Assembly: GCF_023516575.1 (NCBI RefSeq)
Contig: NZ_JAMGBE010000003.1
Span: 372,001 to 436,000, forward strand
Direction of reading: 5' to 3'
Length of the DNA stretch: 64,000 nt
Source of the DNA: Sphingomonas hankyongi
GTDB taxonomy: Bacteria; Pseudomonadota; Alphaproteobacteria; Sphingomonadales; Sphingomonadaceae
Shown: piece by piece, positions 1-64,000 of the stretch
Layout: every line of letters starts with the position of its first letter
Position numbering within the stretch: the first letter of the stretch is position 1
Notes under the pieces: model-generated
The model's input: only the letters and a program-made list of their open reading frames with translations
Databases searched by the model: none
What the model was told of the DNA's origin: nothing
Made by a program: the position numbers and the translations under genes

Positions 1-1142
1 CGCGAGGGGATGGCGTGACGTCGACCGGCCGCCACGTGCCCTTTGGGGTGCCCGGCGACGTTCTGCTGGACGATGGAGCGCTTGCTCCCGGGCCGCATCA
101 CCAGGAGCCGCCTTGCCGCCACTTTCCAGAATGCGGCGGTTGCCAGCTGCAGCACGTGGATGACGAAGCTTATCGTGGGTATCTCCAGTCGCGCGTGGAG
201 ACTGCTCTCTATCAGCATGGGCTGGCGACCGAAATCCGCGAGCCGCATCTCTCACCCCCCAACAGCCGCCGCCGAGCGACGCTACGAGTACTGAATACCG
301 CCCAGGGGGTGGTAATCGGATTCAACGCGGCCAAGTCCCATCGCATCGTCGACATGCGGGAGAATTTCATCCTGAGGCCTGAATTGCTCGCACTGCTCGA
401 GCCATTGAGGGAAATGCTGCGCCGGCTGCTTCCTTCCAAGAGCCCGGCTGAAGTCCACATGACGTTGATCGACCAGGGCGTCGATCTGTTGCTGAAGGGG
501 CTTTCCGCCAGCAAACTCGAAGCGATCGAGACCTTGGCGGCATTCGCAACGGCGCAAGGACTCGCCCGGCTCAGCATGGACCAGGGCCTCGGGCCCGAAA
601 CCGTCTATGAGCCTGAACGGGCGACTATCGCCTTATCAGGAATTCCGGTCGCCTTTCCCGTCGGCTCATTCCTGCAGGCTACCTCGGACGGCGAAGCGGC
701 GCTCGTAGCGACAGTCCGTGAGGCTGTCGGAGACTCGAAACAAACCGCGGATCTCTTTGCCGGCCTGGGCACCTTCGCGCTCGCAACCCGCGCTACCTAT
801 GCCGCGGAAGCGTCCAGGGACGCGGCGGCCGCGCTGCAGCAGGCCGCGAGGGCTGCTCGCGTCGAGCACAGGGACCTTTATCGGCGACCACTGGATTCCG
901 GGGATCTCGATCAGTTCGAGGCCGTCGTGTTGGACCCTCCTCGCGCAGGGGCGGAAGAGCAAGTCCGATCGCTCGCGGCGTCAAATGTGAAGCGCGTCGC
1001 TTACGTCAGCTGCAATCCCGCAACCTTTGCGCGCGATGCTGCAATGCTGGCCGCTGCCGGATATGCGCTGGATTGGATCAAGCCGGTCGGGCAGTTCCGC
1101 TGGTCGACCCACATCGAGCTTGCCGCCGCCTTCTCGCGCTAG
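1..1142 (+). CDS. Class I SAM-dependent RNA methyltransferase (RlmD/TrmA family), 5' end outside window
   Basis: C-terminal part of an RNA (uracil-C5) methyltransferase that moves methyl from SAM to a uridine in rRNA or tRNA. The frame is open to the left edge and reads RGDGVTSTGRHVPFG, which resembles the TRAM-like N-terminus of the family, so the GTG at 15 is probably internal. Cysteines spaced C-x5-C-x2-C (residues 34, 40, 43 counted from that GTG) match the Fe-S cluster of RlmD-type enzymes. The Rossmann core follows (DLFAGLGTFAL), then DPPRAG and the catalytic VSCNPATF. The usual fourth cluster cysteine seems to be Asn (codon 363-365). The gene ends in a 4-base convergent overlap with the MAPEG gene. 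I cannot tell whether the target is rRNA or tRNA. Confidence 0.9.
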   Translation, partial: RGDGVTSTGRHVPFGVPGDVLLDDGALAPGPHHQEPPCRHFPECGGCQLQHVDDEAYRGYLQSRVETALYQHGLATEIREPHLSPPNSRRRATLRVLNTAQGVVIGFNAAKSHRIVDMRENFILRPELLALLEPLREMLRRLLPSKSPAEVHMTLIDQGVDLLLKGLSASKLEAIETLAAFATAQGLARLSMDQGLGPETVYEPERATIALSGIPVAFPVGSFLQATSDGEAALVATVREAVGDSKQTADLFAGLGTFALATRATYAAEASRDAAAALQQAARAARVEHRDLYRRPLDSGDLDQFEAVVLDPPRAGAEEQVRSLAASNVKRVAYVSCNPATFARDAAMLAAAGYALDWIKPVGQFRWSTHIELAAAFSR

Positions 1143-1594
1143 AAGTTCAGAACCCCGCAATCGTGGAGGATCCGGGCTCCCGCGTGGACCGTCAAGCCAA
1201 GAAGGCACAAGGTTGCGAGAAAGAAGAGCGGGAAGCGAATGGCCACGATATTCACCGTCGACTGCACGATGCTGTGTACCACGCGCAGCCCGACGTAGCC
1301 CCAGGCGAGCCAGTAATTGATGCCGGAACCCATGCCCATCAGGGCGAGAGTCAGCGCGATCGCATAGAAGATCGTCGGCTGCTCCATCAGATGGTTGTAA
1401 TTGTGCGAAGGCCATTGCGCCTCGTCCGGCGCGCGACCGTCCAGGTTCACGCCGCGCGACCCGCGCGGGATGGTGCTCCAGGTGATTCCCAGCTTAGCAA
1501 AAGCGGCACGCCGAGCGACCGCCATCCATACAAGCATGACCAGCGACCAGGCGACCAGCGCCACAACCGGTGCAAGAATAGGGCTATATTCCAT
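1139..1594 (-). CDS. MAPEG family membrane protein
   Basis: A 151-residue integral membrane protein with four hydrophobic segments (about residues 5-27, 65-90, 95-112, 120-142). Its pattern, including the conserved Asn-rich stretch SHNYNHLMEQP and the later VHSIVQ, is that of the MAPEG family (membrane-associated eicosanoid/glutathione metabolism). In bacteria these proteins are mostly uncharacterised; some bind glutathione. A strong Shine-Dalgarno (GGGGGAGGG) lies five bases before the ATG. It converges with the RNA methyltransferase upstream in the window and lies just downstream of the membrane regulator gene on the same strand, 31 bases apart, so the two may be cotranscribed. Confidence 0.85.
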   Translation of the reverse strand: MEYSPILAPVVALVAWSLVMLVWMAVARRAAFAKLGITWSTIPRGSRGVNLDGRAPDEAQWPSHNYNHLMEQPTIFYAIALTLALMGMGSGINYWLAWGYVGLRVVHSIVQSTVNIVAIRFPLFFLATLCLLGLTVHAGARILHDCGVLNF

Positions 1595-1625
1595 CGAACC
1601 CTCCCCCTCGATGCGGAAAGGTGCG

Positions 1626-2699
1626 TCAGATCGTTTCGGTTGGCAACTTATACGAGCGGCGCCGAGCGAGGGCGATCCCGCCGGCCACGCAGCTGACGAA
1701 AGCCATGGCCTCCAGGCCGGCGGTCACGGCCTCGCTGACCGGCCCGAAGCTGCGCTCTCCGACAAGCGAACCTATGCCGTCCAGGCTAAGCCGCGAGCTG
1801 TGGACCTGCTGGACGAGCAGGTTGAGGCTGCCGCCGAGCAGGTGGCCGCCCATCAATGTAACGAGAACGCCTGCAGCAGCGCCGATTAATGCCGCATAAG
1901 TGACGCCAGATCGGAAACTGCGCGACGGCCGCTGAACCGCGAGGACCGTCGCAAGCCCGGCGGCCGCGCCAAGCATCGCACCCTCCATCGCGCCGGCGAA
2001 GTCCACGGGTGGAATTCCGAGGAGCAGGAGAAGGGCGTCATGGCCGAGGAGCTTCACGACTGTGCCAACGACGAATCCTCCGGCCGCGCCGCCGAGGACG
2101 CTCCACGCATTTATTCCACGCGTCATGCGCGCTGCGGATGCAATCCCCAGCGACACTCCAGCGCCACCCACCAGCGCGAGCAGTCCCGTCAGCGATACAA
2201 GCACGAGCAACAGCGAAACGGAGCCGACATCCGCTTGCGGCTGCGATGTGCTTATGAGGCCGTAGAAGAGGCCCCCGAGCAGGCCCGCCATGCCACTGCC
2301 CAGGGTGCCCGCGACCGCCGTCAGCAGGAAAGGCCGCGAGGACGGGCTTCCGTTTGGGCTCGGCTGGGGTTGTGCGCCCTCAACGCCCTCTACGGCCGCT
2401 ATGAAGCGATAGCCGTGCTTCGGCACCGTTTCGATGAAGCGTGGAGCGGCGGCATCGTCGCCGAGTTGCCGGCGCAGGGTCCGGATGCATTGCGTCAGCG
2501 CCTCGTCGGTCACCGGGACCCCGCGCCAGACTTCGTCGAGGAAGCGATCCTTGGTCACTAGCCTGCCTTGCTCGCGAACGAGCAGGGTCAGGGCGTCCAG
2601 ATAACGGCCGTTGAGCTCAACAGTGTCGCTGCCGCGCAGAAGACGCCTGTCAGCCACATCGAGCAGGAAGTCTTCAAAGCGAAAGCAGGCCGGCGTCAT
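1626..2699 (-). CDS. CadC-like membrane-anchored winged-helix transcriptional regulator
   Basis: 357 residues. The first 100 form an OmpR/CadC-type DNA-binding winged helix (FRFEDFLLDVADRRLL, the recognition-helix region TDEALTQCIRTLRRQLGDD, and the wing FIETVPKHGYRF). No receiver domain precedes it, so it is a one-component regulator. After a Pro/Ser linker the rest is very hydrophobic and Gly/Ala/Leu-rich, with roughly six or seven potential membrane spans, unlike classical CadC, which has one span and a periplasmic sensor domain. The sensor is therefore probably the membrane domain itself. Signal and target are unknown; the MAPEG gene directly downstream is the nearest candidate target. 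Confidence 0.85.
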   Translation of the reverse strand: MTPACFRFEDFLLDVADRRLLRGSDTVELNGRYLDALTLLVREQGRLVTKDRFLDEVWRGVPVTDEALTQCIRTLRRQLGDDAAAPRFIETVPKHGYRFIAAVEGVEGAQPQPSPNGSPSSRPFLLTAVAGTLGSGMAGLLGGLFYGLISTSQPQADVGSVSLLLVLVSLTGLLALVGGAGVSLGIASAARMTRGINAWSVLGGAAGGFVVGTVVKLLGHDALLLLLGIPPVDFAGAMEGAMLGAAAGLATVLAVQRPSRSFRSGVTYAALIGAAAGVLVTLMGGHLLGGSLNLLVQQVHSSRLSLDGIGSLVGERSFGPVSEAVTAGLEAMAFVSCVAGGIALARRRSYKLPTETI

Positions 2700-2715
2700 G
2701 TGCCCGCGAATGAAG

Positions 2716-2753
2716 CAGGGGCTGCCCCGGCAATCAACCGCGGCAAGCCCCTG
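2716..2753 (-). terminator. Strong stem-loop after the polyamine operon
   Basis: Arms CAGGGGCT (2716-2723) and AGCCCCTG (2746-2753) pair perfectly, and the stem continues inward as GCC/GGC and CGG/CCG with one mismatch and one bulge around a 7-base loop. It lies 11 bases beyond the stop codon of the deoxyhypusine-synthase-like gene. The following U tract is weak (CTTCATT on the minus strand), so it may be an intrinsic terminator or a 3' stabilising hairpin. Confidence 0.6.
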
Positions 2754-2764
2754 TTGGCAGGAAA

Positions 2765-3847
2765 TCAGTCGAACAGCTTGGCGAAACGCCGCTTCTCGCG
2801 GTTGCGCCAGGCGCCGCGATGCCAGGCGTCGCTCGCCAGCAGCGGCAGGACGGAAGTCGCCTCTGCGAAAACCATCTGCTCCATGGCGGTCGAGACCTTG
2901 CCCCAGCTCGCCGCTTCCTGAAGCGTCGACGAGGAGCAGGCGCCGTCCCGAACGTCCGCAACGGTGATCTGCACGGCGTATTTGTGAACCTCGACGTCAT
3001 GGTGCCCGAGGATCTCCGCGCAGACCACGGTATCCTGCGTGAAGTTCTTCGGAACACCGCCGCCGATCATCAGCAGGCCGGTGGTGCCCGCCTTGATCTT
3101 GATGTCGGTCAGCTCACGGAAGTCCGCGATCGCATCGAGCACCATGTAGTGGCCGCCGCGCTTCATGGCGTCGACCTGGTGCTTCACGAGACCGAAGCCT
3201 GCCGAGCTGTCGACGAACGCCGGGCAGAAAATGGGCACATCATGCTCGTAGGCGAGCTGAACGAGGCTGCCCTGCTTCTTCGCGTTGCCTTCGCTCAGCC
3301 ACTTGCCCATCTCGCGGATGAAAGCGCGGCTCGAGTAGGCGCGAGGCTCCAAACTGTCTGCGATCTTGCCGATAGTGTGGTCGCAGTCCTGCAGCTGCTC
3401 CTCGTCGATATAGGTGTCGTAGATGCGGTCTATGTAAAGCGAACGCAAAGTATCATCGTCAGGAATTTCATTGGCTTGGTAGTGTTTGTGACCGAGCGCT
3501 TCGAAGAAATCCATGTCCACGATCGACGCGCCCGTGGCGACGATCGCATCGACCATGTTCGACTTCACGAGCTCCGCATAGAGATCCATGCAACCGCCAG
3601 CCGAGGTCGAACCCGCGATCACGAGGATGATCGAGCATTCAGGATCCTCGATCATCGTGTTGTAGATGCCGGTGGCGCGGGCGAGATCGCGGCTGGTGAA
3701 GCTCATCTTGCCCATCGACTCCACGATCGGGCGAGCATCGAACTTGGTGATGTCGATGTGCTCGATCGGCGTCGAAAGCAGCTCCGCCTTACGCGTATCG
3801 TTGATCAGCTCAGGCTCCTGAACCTTGTTCAGCGTGTCCGTTTCCAT
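2765..3847 (-). CDS. Deoxyhypusine synthase-like protein (probable homospermidine synthase)
   Basis: 360 residues from the ATG at 3847, chosen because GGAG sits six bases upstream; an in-frame TTG at 3859 overlaps that site. The protein belongs to the deoxyhypusine synthase fold: NAD-binding segments (VIAGSTSAGG, AIVATGAS), and near the C-terminus EAASWGK, whose Lys (residue 317) matches the lysine that forms the covalent aminobutyl imine in the eukaryotic enzyme. Bacteria lack eIF5A, and bacterial members transfer the aminobutyl group to small amines. With a decarboxylase gene immediately upstream, a putrescine-to-homospermidine activity is the most natural inference. The exact acceptor (putrescine, agmatine or another amine) cannot be read from sequence. 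Confidence 0.85.
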   Translation of the reverse strand: METDTLNKVQEPELINDTRKAELLSTPIEHIDITKFDARPIVESMGKMSFTSRDLARATGIYNTMIEDPECSIILVIAGSTSAGGCMDLYAELVKSNMVDAIVATGASIVDMDFFEALGHKHYQANEIPDDDTLRSLYIDRIYDTYIDEEQLQDCDHTIGKIADSLEPRAYSSRAFIREMGKWLSEGNAKKQGSLVQLAYEHDVPIFCPAFVDSSAGFGLVKHQVDAMKRGGHYMVLDAIADFRELTDIKIKAGTTGLLMIGGGVPKNFTQDTVVCAEILGHHDVEVHKYAVQITVADVRDGACSSSTLQEAASWGKVSTAMEQMVFAEATSVLPLLASDAWHRGAWRNREKRRFAKLFD

Positions 3848-3933
3848 GTCATGCTCCAATGGTTGCCGCGCCTATAGGCTCGACAGTCGAAAGAGGCATG
3901 TCGTTTGTTAGCGGGGGACAGCCTCACCCCTGA

Positions 3934-3958
3934 TCCCTCCTGCGCAACGCGGGAGGGG
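3934..3958. repeat. GC-rich intergenic stem-loop (REP-like) between decarboxylase and DHS-like genes
   Basis: TCCCTCCTGCG and CGCGGGAGGGG form about 11 pairs (two are G-T) around the loop CAA. It sits seven bases downstream of the decarboxylase stop. The sequence is of the kind often seen as dispersed palindromes in alphaproteobacteria, but I found no second copy here. It could protect the upstream mRNA or partly attenuate transcription between the two genes. Confidence 0.5.
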
Positions 3959-3964
3959 AATCCG

Positions 3965-5185
3965 TTACAGCCGAACGACGTTCGAGTGCTGAGTTTCGCC
4001 GTAGAGCGTCGCCATCGGTTCGTCGTCGACCACTTCGGTGCGTTCCGCGCCAAAGCCGTTGAACGCGGTGCGCATCGCGCAGCCATAAGCCCCAAGCATG
4101 CCGATCTCGATATAATCGCCAGTGTCGACATCGGCGGGAAGCTGGAACGGCCCCGCCATGCGATCCAGGTCGTCGCAAGTCGGCCCATAGAAGCTGAAGT
4201 CCATCGGTCGGACCTTCGCTCCGCGCTCGCTCACCAGGCGCACGGGATAGCGCCAGCCAATGTGCGCTGCATCGAACAGGGCGCCATAGGCCCCGTCGTT
4301 GATATAGAGCTCATTACCGCGGCGCTTCTCAACCCGCACGAGCAGGCTTGCATATTCGGCACAGAGGGCGCGGCCCGGCTCGCACCACAGCTCGGCCGAG
4401 TAGCTGATCGGCAGAGCCTCGAACGTCGAGTGGATGACGTCAAAATAAGCCTCGAGCGGAGGTGGCTCCATGCCCGGATAGGTCGATGGGAAACCGCCGC
4501 CGACATCCACGATATCGACGGTGACCGCTGCGTCGACGATCGCGTCACGAACGCGGCCCATTGCTTCTGCGTAGGCGGTCGGGGCCATAGCCTGGCTACC
4601 AACGTGGAAGCAGATGCCTAGGGCGTCCGAGGCCTGACGAGCCGCGAAGAGCAGCGCCTTCACGTCAGCGGGCTGCGCACCGAACTTTGCGCCGAGGCTG
4701 AGCTTCGCATGCTCATTGTTGACCTGCAGGCGGACCAGAAGATTGAGGTCGCTTGCCGGCTTTCCGTCGGTGGACGTCGCACGGACGATCTTCTCCAGCT
4801 CCTCGAGCGTATCGAGGCTGAATGTCTTCACGCCGTGGCTGAAATAGGCTTCCGAGATAGCCTCTTCGGCCTTCACCGGGTGCATGAAGCACAGCACGGC
4901 CTCGGGAAGCGTCTCGTGGACGAGCCTAATCTCGCCGATCGACGCGACATCGTAATGCGTCACTCCGGAATCCCAGAGGATCTTCAGCAAGGCCGGGGAC
5001 GGGTTCGCCTTGACCGCATAGAGCGAACGGCCCGGAAACTTCTCCACGAAGAAGCGGGCCGCGCGCCGAGCGGCGTGCGGACGAAGCAGCGTTACCGGCT
5101 GGGCCGGTCGGCTCTTTGCGATGTCGGCAACCGGGTTGCCGACAGGGGTGGACGCTAGCCCCAGCGCGCGATGATGCTTGTGCAA
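3965..5185 (-). CDS. Type III PLP-dependent ornithine/lysine decarboxylase
   Basis: About 406 residues if it starts at the TTG at 5185, which has GGAGG nine bases upstream; an in-frame TTG at 5215 is an alternative. This is a fold-III (alanine-racemase-like barrel) decarboxylase. YAVKAN carries the PLP lysine (about residue 59), VDVGGGFP is the glycine-rich phosphate loop, ELWCEPGRALCA binds PLP, and GPTCDDLD holds the substrate-side cysteine and aspartates of eukaryotic-type ornithine decarboxylases. It should make putrescine from ornithine, perhaps also cadaverine from lysine. It is first in an operon with the deoxyhypusine-synthase-like gene, so both probably serve polyamine synthesis. Confidence 0.9.
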   Translation of the reverse strand: MHKHHRALGLASTPVGNPVADIAKSRPAQPVTLLRPHAARRAARFFVEKFPGRSLYAVKANPSPALLKILWDSGVTHYDVASIGEIRLVHETLPEAVLCFMHPVKAEEAISEAYFSHGVKTFSLDTLEELEKIVRATSTDGKPASDLNLLVRLQVNNEHAKLSLGAKFGAQPADVKALLFAARQASDALGICFHVGSQAMAPTAYAEAMGRVRDAIVDAAVTVDIVDVGGGFPSTYPGMEPPPLEAYFDVIHSTFEALPISYSAELWCEPGRALCAEYASLLVRVEKRRGNELYINDGAYGALFDAAHIGWRYPVRLVSERGAKVRPMDFSFYGPTCDDLDRMAGPFQLPADVDTGDYIEIGMLGAYGCAMRTAFNGFGAERTEVVDDEPMATLYGETQHSNVVRL

Positions 5186-5268
5186 CTCAAGGGACCTCCA
5201 AATGCCAGTCGGCAAACGTTGACGAAAAGCTGCCTTGCGGTTGGAAGTCCCATGGGGCAGCGGCGCGC

Positions 5269-5297
5269 GATATATGTTTGCGGACTACTGCTGTAAA
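5269..5297 (-). promoter_or_regulatory. Candidate sigma-70 promoter of the polyamine operon
   Basis: On the minus strand TTTACA (5297-5292) and TATATC (5274-5269) are separated by 17 bases and lie about 85 bases before the decarboxylase start. The match to TTGACA/TATAAT is 5 of 6 and 4 of 6. Nothing else in this divergent region looks better. Confidence 0.4.
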
Positions 5298-5395
5298 GAT
5301 TTTTTGGACCCCAGTGTCGCAAATGGGGGAACTTTTGTCGTCGATTGGCAACAGTTCGTCGGAATCCAGGAAATACAAGGAGTTACGCGAGGATC

Positions 5396-6118
5396 ATGAA
5401 GCATGTCGGCATCCTGGCACATAGCTTCGAAGGCGCGGCTCTGTGCTTCCGCACGGTGTGCCTCGAGGGGGCAAAGCGGCTCGGTCCGCATAATCATCCC
5501 GAAATCACCATGACCTGCGTCGCGATGCACCACATGCTCGATGCATGGGAAAGAGGCGACCACAAGTCGATCAGGGGCATGTTCGTGGACGATGCGAAGA
5601 AGCTGGCGGCGGCAGGCGCCGATTTCTTCGTGCTGCCCGATAACACTGCGCATATAGCCCTGGAGACCGAAGGCGAGCCCTTCGCCATTCCATGTCTCCA
5701 CATCGGCGAAGTCGTCGCGGAGGTTGCGAGCGAACGCGGACACCGCAAGGTCGGGATACTCGGAACGAAGTGGACGATGACCGGTCCGGTCTACCCCGGC
5801 GCACTCGGCCGGCGAGGCATTGAATGGGCCGTGCCGGACGAGAATGATCGCAAGATCGTCGACGACATCATCTTCAGCGAGCTTTGCCTGGGCGTTTTCA
5901 CCGACGCGTCGCGCGATGCCTACTTACGGATCATCGACAAGCTGGCTGAGCAGGGTTGCGATGCGGTCGCGCTCGTTTGCACGGAAATTCCGCTGCTGAT
6001 TACGCAGGAAGTGACGCCTCTTCCGATCCTGGATTCCACGCGGCTGCTCGCCAAGACCGCTGTCGAGGTCGCACTCCAGGACAGGCCCATGCCCGAGTGG
6101 CGGGGAGGACCTGTCTGA
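5396..6118 (+). CDS. Aspartate/glutamate racemase family protein with only one catalytic cysteine
   Basis: 240 residues from the ATG at 5396; AAGGAG at 5377-5382 is the only good ribosome site, although the frame is open further upstream. The fold is that of the two-domain Asp/Glu/hydantoin racemase family, which inverts the alpha carbon with two opposed cysteines. The C-terminal motif ALVCTEIPLL has its cysteine (C195). The N-terminal motif reads VLPDNTAH (residues 79-86), with Leu, Pro and Asp where a cysteine is expected. The enzyme may thus be an asymmetric racemase like E. coli YgeA (Thr/Cys), an isomerase or lyase, or inactive. It overlaps the next gene as TGATG, so it is coupled to a threonine dehydratase-type enzyme. 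Confidence 0.85.
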   Translation: MKHVGILAHSFEGAALCFRTVCLEGAKRLGPHNHPEITMTCVAMHHMLDAWERGDHKSIRGMFVDDAKKLAAAGADFFVLPDNTAHIALETEGEPFAIPCLHIGEVVAEVASERGHRKVGILGTKWTMTGPVYPGALGRRGIEWAVPDENDRKIVDDIIFSELCLGVFTDASRDAYLRIIDKLAEQGCDAVALVCTEIPLLITQEVTPLPILDSTRLLAKTAVEVALQDRPMPEWRGGPV

Positions 6119-7077
6119 TGCTGGCCGAAGCGGCGGAGCTCAGCCGCGAGCAAGTGATCGAGGCCGCGGAACGTATCTCGGGCCTCGTCGAGCGCACGCC
6201 CCTCATCGAGAGCGCGATCGCGGGAGTGACCGTCCTGCTGAAATGCGAGTGCCTGCAGACCGGCGGGGCATTCAAGCTTCGCGGCGCTACGAATCGCCTG
6301 CTGCAGCTGACGCCTGAGGAGCGGAAGGCGGGCGTCGTGGCATTTTCCTCCGGCAATCATGCGCGGGGTGTCGCGATTGCGGCAAAGCGGCTAGGCGTGC
6401 CGGCGGTGATCGTGATGCCGTCCGATGCACCGGCGGTGAAAGTCGAAGGTACGCGCGCGGAGGGCGCGGAGATCATATTCTACGACCGGCGAACCGAGAG
6501 CCGGGAACAGATCGCAGCGGATATTTCCGCTAAGACCGGGGCGGTGGTGGTTCCTAGCTTCGACGATGCGATGATCGTCGCCGGGCAGGGAACCGTCGGG
6601 ATCGAGGTCGCAGAGCAGCTTGGCAGCCAGCCTGCGCGCATAATCGTACCCTGCGGCGGCGGCGGACTGGCATCCGGGATCGCGCTCGCTGCTCCGGGCG
6701 CGGAGATTGTCGTGGTCGAGCCTGCGGGCTGGGACGACATGGCTCGGTCACTCTCCGGAGGGGACATCGTGCCGGTGGCCTCTGATGCGCCCCCGACCTT
6801 GTGCGATGCACTACAGACGCCGCGCGTCTCGCCGATCACGTTTGCCATCCTGCAAGATCGGCAAGCTACCACGCTATCCGTGACCGATGATGAGGTGAAG
6901 CAGGCTGTGCGATTTGCCTGGCGGCGGCACGGCCTGACGGTCGAGCCGGGCGGCGCCGTAGCTCTGGCAGCCCTGCTTTCTGGAAAAGCCGAGCCGGTCG
7001 AAGGTACGATCGTCGTTCTGTCTGGAGGCAATATCGATCCGGCGCTGCATGCGCGGATCATCGGCGACGAAGCTTAG
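6118..7077 (+). CDS. Threonine/serine dehydratase (PLP fold II)
   Basis: 319 residues starting at the ATG that overlaps the racemase stop (TGATG, 6116-6120). The PLP lysine is K53 in GGAFKLRGA, followed by the substrate loop SSGNHARG and the phosphate-binding PCGGGGLASG. This is the catabolic-type L-threonine/L-serine ammonia-lyase architecture, without the C-terminal ACT-like regulatory domain of biosynthetic IlvA. Members of this subfamily also include serine racemases and 3-hydroxyaspartate dehydratases. Coupling to a racemase-family gene suggests a two-step route for a hydroxy or D-amino acid rather than isoleucine synthesis; that is inference. Confidence 0.9.
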   Translation: MLAEAAELSREQVIEAAERISGLVERTPLIESAIAGVTVLLKCECLQTGGAFKLRGATNRLLQLTPEERKAGVVAFSSGNHARGVAIAAKRLGVPAVIVMPSDAPAVKVEGTRAEGAEIIFYDRRTESREQIAADISAKTGAVVVPSFDDAMIVAGQGTVGIEVAEQLGSQPARIIVPCGGGGLASGIALAAPGAEIVVVEPAGWDDMARSLSGGDIVPVASDAPPTLCDALQTPRVSPITFAILQDRQATTLSVTDDEVKQAVRFAWRRHGLTVEPGGAVALAALLSGKAEPVEGTIVVLSGGNIDPALHARIIGDEA

Positions 7078-7337
7078 GCCGCGCCCCTCGCGCGATACTC
7101 GCCGGGCTCGACATGAGATGGGCTCGAGCGTTCGACGACCTGGGTGAGCTCTTCAAGCTCCGCAGCAAGGGTCTTCAGCTCGCCCACCAGGAATCGCCGC
7201 TCGTTCTCGGCCACCGACTGCGAGGCGTCGAGAAGGGTATCGAGCATCATGGCGATGCACGGCAGGATCGTCTCCTCGATCCGCTCGAACGCCTCGGCGA
7301 GGCGTGCCTCCTTCTCTGCCATCGGCATACCGGGCAT
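7074..7337 (-). CDS. Hypothetical helical protein
   Basis: 87 residues, or 82 from the second in-frame ATG (MAEKEARL). It is charged, with Glu/Leu-rich segments (RLAEAFERIEETIL, LVGELKTLAAELEELTQVV) that predict two long helices and a short coiled coil. No signal peptide, metal motif or known domain is visible. Its stop overlaps the dehydratase stop by four bases on the opposite strand, and it diverges from a tiny membrane protein gene. No clear Shine-Dalgarno precedes either ATG, so translation rests on reading-frame quality alone. I do not recognise a function. Confidence 0.6.
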   Translation of the reverse strand: MPGMPMAEKEARLAEAFERIEETILPCIAMMLDTLLDASQSVAENERRFLVGELKTLAAELEELTQVVERSSPSHVEPGEYRARGAA

Positions 7338-7380
7338 AATGGAGGAACTGTAGTTAAGTGTTGGTGAAAACGACCGTCCG

Positions 7381-7548
7381 ATGAGCGCATTTTCGTCCGC
7401 AGCGCCGGCAATCGCGATGATCGCGGCGTTCCTGCTCCTGATAGGCGCTGCCCGGCTGATTCGCCAACGTCAGTCGCGCTCGCGCGGCGTGCTCATGCTG
7501 GTCGCCGCGTTTGTAATCGTCATGAACGTGATGATCTGGACGGTATAG
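7381..7548 (+). CDS. Small two-helix membrane protein (55 aa)
   Basis: ATG at 7381 to TAG at 7548. The translation starts MSAFSSAAPAIAMIAAFLLL and consists of two hydrophobic helices (about residues 8-25 and 38-54) joined by a basic loop (RLIRQRQSRSRG), which by the positive-inside rule faces the cytoplasm. An in-frame stop at 7351 rules out a longer protein. The Shine-Dalgarno is weak. The end overlaps the 3' end of the convergent hydrolase gene by 29 bases. The amphipathic layout and compact overlap support a real gene; the function is unknown. Confidence 0.55.
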   Translation: MSAFSSAAPAIAMIAAFLLLIGAARLIRQRQSRSRGVLMLVAAFVIVMNVMIWTV

Positions 7549-8203
7549 CCGGCTTGATGGGGTCCGTCGCGAGCCGCATGTCGAGATATTCGTCGACCGA
7601 TTTCATCAGCAGGTCCAGCTCGTTAGCGAAGAAGTGGTTCGCTCCCGGAATCAGATCGTGATGGATCGTGATGTGGCGCTGCGTGCGGAGCTTGTCGACG
7701 AGCTTCTGTACTGCGCCGGGAGTGACGACCTCGTCCGCTTCGCCCTGGATGATGATTCCCGAAGACGGGCAGGGGGCGAGGAAGCTGAAGTCGTACATGT
7801 TCGCCGGTGGCGCGATTGAGATGAAGCCGCGAATTTCCGGGCGGCGCATCAGAAGCTGCATGCCGATCCAGGCGCCGAAGCTGACGCCTGCAACCCACGT
7901 CGTCTCTGCCTCGGGATGGATACTCTGCACCCAGTCGAGCGCAGAGGCCGCGTCCGAAAGCTCGCCGATGCCGTTGTCGAACACGCCCTGGCTCTTGCCC
8001 ACGCCGCGAAAATTGAAGCGCAACGTCGCGAAACCGCGCTTCACGAAGGTTTGGTAGAGCAACTGAACGATCTTGTTGTTCATCGTTCCGCCTGCCTGCG
8101 GGTGCGAATGCAGGATGAGCGCGACGGGCGCGCGCGGGCGGGTGCCAGGATGGAAACGACCTTCGAGACGGCCCTCGGGACCAGGGAAAATAACTTCAGG
8201 CAT
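7520..8203 (-). CDS. Alpha/beta hydrolase (COG2945-like)
   Basis: 227 residues with the small alpha/beta hydrolase core. HSHPQAGGTMNNK is the oxyanion-hole region, FNFRGVGKSQG follows, GVSFGAWIG is the nucleophile elbow with the catalytic serine, GEADEVV gives the acid, and ANHFF the histidine. This family of short esterase-like proteins is widespread in proteobacteria and largely uncharacterised; some are annotated as dienelactone-hydrolase-like. The gene diverges from the first cysteine desulfurase gene and ends inside the small membrane protein gene. The last dozen residues are low-complexity and may not be structured. Confidence 0.85.
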   Translation of the reverse strand: MPEVIFPGPEGRLEGRFHPGTRPRAPVALILHSHPQAGGTMNNKIVQLLYQTFVKRGFATLRFNFRGVGKSQGVFDNGIGELSDAASALDWVQSIHPEAETTWVAGVSFGAWIGMQLLMRRPEIRGFISIAPPANMYDFSFLAPCPSSGIIIQGEADEVVTPGAVQKLVDKLRTQRHITIHHDLIPGANHFFANELDLLMKSVDEYLDMRLATDPIKPAIPSRSSRS

Positions 8204-8314
8204 CGGGTGGTTGGGCTCACGTATGATTGACGCCGCCGGTTACGGGTGCGCTCGGGCGGCCGCTCCTATATAGGGGCGCCCGTTCAGGTGGCAATCGGCA
8301 GGAATGTACGGCTT

Positions 8315-9397
8315 TTGAGCGCGTTCGAACGCATCTATCTCGATCATGCGGCAACGACGCCGGTGCTGCCCGAGGCGTACGCCGCGATGGCTGGCGCGCT
8401 CGACGTTTGGGCCAACCCCAGCTCGCCGCATGCTGACGGACGACAGGCGCGTGCGGCGCTCGAGGCGGCCCGCCGGACCATCGCAGAAAGTCTCGGCTGG
8501 CGTCATGACGTCATCTTCACTTCGGGGGCGACCGAGGCGCTCCACATTGCCGGCTCACGAGTGAAGGTCCCAGGGCGCATCATCGGGGCTACGGAGCATG
8601 ATGCCGTAATTTCAGCAATGGGCGCGTCCGCCACCACCGCGCCTGTCGGCTCGAACGGGCTCGTGGATCTGGAAACACTGGCGGATGCGCTGAACGAAGT
8701 GCCCGCGCTGGTGGCGGTACAGCATGTGAATAATGAGACCGGCGTGGTCCAACCTGTCGATCGCATCTTCGCGCAAGTCCGCGAAGCAGGGTCATTGCTC
8801 CTCGCCGATTGCGCTCAGAGCGCGGGCAAGCTTCCGTTACCGGACGCCGATTTTATTGCGATTTCAGGTCACAAGTTCGGCGCGCCGTCCGGGATCGGAG
8901 CATTGCTCGTCAAAGATATCGGCACTCTCTCTCCGAGCGGCGGCCAGGAACGCGGCTATCGCAGGGGAACGGAGAATTTGGCTGGCGCGACCGCGATGGC
9001 GGCTGCCCTCGACAGCTGCGCCTTTGGGGAAGCCGTGCCACGCATCCGTGAATTGCGCGGACGGCTTGAGAAAACGCTTCTTACCGAAGGCGGCGAAGTG
9101 ATTGCTGCGAACACCGAGCGGAGCCCATTCATCGGCGCCTATGCGATGCCGGGCGTGGCAAGCGCGAGCCAGCTCGTTCAGTTCGACCTTGCCGGTATCT
9201 CCGTCTCGGCCGGCAGCGCCTGCTCCTCCGGAAGCATGAAGGCGAGCCGTGTGCTCGCAGCTACGGGGGTCGCACAGGAGATCGCAGGGTCGGTTGTCCG
9301 TGTAAGCTTCGGCCCGCGAACGACCGCCGACAATATCGATCGGTTCGTGAACGAGTGGTGCGCCATTCGTGACCGCGCGGCAAAGGCCGTCGCGTGA
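8315..9397 (+). CDS. Cysteine desulfurase family protein, first of a tandem pair
   Basis: 360 residues from the TTG at 8315 (AGGA ten bases upstream, just before the conserved IYLDHAATTPV); an in-frame GTG at 8246 would add 23 unconserved residues. It is an aminotransferase class V enzyme of the NifS/IscS type, which takes sulfur from cysteine as a persulfide. PLP lysine K187 lies in SGHKFGAP, and active-site cysteine C303 in SAGSACSSGS. It overlaps the second desulfurase by GTGA, so the two are translationally coupled and may form a heterodimer or divide substrates. It is more divergent from IscS than its neighbour. Confidence 0.88.
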   Translation: MSAFERIYLDHAATTPVLPEAYAAMAGALDVWANPSSPHADGRQARAALEAARRTIAESLGWRHDVIFTSGATEALHIAGSRVKVPGRIIGATEHDAVISAMGASATTAPVGSNGLVDLETLADALNEVPALVAVQHVNNETGVVQPVDRIFAQVREAGSLLLADCAQSAGKLPLPDADFIAISGHKFGAPSGIGALLVKDIGTLSPSGGQERGYRRGTENLAGATAMAAALDSCAFGEAVPRIRELRGRLEKTLLTEGGEVIAANTERSPFIGAYAMPGVASASQLVQFDLAGISVSAGSACSSGSMKASRVLAATGVAQEIAGSVVRVSFGPRTTADNIDRFVNEWCAIRDRAAKAVA

Positions 9398-10512
9398 TCT
9401 ACCTCGATTATCAGGCGACGACCCCGGTTGCTCCCGAGGTCGTGACGGCAATGGAGCCATGGATCTCGGAGAAATTCGCCAATCCTCACTCTCCTTCGCG
9501 ATGGGGACGAGAAGCCGAAGCCGCGATTGAAGTGGCGCGCAAGGACGTGCTGAAGTCAGTCGGGCTTGGCGGCGGCAGCATCGCCTTCACGGGCAATGCG
9601 ACCGAGGCGCTCAACTGGGCTCTCAAAGGCACCGTCGAGAAAGCTCCGAGGGGTCGTAATCGCATCATCACCGTCGCGACCGAGCATGCGGCCGTCCGCG
9701 ATACGTGCGAGTGGCTCGCGGGGCAGGGCGCCGACCTGACGATTCTCCCCGTCAGAAATGACGGGATCCTCGATCTCGAGCTGCTGGAGCGCGAACTCGA
9801 CGAACGCGTGCTCGTCGTCGCCGTCATGCTCGTGAACAATGAAATCGGCGTGCTTCAGCCTATCTCGGAAATCGCAAAGATGGCTCATGAGGCCGGAGCC
9901 TTGATGCTCTGCGATGCCGTCCAGGCGCTCGGCCGGGTCGATATTGCCGAAGGTCCCGACCTGGTCGCGGTGTCCGCGCACAAGATCCACGGACCGAAGG
10001 GGGTCGGGGCCTTGTGGATGCGCAAGGGCGCCGAGCCCGCGCCTTTCATGCATGGCGGAGGGCAGGAGCAGGGACTGCGCTCAGGGACGCTTTCGCCTGC
10101 GCTGTGCGTCGGCTTTGGAGCGGCGGCAAAGCTCGCCTCAGAGCGGATCAACAAGGATTACGACCATGTGCTCAGGCTGTGGGCAGCCGCGACAAGGGCG
10201 CTGGGGCCGGCGTGGGAGATCAATGGCAGCGTCCGGCACCGCTATTTCGGCAATCTGAATGTCCGGAAGGAAGGGGTCGACGGAGCGAGATTGATCGCGG
10301 ATCTTCGCGATATCGCCTTTTCGCTCGGCTCGGCGTGCGCGAGCGGCTCCGGTCGCCCGAGCCACGTTCTGAAGGCGCTCGGCCTGGACCAACGTAAAGC
10401 CCGATCCTCGATAAGGCTCGGCTTCGGCCGTTACACCAGCGACGACGAGCTGATCGATGCCTGCGAGCGCATTTCGGCAGCGGCATACCGCCAGGAGAAG
10501 TTGAAAGCGTGA
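9394..10512 (+). CDS. Cysteine desulfurase (NifS/IscS-like), second of a tandem pair
   Basis: 372 residues starting at the GTG that overlaps the preceding stop. The start reads MIYLDYQATTPV. K197 in SAHKIHGPKG binds PLP, and C315 in LGSACASGSG is the sulfur-carrying cysteine. GGGQEQGLRSGT is the usual phosphate and carboxylate region. It overlaps the ferredoxin start (GTGA at 10509), so desulfurase 1, desulfurase 2 and ferredoxin form one coupled unit. No IscU, IscA, HscA/B or SufBCD gene is nearby, so the sulfur acceptor is not evident from context. Confidence 0.92.
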   Translation: MIYLDYQATTPVAPEVVTAMEPWISEKFANPHSPSRWGREAEAAIEVARKDVLKSVGLGGGSIAFTGNATEALNWALKGTVEKAPRGRNRIITVATEHAAVRDTCEWLAGQGADLTILPVRNDGILDLELLERELDERVLVVAVMLVNNEIGVLQPISEIAKMAHEAGALMLCDAVQALGRVDIAEGPDLVAVSAHKIHGPKGVGALWMRKGAEPAPFMHGGGQEQGLRSGTLSPALCVGFGAAAKLASERINKDYDHVLRLWAAATRALGPAWEINGSVRHRYFGNLNVRKEGVDGARLIADLRDIAFSLGSACASGSGRPSHVLKALGLDQRKARSSIRLGFGRYTSDDELIDACERISAAAYRQEKLKA

Positions 10513-10844
10513 CCCTGGTGCGTTTTCTCCGGGCGGATGGAAGCCTGGACAAGGAAGTTGAAGCGGCGCCGGGCCAGCGGCTGCTCGATGTGGCCTGGGC
10601 CGCGCGCGAACCGCTCGAAGGCGCTTGCGAAGGCGTAATGGCCTGCTCGACGTGCCACGTGATTGTCGATGCGGTGGATTTCGAGAAGCTGCCCGTAGCG
10701 AGCGAAGAAGAGGAGGATCTCCTCGATCTGGCGGCGCACGCCGGACGGACCTCCAGGCTGGCATGCCAGATCATCCTTACGGAGGACATGAAGGAACTGA
10801 CTGTCCGGATCCCGCCAGGAGCGACGAACTGGATGGGCCGCTAA
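10509..10844 (+). CDS. 2Fe-2S ferredoxin (adrenodoxin/Fdx type)
   Basis: 111 residues. The cluster cysteines appear as C-x5-C-x2-C (GACEGVMACSTCHV) and a final C in RLACQI, the vertebrate/ISC-type ferredoxin pattern, followed by the C-terminal PPGATNWMGR. An acidic stretch (ASEEEEDLLD) is typical for binding reductase and partner proteins. In ISC systems this ferredoxin feeds electrons for persulfide reduction; here it is coupled to two cysteine desulfurases, which fits that role. It could also serve a cytochrome P450. Confidence 0.92.
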   Translation: MTLVRFLRADGSLDKEVEAAPGQRLLDVAWAAREPLEGACEGVMACSTCHVIVDAVDFEKLPVASEEEEDLLDLAAHAGRTSRLACQIILTEDMKELTVRIPPGATNWMGR

Positions 10845-11554
10845 CCTCCGGTCGGCAGCGAATTCCCGACGCGCGTATCCGGCGCGTTCTTCTTCGGCTT
10901 GGCGCGGGGAGGCTTGGAGGGCCTGACCGGAACCAGCGCCGCGAGGTCCGCAAGGCTGAGCGCACCGCTCCGCTTGCTGTCTAGAAGGTTGAAACGGTCG
11001 ATCGCGGCCTGCCTGAATTCGGCGAGAGAGATGCCGCGGTTGAAGTCGGCATCGGCGGCAGCGACCGGCTGGGGCATGTTCAGCAAAGCGTACCGTGCAG
11101 CACCTTCGAGAAGGTCGTTTCCGCCGCCGCCATGCCAGCCAACGTTTGCCCACTCGTCATGCTTGCCGTGTGGCACAGCTTCCTTCTTGGCCGGTGGCGC
11201 AGGGTCTCCCCGTGCCCGACGCCATTTGGAATTGACCTGGATCTCGGGCGCGACCTCCCATTCGTAATGCGAGAGCTCGTCGGGGTCGATTTCATTGTCG
11301 TGATTGAGGTCGAGGATGGCGAAGAAGCGATCAGCGTCGCCGCGCATCTCATCCGGGGTCAGCAGTCCGTCGCGGTTACGGTCCGCCTGATAGAACCAGA
11401 GCGCCAAGGTATTGTCGCTGGTCGATTTTGCCCGGAACGGCTCGCCCATCGGACTGATGAATGGAGCCCATGCATAGCCCCTGACGGTAATTGCCGGCCC
11501 ATCCGACTGCGCCGCAGCGGCGGCCAGGGTCGCGACGATCGCCGATAAAAGCAT
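10841..11554 (-). CDS. Exported EF-hand domain protein
   Basis: 237 residues. A short hydrophobic N-terminus (MLLSAIVATLAAAAAQS) looks like a signal peptide, so the protein should be periplasmic. Four EF-hand-like loops are visible: DRNRDGLLTPDE, DLNHDNEIDPDE, DADFNRGISLAE and DSKRSGALSLAD; the first two are the best calcium ligand sets. The C-terminus is basic and Pro/Lys-rich. Bacterial proteins of this kind probably bind calcium, but no function is established. The stop overlaps the ferredoxin stop by four bases, convergent. Confidence 0.85.
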   Translation of the reverse strand: MLLSAIVATLAAAAAQSDGPAITVRGYAWAPFISPMGEPFRAKSTSDNTLALWFYQADRNRDGLLTPDEMRGDADRFFAILDLNHDNEIDPDELSHYEWEVAPEIQVNSKWRRARGDPAPPAKKEAVPHGKHDEWANVGWHGGGGNDLLEGAARYALLNMPQPVAAADADFNRGISLAEFRQAAIDRFNLLDSKRSGALSLADLAALVPVRPSKPPRAKPKKNAPDTRVGNSLPTGG

Positions 11555-11633
11555 GCGCTGGCTCCGGAATATGCCTTCTCAGCTTCTCTTACCCGCGTGA
11601 ACTGGAGATGAAGAGAGTGCGGTGCCGGACAGC

Positions 11634-11662
11634 TTGCGCGGGGGGCGGCCTTACCCCATATG
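11634..11662 (+). promoter_or_regulatory. Probable promoter of the SRP RNA gene
   Basis: TTGCGC (11634-11639) and CATATG (11657-11662) are spaced 17 bases apart and end seven bases before the predicted 5' end of the SRP RNA. The -35 matches the TTGC-type element common in alphaproteobacteria; the -10 is poor. Confidence 0.45.
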
Positions 11663-11666
11663 CCCG

Positions 11667-11763
11667 CGCGGAAGTCGGCGGACGGCGCTGTCGCCAACCT
11701 GGTCAGGTCCGGAAGGAAGCAGCCACAACGATTTCGTGCCGGGTCGTCGGCTTCCACCGCTCG
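11667..11763 (+). ncRNA. ffs: Small signal recognition particle RNA (4.5S type)
   Basis: The hallmark apical loop TCAGGTCCGGAAGGAAGCAG, which binds the Ffh M domain, lies at 11703-11722. The flanks fold into one long hairpin: GGAAG... (from 11670) pairs with ...CTTCC (to 11755) with several G-T pairs. The RNA lacks an Alu domain, as usual outside Gram-positives. Its position directly before dnaX is the conserved alphaproteobacterial arrangement. The ends are accurate to a few bases only. Confidence 0.93.
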
Positions 11764-11796
11764 CAATGACGAACTTGACCCCCTAAACCGTTGTTG

Positions 11797-13431
11797 ATGG
11801 ACGACGCCGAATCGCCGGGCCTGGGGCTCGACCTTCCTGAAGAACCCAAACCGGCGGCGGAAAACTCCGCCTACCGCGTGCTCGCCCGCAAATATCGGCC
11901 GCAGACATTCTCCGAGCTGATCGGGCAGGATGCGATGGTCCAGACGCTGGCGAACGCCATCAAGCGTGGCCGCATTGCCCATGCCTTCCTTCTCACCGGT
12001 GTCAGGGGCGTCGGGAAGACTTCAACGGCACGGCTCATCGCCAAGGCTCTCAACTGCATCGGGCCGGATGGGCAGGGCGGGCCGACGATCACCCCCTGCA
12101 ACGTCTGCGAACAGTGCCGTGCCATTGCCGAGGGGCGACATATTGATGTGATCGAAATGGACGCCGCATCACACACGAGTGTGGACGATATCCGAGAGAT
12201 CATCGACGCAGTCCGGTACGCTTCGGTCAGCGCGCGCTACAAGATCTACATCATCGACGAAGTTCACATGCTTTCCAAGAATGCTTTCAATGCGTTGCTC
12301 AAGACCCTTGAGGAACCGCCTGAACATGTGAAATTCCTCTTTGCGACGACCGAGGTGAACAAGGTTCCGGTGACGGTGCTTTCGCGTTGCCAGCGCTTCG
12401 ATCTGCGACGAATCCCTTCCGAGAAGCTGGCGGCCCATTTCGCGGAAGTGTCCAAGGCAGAAGGCGTCGAGGTCGAGAGCGAAGCGCTAGGAATGATCGC
12501 GAAGGCCGCCGAAGGGTCTGCACGAGACGGCTTGTCCATTCTCGACCAGGCAATCGCCCATGGCGCGGGTGCCGTAAGTGCCGACCAGGTCAGGGATATG
12601 CTCGGACTCGCTGACCGCGGACGCATCCGGCGCTTGCTTGGTCTCGTGCTGTCCGGCGACGCGGAAGCGTCGCTGGCCGAGCTCGACGAGACTCACGAAC
12701 TTGGAATCGATCCCACGCAGTTGCTGCGGGGACTGATGGAGGCGTTGCACTCGGCCACACGGGCCAAGGCGGGCGCGTCCGCCGATCCGCTCCAATCGGT
12801 CGAAGAGCGCGAAAGCGCCGGGCAAATGGCTGACGCGCTTTCGTGGGGGACGATTCACCGCCTCTGGCAAATGCTTCTCAAGGGTCTGCAGGACGTCGAG
12901 ATAGCTCCAGATCCGCGCGAAGCGGCGGAAATGGCGCTGCTGCGGTTGATCCATGCGGCCGATCTTCCCGACCCCGCGTCCTTGATGGCCAAGCTCACCG
13001 GGGAGGGCTCGGCGGCTGCCGGGCCGGTGTCGACGGCTGCTCGCCAAGGAGGCGCGCCTTCCGCTTCGCTGCCGCCGGATTTTTCCTCGCTGGTCAAGCA
13101 GGTTGAGCAGAGCGGAAGGCATTTGCTCGCGCAGCAACTGCACGATCAGATCGGGCTTGTTCGTTTCGCGCCTCCAGAGCTGGTCCTGAAGCCGATGCGG
13201 CCACTCGGCGGCGACTGGCCACGCGACCTCACAGTCGCGCTTAAAGCGATCACTGGGACAAGCTGGCAAGTCTCACTATCGGACGAAGCGGGTGAGGCGT
13301 CACTGCTGGATCAGGAGAAAATGGCCGAGGAGCGCGTTCGCGCGGATGTAATGGCCGATCCGAATGTCCGCGCTGTAATGGACGCGTTCCCGGAAGCCGA
13401 GCTCGAAACTTTCTCAAACAAGGGCGCCTGA
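11797..13431 (+). CDS. dnaX: DNA polymerase III subunit gamma/tau
   Basis: 544 residues from the ATG at 11797 (two TTG codons precede it). The clamp-loader ATPase has Walker A GVRGVGKTSTAR, zinc cysteines C-x8-C-x2-C-x2-C-type around PCNVCEQC, Walker B IIDEVHML, and the SRC motif (LSRCQRFDLRR). After the lid domain come a collar and a tau-like C-terminal region (about residues 410-540) that would contact the polymerase. It is shorter than E. coli tau (643) and I see no A-rich slippery heptamer for programmed frameshifting. SRP RNA lies just upstream, and ybaB starts one base after the stop. Confidence 0.96.
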   Translation: MDDAESPGLGLDLPEEPKPAAENSAYRVLARKYRPQTFSELIGQDAMVQTLANAIKRGRIAHAFLLTGVRGVGKTSTARLIAKALNCIGPDGQGGPTITPCNVCEQCRAIAEGRHIDVIEMDAASHTSVDDIREIIDAVRYASVSARYKIYIIDEVHMLSKNAFNALLKTLEEPPEHVKFLFATTEVNKVPVTVLSRCQRFDLRRIPSEKLAAHFAEVSKAEGVEVESEALGMIAKAAEGSARDGLSILDQAIAHGAGAVSADQVRDMLGLADRGRIRRLLGLVLSGDAEASLAELDETHELGIDPTQLLRGLMEALHSATRAKAGASADPLQSVEERESAGQMADALSWGTIHRLWQMLLKGLQDVEIAPDPREAAEMALLRLIHAADLPDPASLMAKLTGEGSAAAGPVSTAARQGGAPSASLPPDFSSLVKQVEQSGRHLLAQQLHDQIGLVRFAPPELVLKPMRPLGGDWPRDLTVALKAITGTSWQVSLSDEAGEASLLDQEKMAEERVRADVMADPNVRAVMDAFPEAELETFSNKGA

Positions 13432-13432
13432 C

Positions 13433-13756
13433 ATGCCAGACTTCGACGAAATCCTGAAAATGGCGCAGGAAGCGCAAAACGAGCTGCAGAAGGCCCAGGA
13501 TAATCTCGACAAAGTCGAGGTCGAAGGCGTCAGCGGCGGCGGGCTCGTGAAGATCCGCGCGACGGCCAAGGGAAGGATCCTGGGCGTCGACATCGACGAA
13601 AGCCTGTTGTCGCCTTCCGAGAAGAGCATGGCCGAAGACCTGATCGCAGCGGCAATCAACGACGCGCGAAGCAAGGCCGATGCGGCAGCGGCCGCGGAGA
13701 TGCAGAAGATGCAAAGCAGCCTTCCGCTCCCGCCCGGGTTCAAGCTGCCCTTCTAG
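13433..13756 (+). CDS. YbaB/EbfC family nucleoid-associated protein
   Basis: 107 residues. The family signature is clear: a helical N-terminus rich in M, Q and A (ILKMAQEAQNELQKAQDNL), a central beta part with VEGVSGGGLVKIRATAKGRI, and a C-terminal helix (AINDARSKADAAAAAEMQKM) ending with PLPPGFKLPF. Members are dimers that bind DNA with little sequence preference. It follows dnaX by one base, the typical arrangement, but recR, which usually comes next, is not here. Confidence 0.95.
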   Translation: MPDFDEILKMAQEAQNELQKAQDNLDKVEVEGVSGGGLVKIRATAKGRILGVDIDESLLSPSEKSMAEDLIAAAINDARSKADAAAAAEMQKMQSSLPLPPGFKLPF

Positions 13757-13810
13757 ACCATTTTTCCCACGGCCGTTTTGCGGCATATGCGCTTCTCAAG
13801 GGAGGCGCCG

Positions 13811-15427
13811 ATGTCAGGTGGCTCAACATTAGGCGCGATGCAGGACTTTCCGCTCCGCATCATGCGATTGATGGATCATGCCGAGCGCGAGCATGGCGAC
13901 CGCGAGATTGTCGCGGCCCGGCCCGACGGAACAACGATCCGAACCAACTGGATCCAGCTTGCCGAGGTCGCGCGCCGAATGGCGCAGGCGCTCGAACGGC
14001 TCGGCGTGAAGCCGGGTGAGCGAGTCGCGACCCTGGCGATGAACCATGACCGGCATCTGGCCGCGTGGTTCGGCGTCGTGGGCATGGGAGGCGTACTGCA
14101 CACTCTAAATCCTCGCCTCTTCGACGATCAGCTCACCTATATCATCGGTCATGCCGAAGACCGGGTGATCCTTTATGACGGCACGTTCGAGGCGATGGTG
14201 GAGAGGCTCAAGCCGCAGCTGCCGTCGGTCTTGCGCTGGATACGTTTTGATGACGAGTTCGATGAGTGGGTCGCAGCGGAGGATGGCAATTATCGCTGGT
14301 ACGAAGGCGATGAGCGCGAACCGTGCGGCCTCTGTTACACCAGCGGAACCACGGGGAACCCCAAAGGTGTCCTCTATGAGCATCGCTCGACGGTGCTTCA
14401 TGCCATGTCGATCATCGCGCCGGACGTATTCGATCTTTCGGCTTGCTCAGTGCTGCTCCCGGTCGTCCCAATGTTCCACGCGAACAGCTGGTGCCTGCCA
14501 TATGCGGCGGCGATCACCGGCCTGAAACTGGTGGTCTGCGGCGAAACCCGCGCCGAACGCATCTGTGAGCTGTTCAACGCGGAGGGGGTCACCCATTCGG
14601 CCGGCGTGCCGACGGTCTGGCTGATGATCATCGATCATGCCGAGGATACGGGCGCCAAGCTCGGTAAGCTGCACACGATCATCGTCGGAGGATCTTCCGC
14701 GCCGCCGGCAACGATCCGCTGGTTCCGCGAGCGTGGAATCCGCGTCCGGCATCTGTGGGGCATGACCGAGATGACGCCGATCGGCACAGTGGGTGCACCT
14801 CCCGCCAATTGGGATTCGATGAACGACCAGGAGCAGCTCGACTATGTGTCGCGCCCAGGACGGTCGCTGTTCGGGGTCGAGCTTCGGATCGTTGATGACA
14901 ATGGCAAGGTCCTGCCGCGTGACGGGCAGAGCTCGGGTCACCTGCAGACGCGGGGCGCGTCCGTAGTCCGACGCTACTTCAAGAAGGACGAGGATTGCGT
15001 CGATGCGGACAGTTGGTTCGACACGGGCGATATTGCCGTCATCCATCCGGACAATACGCTTCGACTGACCGACCGCGCCAAGGATGTGATCAAATCAGGC
15101 GGAGAATGGATCAGCTCCATCGAACTGGAAAATCAGGCCGTCGGCTGCCCAGGCGTGCTCGAGGCAGCAGCCATCGGCATCCCACACCCGAAATGGGATG
15201 AACGTCCGCTCCTCCTCGTCGTGCGCGACAATGGCAGCGAGGTCCGCGACGCCGACATCCGCGAATATCTGTCGAGCAGGGTCGCCAAATGGTGGCTGCC
15301 CGACGCCATCGAGTTCGTCGACGAGTTGCCGCACACCGCAACCGGGAAGCTCAGCAAGAAGGACCTTCGCGACAAATATCGCGACTATCGGTTCTCCGAC
15401 GCGGAGGCGATGGTCGGCCGCGACTAG
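13811..15427 (+). CDS. Medium/long-chain fatty acid--CoA ligase (AMP-forming)
   Basis: 538 residues from the ATG at 13811, preceded by GGGAGG; the frame is open 33 bases further up. This is an ANL-superfamily enzyme. The P-loop-like A3 motif is [13 protein letters not shown], followed by the A5 region [11 protein letters not shown], the hinge [16 protein letters not shown], and the catalytic lysine in [13 protein letters not shown]. It adenylates a fatty (or other) carboxylic acid and loads it on CoA. It stands alone between ybaB and ettA, so the substrate cannot be inferred from context. Confidence 0.9.
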
Positions 15428-15492
15428 AAAAACCGACCGCGCTCGCCTAACTGGCGGCCAACTCCCGTCACTCGAAGGAAATCCGCGACCCC

Positions 15493-17172
15493 ATGGCCGC
15501 CCAATATGCATTTGTCATGAAGGACATGACCAAGTCCTTTCCCGGCGCGCAAAAGCCGGTTCTCAATCACATCAACCTGCAATTCTATCACGGCGCCAAG
15601 ATCGGCATTGTAGGACCGAATGGCGCCGGCAAGTCGACCTTGATGAAAATCATGGCTGGGCTGGACAAGGACTTCCAGGGCGAGGCCTGGCCGGGCGAGA
15701 ACGTCACTGTCGGCTACCTGCCACAAGAGCCGCAGCTCGATCCGAGCAAGACCGTGCTCGAGAACGTCAAGGATGGCGCCCGGGACGTCGCCGATATGGT
15801 CGATCGCTTCAATGCGATCTCCGCGGAAATGGGCGATCCCAAGGACGACACTGATTTCGATGCGCTCATGGAAGAGATGGGCGAGCTTCAGGCGAAGATC
15901 GACGCGGTCGATGGGTGGACCCTCGACAATCAGCTGGAAGTCGCGATGGAGGCGCTCCGCTGCCCTCCGTCCGACTGGTCAGTTGAAAATCTCTCCGGCG
16001 GTGAGAAGCGCCGTATCGCGCTGACGCGCCTGCTTCTCCAGAAGCCGTCGATCCTGCTGCTCGACGAGCCGACAAACCACCTCGACGCTGAAAGCGTGCA
16101 ATGGCTTGAGAACCACCTCAAGGAATATCCGGGGGCGGTGCTGATGATCACCCACGACCGTTATTTCCTCGATAATGTGGTCAGCTGGATCCTCGAGCTC
16201 GATCGCGGGAAATACTTCCCCTACGAAGGCAATTACTCGACCTACCTCGAGAAGAAGGCGAAGCGCCTGGAGCAGGAGGAGCGCGAGGAGTCCGGCCGCC
16301 AGAAGGCGATCCGCGACGAGCTTGATTGGATCAGGCAGGGTCCAAAGGGCCGCCAGACGAAGTCGAAGGCCCGCATCGCCAAGTTCGACCAGCTGGTTGC
16401 GGCGCAGGAAAAGCACGTCCCGGGCAAGGCGGAGATCCTGATCCAGGTGCCCGAGCGCCTTGGCGGCAAGGTGATAGAGGTCAAGAATCTGACCAAGGCT
16501 TATGGCGACAAGCTTTTGTTCGAGGATCTCTCCTTTAGCCTGCCCCCCGGCGGAATCGTCGGCATCATCGGCGCGAACGGCGCGGGTAAGTCGACCTTAT
16601 TCAAGATCATCACCGGCCAGGAAACGCCGGACTCCGGATCCATCGACATCGGTCCGACCGTCCATCTCGGCTATGTCGACCAGAGCCGCGACCACCTCGA
16701 TAATTCCAAGAACGTCTGGGAGGAGATTTCGGACGGCCTGGATTACATGAAGGTCAACGGCCACGACCAGTCGACGCGCGCCTATGTCGGCGCCTTCAAC
16801 TTCAAGGGCCAGGACCAGCAGAAGAACGTCGGCAAGCTGTCCGGCGGCGAGCGCAACCGCGTCAACATCGCGAAGATGCTGAAGCGAGGCGGCAATGTCC
16901 TGCTTCTCGACGAGCCGACCAACGACCTGGACGTCGAGACGCTTGGGGCCCTTGAGGAAGCGATCGAGAATTTCGCCGGATGCGCCGTCATCATCAGCCA
17001 CGACCGCTTCTTCCTCGACCGCCTGGCGACCCACATCCTCGCCTTCGAGGGCGACAGCCGCGTCGAGTGGTTCGAGGGCAACTTCGAGGCTTATGAGGAG
17101 GACAAGGTCCGCCGCCTGGGCGAGGAGGCCACCCGACCGCACCGGATGAGCTACCGCAAGCTCACTCGCTAA
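15493..17172 (+). CDS. ettA: Energy-dependent translational throttle protein EttA (ABC-F)
   Basis: 559 residues with two ABC ATPase domains and no membrane segments. Walker A motifs are GPNGAGKST (domain 1) and GANGAGKST (domain 2), signatures LSGGEKRR and LSGGERNR, and Walker B LLLDEPTNHLD and LLLDEPTNDLD. The linker between them carries many Glu, Lys and Arg residues (about 245-300), and the arm insertion after the first domain is present, as in EttA. The protein binds the ribosomal E site and gates entry into elongation according to ATP/ADP. The start is the ATG at 15493 with GAAGGA upstream. Confidence 0.95.
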   Translation: MAAQYAFVMKDMTKSFPGAQKPVLNHINLQFYHGAKIGIVGPNGAGKSTLMKIMAGLDKDFQGEAWPGENVTVGYLPQEPQLDPSKTVLENVKDGARDVADMVDRFNAISAEMGDPKDDTDFDALMEEMGELQAKIDAVDGWTLDNQLEVAMEALRCPPSDWSVENLSGGEKRRIALTRLLLQKPSILLLDEPTNHLDAESVQWLENHLKEYPGAVLMITHDRYFLDNVVSWILELDRGKYFPYEGNYSTYLEKKAKRLEQEEREESGRQKAIRDELDWIRQGPKGRQTKSKARIAKFDQLVAAQEKHVPGKAEILIQVPERLGGKVIEVKNLTKAYGDKLLFEDLSFSLPPGGIVGIIGANGAGKSTLFKIITGQETPDSGSIDIGPTVHLGYVDQSRDHLDNSKNVWEEISDGLDYMKVNGHDQSTRAYVGAFNFKGQDQQKNVGKLSGGERNRVNIAKMLKRGGNVLLLDEPTNDLDVETLGALEEAIENFAGCAVIISHDRFFLDRLATHILAFEGDSRVEWFEGNFEAYEEDKVRRLGEEATRPHRMSYRKLTR

Positions 17173-17175
17173 CCC

Positions 17176-17466
17176 GTGATCACGGTCACCTCGCTGCTAT
17201 GGATCTGGAAAGGGGAGGCGGCCGGGCGCTGGTACTTCATCACGGTGCCCGACGAGCAGTCGGCCGAGATCAAAGCGCATGCGTTTGAAAATCCTCGCGG
17301 CTTCGGATCCGTCAAGGTCGAAGCCACAATAGAGGGCGTCACTTGGAGGACATCGGTATTTCCTCTGAACAACGGCGGCTATCTGCTTCCAGTCAAAGCG
17401 GAAATTAGACGCAAGGCGGACCTGTCGACGGGAGACCAGGTCACGGTGAACCTGCGCCTGCTTTGA
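17176..17466 (+). CDS. DUF1905 domain-containing protein
   Basis: 96 residues from a GTG three bases after the ettA stop, so it is probably translated from the same mRNA. The beta-rich sequence with WYFITVPDE, FGSVKVEATIEGVTWRTSVFP and GGYLLPVKAEIRRK matches the DUF1905 family, small barrel proteins without known activity, often fused elsewhere to a YdeI-type domain. No catalytic residues can be suggested. It ends four bases from the convergent NYN gene. Confidence 0.85.
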   Translation: MITVTSLLWIWKGEAAGRWYFITVPDEQSAEIKAHAFENPRGFGSVKVEATIEGVTWRTSVFPLNNGGYLLPVKAEIRRKADLSTGDQVTVNLRLL

Positions 17467-17469
17467 AGG

Positions 17470-18198
17470 CTAACGTAGCCGCTTAACGAGCAGGAGGCCG
17501 TCGTCGCCGCCCTTCACTTCGAAGTTGGGCACGGCCTTGATGAGGTCCGAGAGGCGGGTGAAACCGTAGTTGCGAGCTGCGAAGCTCGATACGGCTTTTG
17601 CACGCTGTCCGAGCTCCGACAGGGAGGTATAGCCCTCATCGTCGCGCTTGGACGCTTTGTAGGCAGCGCCGAGAACCTGCAGCAGCTCCGGGTCCACCGG
17701 GCGCTGGCCCTTGCCGGTCGCGGGCTGCTCCAGCTGCTCCTCGTCATCAAGCGCGAGTGCGCCGACGTCGAAAAAGCGGGTGCAGGCTTGCTGGAAGGAG
17801 AGGGGCGTCTTCGCCGTCCCGAACCCGTAGACGGGGAGGCCGTCTTCTCGGATGCGCTGCGCCAGTGGCAGGAAGTCGCTGTCCGAGGACATGATCCCGA
17901 AACCGTCGACGTTGCCGCGGTACAATAGGTCCATCGCATCGATGGTCATCCGCATGTCAGTCGCGCTCTTTCCCTTCACGACGTCGAACTGCTGCATCGG
18001 AATAATCGAGTGCAGCCCGGTCAGTTGCCCCCAGCCCTTGAGGCTCGCCTTGGCCCAGTTGCCGTAGGCGCGGCGGATATTGATCGTGCCCAATTCTCCA
18101 AGAACCAGAAGCACTTCGTCGAGATGATCGGGGCTTGCGTTGTCGGCATCGATCACAAGCGCGATGTTTTTCTCAGTCTCGCCGTTCACTTCGCGCAT
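17470..18198 (-). CDS. NYN domain protein with C-terminal OST-HTH/LOTUS domain
   Basis: 242 residues from the ATG at 18198, which has AGGA nine bases upstream; an in-frame TTG at 18255 would add residues that look non-coding. The N-terminal part is a PIN-like NYN nuclease domain (LabA type) with the acidic residues expected for metal binding: IDADN, SATDMRMTIDAMD and MSSDSDFL. The C-terminal 70 residues (from PELLQVLGAAYKA) resemble an OST-HTH/LOTUS RNA-binding fold. It is likely a small ribonuclease or RNA-binding regulator. It diverges from the glycine-zipper lipoprotein gene. Confidence 0.85.
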   Translation of the reverse strand: MREVNGETEKNIALVIDADNASPDHLDEVLLVLGELGTINIRRAYGNWAKASLKGWGQLTGLHSIIPMQQFDVVKGKSATDMRMTIDAMDLLYRGNVDGFGIMSSDSDFLPLAQRIREDGLPVYGFGTAKTPLSFQQACTRFFDVGALALDDEEQLEQPATGKGQRPVDPELLQVLGAAYKASKRDDEGYTSLSELGQRAKAVSSFAARNYGFTRLSDLIKAVPNFEVKGGDDGLLLVKRLR

Positions 18199-18365
18199 TT
18201 GCTCGAATCCTGCTCTTTTCAGGCTTTCTATCGCAGTAGCGCGCAATGGCCACAATTGGCCGTGAACTTCGTTTCGTTCCTGAACCGTTCATGCCCGATG
18301 CCGGAACGAATACGCTTCCCGTGCACTTTAGTCAGGCACGGGGGCCGAGTAGGAAGGGACGAGAC

Positions 18366-18746
18366 ATGAGGAAGATTGGTCTTGCCGCAGTCCTGGCCGC
18401 TAGCGTTGCCGTAACTGGTTGCGCTACGAGCCCGTACGGCTACGGCTACAACGATCCATATTACGGAAATGGTTACAACCAGGGCTATTATCAGCAGCCC
18501 TATGGCGGCAATCCGCAGGCTCGCGGTGCCGTGACCGGCGCTGCGGTCGGTGCTGCCACCGGCGCGGTTGCCGGCGCGGTTCTCCCGGGTATCAAGCCGG
18601 GCGTCGGCGCTCTTGCCGGCGCGGTTCTGGGCGGCGTTCTAGGCGCCTCGATAAACGGCCGACAATATTATCGGGATACGCGCGGTTATTGTTACTACGT
18701 CGACCAGTACGGTCAGCCGCACTACAGCTACGACGTTCGCTGCTAG
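18366..18746 (+). CDS. Glycine-zipper 2TM lipoprotein (17 kDa surface antigen-like)
   Basis: 126 residues from the ATG at 18366 (AAGGGA upstream). The signal peptide ends in a lipobox (VAVTGC, Cys 19), so it is an envelope lipoprotein. A Tyr/Gly/Asn-rich stretch follows (YGYGYNDPYYGNGYNQ). Next come two glycine-zipper helices (AVGAATGAVAGAVLPG and AGAVLGGVLGAS), then a short C-terminal domain with YCYYVDQYGQPHYSY. Such proteins insert into the outer membrane; the Rickettsia antigen is the namesake. It stands alone with its own promoter region. Confidence 0.85.
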   Translation: MRKIGLAAVLAASVAVTGCATSPYGYGYNDPYYGNGYNQGYYQQPYGGNPQARGAVTGAAVGAATGAVAGAVLPGIKPGVGALAGAVLGGVLGASINGRQYYRDTRGYCYYVDQYGQPHYSYDVRC

Positions 18747-18767
18747 AACGTTCCAAGCTTTGAACTG

Positions 18768-19403
18768 CTAGACGGGGCGGAAGTCACCTTCCGCCTCGTC
18801 GAGCATGTAAAGGCGCCCTTCCGCGATCGAGAAGTGGGCGCCATGCAGCATGAGCCGGCCATCCCGCTCTCGTTCCGCGATCCATGGAAATGATCGCAGG
18901 TTAGCCAGGCTGACCTTCACCGCCTCCCGTTCCATCTCCAGGAATGCCTCACGATCGAGGTCCTGATGGTGCGCGCGCACATGATCGCGCGCTGGCGCCA
19001 GCATGCGAACCCAGTCGGCGATGAAATGCCCTTCGCCTGGCTCGGTATCGTCAAACTGGCCCGTCAAAGCGGCCGCGCAGCCGCCGCAGAGGCCATGCCC
19101 CATGACCAGAATTTCCCCGACCTGCAGCTGGGTCACCGCAAACTCCAGCGCTGCCGAGACGCCGTGGAAGCCTCGGGTCGTTTCGTACGGTGGGGCCAAA
19201 GCGGCGATGTTGCGCACCACGAACATTTCGCCGGGACGAGCGTCGAAAATCTGTGCCGGGTCGACGCGGCTGTCGGCGCAGGACAGGATCATGACCTGCG
19301 GGCTTTGCCCCTCGGACAATTCCGACCAGCGCTCACGCTCCCGCGCCCAATCTTGCTCGCGAAAACGGCGATAGCCTTCGATCAATCTGGAAAGGTACGG
19401 CAT
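18768..19403 (-). CDS. Beta-class carbonic anhydrase
   Basis: 211 residues. The zinc ligands are visible as CADSRVDP (Cys 42, with the Asp/Arg dyad) and HGLCGGC (His and Cys about 60 residues later). It interconverts carbon dioxide and bicarbonate in the cytoplasm. The length and motifs are those of the bacterial beta class, with [11 protein letters not shown] as the other conserved stretch. The gene is monocistronic, convergent with the glycine-zipper gene and divergent from lipA. Confidence 0.93.
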
Positions 19404-19468
19404 GCTCCCGCGCTAGCCGCTGGAGGCGAGGGGTGGCAAGCCGGCCTGCCAATCGCTATCTGGCCGCC

Positions 19469-20389
19469 ATGAACGCCCCGGCCGCCGTCCCGCCCAAACA
19501 GCGCAAGCCCGACTGGATCCGGGTCAAGGCGCCCGTCAGCGAGGGCTATCACAAGACACGCCGCCTCATGCGGGACCTCAACCTGGCGACGGTTTGCGAA
19601 GAAGCTGCCTGCCCGAACATCGGCGAGTGCTGGACGAAGAAGCACGCCACGGTGATGATCCTGGGGGATACCTGCACGCGTGCCTGCGCATTCTGCAACG
19701 TGAAAACGGGCATGCCCCGAGCCGTCGATCCACTGGAGCCCGAGCATGTCGCCGTCGCCGCCGCGGAACTGGGACTGGAGCATATCGTCGTCACATCAGT
19801 CGACCGCGACGATCTGCCCGACGGCGGGGCGTCGCAATTCGTGAAGGTCATTCAGGCGCTGCGCCGCAACACGCCGGGCACCACGATCGAGATCCTGACT
19901 CCCGATTTCCGCAACAAGAGCGAAGCGGCGGTCGAAGCGATCATCGAGGCCGGTCCCGACGTCTACAACCACAATCTCGAGACAGTGCCGCGCCTGTATC
20001 CGACGATCCGCCCCGGCGCGCGCTACTACGCGTCGCTGCGCCTGCTCGAGAGCGTGAAGCGGAAGGCTCCTCATATCTTCACCAAGTCTGGCGTAATGGT
20101 CGGCCTCGGCGAACAGCGCCTCGAAGTGCATCAGGTCATGGACGACATGCGCTCGGCCGGGATCGATTTCCTGACGATGGGCCAGTATCTGCAGCCGACG
20201 CCCCGACATGCGAAGGTCGAGGAGTTTGTCACGCCGAAAGCGTTTGACGCCTATGCGGCCATCGCACGAGCAAAGGGCTTCCTCCTCGTCGCCGCATCGC
20301 CGCTGACGCGGTCGAGTTACCATGCCGGCGACGATTTCAAGAAGATGCAGGCGGCCCGCGTGGCGCAGCTGGAGCGTTCGAACGGCTAA
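19469..20389 (+). CDS. lipA: Lipoyl synthase
   Basis: 306 residues from the ATG at 19469; the frame is open 36 bases upstream but conservation starts later. It is a radical SAM enzyme that inserts two sulfurs into the octanoyl group of lipoate-dependent proteins. The auxiliary cluster motif is [12 protein letters not shown] and the radical SAM motif is CTRACAFC. The C-terminal [10 protein letters not shown] supplies the serine that caps the auxiliary cluster. The stop overlaps the ratA start as TAATG. lipB is not in the window. Confidence 0.97.
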
Positions 20390-20850
20390 TGCCGCGCCAC
20401 AGTGAGACGAAGCACCTTCCGTTCAGTCCGGAACAGCTGTTCGAGCTGGTCGCCGACGTTGCTTCCTATGACCAGTTCTTGCCTTGGGTCGTTGCCGTGC
20501 GCATTCGATCCTCGAGCGAAGCCGAGACGATTGCGGATCTCGTGGTCGGCTTCAATGCGTTCAAGGAGCGGTTCACGAGCCGCGTCGTGAAGGAGCGACC
20601 GACGCGCATCTGCGTCGATTACGTCGAAGGGCCGCTCAAGTATCTCCACAACGAGTGGAAGTTCGATCGCGCTGCCGACGGCGGGACGGATGTCGGCTTC
20701 TCGGTGGACTTCGCGTTCAAGTCTCGCATCTTCGAAGCCCTGGCAGGCTCGATGTTCGATCGGGCCCTGCGCCGAATGACCAACGCTTTCGAACAGCGCG
20801 CAGCAGCGCTTTACGGCATCAGCAGCTCGAGCGCGCAGAGCGCTGCCTGA
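20389..20850 (+). CDS. RatA/COQ10-type START domain protein
   Basis: 153 residues. It is a polyketide-cyclase/START fold protein ([22 protein letters not shown] at the N-terminus, then a beta-rich hydrophobic pocket and a C-terminal helix). In alphaproteobacteria the gene after lipA is usually annotated RatA or coenzyme Q-binding COQ10; the latter role, ubiquinone chaperoning in respiration, is the better supported. The toxin name from E. coli should not be taken literally. It overlaps pncC by 40 bases, tail to tail. Confidence 0.87.
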
Positions 20851-21311
20851 AGCCGAACCCCGGCGCGGTTCTGACCCTCGAACAGCTTCTGGTCGGCCAC
20901 GATCTTGGCCGGATCGGCATCGCGTTCGGCGCGCGCGAAAACGACCGTGCCCACGGGCTTGCCGGGTGAGCCGCCCCCTGGGCCCGCGATTCCCGTAATC
21001 GCCACAGCCACATCGGCTTCGGAGGCCGCCAGGGCGCCACGGGCCATAGCCCAGGCAGTCGCGACACTGACCGCCCCGAAAGTCTCCACCACTTCCTCGC
21101 TGACCTTGAGCTCGTGGACTTTCGCGGCGTTGGAATAGGTGACGTAGCCCGCTTCGAAGACGTCCGACGATCCGGGGATTTCGGTAATCGCGGCGCTGAC
21201 CAGGCCACCGGTGCAGCTTTCCGCGACGGCAACGCGGCGCCCTGCGGCCCGGTTTGCATCGACCACTTCGCGAGCCTTGCTCACCAGTTCTTCGGGAAGG
21301 AGGGAATCCAT
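20811..21311 (-). CDS. CinA-family nicotinamide-nucleotide amidohydrolase
   Basis: 166 residues from the ATG at 21311, which overlaps the ispDF stop as TGATG. The CinA C-terminal (PncC) family motif [20 protein letters not shown] is complete, followed by YVTYSNAAK and [18 protein letters not shown]. The enzyme deamidates nicotinamide mononucleotide to nicotinate mononucleotide, recycling pyridine nucleotide. Only the hydrolase domain is present, without the N-terminal CinA (MoaB-like) domain. It is coupled to ispDF in this operon. Confidence 0.92.
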
Positions 21312-22453
21312 CAACGCGGAGAGCCCATTCGGATGCTGGCCAACGCGCTGCAGGCAATTCCTTCGCGGCGGCCGGTGAAGCCCAGACCTTCCGTGGTCGT
21401 CGCCTTCACGCTCACCTGCTCCACCGCAATCTCCAGGATGGAGGCGATCCGATCGCGCATTGCGGACCGATGTGGCTTCACTTTTGGTTCCTCCGCAATG
21501 ACCGTACAATCGACATGATCGATGATTGCTCCCTTAGAACGCAAAAGCGAAGCAGCGTGAGAGAGGAAAAGTTCGGAGTCCGCGCCCTTCCACTGTGGAT
21601 CGGATGGCGGGAAGTGATCGCCGATGTCGCCGAGGCCGCCAGCGCCGAGCAAGGCATCGGTTATCGCGTGCAGGACCACGTCCGCATCGCTGTGCCCCGC
21701 AAGCCCGCGCGAATGGGGGATGGCAATGCCCCCGAGGGTGACCGGGCCGGCACCCCCAAATGCATGGACATCGAAGCCGCTGCCGGTTCGCGAGACAAGC
21801 GTCCCGGCGAGCCAGGCCTGCGCGCGTTCGAAGTCAGCAGCCGTCGTCAATTTTTCGAGGGCAGGGTCGCCAGGTACCGACGCGACCGACATTCCCGCCG
21901 CCCGCAAGACGGTCGTCTCGTCCGTTGGCGAAGGTCCCTCCCAAAGGTCGTAGGCCCTACGCAAAGACTCTAACCGGAAGAGTTGGGGAGTCTGCACCCG
22001 CACTATCCCGGTTCGATCGAGCGGTTCTCCAAGCAGGTCCCCGCTTCTAGCGAGCGTATCTCCGACTGGCATCACCGGGGCGGCGCCTTCGTAGAATTCG
22101 AGGGCCGGCAATAGCCGATCGATCACAGCTGGCGGACAAAAGGGGCGGGCGGCATCGTGGATCAGCACTGCTTCGTCGTCGACGGTTCGCAAGCCCGCCC
22201 TAACGGAATCAGAGCGTTCTTGTCCGCCGGTAATCAGATCGCCGACGTTCAGACCGCTAAGGGCGGCGCCTGCAAGCTCATCCTGACCGTCGCCGACTAT
22301 GACGCGGAGGCGCCTAACCGCGGGATGAGAGAGCAGGGCTTCTGCTGCCCAGCGGAGGATCGGTTTGCCCGCGATCCGCCGATATTGTTTCGGGACATCG
22401 CCGCCCATGCGCTGGCCGCTTCCTGCCGCGACGATCAGGGCCGTGACGCTCAT
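21311..22453 (-). CDS. ispDF: Bifunctional IspD/IspF (MEP pathway)
   Basis: 380 residues with two enzymes of non-mevalonate isoprenoid synthesis in one chain. The N-terminal cytidylyltransferase domain (about 1-215) has [12 protein letters not shown] and the DAARPF motif. The C-terminal MECDP synthase domain (about 220-378) starts SGFDVHAF, with zinc ligands in DVH and HSDADV, and has the later [11 protein letters not shown]. The product feeds ubiquinone, hopanoids and carotenoids. The fusion is typical of alphaproteobacteria. It diverges from dusB with 50 bases between starts. Confidence 0.96.
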
Positions 22454-22503
22454 CGCGCGCGCCTTGCCCCTACACTGTGCCTCCTGTAAAGGCGCGCCTT
22501 CTC

Positions 22504-23502
22504 ATGCAGATGCTGAAGCCAATCAGGATCGGCCCCGTTGAGGTCGCGTCGCCGGTGATTCTGGCGCCGATGACGGCCGTCACCGACCTGCCGTTCCGGC
22601 GCATTGTCAAGCGCTATGGTGCCGGGCTGACAGTCAGCGAAATGATTGCCAGCCAGGCAATGGTCCGCGAGACGCGGCAGTCGCTTCAGAAGGCGATGTG
22701 GGATCCGGCGGAAGAGCCCGTGTCGATGCAGCTTGCCGGATGCGAGCCGCATGTGATGGCGGAAGCAGCCAGGCTGAACGAGCAGCGCGGCGCGGCGATC
22801 ATCGACATCAACATGGGCTGCCCGGTGAAAAAGGTCGTCAACGGAGAGGCCGGCTCTGCTCTGATGCGTGACCTCAAGCTCGCATCGCAAATCATTGATG
22901 CAACGGTAAAAGCGGTCAGCGTCCCCGTCACATTGAAGATGCGGATGGGCTGGAACCACGACAGCCTCAACGCACCTGAGCTGGCGCGCATCGCCCAAGA
23001 CCTTGGGATCAGGATGATCACCGTCCATGGCCGTACCCGTTGCCAGATGTACAAGGGCGAGGCGGACTGGGCCTTTGTGCGAGGGGTGAAGGAAGCCGTA
23101 TCCGTTCCAGTGATCGTCAACGGCGACATTTGCTCCACCGACGACGCGAAAGAGGCACTACGCCTGTCCGGCGCCGATGGGGTCATGATCGGGCGGGGCG
23201 CCTACGGACGGCCCTGGCTGCTGGGTCAGGTAATGGCGGATTTGGGAGATGGAGGAGCGAGGCCCGACCCCAGCCTCGACGAGCAGCTCGACGCCATGCT
23301 GGAGCAATATGAGGCGATGCTCGAGCTCTACGGCACGCATACCGGGGTGAACCTCGCGCGTAAGCATGTCGGCTGGTACACCAAGGGGCTTCCGGGCTCG
23401 GCCGAGCTGCGCAACAATGTGAACCAGCAGGACGATCCGTCCGTGGTCAAGCGCATGCTTCGGGACTTTTACGCGCCCTGGCTGACTCGCTCCGCGGCCT
23501 GA
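22504..23502 (+). CDS. dusB: tRNA-dihydrouridine synthase B
   Basis: 332 residues from the ATG at 22504 (a second ATG follows two codons later). TIM-barrel flavoenzyme that reduces uridines in the tRNA D loop using FMN and NADPH. Family motifs are [15 protein letters not shown], the catalytic cysteine in [20 protein letters not shown] and [11 protein letters not shown]. In rhizobia this gene is called nifR3 and precedes ntrBC; here ntrY follows after 40 bases. Confidence 0.96.
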
Positions 23503-23512
23503 GCGGATACCG

Positions 23513-23528
23513 CAACACAAGTGTGTTG
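23513..23528. repeat. Palindrome between dusB and ntrY
   Basis: CAACACA (23513-23519) and TGTGTTG (23522-23528) are perfect arms around a two-base centre. It lies 15 bases before the first ATG of ntrY and 11 bases after the dusB stop. The tight spacing favours an operator-like site over a transcription terminator, and there is no T tract. Confidence 0.5.
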
Positions 23529-23542
23529 TTGGTGCAACGGCC

Positions 23543-25819
23543 ATGCTAGGGCCGGAGGCAATGGACGCGCGTACGGCCGAATCGCCGATGACCTCGCAAC
23601 TGCAAAGATGGCTCGAAAGGGAGCGCGCAAGCGGGCGCTTCTACGATCGGGTGACGGTCGCCGTCGCCCTGTTGCTCATCGGCATGACGGCGCTGAGCAT
23701 CTATTTGCTCCGCGAGGGCGCAGAGCCGGGAAGCCTGCTGTCGCCGCCGCTCATCGCGCTGCTTCTCATCGCGAACCTGATTCCGGCAATCGCCTTGATG
23801 GTTCTGTTCTCGCGCAAGGTCGCGGTGAGGAGGGCCGAGCACGGCGGCCTCGGCAGCGGTCGTTTGCACACCCGCCTGGTCGCCTTGTTCTCGGTGCTGG
23901 CCGCGGTTCCCACCGTTCTCGTCGCGATTTTCGCATCGTTGCTTTTCCAGAGCGGCCTCGAATTCTGGTTTTCAGACCGCGCGCGCGGAATGCTCGAGAA
24001 CACCGTCCAGGTCGCGCGAGCGACCTACGACCGCGAGGTTGAGCGCGTCTCGAACGAGACGGTGACGATGAGCGGAGACCTTGCGGGCTATCTGAAGCTG
24101 GTCGCCATCGACGATCCGCGCTTCAGTGAGGGATTTGGCCGTCAGGTGCTCAACCGCAATCTTTCTGAAGCCATCATCATCAATGTTGGTCCCGACGGCG
24201 TACCCAGGTCGCTGGCGCTCGTGAATCCATACGATCGACCGCTCGAGAAGATCATCACGCCCCAGAAGATCAAGGATCTCGGCAACAAGCCCAGCGTACC
24301 GATCAACTCATCCGATCGCATCGGCGCGCTGACGCCGCTCGATTACGGACCGAACACCTATCTTTACGCGGCACGCGTGTTCGAGCCCCAATTTCGCCAG
24401 CAGATCGCCCGCGCGAACGATGTCCTCCACGACTATCAGGTCCTGCTCGCGCGATCGCGGATCAACCAGTTGCGCTTCAACGCCGCCCTGCTTCTTGGAG
24501 CGCTCGTCATCGTCGGCCTCGCCATTCTGACGGCGCTGAAAATGGCGGATCGGCTCGTACGCCCAGTCGGGCACCTCGTTGCTGCTGCAGGGAGGATCGA
24601 GGAGGGCGATTTCTCGCCGCGAGTACCCGTCACCGAAAGCGAGGATGAGATTCAGACTCTTTCGACGGCGTTCAACCGCATGGCCGGAAGGCTGGAGGAG
24701 CAGACCGGCGCGTTGCGAAACGCCAACCTGCAACTCGAAACGCGGCGAGCCTTCATGGAGGCAGTGCTCTCAAGCGTCACCGCCGGCGTAATCGCGCTCG
24801 ACGCCGCGAACCGCGTCCTGCTTGTGAACCGTTCGGCTGAAGCTCTGCTCCGCCGCACCCAAAACGAAGTTGAAGGTCAGCCGCTCGGGGAGCTTTCGAC
24901 CGATCTCGACGAGTTCATGCGCGGCGATCGACCGGAAGCCAATGTTCTGATCGCGGCCGACGCCGGCCAGCGAACTCTCGCCGTGAAACGCGTTCGATAT
25001 TCGGATGGGGCGGTGCTGACGTTCGATGACATCACCGATCAGCTCACGGACCAGCGCCGGGCAGCCTGGTCTGACATTGCGCGCAGGATAGCGCACGAGA
25101 TCAAGAACCCGCTGACGCCCATCCAGCTTGCAGCAGAGCGGCTGCAACGCCGGTTCGGCCAGGAAGTGAAATCTGACAGCGAAACCTTCGAACGGCTTAC
25201 CGGGACGATCATTCGGCAGGTGGGTGACCTGCGGCGCATGGTGGACGAATTCTCCAGCTTCGCGCGCATGCCCAAGCCGGTGTTCAGGCTCGAGAATGTG
25301 CACGAGGTCGCGCGTCAGTCCGTCTTTCTTCACGAGGTTGCGCACCCGGCGATCGCCTTCGCGCTGGAGCCACCGCAGGGCGATTTCGAGATGGTTTGCG
25401 ATCGCCGTCAGCTGGCGCAGGCGCTCACCAACGTGGTCAAGAATGGCGTTGAAGCTATTGAAAGTCGAAGGAATCGCGGAGAGCACAGCCTCGCAGGCGA
25501 CCGCGTCGAGCTCCGCCTGCACGAGGAGGAGGGTCAGCTCATCATCGACGTCCTCGATACGGGCATCGGCCTTCCGGAAGACCGCGAAAGGCTGACCGAG
25601 CCTTATGTGACCACGCGCGTCCGGGGGACCGGCCTTGGCCTCGCGATCGTGAAGAAGATTGTCGAAGAGCATATGGGTGAGATTGCCTTCCTCGACCGGC
25701 CCGGAGGTGGAACGCACGTCCGTATCGCTTTCGACGTCGGCAAGCTGGCGGCGCTTGATAAGGCTGAAGCGGCCGAGGAACCCAAGGACGAGGATGGCGA
25801 AAGCGAGGATGCCGAATAA
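23543..25819 (+). CDS. ntrY: NtrY-type sensor histidine kinase
   Basis: 758 residues. The N-terminal region has three membrane helices (about 36-57, 68-92, 112-135), then an extracytoplasmic domain, a fourth helix near 312-332, HAMP (about 335-390), PAS (about 400-490), and the kinase core with the phosphorylated His in DIARRIAHEIKNPLTP and ATP-binding motifs NVVKNGVEAIE, DTGIGLP and GTGLGLAIV. NtrY responds to redox or nitrogen status in other alphaproteobacteria. Start choice is uncertain (ATG at 23543, 23561 or 23588). It is coupled to ntrX by TAATG; ntrBC are absent. Confidence 0.93.
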   Translation: MLGPEAMDARTAESPMTSQLQRWLERERASGRFYDRVTVAVALLLIGMTALSIYLLREGAEPGSLLSPPLIALLLIANLIPAIALMVLFSRKVAVRRAEHGGLGSGRLHTRLVALFSVLAAVPTVLVAIFASLLFQSGLEFWFSDRARGMLENTVQVARATYDREVERVSNETVTMSGDLAGYLKLVAIDDPRFSEGFGRQVLNRNLSEAIIINVGPDGVPRSLALVNPYDRPLEKIITPQKIKDLGNKPSVPINSSDRIGALTPLDYGPNTYLYAARVFEPQFRQQIARANDVLHDYQVLLARSRINQLRFNAALLLGALVIVGLAILTALKMADRLVRPVGHLVAAAGRIEEGDFSPRVPVTESEDEIQTLSTAFNRMAGRLEEQTGALRNANLQLETRRAFMEAVLSSVTAGVIALDAANRVLLVNRSAEALLRRTQNEVEGQPLGELSTDLDEFMRGDRPEANVLIAADAGQRTLAVKRVRYSDGAVLTFDDITDQLTDQRRAAWSDIARRIAHEIKNPLTPIQLAAERLQRRFGQEVKSDSETFERLTGTIIRQVGDLRRMVDEFSSFARMPKPVFRLENVHEVARQSVFLHEVAHPAIAFALEPPQGDFEMVCDRRQLAQALTNVVKNGVEAIESRRNRGEHSLAGDRVELRLHEEEGQLIIDVLDTGIGLPEDRERLTEPYVTTRVRGTGLGLAIVKKIVEEHMGEIAFLDRPGGGTHVRIAFDVGKLAALDKAEAAEEPKDEDGESEDAE

Positions 25820-27201
25820 TGGCGCTTGAAGTTCTGGTGGTGGATGACGAGGCGGACATCCGGGAGCTCGTCAGCGGCGTACTCGAAGACGAGGGCTATG
25901 CGGTGCGCACGGCCGCGGACAGCAGTGCCACGCTCGACGCGGTCGAGGAGAGGCGCCCGTCGCTCGTGCTCCTTGACGTGTGGCTGCAGGGGTCCCGCTT
26001 GGACGGCTTGCAACTGCTCCAGGAGATCAAGCGGCGCGACCCGACCATTCCGGTGCTCATGATCTCCGGGCACGGAAACCTGGACACGGCCGTCGCTGCT
26101 GTCAGGGAAGGCGCGATCGACTTCATCGAGAAACCGTTCGAGGCAGAACGGCTGATCTACCTCGTCGGCCGGGCCACCGAAACAGATCGGCTTCGCAGGG
26201 AAAATGTGGCGCTCAAGGCGCAGGTCGGCGCCGAAGACCAGCTCCAGGGTGCGTCAGTCGCAATCAACACGGTGCGCGCGACGCTGAAGCGCGTTGCGCC
26301 GACCGGGAGCCGAGTGCTCATTTCGGGACCGCCGGGCGTCGGCAAGGAGATCGCCGCCCGCATGATTCACCAATGGAGCCCGCGCGCCAGGGCACCTTTC
26401 ATCGTGCTTTCGGCGGCTACCATGAGCCCTGAGCGGGTCGAGGAGGAGCTGTTCGGAAGCGAGACGGACGGCGTAGTTCGTCCGGGCTTGCTGGAGCATG
26501 CCCATGGCGGGACCCTTTTCCTTGATGAAATTGCCGACATGCCGATCACGACACAGGGCAAGATCCTGCGAGTGCTCACCGACCAAAGCTATCACCGCGT
26601 CGGGGGGCAGCGACCCGTGAAGGTCGACGTCAGGGTATTGTCGGCCACTTCGAGGAATCTGCAGGACGAGATTGCGGGGGGCCGCTTCCGGGAAGACCTA
26701 TTCTATCGTCTGAACGTGGTCCCGGTGCGTTTGCCGGCGCTCCGAGAGCGGCGGGAAGACATTCCCGAGCTCGTGAACCATTTCCTCGCGCGTTTCGCTG
26801 CGGAGCGGCGCATGCTGGCCCCCTCGATATCCGACGAAGCAATTGCTGCCCTGCAGGCGCACGACTGGCCGGGAAACGTCCGGCAGCTGAGGAACATCAT
26901 CGAACGCACGATCATCCTCGCACCGGGAGACCGCATCTCCTGCATTGAAGTCGACCTGCTCCCGCCGGAGGTGCTCGAGAATCAGGGCGCGATCGGCGGC
27001 TCGAGCACCGCCATTGCGATCATGGGTAGCCCGCTTCGCGAGGCAAGGGAGTCATTCGAGCGCGAATATCTGAAGATCCAGATCCGCCGTTTCTCCGGCA
27101 ACATCTCGCGGACCGCATCGTTCATTGGCATGGAGCGCTCCGCCCTTCACCGAAAACTCAAGGCGTTGGGGATCGGCGATAAGCGAGAGGGGGAAGAGTA
27201 G
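25819..27201 (+). CDS. ntrX: NtrX-type response regulator
   Basis: 460 residues: receiver domain (phospho-Asp in LVLLDVWLQG), AAA+ domain (about 135-365) and a Fis-type DNA-binding C-terminus (NISRTASFIGMERSALHRKLKALGI). The Walker A is degenerate-looking but complete (GPPGVGKE), and Walker B is GGTLFLDEIADMP. The GAFTGA loop needed to contact sigma-54 is absent: the place reads GSETDGVVRPG. This is normal for NtrX, which is thought to act on sigma-70 promoters. It follows ntrY with a TAATG overlap and precedes hfq by 12 bases. Confidence 0.93.
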   Translation: MALEVLVVDDEADIRELVSGVLEDEGYAVRTAADSSATLDAVEERRPSLVLLDVWLQGSRLDGLQLLQEIKRRDPTIPVLMISGHGNLDTAVAAVREGAIDFIEKPFEAERLIYLVGRATETDRLRRENVALKAQVGAEDQLQGASVAINTVRATLKRVAPTGSRVLISGPPGVGKEIAARMIHQWSPRARAPFIVLSAATMSPERVEEELFGSETDGVVRPGLLEHAHGGTLFLDEIADMPITTQGKILRVLTDQSYHRVGGQRPVKVDVRVLSATSRNLQDEIAGGRFREDLFYRLNVVPVRLPALRERREDIPELVNHFLARFAAERRMLAPSISDEAIAALQAHDWPGNVRQLRNIIERTIILAPGDRISCIEVDLLPPEVLENQGAIGGSSTAIAIMGSPLREARESFEREYLKIQIRRFSGNISRTASFIGMERSALHRKLKALGIGDKREGEE

Positions 27202-27213
27202 GAGTCCGCCACG

Positions 27214-27714
27214 ATGGCAGCGCGATCGCTGAGCCTGCAGGATCATTTCCTAAACAGCGTTCGCCGGGCGAAGCTGCCGGTGACCATTTTCCTGGTCAAA
27301 GGCGTAAAGCTGCAGGGGACGATCACTTGGTTCGATTCCTTCTCCCTGCTTTTGCGGAGGGATGGCGCGTCCCAGCTCGTCTACAAACATTCGATCTCGA
27401 CGATCATGCCCTCGGAACCTCCGCCAGACCTCGTTCCTCCGAACGAAGTACAGCAATCGAGCGGCGCAAAGGCCGCGCTGCAGGATTTGTTCCTCGCTGC
27501 GGCCGCTCGCCAGCAGGAGCGCATGACCTTGTTCCTCGTTAACGGCGTGATGCTCCAGGGTTCGATTGCGGCCTACGATCAATTCTCCCTGCTCCTTGAA
27601 CGCTCCGGTCAAATCCAGCTCGTCTACAAACATGCGCTGTCGACCCTTCAGCCGGCGCACGCGCTCAATCTGGAGCAGGGCCCGCCGGACGACGGGGAGG
27701 CTAGCCCTGAATAA
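27214..27714 (+). CDS. hfq: Tandem-domain RNA chaperone Hfq
   Basis: 166 residues with two complete Hfq/Sm domains in one chain (about residues 6-66 and 87-150), joined by a Pro-rich linker ([12 protein letters not shown]). Each has the Sm1 part ([40 protein letters not shown]) and an Sm2 motif (YKHSIST; YKHALST). Normal Hfq is one domain of 65-100 residues forming a hexamer, so this would make a trimer of doublets with a pseudo-hexameric ring. The two halves have diverged, the second losing several basic residues. GGAG precedes the ATG. Confidence 0.95.
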
Positions 27715-29017
27715 CAATTTCGACGGTAATGGAGCGATCGAGGTCGCCCGCGGAGAACGGGCCATCGTCGTTGTTCCCGAAATCCCGCGCGATGGCTCAC
27801 GCCGGTCTGCGGAGGCACGGCTGGAGGAAGCCGAGGGCCTGGCGGAAGCGATCGGGATAGAAGTGGTGAACGAACGCGCGTTCCGCGTGCGCACCGTTCG
27901 TCCCGCAACGCTGTTGGGCAAGGGCCAGGTCGACGAGGTCGCTCAACTTGCCAAGGACAGCAGCGCTGGCCTGCTGATCGTCGATTCGCCGCTGACTCCG
28001 GTTCAGCAGAAGAATTTGGAGGAGGAGGCCGGCACCAAGGTGATCGACCGCACCGGCCTCATCCTGGAGATTTTCGGAGAACGTGCTGCGACGGCCGAAG
28101 GCCGGCTGCAGGTGGAGCTGGCGCATCTCGACTACCAGGCAGGCCGCCTGGTGCGGAGCTGGACACACCTCGAACGGCAGCGCGGCGGCTTCGGGTTCCT
28201 AGGCGGTCCCGGCGAAACCCAGATCGAGGCCGACAGGCGCATGATCCGGGACCGGATGGCTCGAATCCGCCGGGAGCTCGAGCAGGTGAAACGCACACGC
28301 TCCTTGCACCGCGATCGACGTCAGCGCGCGCCATGGCCCGTGATTGCGCTCGTTGGCTACACGAACGCCGGGAAATCGACGCTTTTCAATCGATTGACGG
28401 GCGAAGATGTGTTCGCGGAAAATCTGCTGTTCGCCACGCTCGACCCGACCATGCGCGATATCCGGCTTCCCGGTTTCGACAAGGCCATCCTGTCCGACAC
28501 CGTCGGGTTCGTATCCGATCTGCCCACTGAGTTGATCGCCGCCTTTCGCGCAACGCTCGAGGAGGTGAGGTCGGCCGACCTGCTCGTCCACGTTCGCAAC
28601 ATGGCGCATCCGGACCGGGAGGCGCAGCGAGAAGATGTAGAGGACGTCTTGGTCTCCCTCGGCCTCGGGGAAGAGGGGACTCCGCCGCGCCTGGAGACCT
28701 GGAACAAGGTGGATTTGCTGCCCGCTGAAGAGCGCGAACGGCTGGGGGAGGAGGCAAAGCGGCGAGACGACGTGGTCCCGGTGTCCGCCTTGACCGGGGA
28801 AGGTCTCGAAGAATTGCGCGCCAAGATGGCGGAAAAGCTCAGAATAGGGGAGCAGGTGCACCAGATTAGGTTGTCTGCAAGCGAAGGCGGCAAGATCGCC
28901 TGGCTGCATTCGCGAGGTGAGGTGCTCGATCAGCGCATTGCGGATGAGGAAGTCGAATTGCAGGTTCGGCTTTCACCCGACAACTGGGCTCGCTTTCAGG
29001 CGCTGGAATCTGCCTGA
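27707..29017 (+). CDS. hflX: GTPase HflX, probable CTG start
   Basis: About 436 residues. HflX is a ribosome-associated GTPase that splits stalled or heat-damaged ribosomes. The N-terminal domain has [15 protein letters not shown] and [19 protein letters not shown], followed by a Gly-rich loop ([18 protein letters not shown]), then the G domain with [14 protein letters not shown] and NKVD. No ATG, GTG or TTG exists near the expected N-terminus. The CTG at 27707 has GGGGAGG six bases upstream and overlaps the hfq stop, so a rare CTG start is the best reading. The alternative ATG at 27632 would add 25 Arg/Ser-rich residues read from the hfq frame. Confidence 0.93.
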
Positions 29018-29742
29018 ACCCGTTTAGCGTCCACCCACAACGCTTCCTTCTCGTCGAGGGACATTTCTTGGAAACCGGCCACGTGCTCGATCGCACGGAA
29101 GCGCTTTTCAAACTTGCTGTTTGCCTCGCGCAGAGCTGCTTCGGGCTCAATGTTGAGATGTCGTGCGAGGTTCACGGTGGCGAAGAGCAAATCCCCTAAT
29201 TCTTCGAGCTTGCGCTGGTGATCGCTTTCGGCGTCCAGCTCGGCAAGCTCTTCGTCGATCTTTGCCCGCGGCCCGGACGCGTCCGGCCAGTCGAAACCGA
29301 CACGGGCGGCGCGACGCTGCAGCTTGGCGGCGCGTTCAAGGGCCGGAAGGGCCAGCGCTACGCCGGCCAAGGCGCTGACGTCGGAGGACTTGGCTCGTTC
29401 GGCTGCCTTGATTTCCTCCCAACCGGGGCTTGTGCTCGCGCCGCCGAAGATATGAGGGTGGCGGCGCTCAAGTTTGTTGCAGATCCTCTCGATCACGTCT
29501 TCGAGGGCGAAATGACCGGCCTCAGCAGCCATTTGTGCGTGGAAGACGACCTGGAGCTGTAAATCGCCGAGTTCATCGGCAAGTGCGTCCATGTCGTTTC
29601 GAGCAATAGCGTCCGCGACCTCATAAGCCTCTTCGATCGTGTAAGGCGCGATCGTCTCGAAGCTTTGCTGGCGATCCCATTCGCAGCCGTGCTTCGGATC
29701 GCGCAACCGCTGCATGATGGAAACGAGGCGCTCAAGCGGCAT
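28996..29742 (-). CDS. mazG: Nucleoside triphosphate pyrophosphohydrolase MazG
   Basis: 248 residues with two MazG domains. The first has the start MQRLRDPKHGCEWDRQQSF and the metal-binding EEAYEV...DELGDL; the second has KIDEELAELD and LEELGDLLFA. The protein hydrolyses NTPs to NMP and pyrophosphate and in E. coli lowers ppGpp. The order hfq-hflX-mazG is typical, but mazG here is on the opposite strand and its 3' end overlaps hflX by 22 bases. It has its own AT-rich upstream region. Confidence 0.93.
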   Translation of the reverse strand: MPLERLVSIMQRLRDPKHGCEWDRQQSFETIAPYTIEEAYEVADAIARNDMDALADELGDLQLQVVFHAQMAAEAGHFALEDVIERICNKLERRHPHIFGGASTSPGWEEIKAAERAKSSDVSALAGVALALPALERAAKLQRRAARVGFDWPDASGPRAKIDEELAELDAESDHQRKLEELGDLLFATVNLARHLNIEPEAALREANSKFEKRFRAIEHVAGFQEMSLDEKEALWVDAKRVQADSSA

Positions 29743-29754
29743 GCGGGGGCCCTT

Positions 29755-29810
29755 TTTGGAAACATTCTTTAAGTATGATAATATGCATTATGTAAACTAT
29801 ACAGATGATC
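29755..29810. promoter_or_regulatory. AT-rich upstream region of mazG
   Basis: This stretch is strikingly AT-rich within a GC-rich genome and contains several TATAAT-like hexamers on both strands (TATTAT, CATAAT, TATAGT) and the short dyad ATAAT-ATGC-ATTAT near 29778. It most likely holds the mazG promoter, but I cannot pick one -35/-10 pair. Confidence 0.4.
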
Positions 29811-30396
29811 AGGGGACCAAAACTAGCCAGCGCCCTTCCACTCCCCAGCGGGTCAGCGACGACAAGAAGTTCATGCCGAGGACATTGAGATTGTCGTGCT
29901 CCGCGACCTGAAGGCGAACGTCATTGCGGACAATGTCGCCGACCTCGAGCCGCTCGGCGCGCCCGCTGGAAACCCGGATGACGCCATTGCCTGTACGCAC
30001 GACCTGATCCGGGCGCGGAGAAATCTCAACTCCGACGCGTTGCGCAGTCTGCCGGTCGATCGTCGTCATGGTCGCGCCGCTATCCACCAGGAACCGCACG
30101 GACTGACCGTTCACCTGCGCGTCGACCCAGAAATGGCCGTCGATCGCCATCGGGACGCGCGTTTCGCGCCCCTGCTCTACCGGCGTTCCAACCGCTTCAG
30201 CCTTGAGCCTTTGCGCAACCCAACCGAAATCGTCCCGGAAGGTGAATAGCACGAAGCCCGCCGCGAAGATGGCGACCCATGCGAGCAACATGGTGATCAG
30301 CTTCGCCGCCGGTTCCCGTCGCGACATCAAGGCGCTCAGCACCAACACCATCGCCATGATGATATAGAGCCCGCCGAGCATGAGATCGTTGGTCAC
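29809..30396 (-). CDS. Membrane-anchored retropepsin-like aspartic protease
   Basis: 195 residues. Two N-terminal membrane helices (about 6-24 and 34-53) are followed by a periplasmic domain with the active-site signature FLVDSGATMTTI, a single-domain retropepsin pattern, and the later LNVLGMNFLSSL. The family is known as the clan AA aspartic protease set (TIGR02281 type); like retroviral protease it would work as a dimer. Substrates are unknown, though related alphaproteobacterial proteins act in envelope or perhaps sensor processing. It overlaps the MBL hydrolase gene by four bases, so it ends the metG-tatD operon. Confidence 0.88.
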   Translation of the reverse strand: MTNDLMLGGLYIIMAMVLVLSALMSRREPAAKLITMLLAWVAIFAAGFVLFTFRDDFGWVAQRLKAEAVGTPVEQGRETRVPMAIDGHFWVDAQVNGQSVRFLVDSGATMTTIDRQTAQRVGVEISPRPDQVVRTGNGVIRVSSGRAERLEVGDIVRNDVRLQVAEHDNLNVLGMNFLSSLTRWGVEGRWLVLVP

Positions 30397-31157
30397 AACG
30401 CGATCTCCAGCCCGTCATAGGCCGGCTCGGCCCAATCCGGCAGCTCACCGACGAGCGTGCGATAGTCCAGGCCGTTGCCCATGTGGGTCAGGTATAGATG
30501 GCCGACGCCAAGCTCACGAGCCCATCCGAGGACCCCATCCAAATGTGCGTGCGTCGGATGGGGGCGCCGTGTCAGGCAGTCGCTGATCAGCACATCCGAT
30601 TTATCATACAGCGCCGCCATGTCGTCCGTCATGTCGCTGTAATCAATAGCATAAGTAACCGAGCGTACGCCCTCGTCGAACCGCAGGCCAAGCGAGGTGG
30701 TGCTCCCGTGGGGCTGGTCGACCGTCCTCACATTCGAGTTACCAAAGGTCCACCCCTGGCCAATTTCTAGCGGCTGGACGATCGGCCGATAGAAGTCGCT
30801 TTGGGCGAAGGCGTAACCGAAACGCTGTTCGAGGCTTTCCAGAGTGTCCGCTCGGCCAAGGAGCGGCACAGGAGCATCGAGCACCTGCGATACCGGCCTG
30901 AGCTCGTCGACTCCATGCACGTGATCGCCATGATCGTGCGTGACGATCACGGCCCGAAGACGATCGACATCCGCATCGAGAAGTTGCTGCCTTAGATCGG
31001 GCCCGCAATCGACGAGCACATGCTCTCCCGAGCTTTCAACAAGAATCGAGGAGCGCAGGCGGCGGTTGCGCGGCTCATTAGGGTCGCATTCGCCCCAGTG
31101 ATTGCCGATCTTGGGAACTCCGGTCGAGGTCCCGCAACCAAGGATGCGGATTCTCAT
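30393..31157 (-). CDS. MBL fold metallo-hydrolase (PhnP-like)
   Basis: 254 residues from the ATG at 31157, coupled to tatD by ATGA overlap; the longer open frame upstream lies inside tatD. It has the beta-lactamase-fold metal motif THDHGDHVHG, GCGTSTGVPKIG at the N-terminus, the Asp in YAIDYSD, and the final His in LTHMGNGLDY. Closest recognisable relatives are PhnP-type phosphodiesterases acting on cyclic phosphates or nucleotides. It sits in the tatD-MBL-protease end of the operon; that pair is commonly linked in alphaproteobacteria. Confidence 0.9.
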   Translation of the reverse strand: MRIRILGCGTSTGVPKIGNHWGECDPNEPRNRRLRSSILVESSGEHVLVDCGPDLRQQLLDADVDRLRAVIVTHDHGDHVHGVDELRPVSQVLDAPVPLLGRADTLESLEQRFGYAFAQSDFYRPIVQPLEIGQGWTFGNSNVRTVDQPHGSTTSLGLRFDEGVRSVTYAIDYSDMTDDMAALYDKSDVLISDCLTRRPHPTHAHLDGVLGWARELGVGHLYLTHMGNGLDYRTLVGELPDWAEPAYDGLEIAL

Positions 31158-31933
31158 GCGCTCGCCCGGCTGAAAAGCCGGAAGAAATTCTCCGTCGTCG
31201 TTTCTGCCAGGCGCTCGGGCTCCTCTCCCCGCAATTCGGCCACGAAATTCGCGGTGTCCGCCACGAAGGCAGGTTCGCAAACCTTTCCCCGGTTCGGCAC
31301 CGGCGCGAGAAACGGCGAATCCGTCTCGACCAGCATCTGATCCGCGGGCAGCCACTTGGCCGTGTCCTGCAGGTCGCGCGCATTCTTGAAGGTCACAATC
31401 CCGGACAGCGACACGTAGAAGCCCAGGTCGAGGCCCTTCCGAGCGAGCTCAGCGGATCCGGTGAAGCAATGCAGGACGCCCGTGACGCCACCCCCGCGCA
31501 CGGCGGCCTCCAAGATCTGTGCCGTGTCGCCTTCGGCGTCTCGCGTGTGGACGACGAGAGGCAAGCGTGCCTCTCTTGCTGCATCGATATGTGCCTGAAA
31601 CCGCTCGCGCTGCGCACTGCGATCCGATTTGTCGTAGAAGTAGTCGAGGCCGCACTCACCGATCGCGATCACGCGCGGATGTTTGGCGCCATCGACCAGC
31701 GCAGATGCCCCCAGGTCGGGATGCGCATCCGCTTCATGCGGATGGACGCCTACCGTAGCCCAGACATCATCGTGGCGTTCGGCGACGGAGATCACGTCAC
31801 CCCACTCCTTTTGGCGCGTGGAGATATTCAGGAAGCCTTGAACGCCACGTGCGCGCGCATTCTCTAGAACTTCGTCCTGGCGCTCCGCGAGGCCTTCGTA
31901 ATTCAGGTGGCAATGGCTATCGATCAGCCTCAC
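31154..31933 (-). CDS. TatD family deoxyribonuclease
   Basis: 259 residues. TIM-barrel metal-dependent hydrolase with the metal ligands SHCHLNY near the N-terminus, the later GVHPHEAD, GECGLDYFYD, VHTRDAEGD and VETDSPFL. TatD proteins are 3'-5' exonucleases in DNA repair and quality control; despite the name they do not transport protein. The gene overlaps metG by four bases and the MBL hydrolase by four bases. Confidence 0.94.
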   Translation of the reverse strand: MRLIDSHCHLNYEGLAERQDEVLENARARGVQGFLNISTRQKEWGDVISVAERHDDVWATVGVHPHEADAHPDLGASALVDGAKHPRVIAIGECGLDYFYDKSDRSAQRERFQAHIDAAREARLPLVVHTRDAEGDTAQILEAAVRGGGVTGVLHCFTGSAELARKGLDLGFYVSLSGIVTFKNARDLQDTAKWLPADQMLVETDSPFLAPVPNRGKVCEPAFVADTANFVAELRGEEPERLAETTTENFFRLFSRASA

Positions 31934-33441
31934 GCCGCCGCATCCTCCTCTTCAGGAAGGTCGAGCCGCGGAAACAGCGGAGTCGGCGCGGCGATGGGAA
32001 CGCCGCCCTCGGCCGCGTCGATCAGCGTGATAAGCTTTTCGGCGGATGTCGGGATAACCGGCGAAATCGCGCCGGCGAGTTGCCTGATCGCTTTTACGAG
32101 GGTGCCCAAAACGGCGGCCATGCGCTCCGGATCGGTCTTGCGCAGCGCCCAGGGGGCTTGCTCATCGACATAGGCGTTGCACGCGAAGACGGCGCGAAGC
32201 CACGCTTCGATGCCGACCGAAAAGGCGAACCGATCGAACGATTCTGGCATTTCCGCCGCCGTCGTCCGCTCCACTGCCTCGATCAACTGGACGTCGGCGG
32301 GGTCCTCACCTGCGGCAGGAATGATCCCGCCCAGGTTCTTGTGTATCATCGACAAAGTGCGCTGCGCCAGATTGCCGAAGCTGTTCGCCAGCTCGGCATT
32401 GGCGCGGTTGACGATCGCCTCGGCGCTATAGCTTCCGTCCTGCCCGAAGGGGACCTCACGCAGCAGGAAATAGCGCAGCGCATCCACTCCAAACCGGTCG
32501 ACGAGCGCCATCGGATCGACGACATTGCCGACGCTCTTGGACATCTTTTCGCCCCGGCTGAGCAGGAAGCCGTGTCCGAACACCTGCTTGGGTAACGGCA
32601 GCTTTGCCGACATCAGGAAGGCCGGCCAGTAAACGGTGTGAAAACGAACGATGTCCTTGCCGATCAGATGTACGTCGGCGGGCCAGAAACGGTCGTACTG
32701 CTGTCGGTCGTCTGGGTACCCCACTCCCGTCATGTAGGTCGTGAGCGCGTCGACCCAGACGTACATCACGTGCCCGGGCGAATTCGGCACAGGAACGCCC
32801 CAGTCGAAGCTGGTACGTGAGACGCTCAGGTCCTTCAGGCCAGCTTCCACGAAGCGAAGCACCTCGTTTCGCCTGCTTTCGGGCCGGATGAACTCGGGAT
32901 TGTCACGATAGAGCTTGAGAAGAGGCTCCTGATACTTCGACAAACGGAAGAACCATGTCTCCTCTGCGGTCCATTCGACGGGAGTGCCTTGCGGCGACAG
33001 CTTGTCGCCATTCTCGTCAGCGACGAGTTCGCTCTCGTCGTAGAAAGCCTCGTCGCGGACCGAGTACCAGCCCTCGTAGCGGTCGAGATAGAGGTCGCCC
33101 GCCTCTTCCATCGCCTTCCAGATTTCGATGCTGGCGCGGTGATGCCTAGGCTCGGTAGTTCGAACGAATGCATCATATGAGATATTGAGTCTCTCGGCCA
33201 TTTCGCTGAAATAGCCTGACATTTCGTTGGCGAACTCCAACGTCTCTCGGCCTTCGCCGCGTGCGGTCTGAACCATCTTGAGACCGTGCTCGTCAGTCCC
33301 GCCGACAAAGCGGACATCGCGGCCTCGACTGCGCTCGAAACGCGCGATGACGTCGCCCGCGATCGCTTCATAAGCGTGGCCGATGTGGGGGCGACCGTTT
33401 GGATAGCTGATCGCGGTGGTGATGAGGAAAGGTTCGGGCAT
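31930..33441 (-). CDS. metG: Methionine--tRNA ligase
   Basis: 503 residues. Class I synthetase with the HIGH motif in PHIGHAYEA and KMSKS in GEKMSKSVGN. The connective peptide contains no CxxC pair, so this is the zinc-free form. There is no C-terminal tRNA-binding (tRBD) extension, which accounts for the short length. It charges tRNA-Met and tRNA-fMet. It follows holB with a 27-base gap and overlaps tatD. Confidence 0.97.
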   Translation of the reverse strand: MPEPFLITTAISYPNGRPHIGHAYEAIAGDVIARFERSRGRDVRFVGGTDEHGLKMVQTARGEGRETLEFANEMSGYFSEMAERLNISYDAFVRTTEPRHHRASIEIWKAMEEAGDLYLDRYEGWYSVRDEAFYDESELVADENGDKLSPQGTPVEWTAEETWFFRLSKYQEPLLKLYRDNPEFIRPESRRNEVLRFVEAGLKDLSVSRTSFDWGVPVPNSPGHVMYVWVDALTTYMTGVGYPDDRQQYDRFWPADVHLIGKDIVRFHTVYWPAFLMSAKLPLPKQVFGHGFLLSRGEKMSKSVGNVVDPMALVDRFGVDALRYFLLREVPFGQDGSYSAEAIVNRANAELANSFGNLAQRTLSMIHKNLGGIIPAAGEDPADVQLIEAVERTTAAEMPESFDRFAFSVGIEAWLRAVFACNAYVDEQAPWALRKTDPERMAAVLGTLVKAIRQLAGAISPVIPTSAEKLITLIDAAEGGVPIAAPTPLFPRLDLPEEEDAAA

Positions 33442-33468
33442 GCGATGCCCGCACCTAGCGGCGAGCGT

Positions 33469-34449
33469 CTAGGGCTTCAAGGAAGCGGGCTGCGCGACCT
33501 CTGCCAAGATACCGCCGATCTGGAACACGGTTGCCGCGGCGTCCAGTGACAGGCGCGGGGCTAGGACTGCAAGCTCGCGGGCCTTGGCATAAGCATCGAG
33601 CGCGCGTTCGCGTTTCGCTCCGTCCAGCTGGCGCGCCTCGCGAGCAATGAGCGTGGGAGCAAGATCGAGAAACGCGGCATAGCGGTCGGCGGCAGCCTTC
33701 TTGCCAAGCTCTGTTGCCAGCGAAGATCGCCGTGCGTTGGTGGGGTCGCCCTGGCGGAGGATCGCGACGGCGCTGTCCTCAAGCTTGGCGAGGTCGAGCT
33801 CGGCAAAGGCCAAAGCACGTCCCGCCGAACCCGCCGACATGGTGATGATCCGCTCACGCTCGACGTGACTCAGCTTCGAGGCATGCGCCTCGAGAATTGA
33901 CGTCATGGCGTCATCGTTGAGAGGTTGGAAATCCAGGCGTCGGCATCGCGAACGGATGGTCGGCAGAAGACGTCCCGGGGCATGGCTCACCAGAAGGAAG
34001 ATGCTGTTTGGCGGCGGCTCTTCGAGGATCTTGAGCAACGCATTGGCGCCGGAAGCCTCGAGCTCATCGACAGTATCGATGATGACGACTCGCCAATCCG
34101 ACAGGGCGGCGGTCAGGCCGAGGAATTCGCCAAGCTCCCGGACCTGATCGACATTGATGTTGCGCGCAAGATTGCCAGTCTTTTCGTTCACAAGACGCTC
34201 AAGCCGCCGCATGTCGGGATGGCTGCCTGCCTCGACCAGCTTAACAATCGGGTGCTCGTCGGAGGTTTGCAGACCGGGCAGGTCAAACGGCGGGCCAGCA
34301 GCCTCCGCAAGCATTCGGCGTGCGGCTGCCTGGGCGAACGTCGCCTTCCCTACCCCGCGCGCTCCGGCGAGCAGCCATGCATGGTGCAGCTTGCGCGAGG
34401 TCCAGGCGGCCGCGAACTGGTCCACCGCCTTGTCCTGGCCGACAATCAT
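33469..34449 (-). CDS. holB: DNA polymerase III subunit delta'
   Basis: 326 residues. Clamp-loader AAA+-like subunit with a P-loop (GARGVGKATFAQ), an acidic Walker B-like VVIIDTVDEL, and RSRCRRLDFQPL as the SRC motif. The zinc-binding cysteines seen in DnaX are missing here. The gene overlaps the tmk stop (ATGA), and the tmk-holB-metG-tatD order is widely conserved. It helps open and load the sliding clamp in replication. Confidence 0.94.
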   Translation of the reverse strand: MIVGQDKAVDQFAAAWTSRKLHHAWLLAGARGVGKATFAQAAARRMLAEAAGPPFDLPGLQTSDEHPIVKLVEAGSHPDMRRLERLVNEKTGNLARNINVDQVRELGEFLGLTAALSDWRVVIIDTVDELEASGANALLKILEEPPPNSIFLLVSHAPGRLLPTIRSRCRRLDFQPLNDDAMTSILEAHASKLSHVERERIITMSAGSAGRALAFAELDLAKLEDSAVAILRQGDPTNARRSSLATELGKKAAADRYAAFLDLAPTLIAREARQLDGAKRERALDAYAKARELAVLAPRLSLDAAATVFQIGGILAEVAQPASLKP

Positions 34450-35072
34450 TGCAGCAGGTCCCGGAGAGCTTCCATGAGACGTCGCGTGACCTCGCCGGGC
34501 GTACCGGAAGCGTCGACAATCCGAACCCGTTCCGGCTCCTCAGCGGCAATCAGCCGAAAGGCCAGGTCGACTTTCTGGTGATATTGCTCCGAGCGGCCGC
34601 CGATGCGATCGCTGTTCTCGTTGTCGCGCGCCCGCGCCCGGGCACCGCCCTCGGCCAAAGCGAGGACTAGGGTCCGATCCGGAAAGCCGTCATCGACGGC
34701 GAAGGCGTTGATCGCGCGGACCTGCTCGATGCCCAGCTCCCCGGCGCCCCCTTGATAGGCCAGCGAGCTGTCAAGAAAGCGGTCGCAGAGGACCCAGCGC
34801 CCTGCCTGTAGTGCCGGTTCGATGGTGCGCTCGTAGTGATCGGCCCGCGCGGCCGCGAACAGGAGCGCTTCTGCGCGGGCTGTCCAGCGGTCCTCGGCAC
34901 CGCTCAAAAGCAACTCGCGGATTTTCTCGGCGCCTTCGCTTCCGCCGGGCTCTCGCGTCACCAGAACATCGATGTCGCGGTCCTTAAGGGCTTGCGCCAA
35001 GGCGCGGACCTGGGTCGATTTTCCTGCCCCCTCCCCGCCTTCCAGGGTGATGAACCGTCCGCGTTGCGTCAC
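34446..35072 (-). CDS. tmk: Thymidylate kinase
   Basis: 208 residues. dTMP kinase with P-loop GGEGAGKST, the DR[FY] signature DRFLDSSLAYQGG, and an Arg-rich lid region. It makes dTDP for DNA synthesis. The GTG start overlaps the dacC-like stop (GTGA), and its own stop overlaps holB, so both neighbours are coupled. Confidence 0.96.
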   Translation of the reverse strand: MTQRGRFITLEGGEGAGKSTQVRALAQALKDRDIDVLVTREPGGSEGAEKIRELLLSGAEDRWTARAEALLFAAARADHYERTIEPALQAGRWVLCDRFLDSSLAYQGGAGELGIEQVRAINAFAVDDGFPDRTLVLALAEGGARARARDNENSDRIGGRSEQYHQKVDLAFRLIAAEEPERVRIVDASGTPGEVTRRLMEALRDLLQ

Positions 35073-36247
35073 GCCATCCCGATGAGCTGCTTGAGGCCAA
35101 GCCAGATGCGCCCGAACAGACCTGCACGCCCGACCTCCTCGCCAGCGACGAGCGGCACGATTTGCTCGCCCGTATCTCCGGTGAGGATCACCAGGTCAGC
35201 GACGTGCTGCCCCTTTGCGATTGGGGCAGCGATCGGCCCCTGATATCGAATTTTCATCTTGAGCGGAGCGGAGGACAGGCCGGCGGGGATCGTCACGGCC
35301 AGATCCCGTGGAGCGACCAAAGGCACTTCGCTCTCACTTCCAAGCTGCACCTGGGCCTTGCCGACACTCTGCCCCGACTTGAACAACGGCTTTGCCTGCC
35401 AGGCGTTGAAGCCCCACTCCATCAACCGCGTGGATTCCTGCACGCGCGCGTTCCAGCTCGGAAGGCCCGCCAGCACTTCGATCAGGCGGCGCCCGTTCTG
35501 TTCGGCGGAACCGGTGAAGCCATAGCCGGCCTCCTCGGTGTGTCCGGTCTTCAGGCCGTCAGCGCCCGGCACCTTGCCCAGGATCGGGTTGCGATTCTGC
35601 TGGGTGATGTCCTGGCCAGACCCAAGCGTCTTTCCCCATGTGAAGGACGTCTGCGAGTAGAACTTCTTGTACAGCTGCGGATGGCGTTCGACCGAGGCCC
35701 GCGCGAGCGTGGCAAGATCGCGCGCCGTCACGTAGGTGCATCCCTCGTCCGGCCATCCGTTGCTGTTGCAGAAGCGGCTGTTCTTCAGGCCGAGCTGCCG
35801 CGCAAAGTCGTTCATTTGGTTGGCGAAGGCCTGCTCCGTGCCCGCGATGCACTCGGCGAGGACGACGGAGGCGTCGTTGCCGGAGAGGGTCACGATGCCA
35901 TGGATCAGATTCTCGACGCTCACTTGCTCGCCAGGTGACAGGAACATGGTCGAGCCTGCCGCTGGGCCATGCCACTTCTGCCAGGTCTCGGGCCTCACCG
36001 TGCACATCTTGCTGAGCGGCAGCTGCCCCTTGTCGATCAGCTCAAAGGCAACTTCTGAGGTCATCATCTTGGCCATGGACGCCGGCGGCATCCTCATGTC
36101 CGGATCCTTGGAATAAAGGACTGCGCCCGACGACAAATCGATCAGGAAGGCGGTCCTGGCGGGCGTGTCGAACGGCGGCGCAGCAGCGGGCGCGGCACTG
36201 GCGAACAGGAGCGAAGCGGCGGTGGCAAGCAGGATTGAACGCGTCAT
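35069..36247 (-). CDS. D-alanyl-D-alanine carboxypeptidase (DacC/PBP5 type)
   Basis: 392 residues with an N-terminal signal peptide (ILLATAASLLFASAAPAAA). Penicillin-binding motifs are SMAK (catalytic serine), SGN (LSGNDASV) and KTG (GLKTGHTEEAG). The C-terminal beta domain and a terminal amphipathic helix (RAGLFGRIWLGLKQLIGMA) suit membrane attachment, as in PBP5/6. It removes the terminal D-Ala from peptidoglycan pentapeptides. It heads the operon with tmk and holB, an arrangement common in this order. Confidence 0.95.
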   Translation of the reverse strand: MTRSILLATAASLLFASAAPAAAPPFDTPARTAFLIDLSSGAVLYSKDPDMRMPPASMAKMMTSEVAFELIDKGQLPLSKMCTVRPETWQKWHGPAAGSTMFLSPGEQVSVENLIHGIVTLSGNDASVVLAECIAGTEQAFANQMNDFARQLGLKNSRFCNSNGWPDEGCTYVTARDLATLARASVERHPQLYKKFYSQTSFTWGKTLGSGQDITQQNRNPILGKVPGADGLKTGHTEEAGYGFTGSAEQNGRRLIEVLAGLPSWNARVQESTRLMEWGFNAWQAKPLFKSGQSVGKAQVQLGSESEVPLVAPRDLAVTIPAGLSSAPLKMKIRYQGPIAAPIAKGQHVADLVILTGDTGEQIVPLVAGEEVGRAGLFGRIWLGLKQLIGMA

Positions 36248-36289
36248 GGAAGGATCGATTTCCCCGATTCAGGCGGCACTCCCGCCTGT

Positions 36290-37429
36290 CTATCGCCGAG
36301 CTATCGCGTTCGCCAGCAGCCCGATGCTCAAAGCGTAATAGTTTGAGCAATTATAATCGAGGATCGCACGATAATTGGTCGTCAGCAGGTAACCGTCCGC
36401 ATAGGCGCCGGGGGTTTCCATCAGCGACGCCATTTCCGTGTCGGGAAGGCCCCGCCCACCGGGGACGATTCCGAGCGAGCGCCATTCCCCGACCGTCAAC
36501 CAGCGGCTGTGGCGCCGATAGACAGCAGGGCATCGCGTCGGATTGAGGCGCGACTGAATGGCTGAGCGGTTCAGCGTCGACGGGATTCGGACCGGCACGC
36601 CCCAGGGCACGTTCGGCTTCCAACCCGCGTCGCGAAGGTATCTAGCGATCGATGCGAAGGCGTCATCCTCATTCCGCCAGATGTCGGCGTAGCCGTCGCC
36701 GTCGCCGTCCGCGCGCAGGCGAAGGGCCACTGACGGCATGAATTGGGGGTAACCGGTCGCTCCCGCGTAGCTGCCCTTCAACTGCCACCGCTGGACCCCC
36801 TGGTCCATCAGCTTCAACGCGGCGATGAACTCGTCCTCGAAGAAGCTGCGGCGCCGGCCTTCGTAACCAAGCGTCGCCAGGGCCTCGAGCAGGTCGAACC
36901 CGCCGGTGACGGTGCCGTAGCTGGTCTCCTTGCCATAGATCGCGATTATCACCGATGGGTCGACGCCATATTGCGACTGGATGCGAGACAGGTTCGGCCA
37001 GTGGGAGGAATAGCGTGCCTGTCCACGGTTGATCAGCGATGTCGTGATGTGCCGACTTAGATAGGGACCGTAGTTCGGCGCATAGCTACCGTACGTGTAA
37101 GTGGGCTGCTGAGCGCGATCGAGCTCCATCACCCGCTGGTTGAGGCGCAGGTTCGGTATGACCGACAGGATCGTTCCTTCGCGGACGCCTGCCGTTCGAG
37201 CCCGGCCAGTCAGATAACTCTTATATTGCTCGAAAGGGCTGGACGACTGCGCGGTGAAATACTGTGCAGCGGGGAGCACCGCGGCCGGCTGCGCTTGAGC
37301 GATTTGGACGGGGCTCGGTGCCTTTGTCTTGGGTTCCCGCCGCACCTCCGCGGACGGCGTGGCAAGCGCCATGGCTGAAACGGCAAGCAGGACAAGACCC
37401 CCGAGAATCCGCAATTCTACGCTCCTCAT
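36290..37429 (-). CDS. Lytic murein transglycosylase, MltB family
   Basis: 379 residues from the ATG at 37429 (a GTG lies one codon upstream). Signal peptide (ILGGLVLLAVSAMALATP) and an SLT-type domain: the catalytic Glu in AIYGKETSYG, then GATGYPQFMPS and GDGYADIWRNEDD, which match MltB. No lipobox is seen, so it should be a soluble periplasmic enzyme. There is no C-terminal peptidoglycan-binding repeat. It cleaves glycan strands leaving 1,6-anhydro-MurNAc ends. It precedes dacC on the same strand with a 42-base gap. Confidence 0.93.
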   Translation of the reverse strand: MRSVELRILGGLVLLAVSAMALATPSAEVRREPKTKAPSPVQIAQAQPAAVLPAAQYFTAQSSSPFEQYKSYLTGRARTAGVREGTILSVIPNLRLNQRVMELDRAQQPTYTYGSYAPNYGPYLSRHITTSLINRGQARYSSHWPNLSRIQSQYGVDPSVIIAIYGKETSYGTVTGGFDLLEALATLGYEGRRRSFFEDEFIAALKLMDQGVQRWQLKGSYAGATGYPQFMPSVALRLRADGDGDGYADIWRNEDDAFASIARYLRDAGWKPNVPWGVPVRIPSTLNRSAIQSRLNPTRCPAVYRRHSRWLTVGEWRSLGIVPGGRGLPDTEMASLMETPGAYADGYLLTTNYRAILDYNCSNYYALSIGLLANAIARR

Positions 37430-37486
37430 CACAACCGAGGCTAAGCTGGACTAACTGTTCGACGCCAGCTTGGTTCACCCCGTGCC

Positions 37487-37515
37487 TTGCACAGCTGGGC
37501 GCGGCACGCGATAGG
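37487..37515 (+). promoter_or_regulatory. Candidate promoter of tRNA-Ser
   Basis: TTGCAC (37487-37492) and GATAGG (37510-37515) are 17 bases apart, about 16 bases before the tRNA start. The -35 is of the alphaproteobacterial TTGC type; the -10 is weak. Confidence 0.4.
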
Positions 37516-37530
37516 CTTTTCACCCGATGC

Positions 37531-37620
<90 letters not shown>

Positions 37621-37637
37621 CTTCCAGGAATCTTCGA

Positions 37638-38141
37638 TCAAAGCGCTCGCTTCAGTCCGTGCAGTCCGACGACCCGCCCGTCGGACACTATGGGCACTGC
37701 AAGTATCCTGATCCAACGGCTCTCGTCGCCAGCAGGCTCCAGGGCAGGCTCAAGGGCAGCATCCAGGATGAAGCCAAATTTGCACCGCAGCGCGTAGCTG
37801 CGCACCCTTTCCAGCGCTGCTTTGGAAAGTTCGGTATACCGAGTCACCGCCCATTCCCGTTCGAGCGGCGTCCCTGGAGGCAGCTCGAATAAATCGTAGA
37901 CCTTTTTCGACCAGGTCAGCTTGTCATGATCCGCGATGTCGCACTGCCAGTATCCGGCCTCGGGATCCTCTCGCGAATGTCCGAGGTCTGGCACGGACGT
38001 GAAAACATGTCCTTCGACGAATGCCCTCGGCGGTTCGTCGTAGAATAGCTCGTAAACGAACGATCGGTTGGTCAAGCTTGCCCCCTGTCTGTCATCATCT
38101 AAAAAATCGGCGACCTTGGCAAAAGCCGTCCCGGCTTTCAT
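37638..38141 (-). CDS. PAS domain-only protein
   Basis: 167 residues. The C-terminal two thirds resemble a PAS fold of the PAS_3/PAS_4 type: YWQCDIADHDKLTWSKKVYDLFEL, then a helical middle with LSKAALERVRSYAL, and the closing strand RILAVPIVSDGRVVGLHGL. No kinase, GGDEF or DNA-binding domain follows, so it is an orphan sensor or a light/redox or ligand-binding module. The start lies only 16 bases from a BlaI-type operator pair, so it may share control with the divergent blaI-M56 genes. Function unknown. Confidence 0.75.
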   Translation of the reverse strand: MKAGTAFAKVADFLDDDRQGASLTNRSFVYELFYDEPPRAFVEGHVFTSVPDLGHSREDPEAGYWQCDIADHDKLTWSKKVYDLFELPPGTPLEREWAVTRYTELSKAALERVRSYALRCKFGFILDAALEPALEPAGDESRWIRILAVPIVSDGRVVGLHGLKRAL

Positions 38142-38156
38142 TCATCTTGCGTTCAC

Positions 38157-38188
38157 GCTACAAATGTAGCACATGCTACAAATGTAGC
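38157..38188. promoter_or_regulatory. Twin BlaI-type operators
   Basis: Two identical 14-base palindromes, GCTACAAATGTAGC, occupy 38157-38170 and 38175-38188, their centres 18 bases apart. The core CTACA-NN-TGTAG resembles the TACA/TGTA core of BlaI, MecI and CopY operators. They lie between a divergent PAS protein gene (start 38141) and the BlaI-type gene (start 38220), so a repressor here could control both directions. Confidence 0.75.
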
Positions 38189-38219
38189 GCACCGAGTCGG
38201 TACGCAGGAAAGGAATGGA

Positions 38220-38600
38220 ATGCTAAGCAAGCTGCCCCCTCGCGAACGTCAGATCGTGGACATCCTGTATGAGCGAGGTTCGCTCGCGGTGTCGGACATC
38301 TGTGAAGCGCTGCCCGACCAACTCAGTGGGTCGGCGGTGCGCGCGATGCTGAAACGGCTGGAGGACAAGGGGTTTGTCCAACGCAGCGATTCCGAACGCG
38401 GTTACCTGTACAGCCCGGTCGTGTCGGAAACCGCGGCCAAGAAATCCGCGCTCAGCGAAATCGTTCGCGTCTTCTTCAATGGATCGCCGGCAAGCGCCGC
38501 TTCGGCGCTTCTCGGCATGTCCGACAAGCTCGACACCGACGAACTGGACGAAATCGAGGCGATGATCGCCCGAGCGCGCAAGGCCAAAGGGGGCCAATGA
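38220..38600 (+). CDS. BlaI/MecI/CopY family transcriptional repressor
   Basis: 126 residues. Winged-helix N-terminus (PPRERQIVDILYERGSLAVSDICEAL, then the recognition helix SGSAVRAMLKRLEDKGFV and wing RSDSERGYLYSP), followed by a dimerisation helix region (SALSEIVRVFFNGSPASAASALL) that in BlaI is cut by the partner protease. AGGAAAGGA precedes the ATG. Its stop overlaps the M56 protease start (ATGATG), the classic repressor-sensor pair. Two matching operators lie 32 bases upstream, so it is very likely autoregulated. Confidence 0.93.
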   Translation: MLSKLPPRERQIVDILYERGSLAVSDICEALPDQLSGSAVRAMLKRLEDKGFVQRSDSERGYLYSPVVSETAAKKSALSEIVRVFFNGSPASAASALLGMSDKLDTDELDEIEAMIARARKAKGGQ

Positions 38601-40408
38601 TGCACATCCTGATCGCGATCGCGCTGAAGTCGCTGCTGGTGGCCGGAGCCACGCTCGGCCTCCTTGCATTGCTCAGGCATCGTTCGGCTTCCGAGCGTTC
38701 GTGGGTCGCTCACATCGGACTTCTCGCGCTTATCGTGATCGCTTTCGCCCCGCTCGTTCTCCCACGCTGGAATGTGGCAACCCCTGCCCTGCTCAGCGCT
38801 CCAGCCAAATCAGAGATCACAGCTCCGTCCCCGGCGCCGTCCACCATCCGCAAGAGTCCCCTTCCGGATGCGACGACGCCGGCGGCGGTCCGCCTTGAGG
38901 TCTCCACACCGGCGATCAGCCCCGCCGCTGCGGCCGCCGCGATCTATGCCGTCCCCGCCGCCATATTGTTGCTCATCACATTCCTGGCTCTCGCGCGTTT
39001 GATCGCGTTGCGGGCAAGGGCCGAAGTGCTTGTCGACAGTCGTTGGCTGAGCGCCCTGGCGATGGCGCAGCGGCGAATGGGCTTCAAGCACGGCACTGCC
39101 CTGCTGACCAGCGACGAGTTGGGTTCCCCGATCAGCTGGGGCCTGATGCGGCCCGTGATCCTTCTGAACTCGCGCGCCGTCGAGGCGGCAGGCGAAGCCG
39201 AAGCGATCATTGCGCACGAACTGGCGCACGTGGCGCGGCTCGACTGGGCCAAGCTGATGCTCGCCCGCCTTGCAACGGCGCTGTTCTGGTTCAACCCGCT
39301 TGTCTGGCTTCTTGCTCGCGAGGCCCACCAGCTGCGCGAGGAATCAGCCGATGACGCCGTACTTGGCGCCAACATCGCCGATACGGATTACGCCCAGTTG
39401 CTCGTTGGTGTCGCCCGGCATGAATGCTCGGGACTGCTTCTTGGGGCACATGGCGTTGCGCCTTCGAAGAGCTCGCTTGCCCGGCGTGTCGCCCGCGTGC
39501 TCGATAGTGCCTCGCCGCGCGGTCCTGCTGCCGGCTCGTTCGCCCTGGGTGTATTCACTGGCGCGATCCTCATCGCGGCTCCGCTCGCGGCGCTTACCCT
39601 GACGCCGGCCAACGAGAGCAAGCTGAATGCTCCGAAAGTGGCGGCCGCTGCCGATCCGGCCAAGCCTTATTACGCGGCCGAGCCGGCGCCGGCGGACCTG
39701 CCGAACATCATTGCGGACGGGGTGACCACGGCAGTCGCTGCCATCGCAGCGGACCCAGTGAAGCCAGCAGCAGATGCGAGAGAAGCTGCGCTCGACCACG
39801 CCGCCGAGGCCCGCCAGGATGCGCTGGATCAGGCGGCGGAAGCACGCGACGCAGCCATCGAGCAGGCGCTTGCGACGGCAGAGCGTGCGCGCGTCAAAGC
39901 GGTGAAGATCGCTGCCGCCCATGGCGACCATGACCTGGATGCACTTATTCAGATGCGCGCTGTCGGCATCTCACCCGAATATGTGGCCGCGATGCGAGCT
40001 GCGGTTCCAGCGCTCGCGCGCCTTGCTCCCGAGGACTTTGTCGGACTGAAGTCGGTCGGAGTGACGCCAGACTTCGCTCGCGACATCGTCGCCGCCGGCT
40101 TCCGCGGCATCGACGAAGACGGACTGACGGAAGCGCGCGCAATCGGTCTCACCGGCGGCTACATACGCGCACTCACGGCGGCCGGCGTGCGCGGCAATCT
40201 GGATGATTTCGTGCAGCTGCGGGCTGTTGGGATCAGGCCCGAGTTCGTCCAGCGTCTCCGCAGCGCGGGCTATACGACGAGTGACCCCGACAAGCTTGTC
40301 GAGCTGCAGGCGGTGGGCGGCGAGCTCCTCGGCCCTCGGCCACCGCCCAAGCCCCCGAAGCCGCCGAGGCTGCCAAATGTTAACCCGGCCGACGACCCCG
40401 GCGACTGA
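38597..40408 (+). CDS. M56 family membrane metallopeptidase (BlaR1-like) with C-terminal repeats
   Basis: 603 residues. Membrane helices at about 4-26, 36-55 and 113-135 surround a cytoplasmic loop, and the zinc motif HELAH (H207, H211) follows, as in BlaR1/MecR1. A further helix lies near 310-332. The extracytoplasmic tail has no penicillin-binding domain. Instead it has an Ala-rich helical stretch (about 385-440, with repeated HAAEARQ/QAAEARD units), then about four and a half repeats of 28-31 residues (about 445-575) with the core AVGISPEYV, and ends in a Pro-rich segment. It probably senses a ligand and cuts the BlaI-type repressor. The signal is unlikely to be a beta-lactam in this form. 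Confidence 0.9.
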   Translation: MMHILIAIALKSLLVAGATLGLLALLRHRSASERSWVAHIGLLALIVIAFAPLVLPRWNVATPALLSAPAKSEITAPSPAPSTIRKSPLPDATTPAAVRLEVSTPAISPAAAAAAIYAVPAAILLLITFLALARLIALRARAEVLVDSRWLSALAMAQRRMGFKHGTALLTSDELGSPISWGLMRPVILLNSRAVEAAGEAEAIIAHELAHVARLDWAKLMLARLATALFWFNPLVWLLAREAHQLREESADDAVLGANIADTDYAQLLVGVARHECSGLLLGAHGVAPSKSSLARRVARVLDSASPRGPAAGSFALGVFTGAILIAAPLAALTLTPANESKLNAPKVAAAADPAKPYYAAEPAPADLPNIIADGVTTAVAAIAADPVKPAADAREAALDHAAEARQDALDQAAEARDAAIEQALATAERARVKAVKIAAAHGDHDLDALIQMRAVGISPEYVAAMRAAVPALARLAPEDFVGLKSVGVTPDFARDIVAAGFRGIDEDGLTEARAIGLTGGYIRALTAAGVRGNLDDFVQLRAVGIRPEFVQRLRSAGYTTSDPDKLVELQAVGGELLGPRPPPKPPKPPRLPNVNPADDPGD

Positions 40409-40461
40409 CGACTAACCGACCAAACGACTGAGTTTCGATTTGAAGCGCCTCAACCGGCAAA

Positions 40462-40478
40462 CGGGCAAGCTTTGCCCG
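40462..40478. repeat. Stem-loop in the M56/repeat-protein gap
   Basis: CGGGCAA and TTGCCCG pair perfectly around GCT. It lies 54 bases after the M56 stop and 22 bases before the next ATG. No T tract follows, so it is more likely an mRNA processing or stability element than a full terminator, and the exported repeat protein may still be on the same transcript. Confidence 0.4.
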
Positions 40479-40500
40479 GAGAAATCAAAGGAGAGCGACT

Positions 40501-41367
40501 ATGACACGCTGTCTCGCATTCATCTTTGCATTGATGCTGGCCACGCTATCCGTTGCCTCGGCCTGCAGTGCATCCGGCCCGAACTGGGTGCGGTTCACCC
40601 TGCAGCAGGAGCGCGATAGCAATCAGATCCGTGCCTCGTTCGAGCAGGATCGCGGTCATGGGGCGGGCAACTGGTCCACAGGCTTCATGCCGCACCAGAT
40701 TACCGGCCTCGATACCGCCGGGTTTCGGGCCACTGGTACCCGCCCGCTCCGTTTCGCCGTAATCCGCGAACCGGGCCGGCTCGATTGTTCTGGCCAAGGC
40801 GGCAATTCCCAGGCGACAGGCGATTGCCGTTTCACCGCGGATAATGCCTTCGCCCAATTGCTGGACAGCCGCGGTATCGGCCAGCCGACCAACGACGAAG
40901 CCTTCAGCCTAATGGTTGTGAATGCCCGCCGCGAACTTATCGACGCAATTGCGCAGGCCAAATATCCGACACCGCGGATCGACGACCTCGTCTCCCTTGC
41001 GGCGCTCGACGTTACAGCGGACTATATCAGGGGCTTGGCGACCGCTGGCTATCGCCCCGAGAATATCGACACGCTGGTGGAGTTCAAGGCGCTCGGCATC
41101 ACTCCGGCCTACATCGCGGGCTTCACTAAGATCGGCTACCGCAACATCGATCCGGACGACCTCGTCCAGCTCAAGGCGCTCAACGTCACCCCGGAATATA
41201 TCACCGGTTTCCAGAAGCTTGGATATACGAACCTATCGGCCGACCGGCTCGTCGAACTGAAGGCTGTGGGAATCACGCCAGAGTTCGTCGCCGCCGTCCG
41301 CGAGCCCGGATCTACTCCGTCGGTTTCCGACCTCGTCGATCGCAAGTTCGGCGCCCGCCGCCGTTAG
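40501..41367 (+). CDS. Exported protein with 29-residue GVTPEY repeats
   Basis: 288 residues starting after AAAGGAGAG. A signal peptide ends near residue 21 (ATLSVASAC), with Cys 22 possibly a lipoprotein cysteine although the lipobox is not ideal. Residues 28-155 form a beta-rich domain with two cysteines (C96, C109) that could form a disulfide. Residues 160-271 contain four repeats with an exact 29-residue period (leucines at 163, 192, 221, 250), core LVELKAVGITPEFV, followed by GY. The same repeat occurs in the M56 protease tail just upstream. I know of no function; the shared repeat suggests a direct partner or a ligand-like inhibitor of the protease. Confidence 0.8.
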   Translation: MTRCLAFIFALMLATLSVASACSASGPNWVRFTLQQERDSNQIRASFEQDRGHGAGNWSTGFMPHQITGLDTAGFRATGTRPLRFAVIREPGRLDCSGQGGNSQATGDCRFTADNAFAQLLDSRGIGQPTNDEAFSLMVVNARRELIDAIAQAKYPTPRIDDLVSLAALDVTADYIRGLATAGYRPENIDTLVEFKALGITPAYIAGFTKIGYRNIDPDDLVQLKALNVTPEYITGFQKLGYTNLSADRLVELKAVGITPEFVAAVREPGSTPSVSDLVDRKFGARRR

Positions 41368-41384
41368 CCACTTCACCCATTCGT

Positions 41385-41424
41385 AGGGCCCGTCGGCCCT
41401 GCCGGTCGAACCGTCTGTCGGTTC
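41385..41424 (+). terminator. Tandem stem-loops after the repeat-protein gene
   Basis: Two short perfect hairpins follow the stop by 17 bases: AGGGCC-CGTC-GGCCCT (41385-41400) and GAACCG-TCTGT-CGGTTC (41408-41424). Neither has a clear T tract. They probably separate the repeat-protein transcript from the TonB receptor gene. Confidence 0.4.
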
Positions 41425-41489
41425 ATCGAAGCCACATCGTCGCTCGGTCGGCGAACCCATAGCCGCGTCTCAAACAGAGGGTTATTTGG

Positions 41490-43622
41490 ATGCGTACAGG
41501 CCTGTTCACTACCGTTGCGACGGCTGCTTTGATTAGCGCGTCCCCGGCGTTCGCTCAGTCGAACACCGGTGGCGACACGCCGGTGCCCGCGCAGCCGCAA
41601 AACGGGCGGACGACGTCCTATGACGCCGCTTTCTTCGCGCAATATGCACCTCGAACGGCGCTCGACATCGCGCGGCGGGTGCCCGGCTTCAACCTGGATC
41701 TTGGAAACAACGATATCCGCGGCTTCGCCGCCGCGGCCGGCAATGTCGTCATCAATGGAGCTAGGCCGAGTTCGAAGGCGGAGACGCTGGAAACAACGCT
41801 GCAGAGAATTCCGGCTCAGCGCGTCTCCCGCGTCGAGATCGGTCCGGGCGACTTGTTCGGCGCTGACTATTCGAGCCGAAGCCAAGTCCTTAATATCATC
41901 ATGTCTGCAGCGGGCGGCATTGACGGCAACATAACCGGCTCCATGCGCCGCCTGTACACGGGCAAGGTCGTCCCCGATGGCTCCGCCTCCGCTCTCATCC
42001 GGCGCGGCGCATCCACGTTCAATATTTCCGGCGGCTTCAACAACACCCTCAATCACGAAGAAGGCACCGATACCCTGGTCGACATGTCGAGCGGGGACTC
42101 GCTGGAATTCCGGCGCAAGTTCAACAGCTACCACGACTTCAACCCCTATCTGTCGGGAAGCTGGGCGCTCGAGCGCGCGAATGACGATGCGTTTCGCGCG
42201 AACGTCCGCTGGTCGCCGGGGCAGTTCGACCTTTTCCAGCGCAATCGGGTGACCCCGGCCGACGAGGCGCCGCACGACGACAACCTCATCCAGGACTATG
42301 ACAATCCGGTGTTCGAGCTTGGTGGCGACGTCACCCGCCCATTAGCCGGCGGAGCGATCAAGCTTGTCGGGCTCGCGACCCGCCGCAAGCGCGATTACCT
42401 CGACGACTATATTCAGCGCGACGGCCTGATCGAGGATGGCGCCGTCCAGAATGGCGGGTTCAAGCAGACCCAGAAAGCCCAGAGAAATGAGTCGATCGGC
42501 CGACTGAACTGGACTCGGCAGGACCTGGCCGGCTTCTCTGTCGAGGTGGGCGCTGAGACCGCGCTCAACACGCTCGACAATGATACCGAGTTCTTCACCA
42601 TCGAGCCGGATGGCAGCGAGACCAAGGAAAACCTGCCTATCGAGCATGCGAAGGTGAAGGAGACGCGTGGCGAGCTTTTCCTGAACGTGGGTAAGACGAT
42701 CAATCCGAGCCTGCGCGTTGATGCCGGCCTGCGCTACGAATTCTCCCATCTCACGGTGCGGGGCGATGCGTTTACCGACCGGCGGCTCAAATTCCTGAAG
42801 CCGAGCCTGACTGTGGACTGGAAGCCGGGATCCGACTGGCACACCCAATTCTCGGTGCGGCGCACGGTCGCTCAGCTCAACTTCTTCGATTTCGTCACTT
42901 CGGCGGAAATCTCCGCGGACCGGATCAACGCCGGCAATGAAAATCTGGAGCCGCAACGCGCATGGGAATTCCGCGCTACCGGTGACCATCCGCTCTTCGG
43001 CGAGGGCCTGGTCAAGCTCGACCTCGGTTTCGACCTGATCAGCAAGCTTCAGGACCGCATCCTGATCGAGGACCCCGAGACGCACCGCTTCTTCGATGCT
43101 CCGGGAAACATCGGGACCGGCAAGCATCTGTTCGCTCATCTCACCGTCGACGCTCCGCTTGGGCGCTTCTGGAAGGGGCTGCGCGTCAAGTTCGACGGCA
43201 CGGTGCGCAGGACGCGGGTCCAGGACCCGATCAGCGGGGAGATGCGCAACTTCAGCGATTACTATCCCGACTGGGAGTGGAGCGTGGACGTGCGGCGGGA
43301 TTCCGGCGCCTTCTCCTACGGTTTCGTGGTCAACGACCGCGACCGCTTCACGTTCTTCCGAACGGACGAGTTTGACATCAACTACAATGGCGGGCCCTAC
43401 GCCACCGCCTTTGTCGAATATCGCCCCGGCCCGCGAACCTCGATCACGTTTGACATCGACAATGCCATCGACACCCAAGCGTTCCGGCGTCGGTTACGGT
43501 TTATCCCGAACCGCGCCGAACCCGTATTCGGAATCGACGAGTTCCGCGAACGTAACCGCCACCTCAATCTCGGCCTGACGATCAAACAGACGTTTGGCGG
43601 CGGCGGGGCAGCGACGAACTAG
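41490..43622 (+). CDS. TonB-dependent outer membrane receptor
   Basis: 710 residues. Signal peptide (about 1-22, ending ASPAFA), plug domain (about 45-150, with ALDIARRVPGFNL, NVVINGARPSSKAETLE and VEIGPGDLFGADY), then a beta-barrel of about 560 residues with alternating aromatic strands. No typical TonB box is evident in the Gln/Pro-rich N-terminus, and the chain ends in an unusual Gly/Ala tail (GGGGAATN) rather than an aromatic residue. Substrate unknown. It lies downstream of the repressor-protease-repeat genes on the same strand and could be a target of that system, but a promoter of its own is likely. Confidence 0.88.
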   Translation: MRTGLFTTVATAALISASPAFAQSNTGGDTPVPAQPQNGRTTSYDAAFFAQYAPRTALDIARRVPGFNLDLGNNDIRGFAAAAGNVVINGARPSSKAETLETTLQRIPAQRVSRVEIGPGDLFGADYSSRSQVLNIIMSAAGGIDGNITGSMRRLYTGKVVPDGSASALIRRGASTFNISGGFNNTLNHEEGTDTLVDMSSGDSLEFRRKFNSYHDFNPYLSGSWALERANDDAFRANVRWSPGQFDLFQRNRVTPADEAPHDDNLIQDYDNPVFELGGDVTRPLAGGAIKLVGLATRRKRDYLDDYIQRDGLIEDGAVQNGGFKQTQKAQRNESIGRLNWTRQDLAGFSVEVGAETALNTLDNDTEFFTIEPDGSETKENLPIEHAKVKETRGELFLNVGKTINPSLRVDAGLRYEFSHLTVRGDAFTDRRLKFLKPSLTVDWKPGSDWHTQFSVRRTVAQLNFFDFVTSAEISADRINAGNENLEPQRAWEFRATGDHPLFGEGLVKLDLGFDLISKLQDRILIEDPETHRFFDAPGNIGTGKHLFAHLTVDAPLGRFWKGLRVKFDGTVRRTRVQDPISGEMRNFSDYYPDWEWSVDVRRDSGAFSYGFVVNDRDRFTFFRTDEFDINYNGGPYATAFVEYRPGPRTSITFDIDNAIDTQAFRRRLRFIPNRAEPVFGIDEFRERNRHLNLGLTIKQTFGGGGAATN

Positions 43623-43626
43623 AGCA

Positions 43627-45006
43627 TCAATGTTCGTGGAATGAGCGGCGCAGCGCTCCGGAAAGCGGCTCGAACGCATATTGCAGCGCCGTGCGCTTGC
43701 GGAGCGGGATCTGCACACTCACCGGCAAGCCGGCTCGAAGCACGTCGGCGCCGCGCACCTCCTCGACCTTCTTCAGCTCTGACAAGGGCACATCGATCTC
43801 GGCAGTGTAGTAAGAGGCGCCGGTCTTCTCATCGGTGAAGGCATCGGCGGAAACGCGCGTCACCTTGCCCTTGAGCGCCGGAAGCGAGCGCTCGTGCAGG
43901 GTCTCGAAACGAACGAAGGCCTCCTTGCCTACACGCACATCATCGCCATCCGCGACCGACAGTTTCGCTTCGATCGTCAGCGGCACCCGATCGGGAACGA
44001 TGTCCATCAACTTCTGCCCGGGCTCGATCACGCCACCCGGAGTGAAGACGCTGAGGCCGACAACCGTTCCCTCGACCGGTGCGCGGATTTCCGTGCGAGC
44101 GAGCATGTCCTGCGCCGCGTTGAGCTTGGGGAGGACGTCGCTGAGGCTCGCTTCGACCTCGCGGAGTTCGCTTGCGACCCGCTCCATGTAATTGCTCTGC
44201 GCCTCCAGAGACTGAAGCTTGCTTTCGCTCGCCTGACCGTGAGTCTGCGCAATCGTCGCCGTATATTGACCGCGCTGTCCTTCCAGGTCTGCCTTCGACC
44301 GTTCCAGCGCGCGGATTCGATTCATCGACACGAACCCTTTTGCCGCAGCCGACTGCATCCCATTCAGTTCTTCGTCGATCAGCCTCAGTTGCTCGTTGAT
44401 GGCGGCAAGCTGGCGTGTGTAGCCCTGCCCCTGGTTGCCCGCCTGGCCTACCCGTTCGCCGAGGGCGCCGCGCTGCGCGAACAGGACCGCCCTGCGCGTA
44501 CGCATCTGACCCGCCTGAATCTGCAGGGCTTCAGCGGCGGAAGCCTTGTCTTCAGGCCGAAGCTGCGCGAACTCTGGCGGGGGCGTTATGGTCGGCCTTC
44601 CGCTCTGCTCGGCATAAAGACGCGCTCGCTGGGCAAGCAGCCCTATCGCCTGCGCGGACAATGCCCGCTCCTGAGCTCGGACATCCGCCCCGGCGAGGCG
44701 GATGAGCACCTGGCCTTTCTGGACGCGACTGCCTTCCTTGATCAGGATTTCGGAAATGACGCCGCCTTCGCGGTGCTGGACGGTCTGGCGCTGGCCCGAG
44801 ACGGTCAGACGCCCCTGCGCCATCGCCGCCGCATCGAGGCGCGCAAATGCCGCCCAGCCGAGGAAGATGACGAAAAACGCAACTGCGATGATGACCCCAA
44901 TGCGGATGTCGCGCGTGGGATTGTCCGTCCCCGTCTCGTCAGCCAGCGGGGTCATGGCCGTAGTCGTCAGGTCGTAGGAGCCGGTTGTGGTGAGCGCGGT
45001 ACTCAT
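43627..45006 (-). CDS. HlyD family type I secretion periplasmic adaptor
   Basis: 459 residues. One N-terminal membrane helix (about 35-54), then a beta-barrel/lipoyl domain (GRLTVSGQRQTVQHREGGVISEI), a long coiled-coil region (about 120-290) and the returning lipoyl half (ILIKEGSRVQKGQ pairs with TEIRAPVEGTVVGLSVF). This is the membrane fusion protein of an RTX-type exporter (PrtE/AprE subfamily). It overlaps the ABC gene by four bases. No TolC-like channel gene is nearby. Confidence 0.93.
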   Translation of the reverse strand: MSTALTTTGSYDLTTTAMTPLADETGTDNPTRDIRIGVIIAVAFFVIFLGWAAFARLDAAAMAQGRLTVSGQRQTVQHREGGVISEILIKEGSRVQKGQVLIRLAGADVRAQERALSAQAIGLLAQRARLYAEQSGRPTITPPPEFAQLRPEDKASAAEALQIQAGQMRTRRAVLFAQRGALGERVGQAGNQGQGYTRQLAAINEQLRLIDEELNGMQSAAAKGFVSMNRIRALERSKADLEGQRGQYTATIAQTHGQASESKLQSLEAQSNYMERVASELREVEASLSDVLPKLNAAQDMLARTEIRAPVEGTVVGLSVFTPGGVIEPGQKLMDIVPDRVPLTIEAKLSVADGDDVRVGKEAFVRFETLHERSLPALKGKVTRVSADAFTDEKTGASYYTAEIDVPLSELKKVEEVRGADVLRAGLPVSVQIPLRKRTALQYAFEPLSGALRRSFHEH

Positions 45007-46748
45007 GAGCTGGTCTTTCCTCCGGTGACCACACGGGTCGGCGGTGGCGGCGGCGCGATCTTACGAAGAACCTCGTCCCGCGGCCCGAACATCGCGAGGC
45101 GGCCGTCTTGAACGACCATCAGGCGATCTACGACGGGCAGCACGCTAAGCCGATGCGCGACGATCATGATCGTCCGTCCGCGCTTCTTGAGCTCTTCGAG
45201 GGTGTGGACGAGTTGCTGGTCACCTTCCGCGTCGAGATTCGAATTGGGTTCGTCGAGGATCAGATATTGCGGGTCACGGAACAGCGCGCGAGCGAGAGAG
45301 ACACGTTGGGACTGACCGACGGATAGCCCCTTACCCCCAAGGCCCAGCTGATAATCGTAACCGCCCGGCAACTTCAGGATCATCTCGTGGGCGCCCGCGG
45401 TACGCGCCGCCTCCACGACCGCCTCGTCGACGGCAGCCTGATCCTCTCCGAGGCGATTCCTGAAACGGGCGATATTCTCCTTGACCGTTCCGGCGAACAA
45501 TGACGCTTCCTGCGGCATGTAGCCGATATGCTCGGCGAGCCGCTCCGAATCCCAGTTGCGCTGGTCCGCGCCATCGAACCTGATGAGGCCGGCGGCCGGA
45601 ACCGCAGCTCCCGCTAGAGCGCGAACCAAAGTCGATTTGCCTGCGCCGCTCGGCCCGACAATCGCGATCATCTCACCCGGATCCACGTTGAAGGTGATCC
45701 CCGCGATGATCGGTCGGCCGCCGGGACCCGCGATTCCCAGGTTCTCCGTGGCGAGATGCCCTTGGGGCTCAGGAAGCTGCGTCAGCGCGATATCGGCCGG
45801 AGTCTCGACGAACAGGTCGCGCAAAGTCTGGTATGCGCCCCAGGCAGACACGATCCCCTTCCATCCGCCGACGATCTGATCGATCGGGGCCAGAGCGCGT
45901 CCGACGATGAAAGAGGATGCGAACACGGCACCTGGGCTGACCTTCGCATCGATTGCAAGAAGCGCGGCTAGACCCAACGCAAGCGATTGCAGGAGAAGTC
46001 GGACGAACTTGGACAGCGCAGTGAGGCCGCTGGAGTTGATGCTGGCGTCGGTCTGCAGCTGCATCATCGTATGCCGGTCACCGAGATGCCCGCGAACCAT
46101 CGCACGACGAATGCCGAGCGCTCGAACCACATCTGCTTGGGCGACGGTGAATTCGAACCCCGCATAAGCTTGGCCGGCCGCTTGGTTGGCAAGCTTCAGC
46201 GGCTCGTTCGTCGCGCGCTCATTTCGCCACGCCAGGAACAGGCTCAGGCCCGCGCCCACCAGGGCTAGCAGGCCGATCCAGGGATGAATGAGCGCCGCGA
46301 TGAGGATGTAGACCGGAATCCACGGCGCATCGAAGACCCCGACCATAACCGGACCCGTCAGGGTCTGGCGAAGGACGTCGAACTCTCGAAGCGCCTGCTT
46401 CGCGATCCGCTGGGTGCCCAATTCCGGCCTTGCCAGGGTCGCGTCCAGGATCGCTCCGGACAGAACCCGATCCAGGCGCACGCTGGCGCGGACCAGCAGG
46501 CGGGAACGAACCGCATCGAGGCTCGATAGGGCGCTGAGCGCAAAGATCAGGACAAGTGTCAGGAACAGAAGAGTGATGCCGCCAGCAGTCGGAATCACGC
46601 GATCGTAGACCTGAAGCATGTAGAGCATCGGCGCGATGAAAAGCAGGTTCAGGAGAGCGCTGAACAGCATCGCGTAGAGAAAATGCCGCCGGATGGCGTC
46701 GGCTGCGGTCTGAATCACCGCCGGCTGCGTTCGCAGGGGTTTTAGCAC
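45003..46748 (-). CDS. Type I secretion system permease/ATPase (PrtD/AprD family)
   Basis: 581 residues from a GTG at 46748. About six transmembrane helices in the first 310 residues, then an ABC domain with Walker A GPSGAGKST, signature LSVGQSQRVSLARAL and Walker B YLILDEPNSNLD. The lack of an N-terminal C39 peptidase domain places it with exporters of unprocessed proteins (proteases, lipases, S-layer or RTX proteins). It energises secretion together with the adaptor, whose gene it overlaps. The substrate gene is not in the window: I find no glycine-rich RTX nonapeptides nearby. Confidence 0.93.
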   Translation of the reverse strand: MLKPLRTQPAVIQTAADAIRRHFLYAMLFSALLNLLFIAPMLYMLQVYDRVIPTAGGITLLFLTLVLIFALSALSSLDAVRSRLLVRASVRLDRVLSGAILDATLARPELGTQRIAKQALREFDVLRQTLTGPVMVGVFDAPWIPVYILIAALIHPWIGLLALVGAGLSLFLAWRNERATNEPLKLANQAAGQAYAGFEFTVAQADVVRALGIRRAMVRGHLGDRHTMMQLQTDASINSSGLTALSKFVRLLLQSLALGLAALLAIDAKVSPGAVFASSFIVGRALAPIDQIVGGWKGIVSAWGAYQTLRDLFVETPADIALTQLPEPQGHLATENLGIAGPGGRPIIAGITFNVDPGEMIAIVGPSGAGKSTLVRALAGAAVPAAGLIRFDGADQRNWDSERLAEHIGYMPQEASLFAGTVKENIARFRNRLGEDQAAVDEAVVEAARTAGAHEMILKLPGGYDYQLGLGGKGLSVGQSQRVSLARALFRDPQYLILDEPNSNLDAEGDQQLVHTLEELKKRGRTIMIVAHRLSVLPVVDRLMVVQDGRLAMFGPRDEVLRKIAPPPPPTRVVTGGKTSS

Positions 46749-46978
46749 TCGTTCGCCTTTGCCCGTTAAGCACCAGATGGCTCCGGCGTTCTTACGACCG
46801 GATTACTTGGACTGCACCGCTTTTGTCAGCGAGCCCCTCCCGGCGCGCGCAATCGCGTTAAACCCCTTTGAAGTCAAGCACTTCGGAACACTCAAGCTCC
46901 TTGCTGTTGTGCCACTCTGGCACTTGTCGCCCGACAGGTCTAAGGAGCGTCGCATATCTGACATCGCGGGGAACAAAG

Positions 46979-48202
46979 TTGGCGACTTCACGCATCGCGG
47001 ACGTGGTTGAGCATCACGAGCCTGCCCTACTGCCGTTCGATTGGCAGGATCCGTTCGACCTCAATCACCAGCTGACGGACGAGGAGAGACTCGTTCGGGA
47101 CACGGCTGAAAGCTTTGCGCAGGAGAAGCTGCTGCCGCGCGTCACGTCGGCTTATCTCGAGGAGCGGTTCGACCGGGAGATCATGAGCGAGTTCGGCGAG
47201 TTGGGCCTTCTCGGCGCGACCATACCGCATGAATATGGCGGTGCGGGACTTGGCTATGTCAGCTATGGCTTGATCGCTCGCGCGGTTGAGCGCGTCGACA
47301 GCGGCTACCGCTCTGCCATGTCCGTGCAGTCCAGTCTCGTGATGTACCCGATCTTGGCTTACGGGTCCGAGGAACAGCGCCAGAAATATCTGCCCAAACT
47401 GGCCACCGGCGAATGGGTCGGATGCTTCGGCCTCACGGAACCTGACGCTGGCTCGGACCCAGGCAGCATGCGTACGCGAGCCGAGAAGACGGCAGACGGA
47501 TACCGGCTCACCGGCACGAAGATGTGGATCACCAATTCGCCGATCGCGGACGTGTTCGTGGTCTGGGCGAAATCCGACGCCCACGGCGGCAAGATCCGCG
47601 GCTTCGTGCTCGAAAAAGGCATGCCGGGATTGTCGGCGCCGAAGATCAAGGAGAAGCTCAGCCTTCGCGCATCGATCACCGGTGAGATCGTGATGGATGG
47701 TGTCGAGGTCGGTGAGGACGCGCTGTTGCCGAACGTCGAAGGCCTCAAAGGCCCGTTCGGCTGCCTCAACCGTGCTCGCTACGGAATCAGCTGGGGCTCT
47801 ATGGGTGCGGCGGAAGCCTGCTTCGCGGCCGCGCGCCAATACACTCTGGACCGCAAGCAGTTCGGTAGGCCCCTCGCCGCCACACAGCTCGTCCAGCTCA
47901 AGCTGGCCAACATGGCGACGGAGATCACGCTCGGACTTCAGGCCTCGCTGCGCGTCGGTCGGCGCCTCGAAGCCGGTGAGCTCATTCCCGAGACGATCAG
48001 CCTGGTGAAGCGCAACAATTGCGGCAAGGCCCTGGAGATTGCTCGCGTCGCGCGGGACATGCACGGCGGGAACGGCATCAGCGCGGAATTCCATGTGATC
48101 CGCCACGCGGCCAACCTCGAAACCGTGAACACCTATGAGGGGACGCACGATGTGCATGCCCTGATCATGGGACGTGCGATCACGGGTCTTGCTGCCTTCT
48201 AG
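46979..48202 (+). CDS. Acyl-CoA dehydrogenase, glutaryl-CoA dehydrogenase type
   Basis: About 407 residues from the TTG at 46979 (GGGGA seven bases upstream); the open frame extends to 46868 but that part looks non-coding. FAD enzyme with the motifs [24 protein letters not shown], and the catalytic Glu in [20 protein letters not shown], a C-terminal pattern matching glutaryl-CoA dehydrogenases, which oxidise and decarboxylate glutaryl-CoA to crotonyl-CoA in lysine and tryptophan breakdown. The enzyme stands alone, with 230 bases to the divergent ABC gene. Confidence 0.9.
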
Positions 48203-48257
48203 CGGACAAACTTAATCGCCTTTATGTTCGCCCCTCCAACGCAAGGGGGGCGTTCAC

Positions 48258-48830
48258 ATGGGCATGGCGGGTTGGATCATCCTTGCAACAGTCGTTCTGC
48301 TGCTGCTGTACGTCATCGGAGTGTACAACAGGCTGGTGCGCCTGCGCGCGCTCGTCCGTGAAGGATTCAGCGGAATCACCGTCCAGCTTCGGCGCCGGGC
48401 CGACCTGATTCCGAACCTTGTCGAGGCGGTGCAGGGATATGCGGCCCACGAGCGCGAGGTCTTCGAGGAAGTGTCGCGGGCGCGGGCTGCAACGGTCAAC
48501 GCAGGAAGCGTAGAAGCGACGGCGTTGGCCGACGCCCAGATGACCGGCCTTCTGGGGCGCCTTTTCGCGGTTGCTGAAGCCTATCCCGAGCTCAAGGCCA
48601 GCACGAACTTCCTGCAGCTTCAGGATCAGCTCGCAGGAATCGAAGGCGAGCTGCAGAGTTCGCGGCGCTATTATAATGCGACGGTTCGGGACCTGAACCT
48701 TACGATCCAGAGCTTCCCGCCGGTCCTGATCGCACGGCCGATGGGCTTCACCGAGGAGCCTTTCTACCAGGACGAGGATCCCGCCATTCAAACAGCGCCG
48801 AAAGTGTCGTTCGCACGCCCGGCGGCGTGA
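48258..48830 (+). CDS. LemA family protein
   Basis: 190 residues. A single N-terminal membrane helix (IILATVVLLLLYVIGVYN) is followed by a long helical bundle with the family's QLRRRADLIPNLVEAVQGYA and later LQDQLAGIEGELQSSRRYYNATVRDLN. LemA proteins are membrane-anchored with the helical part in the periplasm or cytoplasm depending on species; their function is unclear. The gene is paired with a DUF2207 protein by a GTGA overlap, a frequent pairing. Confidence 0.93.
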   Translation: MGMAGWIILATVVLLLLYVIGVYNRLVRLRALVREGFSGITVQLRRRADLIPNLVEAVQGYAAHEREVFEEVSRARAATVNAGSVEATALADAQMTGLLGRLFAVAEAYPELKASTNFLQLQDQLAGIEGELQSSRRYYNATVRDLNLTIQSFPPVLIARPMGFTEEPFYQDEDPAIQTAPKVSFARPAA

Positions 48831-50731
48831 GCATGCGGTTCCTTCGGCGCGTTCTACCTGCGCTGCTGTTTCTCGGGGCCTCGGTCGCGGCCCAGGCAGA
48901 TGAACGGATTCTCCGCTTCTCGAGCGACGTGCAGATCCAGAAGGACAGCTCGCTCCAGGTCACCGAGACGATCGACCTTCGCGCCGAGAACAATGCGATC
49001 AACCACGGCATCTATCGGGACTTCCCGACGCGCTATCGCGGCCGACACGGCAGTCAGGTCCGCGTCGGGTTCGAGTTTGAGGGAGCGACGCTCGATGGAG
49101 CCGCCGTGCCGGCTTCCGTCGAAGCCGCCCGCAACGGCGTCAGGATCAAGATCGGCGACCCGGAAACCTATGTCTCCGTGGGCGAGCATCGATACCAGCT
49201 CCGCTATCGCACGACCCGCCAGATCGGACGCTTCGCCGAATTCGACGAGCTTTACTGGAATGCCACCGGGAACGGCTGGATGTTTCCGATCGACGTGGCC
49301 GAGGCTCGAATTCGATTGCCGAGTGCATCCAACTTCGGACAGCGTGCAACCTACACCGGCCCTCAAGGATCGACTGCCGCAAATGCGGAGATTGTCGACG
49401 AGAAGCCGGGCGACATCCTCTTCCGCACCACCACGCCTCTCGCGCCCTACGAAGGCCTGACCGTCGCCGTCGCCTTTCCGAAGGACATCGTCGCGCAACC
49501 AGGTTCGGGCAGTCGGTTCCTCGACTGGCTTGCCGATTACGGCCCGCCGGCGGCTGGCGGGCTCGCTCTTCTTGGCTTGCTGGGCTTTTATTACGTCGCC
49601 TGGAAGCGGGCCGGCAGGGACCCGCGCGCGGGGACCGTGGTCCCTCTCTTCTCTCCGACCGACGATCTGACGCCGGCGGCCATGCGCTACGTGACGAAAA
49701 TGGGCTCGGACAACCGCACCTTCGCTGCCGCTCTCGTGGATATGGGGGTTCGCGGGCATATCCGCCTCGTCGAAGAGGACGGCGGCTGGTTCTCCCGCGA
49801 CAAGACTCGAATTGAGCGACTCCCGTCGAACGAGCCGCTACCCGACGAAGAGCAGGCCGCCCTCACTTCCCTCGTCTCACCGGGCGAATCGATCGTGATG
49901 GAGCAGAAAAATCATACGAAGTTTTCGGCTGCAAAGAACGTATTAGAGCAAAACCTGAAGAGACGGTACGAAGGAAAACTGTTCAACAAGAACTGGGGCT
50001 GGGCAGTTGCCGGCGTGCTCTTCTTTGCGGCCGCCCTGTGGCTCGTCGCAGCAAGCGTGGTGGCAGCGAGCGGCATTTCCCTGACATCTGTGCTGGTCCC
50101 GGTAGGCGCGGCAATCACCACCGCCCTCCTCTTGCTATGGATTCAGTCCGCTACAGCGACCGGCAAGTGCCTGATGATGATCGTCGCGATGATTTTCGCG
50201 GCGCTGGCTGTCACAACAGGCGGTCCCGTGATCCTTCAGGCTCTGGCGATCGGCTGGTGGCAACCTTTCATCCTGCCCTTGCTCGCAGCGCCGCTAGCCC
50301 TTTCGGCCTTCGCCTGGATCGACGCTCCCACGAAGGAGGGAAGGCAGGTTCTCGACCGAATCTCCGGGTTCAAACAGTATCTTTCCATTACGGAGCGCGA
50401 TCGGCTCGATCGCATGCATCCGCCGGAGGACACGCCTGAGCTCTTCGAACGCTACCTCCCTTACGCAATCGCGCTGGGGGTCGAGAACCGGTGGGCTGAG
50501 CGCTTCGCTGGAATACTCGCTGCGGCCGCCGCGCAGGGCCAAAGCGGGATGGTGTGGTATTCGGGACATCACAGCCCGTGGAGCGACCCCGATGGATTCG
50601 CCAACAGCGTCGGGTCCGCCCTGTCGAGCACGATCAGCTCTGCTTCCACGGCGCCAGGCTCGAGCAGCGGATCTGGCGGGGGCGGATCTTCGGGCGGCGG
50701 CGGTGGCGGAGGTGGAGGCGGCGGCTGGTGA
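48827..50731 (+). CDS. DUF2207 membrane protein with Gly/Ser tail
   Basis: 634 residues from the GTG at 48827 (an ATG lies two codons in). It has a signal peptide, a beta-rich extracytoplasmic domain (about 25-220) with EIDLRAENN-like and NGIYRDFPTRY motifs, one membrane helix (about 238-256), a cytoplasmic winged part (about 275-390), two or three further helices (about 390-490), and a low-complexity C-terminus of Ser and Gly ending in a run of 11 Gly before Trp. The family (E. coli YciQ type) has no known activity. It is coupled to lemA. Confidence 0.9.
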   Translation: MSMRFLRRVLPALLFLGASVAAQADERILRFSSDVQIQKDSSLQVTETIDLRAENNAINHGIYRDFPTRYRGRHGSQVRVGFEFEGATLDGAAVPASVEAARNGVRIKIGDPETYVSVGEHRYQLRYRTTRQIGRFAEFDELYWNATGNGWMFPIDVAEARIRLPSASNFGQRATYTGPQGSTAANAEIVDEKPGDILFRTTTPLAPYEGLTVAVAFPKDIVAQPGSGSRFLDWLADYGPPAAGGLALLGLLGFYYVAWKRAGRDPRAGTVVPLFSPTDDLTPAAMRYVTKMGSDNRTFAAALVDMGVRGHIRLVEEDGGWFSRDKTRIERLPSNEPLPDEEQAALTSLVSPGESIVMEQKNHTKFSAAKNVLEQNLKRRYEGKLFNKNWGWAVAGVLFFAAALWLVAASVVAASGISLTSVLVPVGAAITTALLLLWIQSATATGKCLMMIVAMIFAALAVTTGGPVILQALAIGWWQPFILPLLAAPLALSAFAWIDAPTKEGRQVLDRISGFKQYLSITERDRLDRMHPPEDTPELFERYLPYAIALGVENRWAERFAGILAAAAAQGQSGMVWYSGHHSPWSDPDGFANSVGSALSSTISSASTAPGSSSGSGGGGSSGGGGGGGGGGGW

Positions 50732-51283
50732 TCAGGCCGCGCGACGCTGCCGGCGCCAAAGGCTGATCGGCTCTTCGCGATAGACGCCGTCGGGTTGCCG
50801 CTGATATCCCAGCCGTTCGGCAAGCTTGATCGATGGCATATTCCCGATCGAAATGATCGCGACCGTTTCCTGTGCGTCGAGCGTCCTGTCCGCCCACTTG
50901 AGAAGCGCGTCGCAAGCCTCGCGGGCGATGCCCCGGCCGTGCACCTCCGCGGCAAAGATATATCCCAGCTCCGGCACCCCCTCGATCGAGGGACTTATCT
51001 CACGATGATAGTCGAACAGCCCTACGTGGCCGACGAGCTTGCCATCGGACTTGCGTTCGGCCGCAAGCAGGCCCGTGCCTTGAAGGCTCCATAGGCCGAC
51101 GCCCCCCAGCAGGCGCCGCCAGGAATCCTCGCGACCGAACAGATGCCCGCCGAAATGCTCCATGACGACTGGGTCCGAGAGGATTGCCGCATGCTCGTCG
51201 AGGTCGTCCTCACGGAATCCGCGCAGCAGCAACCGCTCGGTCTCCAGCTCTGGAGCCGAGGTTAGCGACGAAAATCGCGGCAA
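50732..51283 (-). CDS. GNAT family N-acetyltransferase
   Basis: 183 residues from a TTG at 51283, immediately after the L31 stop. RimJ/RimL-like fold: TERLLLRGFREDDLDEHAAI at the N-terminus, the acetyl-CoA loop in EVHGRGIAREAC, and NMPSIKLAERLGYQR. Such proteins acetylate N-termini of ribosomal proteins or small amines. The start is uncertain since no ATG is present. It follows rpmE directly and may be cotranscribed with it, which loosely fits a ribosomal-protein acetylase; that is inference. Confidence 0.85.
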   Translation of the reverse strand: MPRFSSLTSAPELETERLLLRGFREDDLDEHAAILSDPVVMEHFGGHLFGREDSWRRLLGGVGLWSLQGTGLLAAERKSDGKLVGHVGLFDYHREISPSIEGVPELGYIFAAEVHGRGIAREACDALLKWADRTLDAQETVAIISIGNMPSIKLAERLGYQRQPDGVYREEPISLWRRQRRAA

Positions 51284-51511
51284 TTACTTCTTGCCGAGGG
51301 TGAGGCCGCCGAAGCGCTTGTTGAAGCGCGCGACCTGTCCGCCTTCCTGCACCTGGCGGGTGCCTCCGGTCCAAGCCGGATGCACCTTCGGGTCGATCTC
51401 GAGGTGCAGCGTATCGCCTTCCTTGCCCCAAGTGGAACGGGTCTGGAACTTGGTGCCGTCGGTCAGCTCGACGGTAATCGTGTGATAATCGGGATGGATA
51501 CCGGACTTCAT
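51284..51511 (-). CDS. rpmE: 50S ribosomal protein L31
   Basis: 75 residues from the ATG at 51511 ([12 protein letters not shown]); the upstream open frame is not conserved. This is the zinc-free form, with no CxxC and no other cysteine. The typical basic C-terminus ([13 protein letters not shown]) is present. A short AAGGAAA element precedes the start. The TTG start of the GNAT gene follows directly. Confidence 0.96.
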
Positions 51512-51600
51512 GCGTAATTTCCTTGGGTTAGCGGCTGGTTTCCGACCAGCTCCGCAAGGTTGAGCGCGCGCCCTACAGGGCGCCGCGGAAACTTTCAACC

Positions 51601-52131
51601 TCAGGCGGGTTGAGGTTCAGCTCGCAGGGTGGGCAACGCCCGCTCGAGGAGGGCAAAGCCGAGGAAGAGGATCGCGCTGAAGAACAGGTCCCCAGCGACC
51701 GTGTTCTGGAAGAACGGAATGGCGGCAACATAGCAGGCGGCGAGGCCTGGTATCGTTTGCGGATACATTCCCGAGAAAAGCCAGACGCCGAAATTGGTGA
51801 GAACGAAGAACAAACACGAGCTAGCGAGCGCGGCGCCGCCGACGCGCAAGGCACTTATGCGCTTCAGCGCCGCCCAGCCGAGCACCACCACCAGAGCAAC
51901 GCTGACGTACTGGACGATCATTCCCGGATAGAATCCGAGCACAAGATCGCTAAGCAACAGCGCCCCGAGCGGGGCTGCAAACGCAACAGGTCGCCGACCC
52001 AGATATGCGCCGCTGAATAATGCCATCGCTCCGAGAGGAGCGAAGTTTGGCGGATGCGGGACCAACCGCATTGCTGCGGCCGAAACGATCGCGGCGAGGA
52101 TCACGAGCATACGCATATGATTGGTCGTCAT
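51601..52131 (-). CDS. DUF6580-type small integral membrane protein (ECF S component-like)
   Basis: 176 residues from the ATG at 52131; the longer open frame upstream runs through the riboswitch on the other strand and is not coding. About six membrane helices, with the conserved N-terminal [20 protein letters not shown] and central LSDLVLGFY, a pattern I associate with the DUF6580 family, which resembles S components of ECF vitamin transporters. It diverges from the cobalamin-riboswitch-controlled receptor gene, suggesting a role in uptake of corrinoids or a related compound, but it is not under that riboswitch itself. Confidence 0.8.
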
Positions 52132-52199
52132 GCTGCGCTGAATAGCTTCGTGCGCGCCGATTTGACAGCCCGTTGAACGGCGGCTTAGCAGAACGGGCG

Positions 52200-52335
52200 A
52201 CCAGGGTGCCGCCCACAAGCTTGCTTGGCGGGGGCGGTTCAAAGGGAAGCCGGTCCAAATCCGGCGCTGTGCCCGCAACTGTGACGCCGAAAAGCTCGGC
52301 GAAGCCAGGAACCTGCCTTGGTCCGTCGTCCGTTT
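52200..52335 (+). promoter_or_regulatory. Cobalamin riboswitch aptamer
   Basis: The conserved parts appear in order: AAAGGGAAGCCGGT (52241-52254), CCAAATCCGGCGCTG, GCCCGCAACTGTGACGCC (52271-52288) and the B12 box GAAGCCAGGAACCTGCC (52301-52317). These match the core of adenosylcobalamin riboswitches. It lies 90-220 bases before a BtuB-like TonB receptor start and should shut that gene when B12 is plentiful. Ends are approximate. Confidence 0.93.
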
Positions 52336-52388
52336 CCCCGGCCGGGTCCAGCCGCGGGGGCGTGGGCCGGCCGTCGCGGAATGCGACG

Positions 52389-52423
52389 CATCCCTCTGTG
52401 ACGACTTCGTCAACAGGAGGATG
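52389..52423 (+). promoter_or_regulatory. Shine-Dalgarno-sequestering hairpin of the B12 riboswitch
   Basis: CATCCCTCTGT (52389-52399) pairs with ACAGGAGGATG (52413-52423) with one mismatch, and GACG/CGTC inside extends the stem with a four-base loop. The 3' arm contains the AGGAGG ribosome site (52415-52420) of the receptor gene. This is the likely expression platform: translational control, with the ribosome site hidden when this stem forms. Confidence 0.65.
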
Positions 52424-52424
52424 A

Positions 52425-54266
52425 ATGCCCGCTCTACCAATCGAAACAGCCCAGATTGTGATCACCGCTTCGCGCTCCCCTGGAAGCGAAGCCGAAACGC
52501 CTGCAAGCGTAACAATCATCGATCGCGACCGCATAGAGCGCCTGGGGGATGCGCTGGTACCGAGCCTTCTACGGCTATCGCCCTCCGTGGCCGTTACAAC
52601 CCAAGGCCCTACCGGACTGCTCACGGAAGTTCGCATCCGTGGCGCCGAAAATAACCACACATTGCTCTTCATCGACGGCATCCGGGCCAATGATCCCGCC
52701 ACCGGCGATTTTGCCCGCTTCGAGTTGCTCAACGCGGATCTCGCTTCTCGCGTCGAAGTGGTTCGCGGCCCTCAATCCGCGCTTTGGGGTTCGCAGGCGA
52801 TTGGTGGGGTCGTCGCTGTCAACGGAACCGCCGACAGTCCCGGATATGCCGCCTCGGCCCAGGCCGGCTCCTTCGCTACGCTGAGGGGCAGCGGCTACGG
52901 CGCGCTGACTTCCTCAGCCTCTAGCATCGCCGCAGCGCTTGGTTGGCAACGCGCCGACGGCATCGATAGCTTCGGCGCGCCGGGAGGTGACAAGGACGGC
53001 TACCGCAATCTTTCCGGCAGGGTTCGAGCGACGACGCGCGTAAGTTCGTCGCTCGAGCTAGGGGCCAGCGCAATCGCGCTCACCGGTCGCGCGGAATTCG
53101 ACGGTTACAGCCCGATCACCTTCGAGCGGACCGATACGCTCGACAACAGCCGCAATCGCCTTGTCGCAGGAAGGGTCTGGGCTGCGTTCGGCGGAGAAAC
53201 AGCGCCATGGAGCGGCCATATTGGAATTTCGGCGCTGAGCTCGTCGAACCGGAACTATCTCGTCGACAATCCCGTCAACCGCACGAGCGGCACGCGCCAA
53301 ACGATCGATGCGCAGGTCGAACGACAGTTCGTCGCTGGGAAGCTCGAGCAACGCTTCATCCTGGCCGCGGACGCGGAGCGAGAGACGTTCGAGGCGCGCG
53401 ACGTCATCTACGCCGGAGCGACCGATCAGGATCGCGATCGCTCGCATCATGCGCTGACGGCCGAGTGGCGCGGGACGCGTGGCGGCTTGAGTGGCGACCT
53501 TGCCGTCAGGCACGACATGTTCAACCGGTTCAACGATGCGACCACGGTCCGAGCCTCGCTCCTGGCCGAGGTGGGCAGCGGTTTCGCTCTTGCTGGCTCT
53601 TATGCCCAAGGCATCGCCCAGCCGACGTTCTTCGACCTGTACGGATTCTTCCCCGGCGATTTCGTCGGCAATCCGGATCTCAAGCCCGAAAGCTCGAGAG
53701 GCTTCGAGGGGTCGCTTCGCTTCAGGCGCGCAAAGCTTGCCGCATCGCTGACGGCCTTCCGCCAGCGTCTCCATGATGAGATCGTCGACAATGCGACCTT
53801 CACCAGCGTCGTCAATTCGGAAGGCGTCAGCCGCCGGTGGGGGATCGAAGCTGAGCTTGCCTGGCAGCCCCTGCCCGATCTTCGGCTGACGGCTGATTAT
53901 GCCTATCTCGAAGCCAGCCAACCAAGCGGGATAATCAACGAGCGGCTCGAGGAGCAACGGCGTCCCAAGCACAGCGGTTCGATCGCGGCGGACGGATCGT
54001 TCGGCAGATGGAGTTATGGAGCGTCCCTCGCCTTCGTCGGCGCGCATCTTGACCGCGAAGAGGTCTTTCCCTTCGGCGTGGTGCGTCTTGATCCCTATTG
54101 GCTGGCGGGGGCGAGGTTGGCGTACGCGGCATCGCCTCGGGTGCAGATCTTTGCCCGAGGCTCAAACCTTTTCGATGCGCGCTATGAAGATTCGGTGGGT
54201 TACCGGACGGAGGGACGTGGACTGTTCGTCGGAATCAGGCTGGCGGATCGGCGATCATCGCCGTGA
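52425..54266 (+). CDS. btuB: BtuB-like TonB-dependent receptor without visible signal peptide
   Basis: 613 residues. The ATG at 52425 has AGGAGG four bases upstream and an in-frame TGA directly before it (52422-52424), so no longer N-terminus exists. The protein begins almost at the TonB box (IVITASR, residues 11-17), with the plug ([12 protein letters not shown]-like region, [36 protein letters not shown]) and a full beta-barrel. A normal receptor would have 20-25 residues of signal peptide here, which are missing. Under a cobalamin riboswitch it should import B12; as encoded it may not reach the outer membrane. It overlaps fabZ by 32 bases, tail to tail. Confidence 0.88.
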
Positions 54267-54705
54267 ATTCGCACTCGGTGGCGATCTCGCCATCGAGCAT
54301 CGCGCGACCTGCGAACTTGCACACCCGGGCACGCTTCTGGAGAAATTCGACTTCGAGGCGGAGCAAGACGCCGGGCTCCACGGGCTTGCGAAACTTCACG
54401 CCATCGATCGACATGAAATAGACCAGCTTGCCAGAGCCAGCGAGGCCGAGGCTTTCGACCGCGAGCACTCCCGCCGCCTGCGCCAAAGCCTCCACCTGGA
54501 GCACCCCGGGCATGATCGGACGCCCAGGGAAATGCCCCTGGAAGAATTCCTCATTGATGGAGACCGCCTTGATAGCCACGATCCCCTTGTCCGGGTCGAG
54601 GCTCTCGACACGATCGACCAGGAGCATTGGATAGCGATGCGGCAGCGCCGCCATGACCCCCCGGATATCCAGTTGGCTGGCGGCGCTGACCGTCTGATCG
54701 CTCAT
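54235..54705 (-). CDS. fabZ: 3-hydroxyacyl-ACP dehydratase FabZ
   Basis: 156 residues. Hot-dog fold enzyme with the active-site His and Glu in [20 protein letters not shown]. It dehydrates beta-hydroxyacyl-ACP in fatty acid synthesis. It follows the skp-like gene by five bases. In most Gram-negatives lpxD lies between them and lpxA follows; both are missing here, as expected for a glycosphingolipid-based outer membrane. Confidence 0.95.
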
Positions 54706-54710
54706 CCCGA

Positions 54711-55295
54711 TTAGCGGCCCGGCGGCGTCTGCTGGGCCTGCGCCGGTGCCGTCGTGGCGATCGTCGGCAGGGCGGTATTGAGGCCGGCAAGCACGTCGTT
54801 CGTGACATCGATGCTGGCGGAAGAGGCGAGCGTGGATCCCGTTTCAAGCAGGACGGTGGCGCTGCGGCGCTGCATCACCTGCTGATAGATCGGGCCGAGC
54901 TTGGTCGCGATCTGCTGCTGGATATACTGCTGGTTGCGCTGGATCTGCTGTTGCTGCCGACTGATTTCCTGCGCGCCCTGCTGGCGCTTCTGCTCGAATG
55001 CACGGACGCGCGCCTGAAGGGCGGCGTCAGGCTCTTTGCCATTCAGCGCATTGATCGCGGTCTGGATGGCTTTGCCCTCCGTCTCGAGCGGAGTGGATAG
55101 TGCCTTCTCCCGAGCCTGGAGGCCGCTGACCTGGCTGCGGAGCGCCGCCGTGGCCGTCTTGCAGGCATTGCACTGACCGGTAACGCGCTCGAGATCGACA
55201 ACCGCGATGACCGCGGCCGGGATCGCCTGGGCCTGTGCGGCCGTCGGCAGGATGGTCGCGGTAACGAGCGCGGCCGAAAGGATGATCTTCTTCAT
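54711..55295 (-). CDS. OmpH/Skp family periplasmic chaperone
   Basis: 194 residues. Signal peptide ([21 protein letters not shown]), a small beta core (IAVVDLERV), and long helical arms rich in Gln ([22 protein letters not shown]), the tentacles of the jellyfish-shaped trimer. It ferries unfolded outer membrane proteins to BamA. Its start overlaps the bamA stop as TAATG, so the pair is coupled. Two cysteines (QCNACK) near residue 40 are unusual for Skp. The Gln-rich tail is longer than usual. Confidence 0.92.
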
Positions 55296-57928
55296 TAGAA
55301 TGCAGTCCCTACGTTGAAGCTGAACAATTTGGTGTCGTCGCCATCCTGCTTGAGCAGCGCTTTGGCGAGATCGAGGCGGATCGGGCCGAACGGCGAGACC
55401 CAGTTGAAGCCGATGCCAATAGACATGCGTGGGCTAGCAGAATCGCCGAGATAGAATTCCTTGAAACCGGACGTGAAGTTGAAAGTCGCCGGGCAGTCTT
55501 CCTTCGTTTGGCCGGGCTCAAGCGTGATTTGCGACGCTGTACTCCCTGCCGGCGGGCTGCACACGCCCGGGATATCCTGTAGTTGCGGAGTCGTCAGCTT
55601 GAACAGCGACCCGACGTCCACAAACGCCGAAGGGCGAATGCCCAGGTTACGGATGCTGGCGCTGACGGGGAATTCCAGTTCCAATCGTCCCATGTAGTAG
55701 GCACGCCCGCCAAGAGCGTCGACAATGCGCGCCTGGTCGGTCGCCAGGGTGCCGTCCTCATTGTAAGGCACGCGTTGGACGCGCGGCCCGATGCCACGAA
55801 TGTCGAAACCGCGAAGCTGAGGCCCGAAGAAGCGGTCCGTCAGACGAACCGGATCCTCAAATTCGCTCGGTGCATCGTTGCCCGACCGAATGTATCCGCC
55901 CTCACCATGAAGCGAGACGACCCAATTCCCGAAGAAGCTGCGCCATTTGGTGGCGTTCACGATCGTGCGGAAATACCGGTTGTTGCCGCCGAGGCCTGCG
56001 AAATCCTGCGACAGGATGGCGCGCTCGCCGTGCGTTGGGCGAATGCCGTTGGTCGTGTCGTAAGCTAGCGAATATCCGATCAACGATGTCGTCGTCTTGC
56101 CGACTTCGTTGCAGAGATAGGTGCCGGCCTTGAAGGGATCGCATTCCAGGCCCCTGGGTCCCGTCGGTCCGTCCGGATCGGAATAGAAGGTGTCCTTATC
56201 CAGGGTAATATTGTCGCGGACCAGGCTGTAGCGACCGCCGAAAGTCAGAAACTCCGTCAGCGGGAAACCCGTGCGCAGCGCGCCGCCCGTGCTCGTCTGC
56301 GAATAGGTGGTGTTGCGTTGGCCGCCGACAAAATTGAAGCTGTTGTAGTCGCGACGGAAGATCTGGCCCCCGAGAAGGATTGGCTTGTCGAGGAAGTAGG
56401 GCTCGACAAAGCCCAGCTGAATCGACTTCGAGTAACGTGAGTAGTTGATCGATGCGTCGAGAGACTGCCCCATGCCCCTGAAGTTGTTCTGCGACACGGC
56501 CAGCTGAAGGACGAACTTTTCAAGGCTTGAATAGCCGCCGGAAAGCGAGATCTGGCCAGTCGATTTCTCTTCGACGTTGACGCCGAGAACGACGCGATCC
56601 GGCGCGGAACCCTCGTTCTGCTTGATCTCGAGATTGTCCTGGAAATAGCCAAGGCTCTGGATGCGGTCCTGGCTTCGTTTCAGCTTCAACGCATTGAATG
56701 CGTCACCTTCGTTCACCCGGAACTCGCGGCGGATCACCTTGTCGTGCGTGACCGTGTTTCCGGAGACATCGATGCGCTCGACATAAACGCGCGGGGTTTC
56801 GCCCACGCGGATAGTCACGTTCATCAGACGTTTTTCCGGGTCGCGGTCGTAAGCCGGGTTGATGTCGGCAAAAGCGTAGCCGAGGTTGCCGGCTTCCTCG
56901 TTGACCTTCGTCACCGCATCTTCGACCGCTTTGGCGTTGAACCAGTCGCCCGGCTTCAGATCGACAAGCTGAGTCACGCGCGCTTCAGGCAAGTCGCGAA
57001 GGGCGCTGTCAGCCTCGATCGTCCCGAACTTGTAGCGGGGGCCTTCCTCGACGACGTAGGTGATGACGAAGTCGCGACGATCGGGAGTGAGTTCGGCCAG
57101 CGCCTGCGCAACGCGGAAGTCCGCATAGCCTTCAGTTAGATAGAAGGCGCGGAGCTTTTGCTGGTCGGCGGCAAGCCGGTCCGGATCGTAGGTGTCGTTC
57201 GACTTCATGAAGCCCAGCAGACCGCCGGCTTCGCGCGTGAACATCTCCTTGCGCAGCCGATCGTCCTTGAAGGCCTCATTGCCGATGATGTTGATGCGCC
57301 GGACCTTGGCGAGGTCGCCCTCGTAGATCTCGAACACGACGTCGACGCGGTTCTGGTCGAGCTGGACGATCTTCGGCTCGACGCGCGCCGCGAAGCGGCC
57401 CTGGCGACGGTAAAGTTCGAGAATGCGATCCACGTCGGCGCGAGCGGCCGAACGGGTGAAGATCTGCCTTGGCGCAAGCTTGATCTCGGGCCGGATCTTG
57501 TCTTCCTTGAGCCGCTTGTTGCCCTCCAGGACGATGCGGTTGATGACCGGATTTTCGCGAACGGAGATCACCAGATCACCCGTCTCGGCGCCCGTAATCG
57601 TCACGTCGGCGAAGAGCTGGGTCGCGTAAAGGTCCTTCAGGGCCTGATCGAGCGTTTGCGCGGTGTAGGTCTGCCCGGGAGAGAGATTAGCGTACGCACG
57701 GATGGTCTCCGGCTCGAGACGCTGATTCCCGCGGACAGCGATCGATCGCGCCGTACGAGCAGTCGGTTCAGCCGTGACTGGAGAGGTCGGCGCGGGAGCC
57801 GGTGACGGAGGAGGCGTCGGCGCGGGCGCAGCCTGGGCCAGCAAAGGCGCAGCCGAGCCGCCGAGCACGGTTCCAATGAGAAGCAGTGCGCCGGCGCGCT
57901 TGCTGAAGCTATTCGACTCTGAAATCAC
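55295..57928 (-). CDS. bamA: Outer membrane protein assembly factor BamA
   Basis: 877 residues from a GTG at 57928 (GGGGA upstream). Signal peptide, a Pro/Ala-rich linker, five POTRA domains (about 60-440; for example SIAVRGNQRLEPETIRAY, INIIGNEAFKDDRLRKE, ERIDVSGNTVTHDKVIRREF) and the 16-strand barrel with the conserved VRGF-like loop (LRGFDIRGIGP). Ends in NVGTAF, the C-terminal phenylalanine signature. It inserts beta-barrel proteins, including the TonB receptors in this window. It is the essential core of the BAM complex. Confidence 0.97.
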   Translation of the reverse strand: MISESNSFSKRAGALLLIGTVLGGSAAPLLAQAAPAPTPPPSPAPAPTSPVTAEPTARTARSIAVRGNQRLEPETIRAYANLSPGQTYTAQTLDQALKDLYATQLFADVTITGAETGDLVISVRENPVINRIVLEGNKRLKEDKIRPEIKLAPRQIFTRSAARADVDRILELYRRQGRFAARVEPKIVQLDQNRVDVVFEIYEGDLAKVRRINIIGNEAFKDDRLRKEMFTREAGGLLGFMKSNDTYDPDRLAADQQKLRAFYLTEGYADFRVAQALAELTPDRRDFVITYVVEEGPRYKFGTIEADSALRDLPEARVTQLVDLKPGDWFNAKAVEDAVTKVNEEAGNLGYAFADINPAYDRDPEKRLMNVTIRVGETPRVYVERIDVSGNTVTHDKVIRREFRVNEGDAFNALKLKRSQDRIQSLGYFQDNLEIKQNEGSAPDRVVLGVNVEEKSTGQISLSGGYSSLEKFVLQLAVSQNNFRGMGQSLDASINYSRYSKSIQLGFVEPYFLDKPILLGGQIFRRDYNSFNFVGGQRNTTYSQTSTGGALRTGFPLTEFLTFGGRYSLVRDNITLDKDTFYSDPDGPTGPRGLECDPFKAGTYLCNEVGKTTTSLIGYSLAYDTTNGIRPTHGERAILSQDFAGLGGNNRYFRTIVNATKWRSFFGNWVVSLHGEGGYIRSGNDAPSEFEDPVRLTDRFFGPQLRGFDIRGIGPRVQRVPYNEDGTLATDQARIVDALGGRAYYMGRLELEFPVSASIRNLGIRPSAFVDVGSLFKLTTPQLQDIPGVCSPPAGSTASQITLEPGQTKEDCPATFNFTSGFKEFYLGDSASPRMSIGIGFNWVSPFGPIRLDLAKALLKQDGDDTKLFSFNVGTAF

Positions 57929-57957
57929 TCGTCCCCGCCTTATCGTGATGCGGTCCC

Positions 57958-57973
57958 GGCGGTGGCCACCGCC
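57958..57973. repeat. Perfect 16-base palindrome upstream of bamA
   Basis: GGCGGTGGCCACCGCC is self-complementary. It lies 30 bases before the bamA start and 31 bases after the rseP stop, in their 75-base gap. On the plus strand a TTTT follows, which is the wrong orientation for this operon's terminator. It may be a regulator site or a cruciform/hairpin in mRNA. Confidence 0.5.
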
Positions 57974-58003
57974 TTTTCCGAACTCCGCCCTGCCCTAAGC
58001 CTG

Positions 58004-59131
58004 CTACCCAATCAAGCGCTGAAGCCGATCCCACAAACCAAGCGATCCCAGATCGTTGACGGTAGTGAAGATTAGCAGCGCAAGGATAAGCGCAAGTCCG
58101 CCGCGAAACGCCCAATCGAGCGCGCGAGCGCTGATCGGACGACGTCGGACAGCTTCAACGGCATAGAAGAGCAGATGGCCACCATCCAGCATGGGGACTG
58201 GCAAGAGATTGATGAATCCGAGATTAATTGAGAACAGCGCCATCAGCTGGACAAAGGGGAGCAGGCCCAGCTCCACCCCCTGCCCCGCGACCTGGGCGAT
58301 CTTGATCGGCCCGCCGAGCTGTTTCGGGGAGATGGCGCCGCGGATCAGCTGCACCAGTCCGTCTGCGATCGACCGGGTGAGCCGCCACGTATAATCGCAG
58401 GCTAGCGGTACGGCTCGGTAGACCGGGATCGGTTCTCCGATGCCAGCGCCCGGATAAACGCCCAGTAGGCCGCGCTCTTGCTTCTGGCCCGAAGCGTCCT
58501 CGAGGTAATCCGAGCCAAGCTTGACTTCGACCTCGCGGACAGCGCCGCCGCGCTCGAAAGCTATATCGACCGTCTCGCCCGGACGGACAGCCACCACGTT
58601 GAAGATGTCGTCGAAGCTCGGCGTATCGCGGCCGGCGACCGAAATGATGCGGTCGCCCGCCTGGATCCCGCCCGTCGCGGCAGCACTGCCCGCCTGCACT
58701 GCACCGATGACGTTGGTGCGCGGCGTTCCGACAAACGTGAAGAAGGCCGCAAAGATCAGGATTGCGAGAAGGAAATTCGCCATCGGTCCGGCGAGCACGA
58801 TGAGGAAGCGCTGCCACGCAGGCCGGAACTGGAAGGCCCTGTCGCGAAACTCCTCCGGGACATCGCTTTCCTCGCCCGGCACGCTCGCCGCATTCATGTC
58901 GCCCACGAACTTCACGTAGCCGCCGAGGGGAAGCCAGCCGACCTTCCAGCGTGTTCCCTGTCGGTCGGTCCATCCTAGGATCTCGCGGCCGAAGCCTATC
59001 GAGAACACCTCTGCGGGGACCTTGAACCAGCGCCCGACGAGATAGTGGCCGAGCTCATGGAAGAAGACGAGCGGGCCGAGGGCGCACACGAACGCAATGA
59101 GCACGAGCCAGAGGGGCGGCTGTGAAAGCAT
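58004..59131 (-). CDS. rseP: RIP metalloprotease RseP
   Basis: 375 residues from the ATG at 59131, which overlaps the dxr stop as TGATG; an upstream in-frame TTG at 59140 is less likely. Site-2 protease with HELGH (zinc), the PDZ domain (about 125-210, GSAAATGGIQAGDRI), NLLPVPMLDGGH for the third ligand, and four membrane helices. It performs the second cut of an anti-sigma factor in envelope stress signalling and clears signal peptides. Its position between dxr and bamA is conserved. Confidence 0.95.
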   Translation of the reverse strand: MLSQPPLWLVLIAFVCALGPLVFFHELGHYLVGRWFKVPAEVFSIGFGREILGWTDRQGTRWKVGWLPLGGYVKFVGDMNAASVPGEESDVPEEFRDRAFQFRPAWQRFLIVLAGPMANFLLAILIFAAFFTFVGTPRTNVIGAVQAGSAAATGGIQAGDRIISVAGRDTPSFDDIFNVVAVRPGETVDIAFERGGAVREVEVKLGSDYLEDASGQKQERGLLGVYPGAGIGEPIPVYRAVPLACDYTWRLTRSIADGLVQLIRGAISPKQLGGPIKIAQVAGQGVELGLLPFVQLMALFSINLGFINLLPVPMLDGGHLLFYAVEAVRRRPISARALDWAFRGGLALILALLIFTTVNDLGSLGLWDRLQRLIG

Positions 59132-60291
59132 CAGTGGCAAACCGCTTTCATGGAAGACTGCACATTGAGGCGTGTCTCACGATCTATGTCCAGTACCTCT
59201 GCGATGGATTGCGGCGGCAGGTAGCTTGCCTGCGCCAGGGCGTCCTCGACGATGCGCGTGATGTCCGTGAATCGAATTTCACCGGCCAGGAAGCTTGCGA
59301 CCGCGACTTCGTTGGCCGCGTTCAACACAGCAGGGGCAGAGCCCCCTTGCTCCAATGCCTCGCGCGACAGCCTGAGCGCCGGAAAACGTTGCGTGTCCGG
59401 TTCTTCGAAGTCGAGCCGGCCAACGGATTTGAAATCGAGGCGCTGGGCAGGCGTCGCGAGACGCTCGGGCCAACCCAGGACATAAGCGATTGGGATCCGC
59501 ATGTCAGGCGAACCGAGCTGCGCAAGGACGGACCCGTCGACGAACTCGACCATGGAGTGAATCACCGATTGCGGGTGAACGACGATGTCGATCCGTTCCG
59601 AAGGCAGGCCGAACAGATAGTGGGCTTCGATCAGTTCGAGCCCCTTATTCATGAGCGTCGCCGAATCCGTAGAGATTTTGGGGCCCATCGCCCAATTCGG
59701 GTGAGCCACCGCCTGCGCCGGGGTCATCGCCTCCAGGTCGCTCGCTGCCGCGGTCCGGAAGGGACCGCCGCTCGCAGTCAGCACGATTCTCGAAACATCG
59801 TCTCGACGACTGCCTGCAAGGCATTGAAATATCGCATTATGTTCGCTGTCGACCGGAAGGATGGTGGCGCCGTTTGCGGCCGCGGCATCCGTCATCAGCG
59901 CTCCGGCCGTCACGAGCGCTTCTTTGTTGGCGAGGCCAATCGTCTTTCCGGACTCTACCGCCGCCATGACCGGCTGCAAGCCAGCACAACCGACAATCGC
60001 GGCGATCACCAGTTCGGCTTCGCCCGACGCCGCCTCGGCAAGCGCAGTTTCCCCGGCCGCGGCACGGCAATCCGTGCCTGCGAGCCGGGTCCGGAGGTTG
60101 TCGAAATGCGCTTCATCGGCAACGACCGCTAGCCTCGCTCCCGTCCGTCGGGCAATATCCGCAAGAGCATCGCTATTACTCGCGGCCGTCACGGCGACCA
60201 CTTCGAAGCGATCGGGCGAACGTTCGACGAGATCGAGCGTGGACGAGCCGATCGAGCCCGTCGCGCCGAGGATGGCGATCTTCCGTCTCAC
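59131..60291 (-). CDS. dxr: 1-Deoxy-D-xylulose 5-phosphate reductoisomerase
   Basis: 386 residues from a GTG. NADPH-binding GATGSIGSSTLDL at the N-terminus, the central LTASGGPFR, metal ligands in PVDSEHNAIFQCL and the later NKGLELIEAHYLF. It is the first committed step of the MEP pathway, the target of fosmidomycin. With uppS and ispDF this window covers several isoprenoid steps. It is coupled to cdsA and to rseP by short overlaps. Confidence 0.96.
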   Translation of the reverse strand: MRRKIAILGATGSIGSSTLDLVERSPDRFEVVAVTAASNSDALADIARRTGARLAVVADEAHFDNLRTRLAGTDCRAAAGETALAEAASGEAELVIAAIVGCAGLQPVMAAVESGKTIGLANKEALVTAGALMTDAAAANGATILPVDSEHNAIFQCLAGSRRDDVSRIVLTASGGPFRTAAASDLEAMTPAQAVAHPNWAMGPKISTDSATLMNKGLELIEAHYLFGLPSERIDIVVHPQSVIHSMVEFVDGSVLAQLGSPDMRIPIAYVLGWPERLATPAQRLDFKSVGRLDFEEPDTQRFPALRLSREALEQGGSAPAVLNAANEVAVASFLAGEIRFTDITRIVEDALAQASYLPPQSIAEVLDIDRETRLNVQSSMKAVCH

Positions 60292-60920
60292 GTCAGCCCC
60301 AGTAGCTGAGCGATGGCCGTGAGAACAGCGACGGGGACCAGGCCATCGAGCCGGTCAAGGACGCCGCCATGGCCTGGAAGCCAGTGCCCGGAATCCTTTA
60401 CTCCGGCCCTCCGCTTCATCCAGCTTTCGAAGAGGTCGCCGGCCTGGGCCGCTACCGCGAAAATTGGCGCGAGCATTAACAGCAGGGTCCCTAGCCCTGT
60501 CATCAACGCCCATGCGCCGCCGACAATGGCGGCCGCAACCACTCCGCCACAAAGGCCGGCCCAGGTCTTGTTGGGGCTGATCGAGGGGGCAAGCTTCGCC
60601 CTGCCGAATGTCCGCCCGGCGAAGTAGGCGCCGATATCCGTCGACCAGGTCACCAGGAACACCCAAAGCAGCAGCTCGAGCCCGTGGACGTCCCGCTCGC
60701 GTACCCAGAGCAGCGAAAGGGCTGGAGCGAGAGCGTAGAAGAAGCCCCCAATCTTCCACGACAGGCCCCAGTCACGAACGATACGCGTCCACTCATAATA
60801 CATGGCTGTCGCGACGGCGGCGACGGCGACGGCGAAGATGGTTCCGCCAACCGCCGAAGCCAGGAGTGCAACGGCGATCATTACGACGCCCGTCAGAGTG
60901 CGGATCGCGAGTTCGCTCAT
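60288..60920 (-). CDS. cdsA: Phosphatidate cytidylyltransferase
   Basis: 210 residues, somewhat short for the family (usually 250-285), with six or seven membrane helices and the CdsA signature at the C-terminus (KRRAGVKDSGHWLPGHGGVLDRLDGL). It makes CDP-diacylglycerol, the precursor of all phospholipids. Missing N-terminal helices relative to E. coli explain the shorter length. It overlaps uppS and dxr by four bases each. Confidence 0.94.
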   Translation of the reverse strand: MSELAIRTLTGVVMIAVALLASAVGGTIFAVAVAAVATAMYYEWTRIVRDWGLSWKIGGFFYALAPALSLLWVRERDVHGLELLLWVFLVTWSTDIGAYFAGRTFGRAKLAPSISPNKTWAGLCGGVVAAAIVGGAWALMTGLGTLLLMLAPIFAVAAQAGDLFESWMKRRAGVKDSGHWLPGHGGVLDRLDGLVPVAVLTAIAQLLGLT

Positions 60921-61663
60921 CGGCCACCGAATCGACGCTGGCGTCTTCCAAATTCTTCGATCGCCGCGACAAACGCCTGCTCGTCGAAGTCAGGCCATAG
61001 CGTATCGACAAACAAGAGCTCTGCGTAAGCCGCCTGCCACAGCAGGAAGTTCGACAGCCGAACCTCGCCTGACGTCCGGATCAGCAGATCGAGATCCGGG
61101 AGACCATGCGTCTGAAGCTCTGCTGAAATTGCGTCTTCATCGATCGTCGTCGCGTCCAGTGATCCATCGTCGGCGCGCTGGGCGAGCGCTCGTGCGGCGG
61201 CAGCGATCTCCTGCTGTGAACCGTAATTGAGCGCGACCACCAAGGTCAGACGATCATTTCCAGCGGTGCGTCCGACTGCCCGTTCGAGCCGCTCCGTAAG
61301 ATCAGGGCCGAAAGCGGAATAGTCGCCGATCAGCTTGAGGCGAACACCCTCTTTCAGGAGCGTGTTCAGTTCGCGCTCGAGGTAGAAGCGCATGAGCCCC
61401 GTCAGGTCGGCGATTTCTTCGGAGCTGCGGCGCCAGTTTTCCGACGAGAAGGCATATAGGGTGAGCACTTCTACGCCGTTATCCGACGCCGCCCTGAGGG
61501 CGCGGCGAACGGATTCTGCTCCAGCCTTGTGACCTGCGACACGCGGCAGCCCGCGCTGCTCCGCCCATCGGCCGTTACCGTCCATGATGATGGCGACGTG
61601 GCGGGGGACCGCGGTCCCGCCGTGCGCGCCTGTCGCGCCCTCAGGCGCGGGTGCTGGCTTCAC
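60917..61663 (-). CDS. uppS: Isoprenyl transferase (undecaprenyl diphosphate synthase)
   Basis: 248 residues. Cis-prenyltransferase with the N-terminal [13 protein letters not shown] (catalytic Asp), [10 protein letters not shown], and the conserved [21 protein letters not shown]. It makes the lipid carrier for peptidoglycan and polysaccharide. The 20 residues before the core are a Pro/Gly-rich extension. It overlaps frr by four bases. Confidence 0.96.
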
Positions 61664-62220
61664 TTGCCGAGGATTTCCTTTTCCTTGGCGTGGGCGGCCT
61701 CGTCGATCTCCTTGATCGTGTCGTCGGTCAGCTTCTGGACCTCATGTTCCAGCCGCTTGCGCTCGTCCTCGCTGATCTCATGCTTCTTCTCGTCCTGCTT
61801 GAGATGGTCCATTCCGTCCCGGCGGACGTTGCGAACGGCCACGCGAGCTTTCTCCGCATACTGGCCCACCAGCTTGGCGAGCTCCTTCCGGCGCTCCTCC
61901 GTGAGCTCGGGGATCGGCAGGCGGATCATCTGCCCGTCGGTCACCGGGTTGAGCCCTAGCCCGGCGGAACGGACTGCTTTCTCTACCGGCCCAACATTGG
62001 AACGATCCCACACCTGGACCGAGATCATCCGCGCCTCCGGCACGCTGACCGTCGCAACCTGGTTGAGCGGCATGTTCGCGCCGTAAACTTCGACATGCAC
62101 GGGATCGAGCAAGGCAGTCGACGCGCGGCCTGTCCGAAGGCCCGCAAGATCATGCTTTAGCGCTTCGAGCGCACCGTGCATGCGTCGCTTCAGGTCCCCC
62201 ATGCTGATGCTTGTCGTCAT
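61660..62220 (-). CDS. frr: Ribosome recycling factor
   Basis: 186 residues. Typical [31 protein letters not shown], then [21 protein letters not shown] and a helical C-terminus with [21 protein letters not shown]. With EF-G it splits the post-termination ribosome. Three bases separate it from pyrH; it is followed by uppS with an overlap. Confidence 0.97.
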
Positions 62221-62223
62221 CTT

Positions 62224-62946
62224 TTACTCCTCGTTCTGCACGATCGTCGCCATGCCGCGACCCGAAAGCACCTCAGCCAGGTTGCCCGCTTGGCGTACGT
62301 TGAAGACGACGATCGGAATATTGTTGTCGCGGCAAAGGGCGACGGCGGCCGCATCCATCACCTTCAAGTCGTCGCTAAGGACCTTGCTGAAGCTCAGCGT
62401 CTCGTAACGTTTCGCGTCCTTCACCTTCTTGGGATCGGCACTGTAAATGCCATCGACGCTGGTCCCCTTGAACAAAGCGTCGCAGCCCATTTCCGCCGCT
62501 CGAAGTGCCGCTGCCGTGTCGGTCGTGAAATAAGGATTGCCCGTGCCTGCTGCGAAAAGAACGATTCGGCCCTTCTCGATATGCCGTAATGCTCGGCGGC
62601 GGATGTAGGGCTCACTGACGCTGGCCATCGGGATTGCGGACTGAACCCGCGTCTCGGCGCCAAATTTCTCGAGGGCCCCCTGCAATGCAATTGCGTTCAT
62701 GACTGTCGCGAGCATGCCCATATAGTCGGCGCTCGCTCGGTCGAAGCCTTTCGCAGCTGCGGCCATGCCGCGGAAGATGTTGCCGCCGCCGACCACCAGG
62801 CACAGGCCCGGGCAATGCTCGCGCGCAGCAATGATCTCCTTCGCTAGCGCATCGACGGCATCGGGATCGATCCCGAACTGACCTTGTCCCATCAACGCCT
62901 CGCCGGAGAGCTTGAGCAGGATCCGGTTGAAGCGTGGGCGGGTCAT
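62224..62946 (-). CDS. pyrH: UMP kinase
   Basis: 240 residues. Amino acid kinase fold with [21 protein letters not shown], the UMP-binding and GTP-regulated middle, and [13 protein letters not shown]. It phosphorylates UMP to UDP and is hexameric. It stands after an intrinsic terminator that follows tsf, so it probably has its own promoter in the 81-base gap. Confidence 0.97.
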
Positions 62947-62968
62947 CAGGGAGGCCGTCCTTCAGTGC

Positions 62969-63006
62969 AAAGAAAAGGGCGGACACGCTCTTAGCGCGCC
63001 CGCCCC
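62969..63006 (-). terminator. Intrinsic terminator after tsf
   Basis: On the minus strand GGGCGG-GC-GCGC-TAAGA-GCGT-GT-CCGCCC is followed by TTTTCTTT. Outer and inner arms pair well with a short bulge. It lies 22 bases beyond the tsf stop and is the clearest rho-independent terminator in the window. Confidence 0.85.
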
Positions 63007-63027
63007 ATTTTCCAACTGCCTTACTGC

Positions 63028-63972
63028 TTAGGCGACCGGCTCGGGCTTGTTCGTTCCCGCGGCGGCCGCGACTTCCGCAGCGAAGTCGTCCTGCTTTTTC
63101 TCGATCCCTTCGCCCAGCTGGAAGCGGACAAAGCTCTTGAGCTCAATGCCAGTCCCGGCATCCTTGGCGGCCGAGGCAACGACTTCGGCGACCGGGGTCT
63201 TGTTGTCCATCACGAACAGCTGCGACAGAAGCGCATTATCCTTGCGGAACTTGGCAAGGCCGCCCTCGACCATCTTTTCGATGATGTTCTGCGGCTTGCC
63301 GCTTTCCTTCGCCTTTTCCATCGCGATCCCGCGCTCGCGCTCGACGAGCTCGGACGGGAGCTCTTCGGCCGAAAGAGCCAGCGGATGGGCTGCGGCGACA
63401 TGCATCGCAATCTGCTTGCCAAGGGCCGTCAGCGTCTCGGCGGGAGCAGCACTCTCGAGCGCGACGAGCACGCCGATCTTGCCGAGGCCCGGCGCCACCT
63501 GATTGTGAACGTAGGACACGACGGCGCCCTGCCCGACTTCTACAAGCGCTGCGCGGCGCAGCGACTGGTTCTCACCGATCTTTGCGATGTTGTCGGTCAG
63601 CTTTTCCTGGACCGTACCGCCCTCGGGATACTGAACAGCTCCCAATGCCTCGACGTCGGTGCCATGCTGAAGCGCCAGCTTCGCGACATTGCGGACGAAA
63701 TCCTGGAAAATCTCGTTCTTCGCAACGAAGTCAGTCTCGGAATTCACCTCGACAACGGCGCCGCGCTTACCGTCAACCGCAACGCCGACAAGACCCTCTG
63801 CGGCTGTGCGACCGGCCTTCTTCGCGGCTGCCGCAAGGCCCTTGGCACGCAGCCAATCGATGGCCGCTTCCATCTCGCCATTGGTTTCGGCGAGCGCCTT
63901 CTTGCAGTCCATCATGCCGGCGCCGGTGCGCTCGCGCAGTTCCTTCACAGTCGCGGCCGTGATCTCAGCCAT
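63028..63972 (-). CDS. tsf: Translation elongation factor Ts
   Basis: 314 residues, start with GAAAGGA upstream. N-terminal UBA-like domain ([22 protein letters not shown]), then [21 protein letters not shown], and the [14 protein letters not shown] core that contacts EF-Tu. It exchanges GDP for GTP on EF-Tu. rpsB, its usual partner, must lie just beyond the right edge. The C-terminal domain is complete. Confidence 0.97.
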
Positions 63973-64000
63973 TTCTATTTTCCTTTCGTTCCCCGGCGAA

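Follow-up and report, generated by a model that had tools for sequence, protein, structure and literature searches.

In Sphingomonas hankyongi, a BlaI-type repressor and a BlaR1-like M56 metalloprotease are encoded in a conserved four-gene run with an exported protein (EXP) and a TonB-receptor-like outer-membrane protein (OMP), and the signal that the system senses probably arises at the cell envelope. We favor envelope sensing because the protease has a solenoid tail and no detected penicillin sensor, because the tail repeat is shared with the exported partner, and because the operon includes an outer-membrane receptor. No description of this operon was found in the openly licensed full-text PMC literature. 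The features below lie within the window, the 64-kb stretch of DNA that was analyzed.

35069..36247, strand opposite the operon: PBP5-type D-Ala-D-Ala carboxypeptidase (PF00768), 2 kb upstream
37638..38141, minus strand: PAS/GAF-like gene, divergent and sharing the operator region; a possible, unproven member by position
38158..38169, no strand: operator 1, BlaI-type, CTACAAATGTAG, from a motif scan
38176..38187, no strand: operator 2, BlaI-type, identical to operator 1 (CTACAAATGTAG) and 18 bp from it start-to-start
38220..38600, plus strand: BlaI/MecI-type repressor, 126 aa (PF03965, E 2.5e-23)
38597..40408, plus strand: M56 BlaR1-like membrane metalloprotease, 603 aa (PF05569, E 6.2e-31)
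39950..40294, plus strand: repeat region of the M56 tail, residues 452-566, with four repeat hits; predicted periplasmic from topology
40501..41367, plus strand: EXP, exported protein, 288 aa (AlphaFold model, invariant Cys, repeats)
41490..43622, plus strand: OMP, TonB-receptor-like outer-membrane protein, 710 aa, gene 4 of the conserved run (PF07715 and PF14905; adjacency)

Repressor, operators, and gene neighborhood

The initial annotation described a BlaI gene overlapping an M56 gene, with twin operators upstream, and all three elements are confirmed (PF03965, PF05569, and the CTACAAATGTAG pair; the genes span 38220-38600 and 38597-40408). It closed the module at 41367 and so left out the OMP gene, to which the conserved run extends. 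A sigma-70 promoter scan returned no site upstream of BlaI (one site overall versus 0.9 by chance). The claim that no beta-lactamase is nearby stands for the 12 neighboring genes scanned, but a PBP5-type carboxypeptidase, itself a member of a penicillin-binding family, is encoded 2 kb upstream. The genes for this enzyme and for the lytic transglycosylase MltB are on the opposite strand and on the other side of a tRNA-Ser.

The repressor matches the Penicillinase_R domain with 83.1 bits against a cut-off of 22.6. When aligned to Staphylococcus aureus BlaI (PDB 1sd4), its residues 96-100 (ALLGM) fall at the place of the S. aureus cleavage site, where the alignment has a gap; A96, L97, G99, and M100 are kept in 77/77 sequences. 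These 77 proteins do not conserve the Asn-Phe pair at which S. aureus BlaI is cut, an absence that counts against the explanation that we favor below. At least two TACA..TGTA sites lie upstream of BlaI in 71 of the 76 BlaI genes at 80 loci (see below), and in the 64-kb window the motif does not occur beyond the twin operators.

The start codon of the divergent PAS/GAF-like gene is 16 bp from operator 1, and none of its domain matches reaches a curated cut-off. Homologues are found near 22 of the 80 loci, nearly all in Sphingopyxis, and 21 of them are downstream of OMP, so there are perhaps two independent associations. With this distribution, and a link to the operators in the window that is one of position, the gene was not accepted as a core member.

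The M56 protease and the repeat shared with EXP

The M56 protein has four hydrophobic segments by hydropathy and the zinc-site motifs HELAH (residues 207-211) and E248xxxD252; H207, E208, H211, E248, and D252, together with D216 and Y265, are invariant in 43/43 aligned sequences. E248 is 37 residues after H211, the same H-to-E spacing as is given for BlaR1 in an excerpt of PMC3356374. The M56 profile aligns to BlaR1 cryo-EM chains (E 0.019), and the NCBIfam BlaR1 model aligns with residues 12-303 only, scoring 61.8 of 400 bits. The penicillin-binding domain was said to be absent, and indeed a Pfam search at E<=1 gives the M56 protein no penicillin-binding or transpeptidase family; because no such domain was found, we rejected a role as beta-lactam receptor. 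The Ala-rich stretch reported before the repeats is also visible by eye, at approximately residues 390-450. The M56 profile also matches IcmE/DotG repeats weakly (E 0.038), which is read as compositional.

Residues 4-22 of EXP form its single hydrophobic segment, at the N-terminus, and the protein matches nothing in Pfam or NCBIfam at E<=1. Its AlphaFold model (pLDDT 91.8, pTM 0.81) predicts a beta domain and an alpha-alpha solenoid of 29-residue repeats, and the beta domain contains two cysteines (96 and 109) that are invariant in 51/51 sequences; a search for PDB structural neighbors with VIA-align gave no clear match to the predicted fold. The 29-residue repeat that the initial annotation saw in both EXP and the protease tail is well above chance similarity, as indicated by an own-genome search (E 1.5e-17), by a Smith-Waterman score of 193 (compared with a mean of 28.8, sd 5.1, and maximum of 54 for 1000 shuffles), and by four significant hits in each of EXP and the M56 tail with a repeat profile built from 423 sequences. 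The searches turned up the repeat in the tails of M56 proteins and in EXP-type proteins, and nowhere else.

Conservation and coupling of the four genes

The initial annotation proposed examining the co-occurrence of repeat-tailed M56 proteins, EXP, and BlaI, and took its absence elsewhere as evidence against a module; the association does recur in other genomes. In 80 loci fetched by the M56 profile alone, EXP adjoins M56 in 70, and BlaI-M56-EXP-OMP is contiguous in 56, with three more lacking only BlaI, at a contig end. The run is present in 8 of 20 other family genomes fetched, although these records are partly shared with the 80. Within the family sample, 12 genomes have both EXP and M56, where about one is expected (Fisher p 3e-13, with relatedness ignored). 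The arrangement is known from sphingomonads and one Parvularcula, but is patchy, occurring in ∼6% of sampled family genomes. With at most six candidates scored per genome, the EXP profile finds at least 1/385 class genomes (this one) and 3/398 phylum genomes, all in the same family; the repeat region alone also finds 3/398 phylum genomes in that family, and there is no EXP match in the plasmid collection.

Departures from the common order count against the explanation favored below. Five of the 80 loci have BlaI-M56-OMP without EXP and with the M56 repeats kept, and EXP-type genes without an adjoining M56 are present in 5 of 17 EXP-bearing family genomes (in one of these, G191, EXP is at a contig end); both count against EXP being needed for control of the protease. 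In two related metagenome-assembled genomes (MAGs; loci L078 and L083), EXP is followed not by this OMP but by genes for GH16 and for a TonB receptor of larger size, together with a tryptophan-halogenase-family gene, and at locus L070 a BTAD-type regulator lies between EXP and two OMP genes.

OMP matches a plug domain (PF07715, E 3.1e-05; 24.9 bits against a cut-off of 23.9) and a beta-barrel (PF14905, E 1.2e-17), and its profile matches Cir (1.7e-09) and BtuB (9e-05) in the plug only; no TonB box is obvious by eye. The stop of EXP overlaps the start of OMP (-4 or -1) in 39/60 loci, taking as the OMP start the start codon closest to the EXP stop, a rule that is biased towards overlaps. Under the same nearest-start rule M56 and EXP overlap only once, and, with one exception, are separated by 18 to 144 bp. 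OMP is coupled to EXP more tightly than EXP is to M56, so EXP may act primarily as the partner of OMP.

Operator sites outside the operon

In the S. hankyongi genome alone, CTACANNTGTAG is not enriched (five sites versus four for the control), and a regulon drawn from the motif in a single genome is therefore weak. Across 10 genomes with the operon, TACAAATGTA occurs at 29 sites versus 5 for the control; 12 are outside the operon, and 3 of these (G282 C85, G080 C30, and G080 C33) have no sensible gene. The exact operator 12-mer occurs at 107 sites in 40 genomes versus 4 for its reversed control, including 34 extra places (33 plus L158). One or a few of these per class were run against Pfam and the rest were assigned by phmmer or BLAST, giving 13 BlaI paralogues, 10 S41, 3 DUF2807, 2 OMP paralogues, 2 PF00144, 1 S9, 1 PspC, 1 without a class (L218), and 1 short BlaI-like ORF recognized by eye (L200). 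The BlaI paralogues have near-identical operators and may therefore account for the outlying sites.

The 10 S41 places all come from Sphingopyxis or its kin, and a Sphingomonas MAG (L159) has one more. Sites precede DUF2807 genes in this genome, S. rhizophila, S. segetis, and Tsuneonella rigui; OMP paralogues in S. segetis and strain URHD0057, the latter with twin operators; and PF00144 serine hydrolases in S. kyeonggiensis and S. leidyi. A site before a small hydrophobic ORF and PspC is shared with URHD0057 in synteny (C4:258469 in this genome), with the small ORF/PspC ∼170-200 bp away. The earlier suggestion that the inducer is an envelope state is better supported by these operator-bearing envelope genes, although we still infer it.

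Discussion

The locus resembles BlaR1-BlaI and MecR1-MecI of staphylococci and Bacillus licheniformis in its BlaI-family repressor, overlapping M56 gene, paired TACA/TGTA operators, HEXXH...EXXXD protease residues, and four hydrophobic segments with a C-terminal domain predicted to face outward, as excerpts of PMC9834060, PMC3356374, and PMC7253601 describe for those systems. It differs in having a solenoid repeat tail with no penicillin-binding sensor domain detected, in having EXP and a TonB-receptor-like OMP as outputs rather than beta-lactamase or PBP2a, and in the invariant ALLGM of its repressor, where S. aureus BlaI has the Asn-Phe site. The CopY/CopR copper repressors are of the same superfamily, with the core operator TACANNTGTA (excerpt of PMC7253601), but CopY responds to metal directly without a protease. 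The BlaI score with the NCBIfam CopY model is far below its cut-off (32.8 of 121.95 bits). Other TonB-dependent receptors, of the FecA-FecR-FecI type, are engaged in cell-surface signaling through a sigma and an anti-sigma factor; here too an outer-membrane receptor gene adjoins that of a membrane signal protein that would control its expression, but with a repressor and protease instead. CpxP and RseB are periplasmic feedback partners, and EXP may by analogy be an exported protein that inhibits the system controlling it.

We consider it somewhat probable that the operon encodes a proteolytic switch of the BlaR1 type that responds to a signal from the envelope or from an outer-membrane receptor and has EXP as its periplasmic partner. 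At rest, BlaI on the twin operators would repress blaI-M56-EXP-OMP together with a small number of envelope genes at other sites in the genome. M56 would be an inner-membrane protein with a cytoplasmic zinc site and a periplasmic C-terminal solenoid that replaces the penicillin-binding sensor, and EXP, with the same predicted solenoid and a putative disulfide-bearing beta domain, would be exported, co-produced with the receptor, and link OMP to the M56 tail. Either EXP docked on the M56 solenoid would keep the protease off until OMP or an envelope ligand removes it, or EXP would bring the ligand signal to the protease. The freed protease would cut BlaI, for which the invariant ALLGM is the candidate site, inducing the operon and providing feedback through additional EXP.

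The tight coupling of EXP to OMP rather than to M56 also suits an account that we regard as rather unlikely, in which the M56 and EXP solenoids bind the same periplasmic ligand independently (for example an oligosaccharide, a peptidoglycan fragment, or an OMP segment) and EXP, similar to SusD-type partners, is a soluble binding protein for OMP import with no need of contact with M56. The loci with GH16, TonB receptor, and tryptophan-halogenase-family genes resemble polysaccharide uptake, and those without EXP retain OMP and a repeat-bearing M56. However, GH16 is found in 2/80 loci only, from two related MAGs, and EXP is without a known binding-protein family. Less probable again is that EXP is solely an output of the regulon, its repeat having come from a tail segment that was duplicated into an exported effector and plays no part in signaling. 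This would fit both the confinement of the repeat, among the sequences searched, to the tails of M56 and proteins of the EXP type and the EXP-type genes that lack an adjoining M56, but sits poorly with the adjacency of EXP and M56 in 70/80 loci and with repeats mostly kept on both sides.

The operator sites before PF00144 genes in S. kyeonggiensis and S. leidyi would fit the notion, which we think very improbable, that the system still senses cell-wall antibiotics or peptidoglycan damage through M56 or BlaI, with beta-lactamase-family enzymes as output in some species, but PF00144 includes many enzymes that are not beta-lactamases. The upstream PBP5-type carboxypeptidase and lytic transglycosylase genes, each present in 8/80 loci, would agree with wall-damage sensing but are on the opposite strand past the tRNA-Ser, and the M56 protein is without a penicillin-binding domain. 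A peptidoglycan fragment is nonetheless involved in B. licheniformis BlaI control, according to an excerpt of PMC3305447.

Within the proteolytic-switch reading, a trans-envelope relay, in which the state of the outer-membrane receptor passes to the EXP solenoid and on to the matching solenoid of M56, and the repressor of the whole set is destroyed, is a tentative proposal that we hold to be possible rather than probable. If true, BlaR1-type proteases would be a general chassis with an exchangeable outer domain, here a protein-protein sensor of outer-membrane status with a regulon of DUF2807, PspC, S41, and OMP paralogues. Annotation usually assigns BlaI-M56 pairs to beta-lactam resistance, and such annotations would be corrected; the operon would demonstrate the use of this proteolytic switch for signals other than beta-lactams, and would offer a compact four-gene system in harmless soil bacteria for asking how the state of the outer membrane reaches a repressor.

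Operon organization and context

A firm conclusion is that a single four-gene operon under BlaI-type operators encodes a protease switch, together with an outer-membrane receptor and an exported protein whose solenoid matches that of the protease. The first three genes and the twin operators, as proposed in the initial annotation, are all confirmed in position, and the region reads as follows:

Upstream, beyond tRNA-Ser, other strand: lytic transglycosylase gene
Upstream, beyond tRNA-Ser, other strand: PBP5-type carboxypeptidase gene
Upstream of the operon: tRNA-Ser
38158-38169 and 38176-38187: twin TACA..TGTA operators
38220-38600 (+): BlaI repressor, 126 aa, matching PF03965 (Pfam)
38597-40408 (+): BlaR1-like metalloprotease M56, 603 aa, residues 5-299 matching PF05569 (Pfam)
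40501-41367 (+): exported protein EXP, 288 aa
41490-43622 (+): TonB-receptor-like outer-membrane protein OMP, with Plug and OMP_b-brl_3 domains (Pfam)
Downstream of the operon, other strand: HlyD- and ABC-type genes

EXP has no match at E<=1 in Pfam or NCBIfam, and the repeat that it has in common with the M56 tail is far above chance (E 1.5e-17), with an alignment score of 193 against a best shuffled score of 54. For OMP, a profile built from 28 relatives gives matches to the Cir and BtuB plugs. A promoter scan of the window gave no result above chance, and there are no terminator-like sites in the M56-EXP or EXP-OMP gaps. With each junction measured from the start codon closest to the upstream stop, a rule biased to small distances, BlaI and M56 overlap or nearly so (-4 to +3), M56-EXP gaps span 18 to 144 bp with a single exception (-50), and in 39 of 60 loci EXP and OMP overlap by 4 or 1, being elsewhere 10-129 bp apart (one not assigned; 122 bp in the window). 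These spacings imply that EXP is produced together with OMP, and M56 together with BlaI.

Distribution and variants

EXP matches at E<=1e-4 occur in 21 of 298 family genomes, of which four, with M56-tail matches only, were excluded; the remaining 17 comprise 16 identified by profile and one (G149) by eye, because the profile match there covered only the repeat. The M56 subfamily (E<=1e-60) is present in 19 of the 298, and 12 genomes have both proteins, 7 only M56, and 5 only EXP (Fisher p 3.4e-13, a statistic that ignores relatedness). The expectation that repeat-tailed M56, BlaI, and EXP co-occur elsewhere is thus borne out: they are adjacent in 11 of the 12 genomes with both, the exception being G297. 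Neither EXP nor the M56 subfamily is present in any of the five other own-genus genomes sampled, and the distribution is therefore patchy.

We also examined 80 loci from named organisms (the best 80 of 95, with the M56 alignment as sole bait), which partially overlap the genomes of the family sample. Nearly all are titled sphingomonads (L138 is Parvularcula dongshanensis), and because the bait patterns were exact peptides, the set favours close relatives. In 54 loci all four genes are present and both proteins have detected repeats; two more have the four genes but no detected M56 repeat; in three, BlaI alone is missing, at a contig end. Ten have BlaI-M56-EXP without OMP by a distance rule, two of them reaching contig ends, and one (L080) nevertheless having OMP reading frames. 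Five have BlaI-M56-OMP without EXP, and six are otherwise arranged or truncated. EXP-type proteins are also found away from M56.

Several loci depart from this plan. In two Sphingomonas MAGs (L078:10856-16548 and L083:10978-16588) a GH16 gene and a larger TonB receptor replace OMP, along with a tryptophan-halogenase-family gene (tested in L083). In Sphingomonas strain URHD0057 (L070:10954-13605), EXP is separated from two OMP genes by a gene for an 883-aa BTAD/TPR-type regulator. Repeat tails also occur in a more distant BlaI-M56 subfamily (L049, L050, L052) in which EXP is not adjacent, so the repeat tail has a wider distribution than the operon. The S. hankyongi genome itself carries a second BlaI-M56 pair (contig C1, L058:3613-5215), with no repeats detected and, directly before BlaI, a CTACAGTTGTAG site of its own; related Sphingopyxis pairs bear CTACAAATGTAG.

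Protease, repressor, and exported protein

Residues H207, E208, H211, D216, E248, D252, and Y265 are invariant in all 43 aligned M56 sequences (one from the window and 42 from a deduplicated set of 52 loci). The corresponding residues matter in Bacillus licheniformis BlaR1, and the 37-residue HEXXH-to-EXXXD distance is shared with it (PMC3356374); the HEXXH region of Staphylococcus aureus BlaR1 aligns with them. Four hydrophobic segments (4-22, 37-55, 114-132, and 315-333) match the BlaR1 layout, a fit that would place the C-terminal repeats on the outer, periplasmic side. BlaR1 cuts BlaI directly between Asn101 and Phe102 (PMC9834060), whereas the BlaI proteins here have no Asn-Phe pair there; ALLGM, invariant at the position that aligns with it, is a candidate cleavage site.

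An AlphaFold model of EXP (mean pLDDT 91.8, pTM 0.81), built on 51 sequences, one from the window and 50 from a deduplicated set of 58 loci, predicts strands from 29 to 113, followed by paired helices that repeat every 29 residues as far as 287. Two cysteines, Cys96 and Cys109, are invariant and probably form a disulphide. Structure comparison yielded no convincing neighbours.

Operators and outlying sites

Within 150 bp upstream of BlaI, 70 of 76 loci have two TACA..TGTA sites, one has three, four have one, and one has none; spacing is 16 bp in 46 loci, 17 in 9, 18 in 11, and 19 in 5. This core is a known site of BlaI, MecI, and CopY (PMC7253601). In 40 genomes that bear the operon there are 107 copies of CTACAAATGTAG, versus 4 of the reversed pattern; 35 sites, at 34 places, are outside the operon, and the remainder are at it (presumed so for S. 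segetis).

The outlying sites of most weight are those at DUF2807, OMP-paralogue, and PspC genes. Sites precede DUF2807 genes in S. hankyongi, S. rhizophila, S. segetis, and Tsuneonella rigui. In S. hankyongi the DUF2807 gene and a glutathione S-transferase gene are divergent, with a perfect site between them (L060:4185-5609; C1:376684-378108), and S. segetis (L192) has the same layout, its GST-like gene judged by eye. Paralogues of OMP that share 26% identity with the window copy have sites in S. segetis and URHD0057, in the latter again as a pair. A site also occupies the same syntenic place in S. hankyongi and URHD0057 (L061:4104-5509 and L194:1492-2900), flanked on one side by a short-chain dehydrogenase gene and on the other by a small hydrophobic ORF with PspC next in line. 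In S. kyeonggiensis (L196:2039-3571) and S. leidyi (L198:1982-3508), a site lies at the start of PF00144 beta-lactamase-family serine hydrolase genes. As BlaI paralogue genes bearing a near-identical operator exist, the outlying sites are not certainly targets of this BlaI.

Proposed mechanism and significance

A plausible scheme is that M56 would cleave BlaI once its periplasmic solenoid is engaged or released, with EXP connecting the outer-membrane side to M56. Because EXP is dispensable in some lineages (the five loci lacking it), M56 can function without it, which makes a role as modulator or adaptor more likely for EXP than one as sole ligand. As to what is sensed, glycan uptake would fit the GH16 gene and TonB receptor downstream of EXP in the two MAGs, and envelope stress fits the DUF2807 and PspC sites; both proteins are often associated with such stress. 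We found no description of the operon in openly licensed PMC full texts. The system is real and conserved, and is a variant within the BlaI/BlaR1 kind rather than a separate category.
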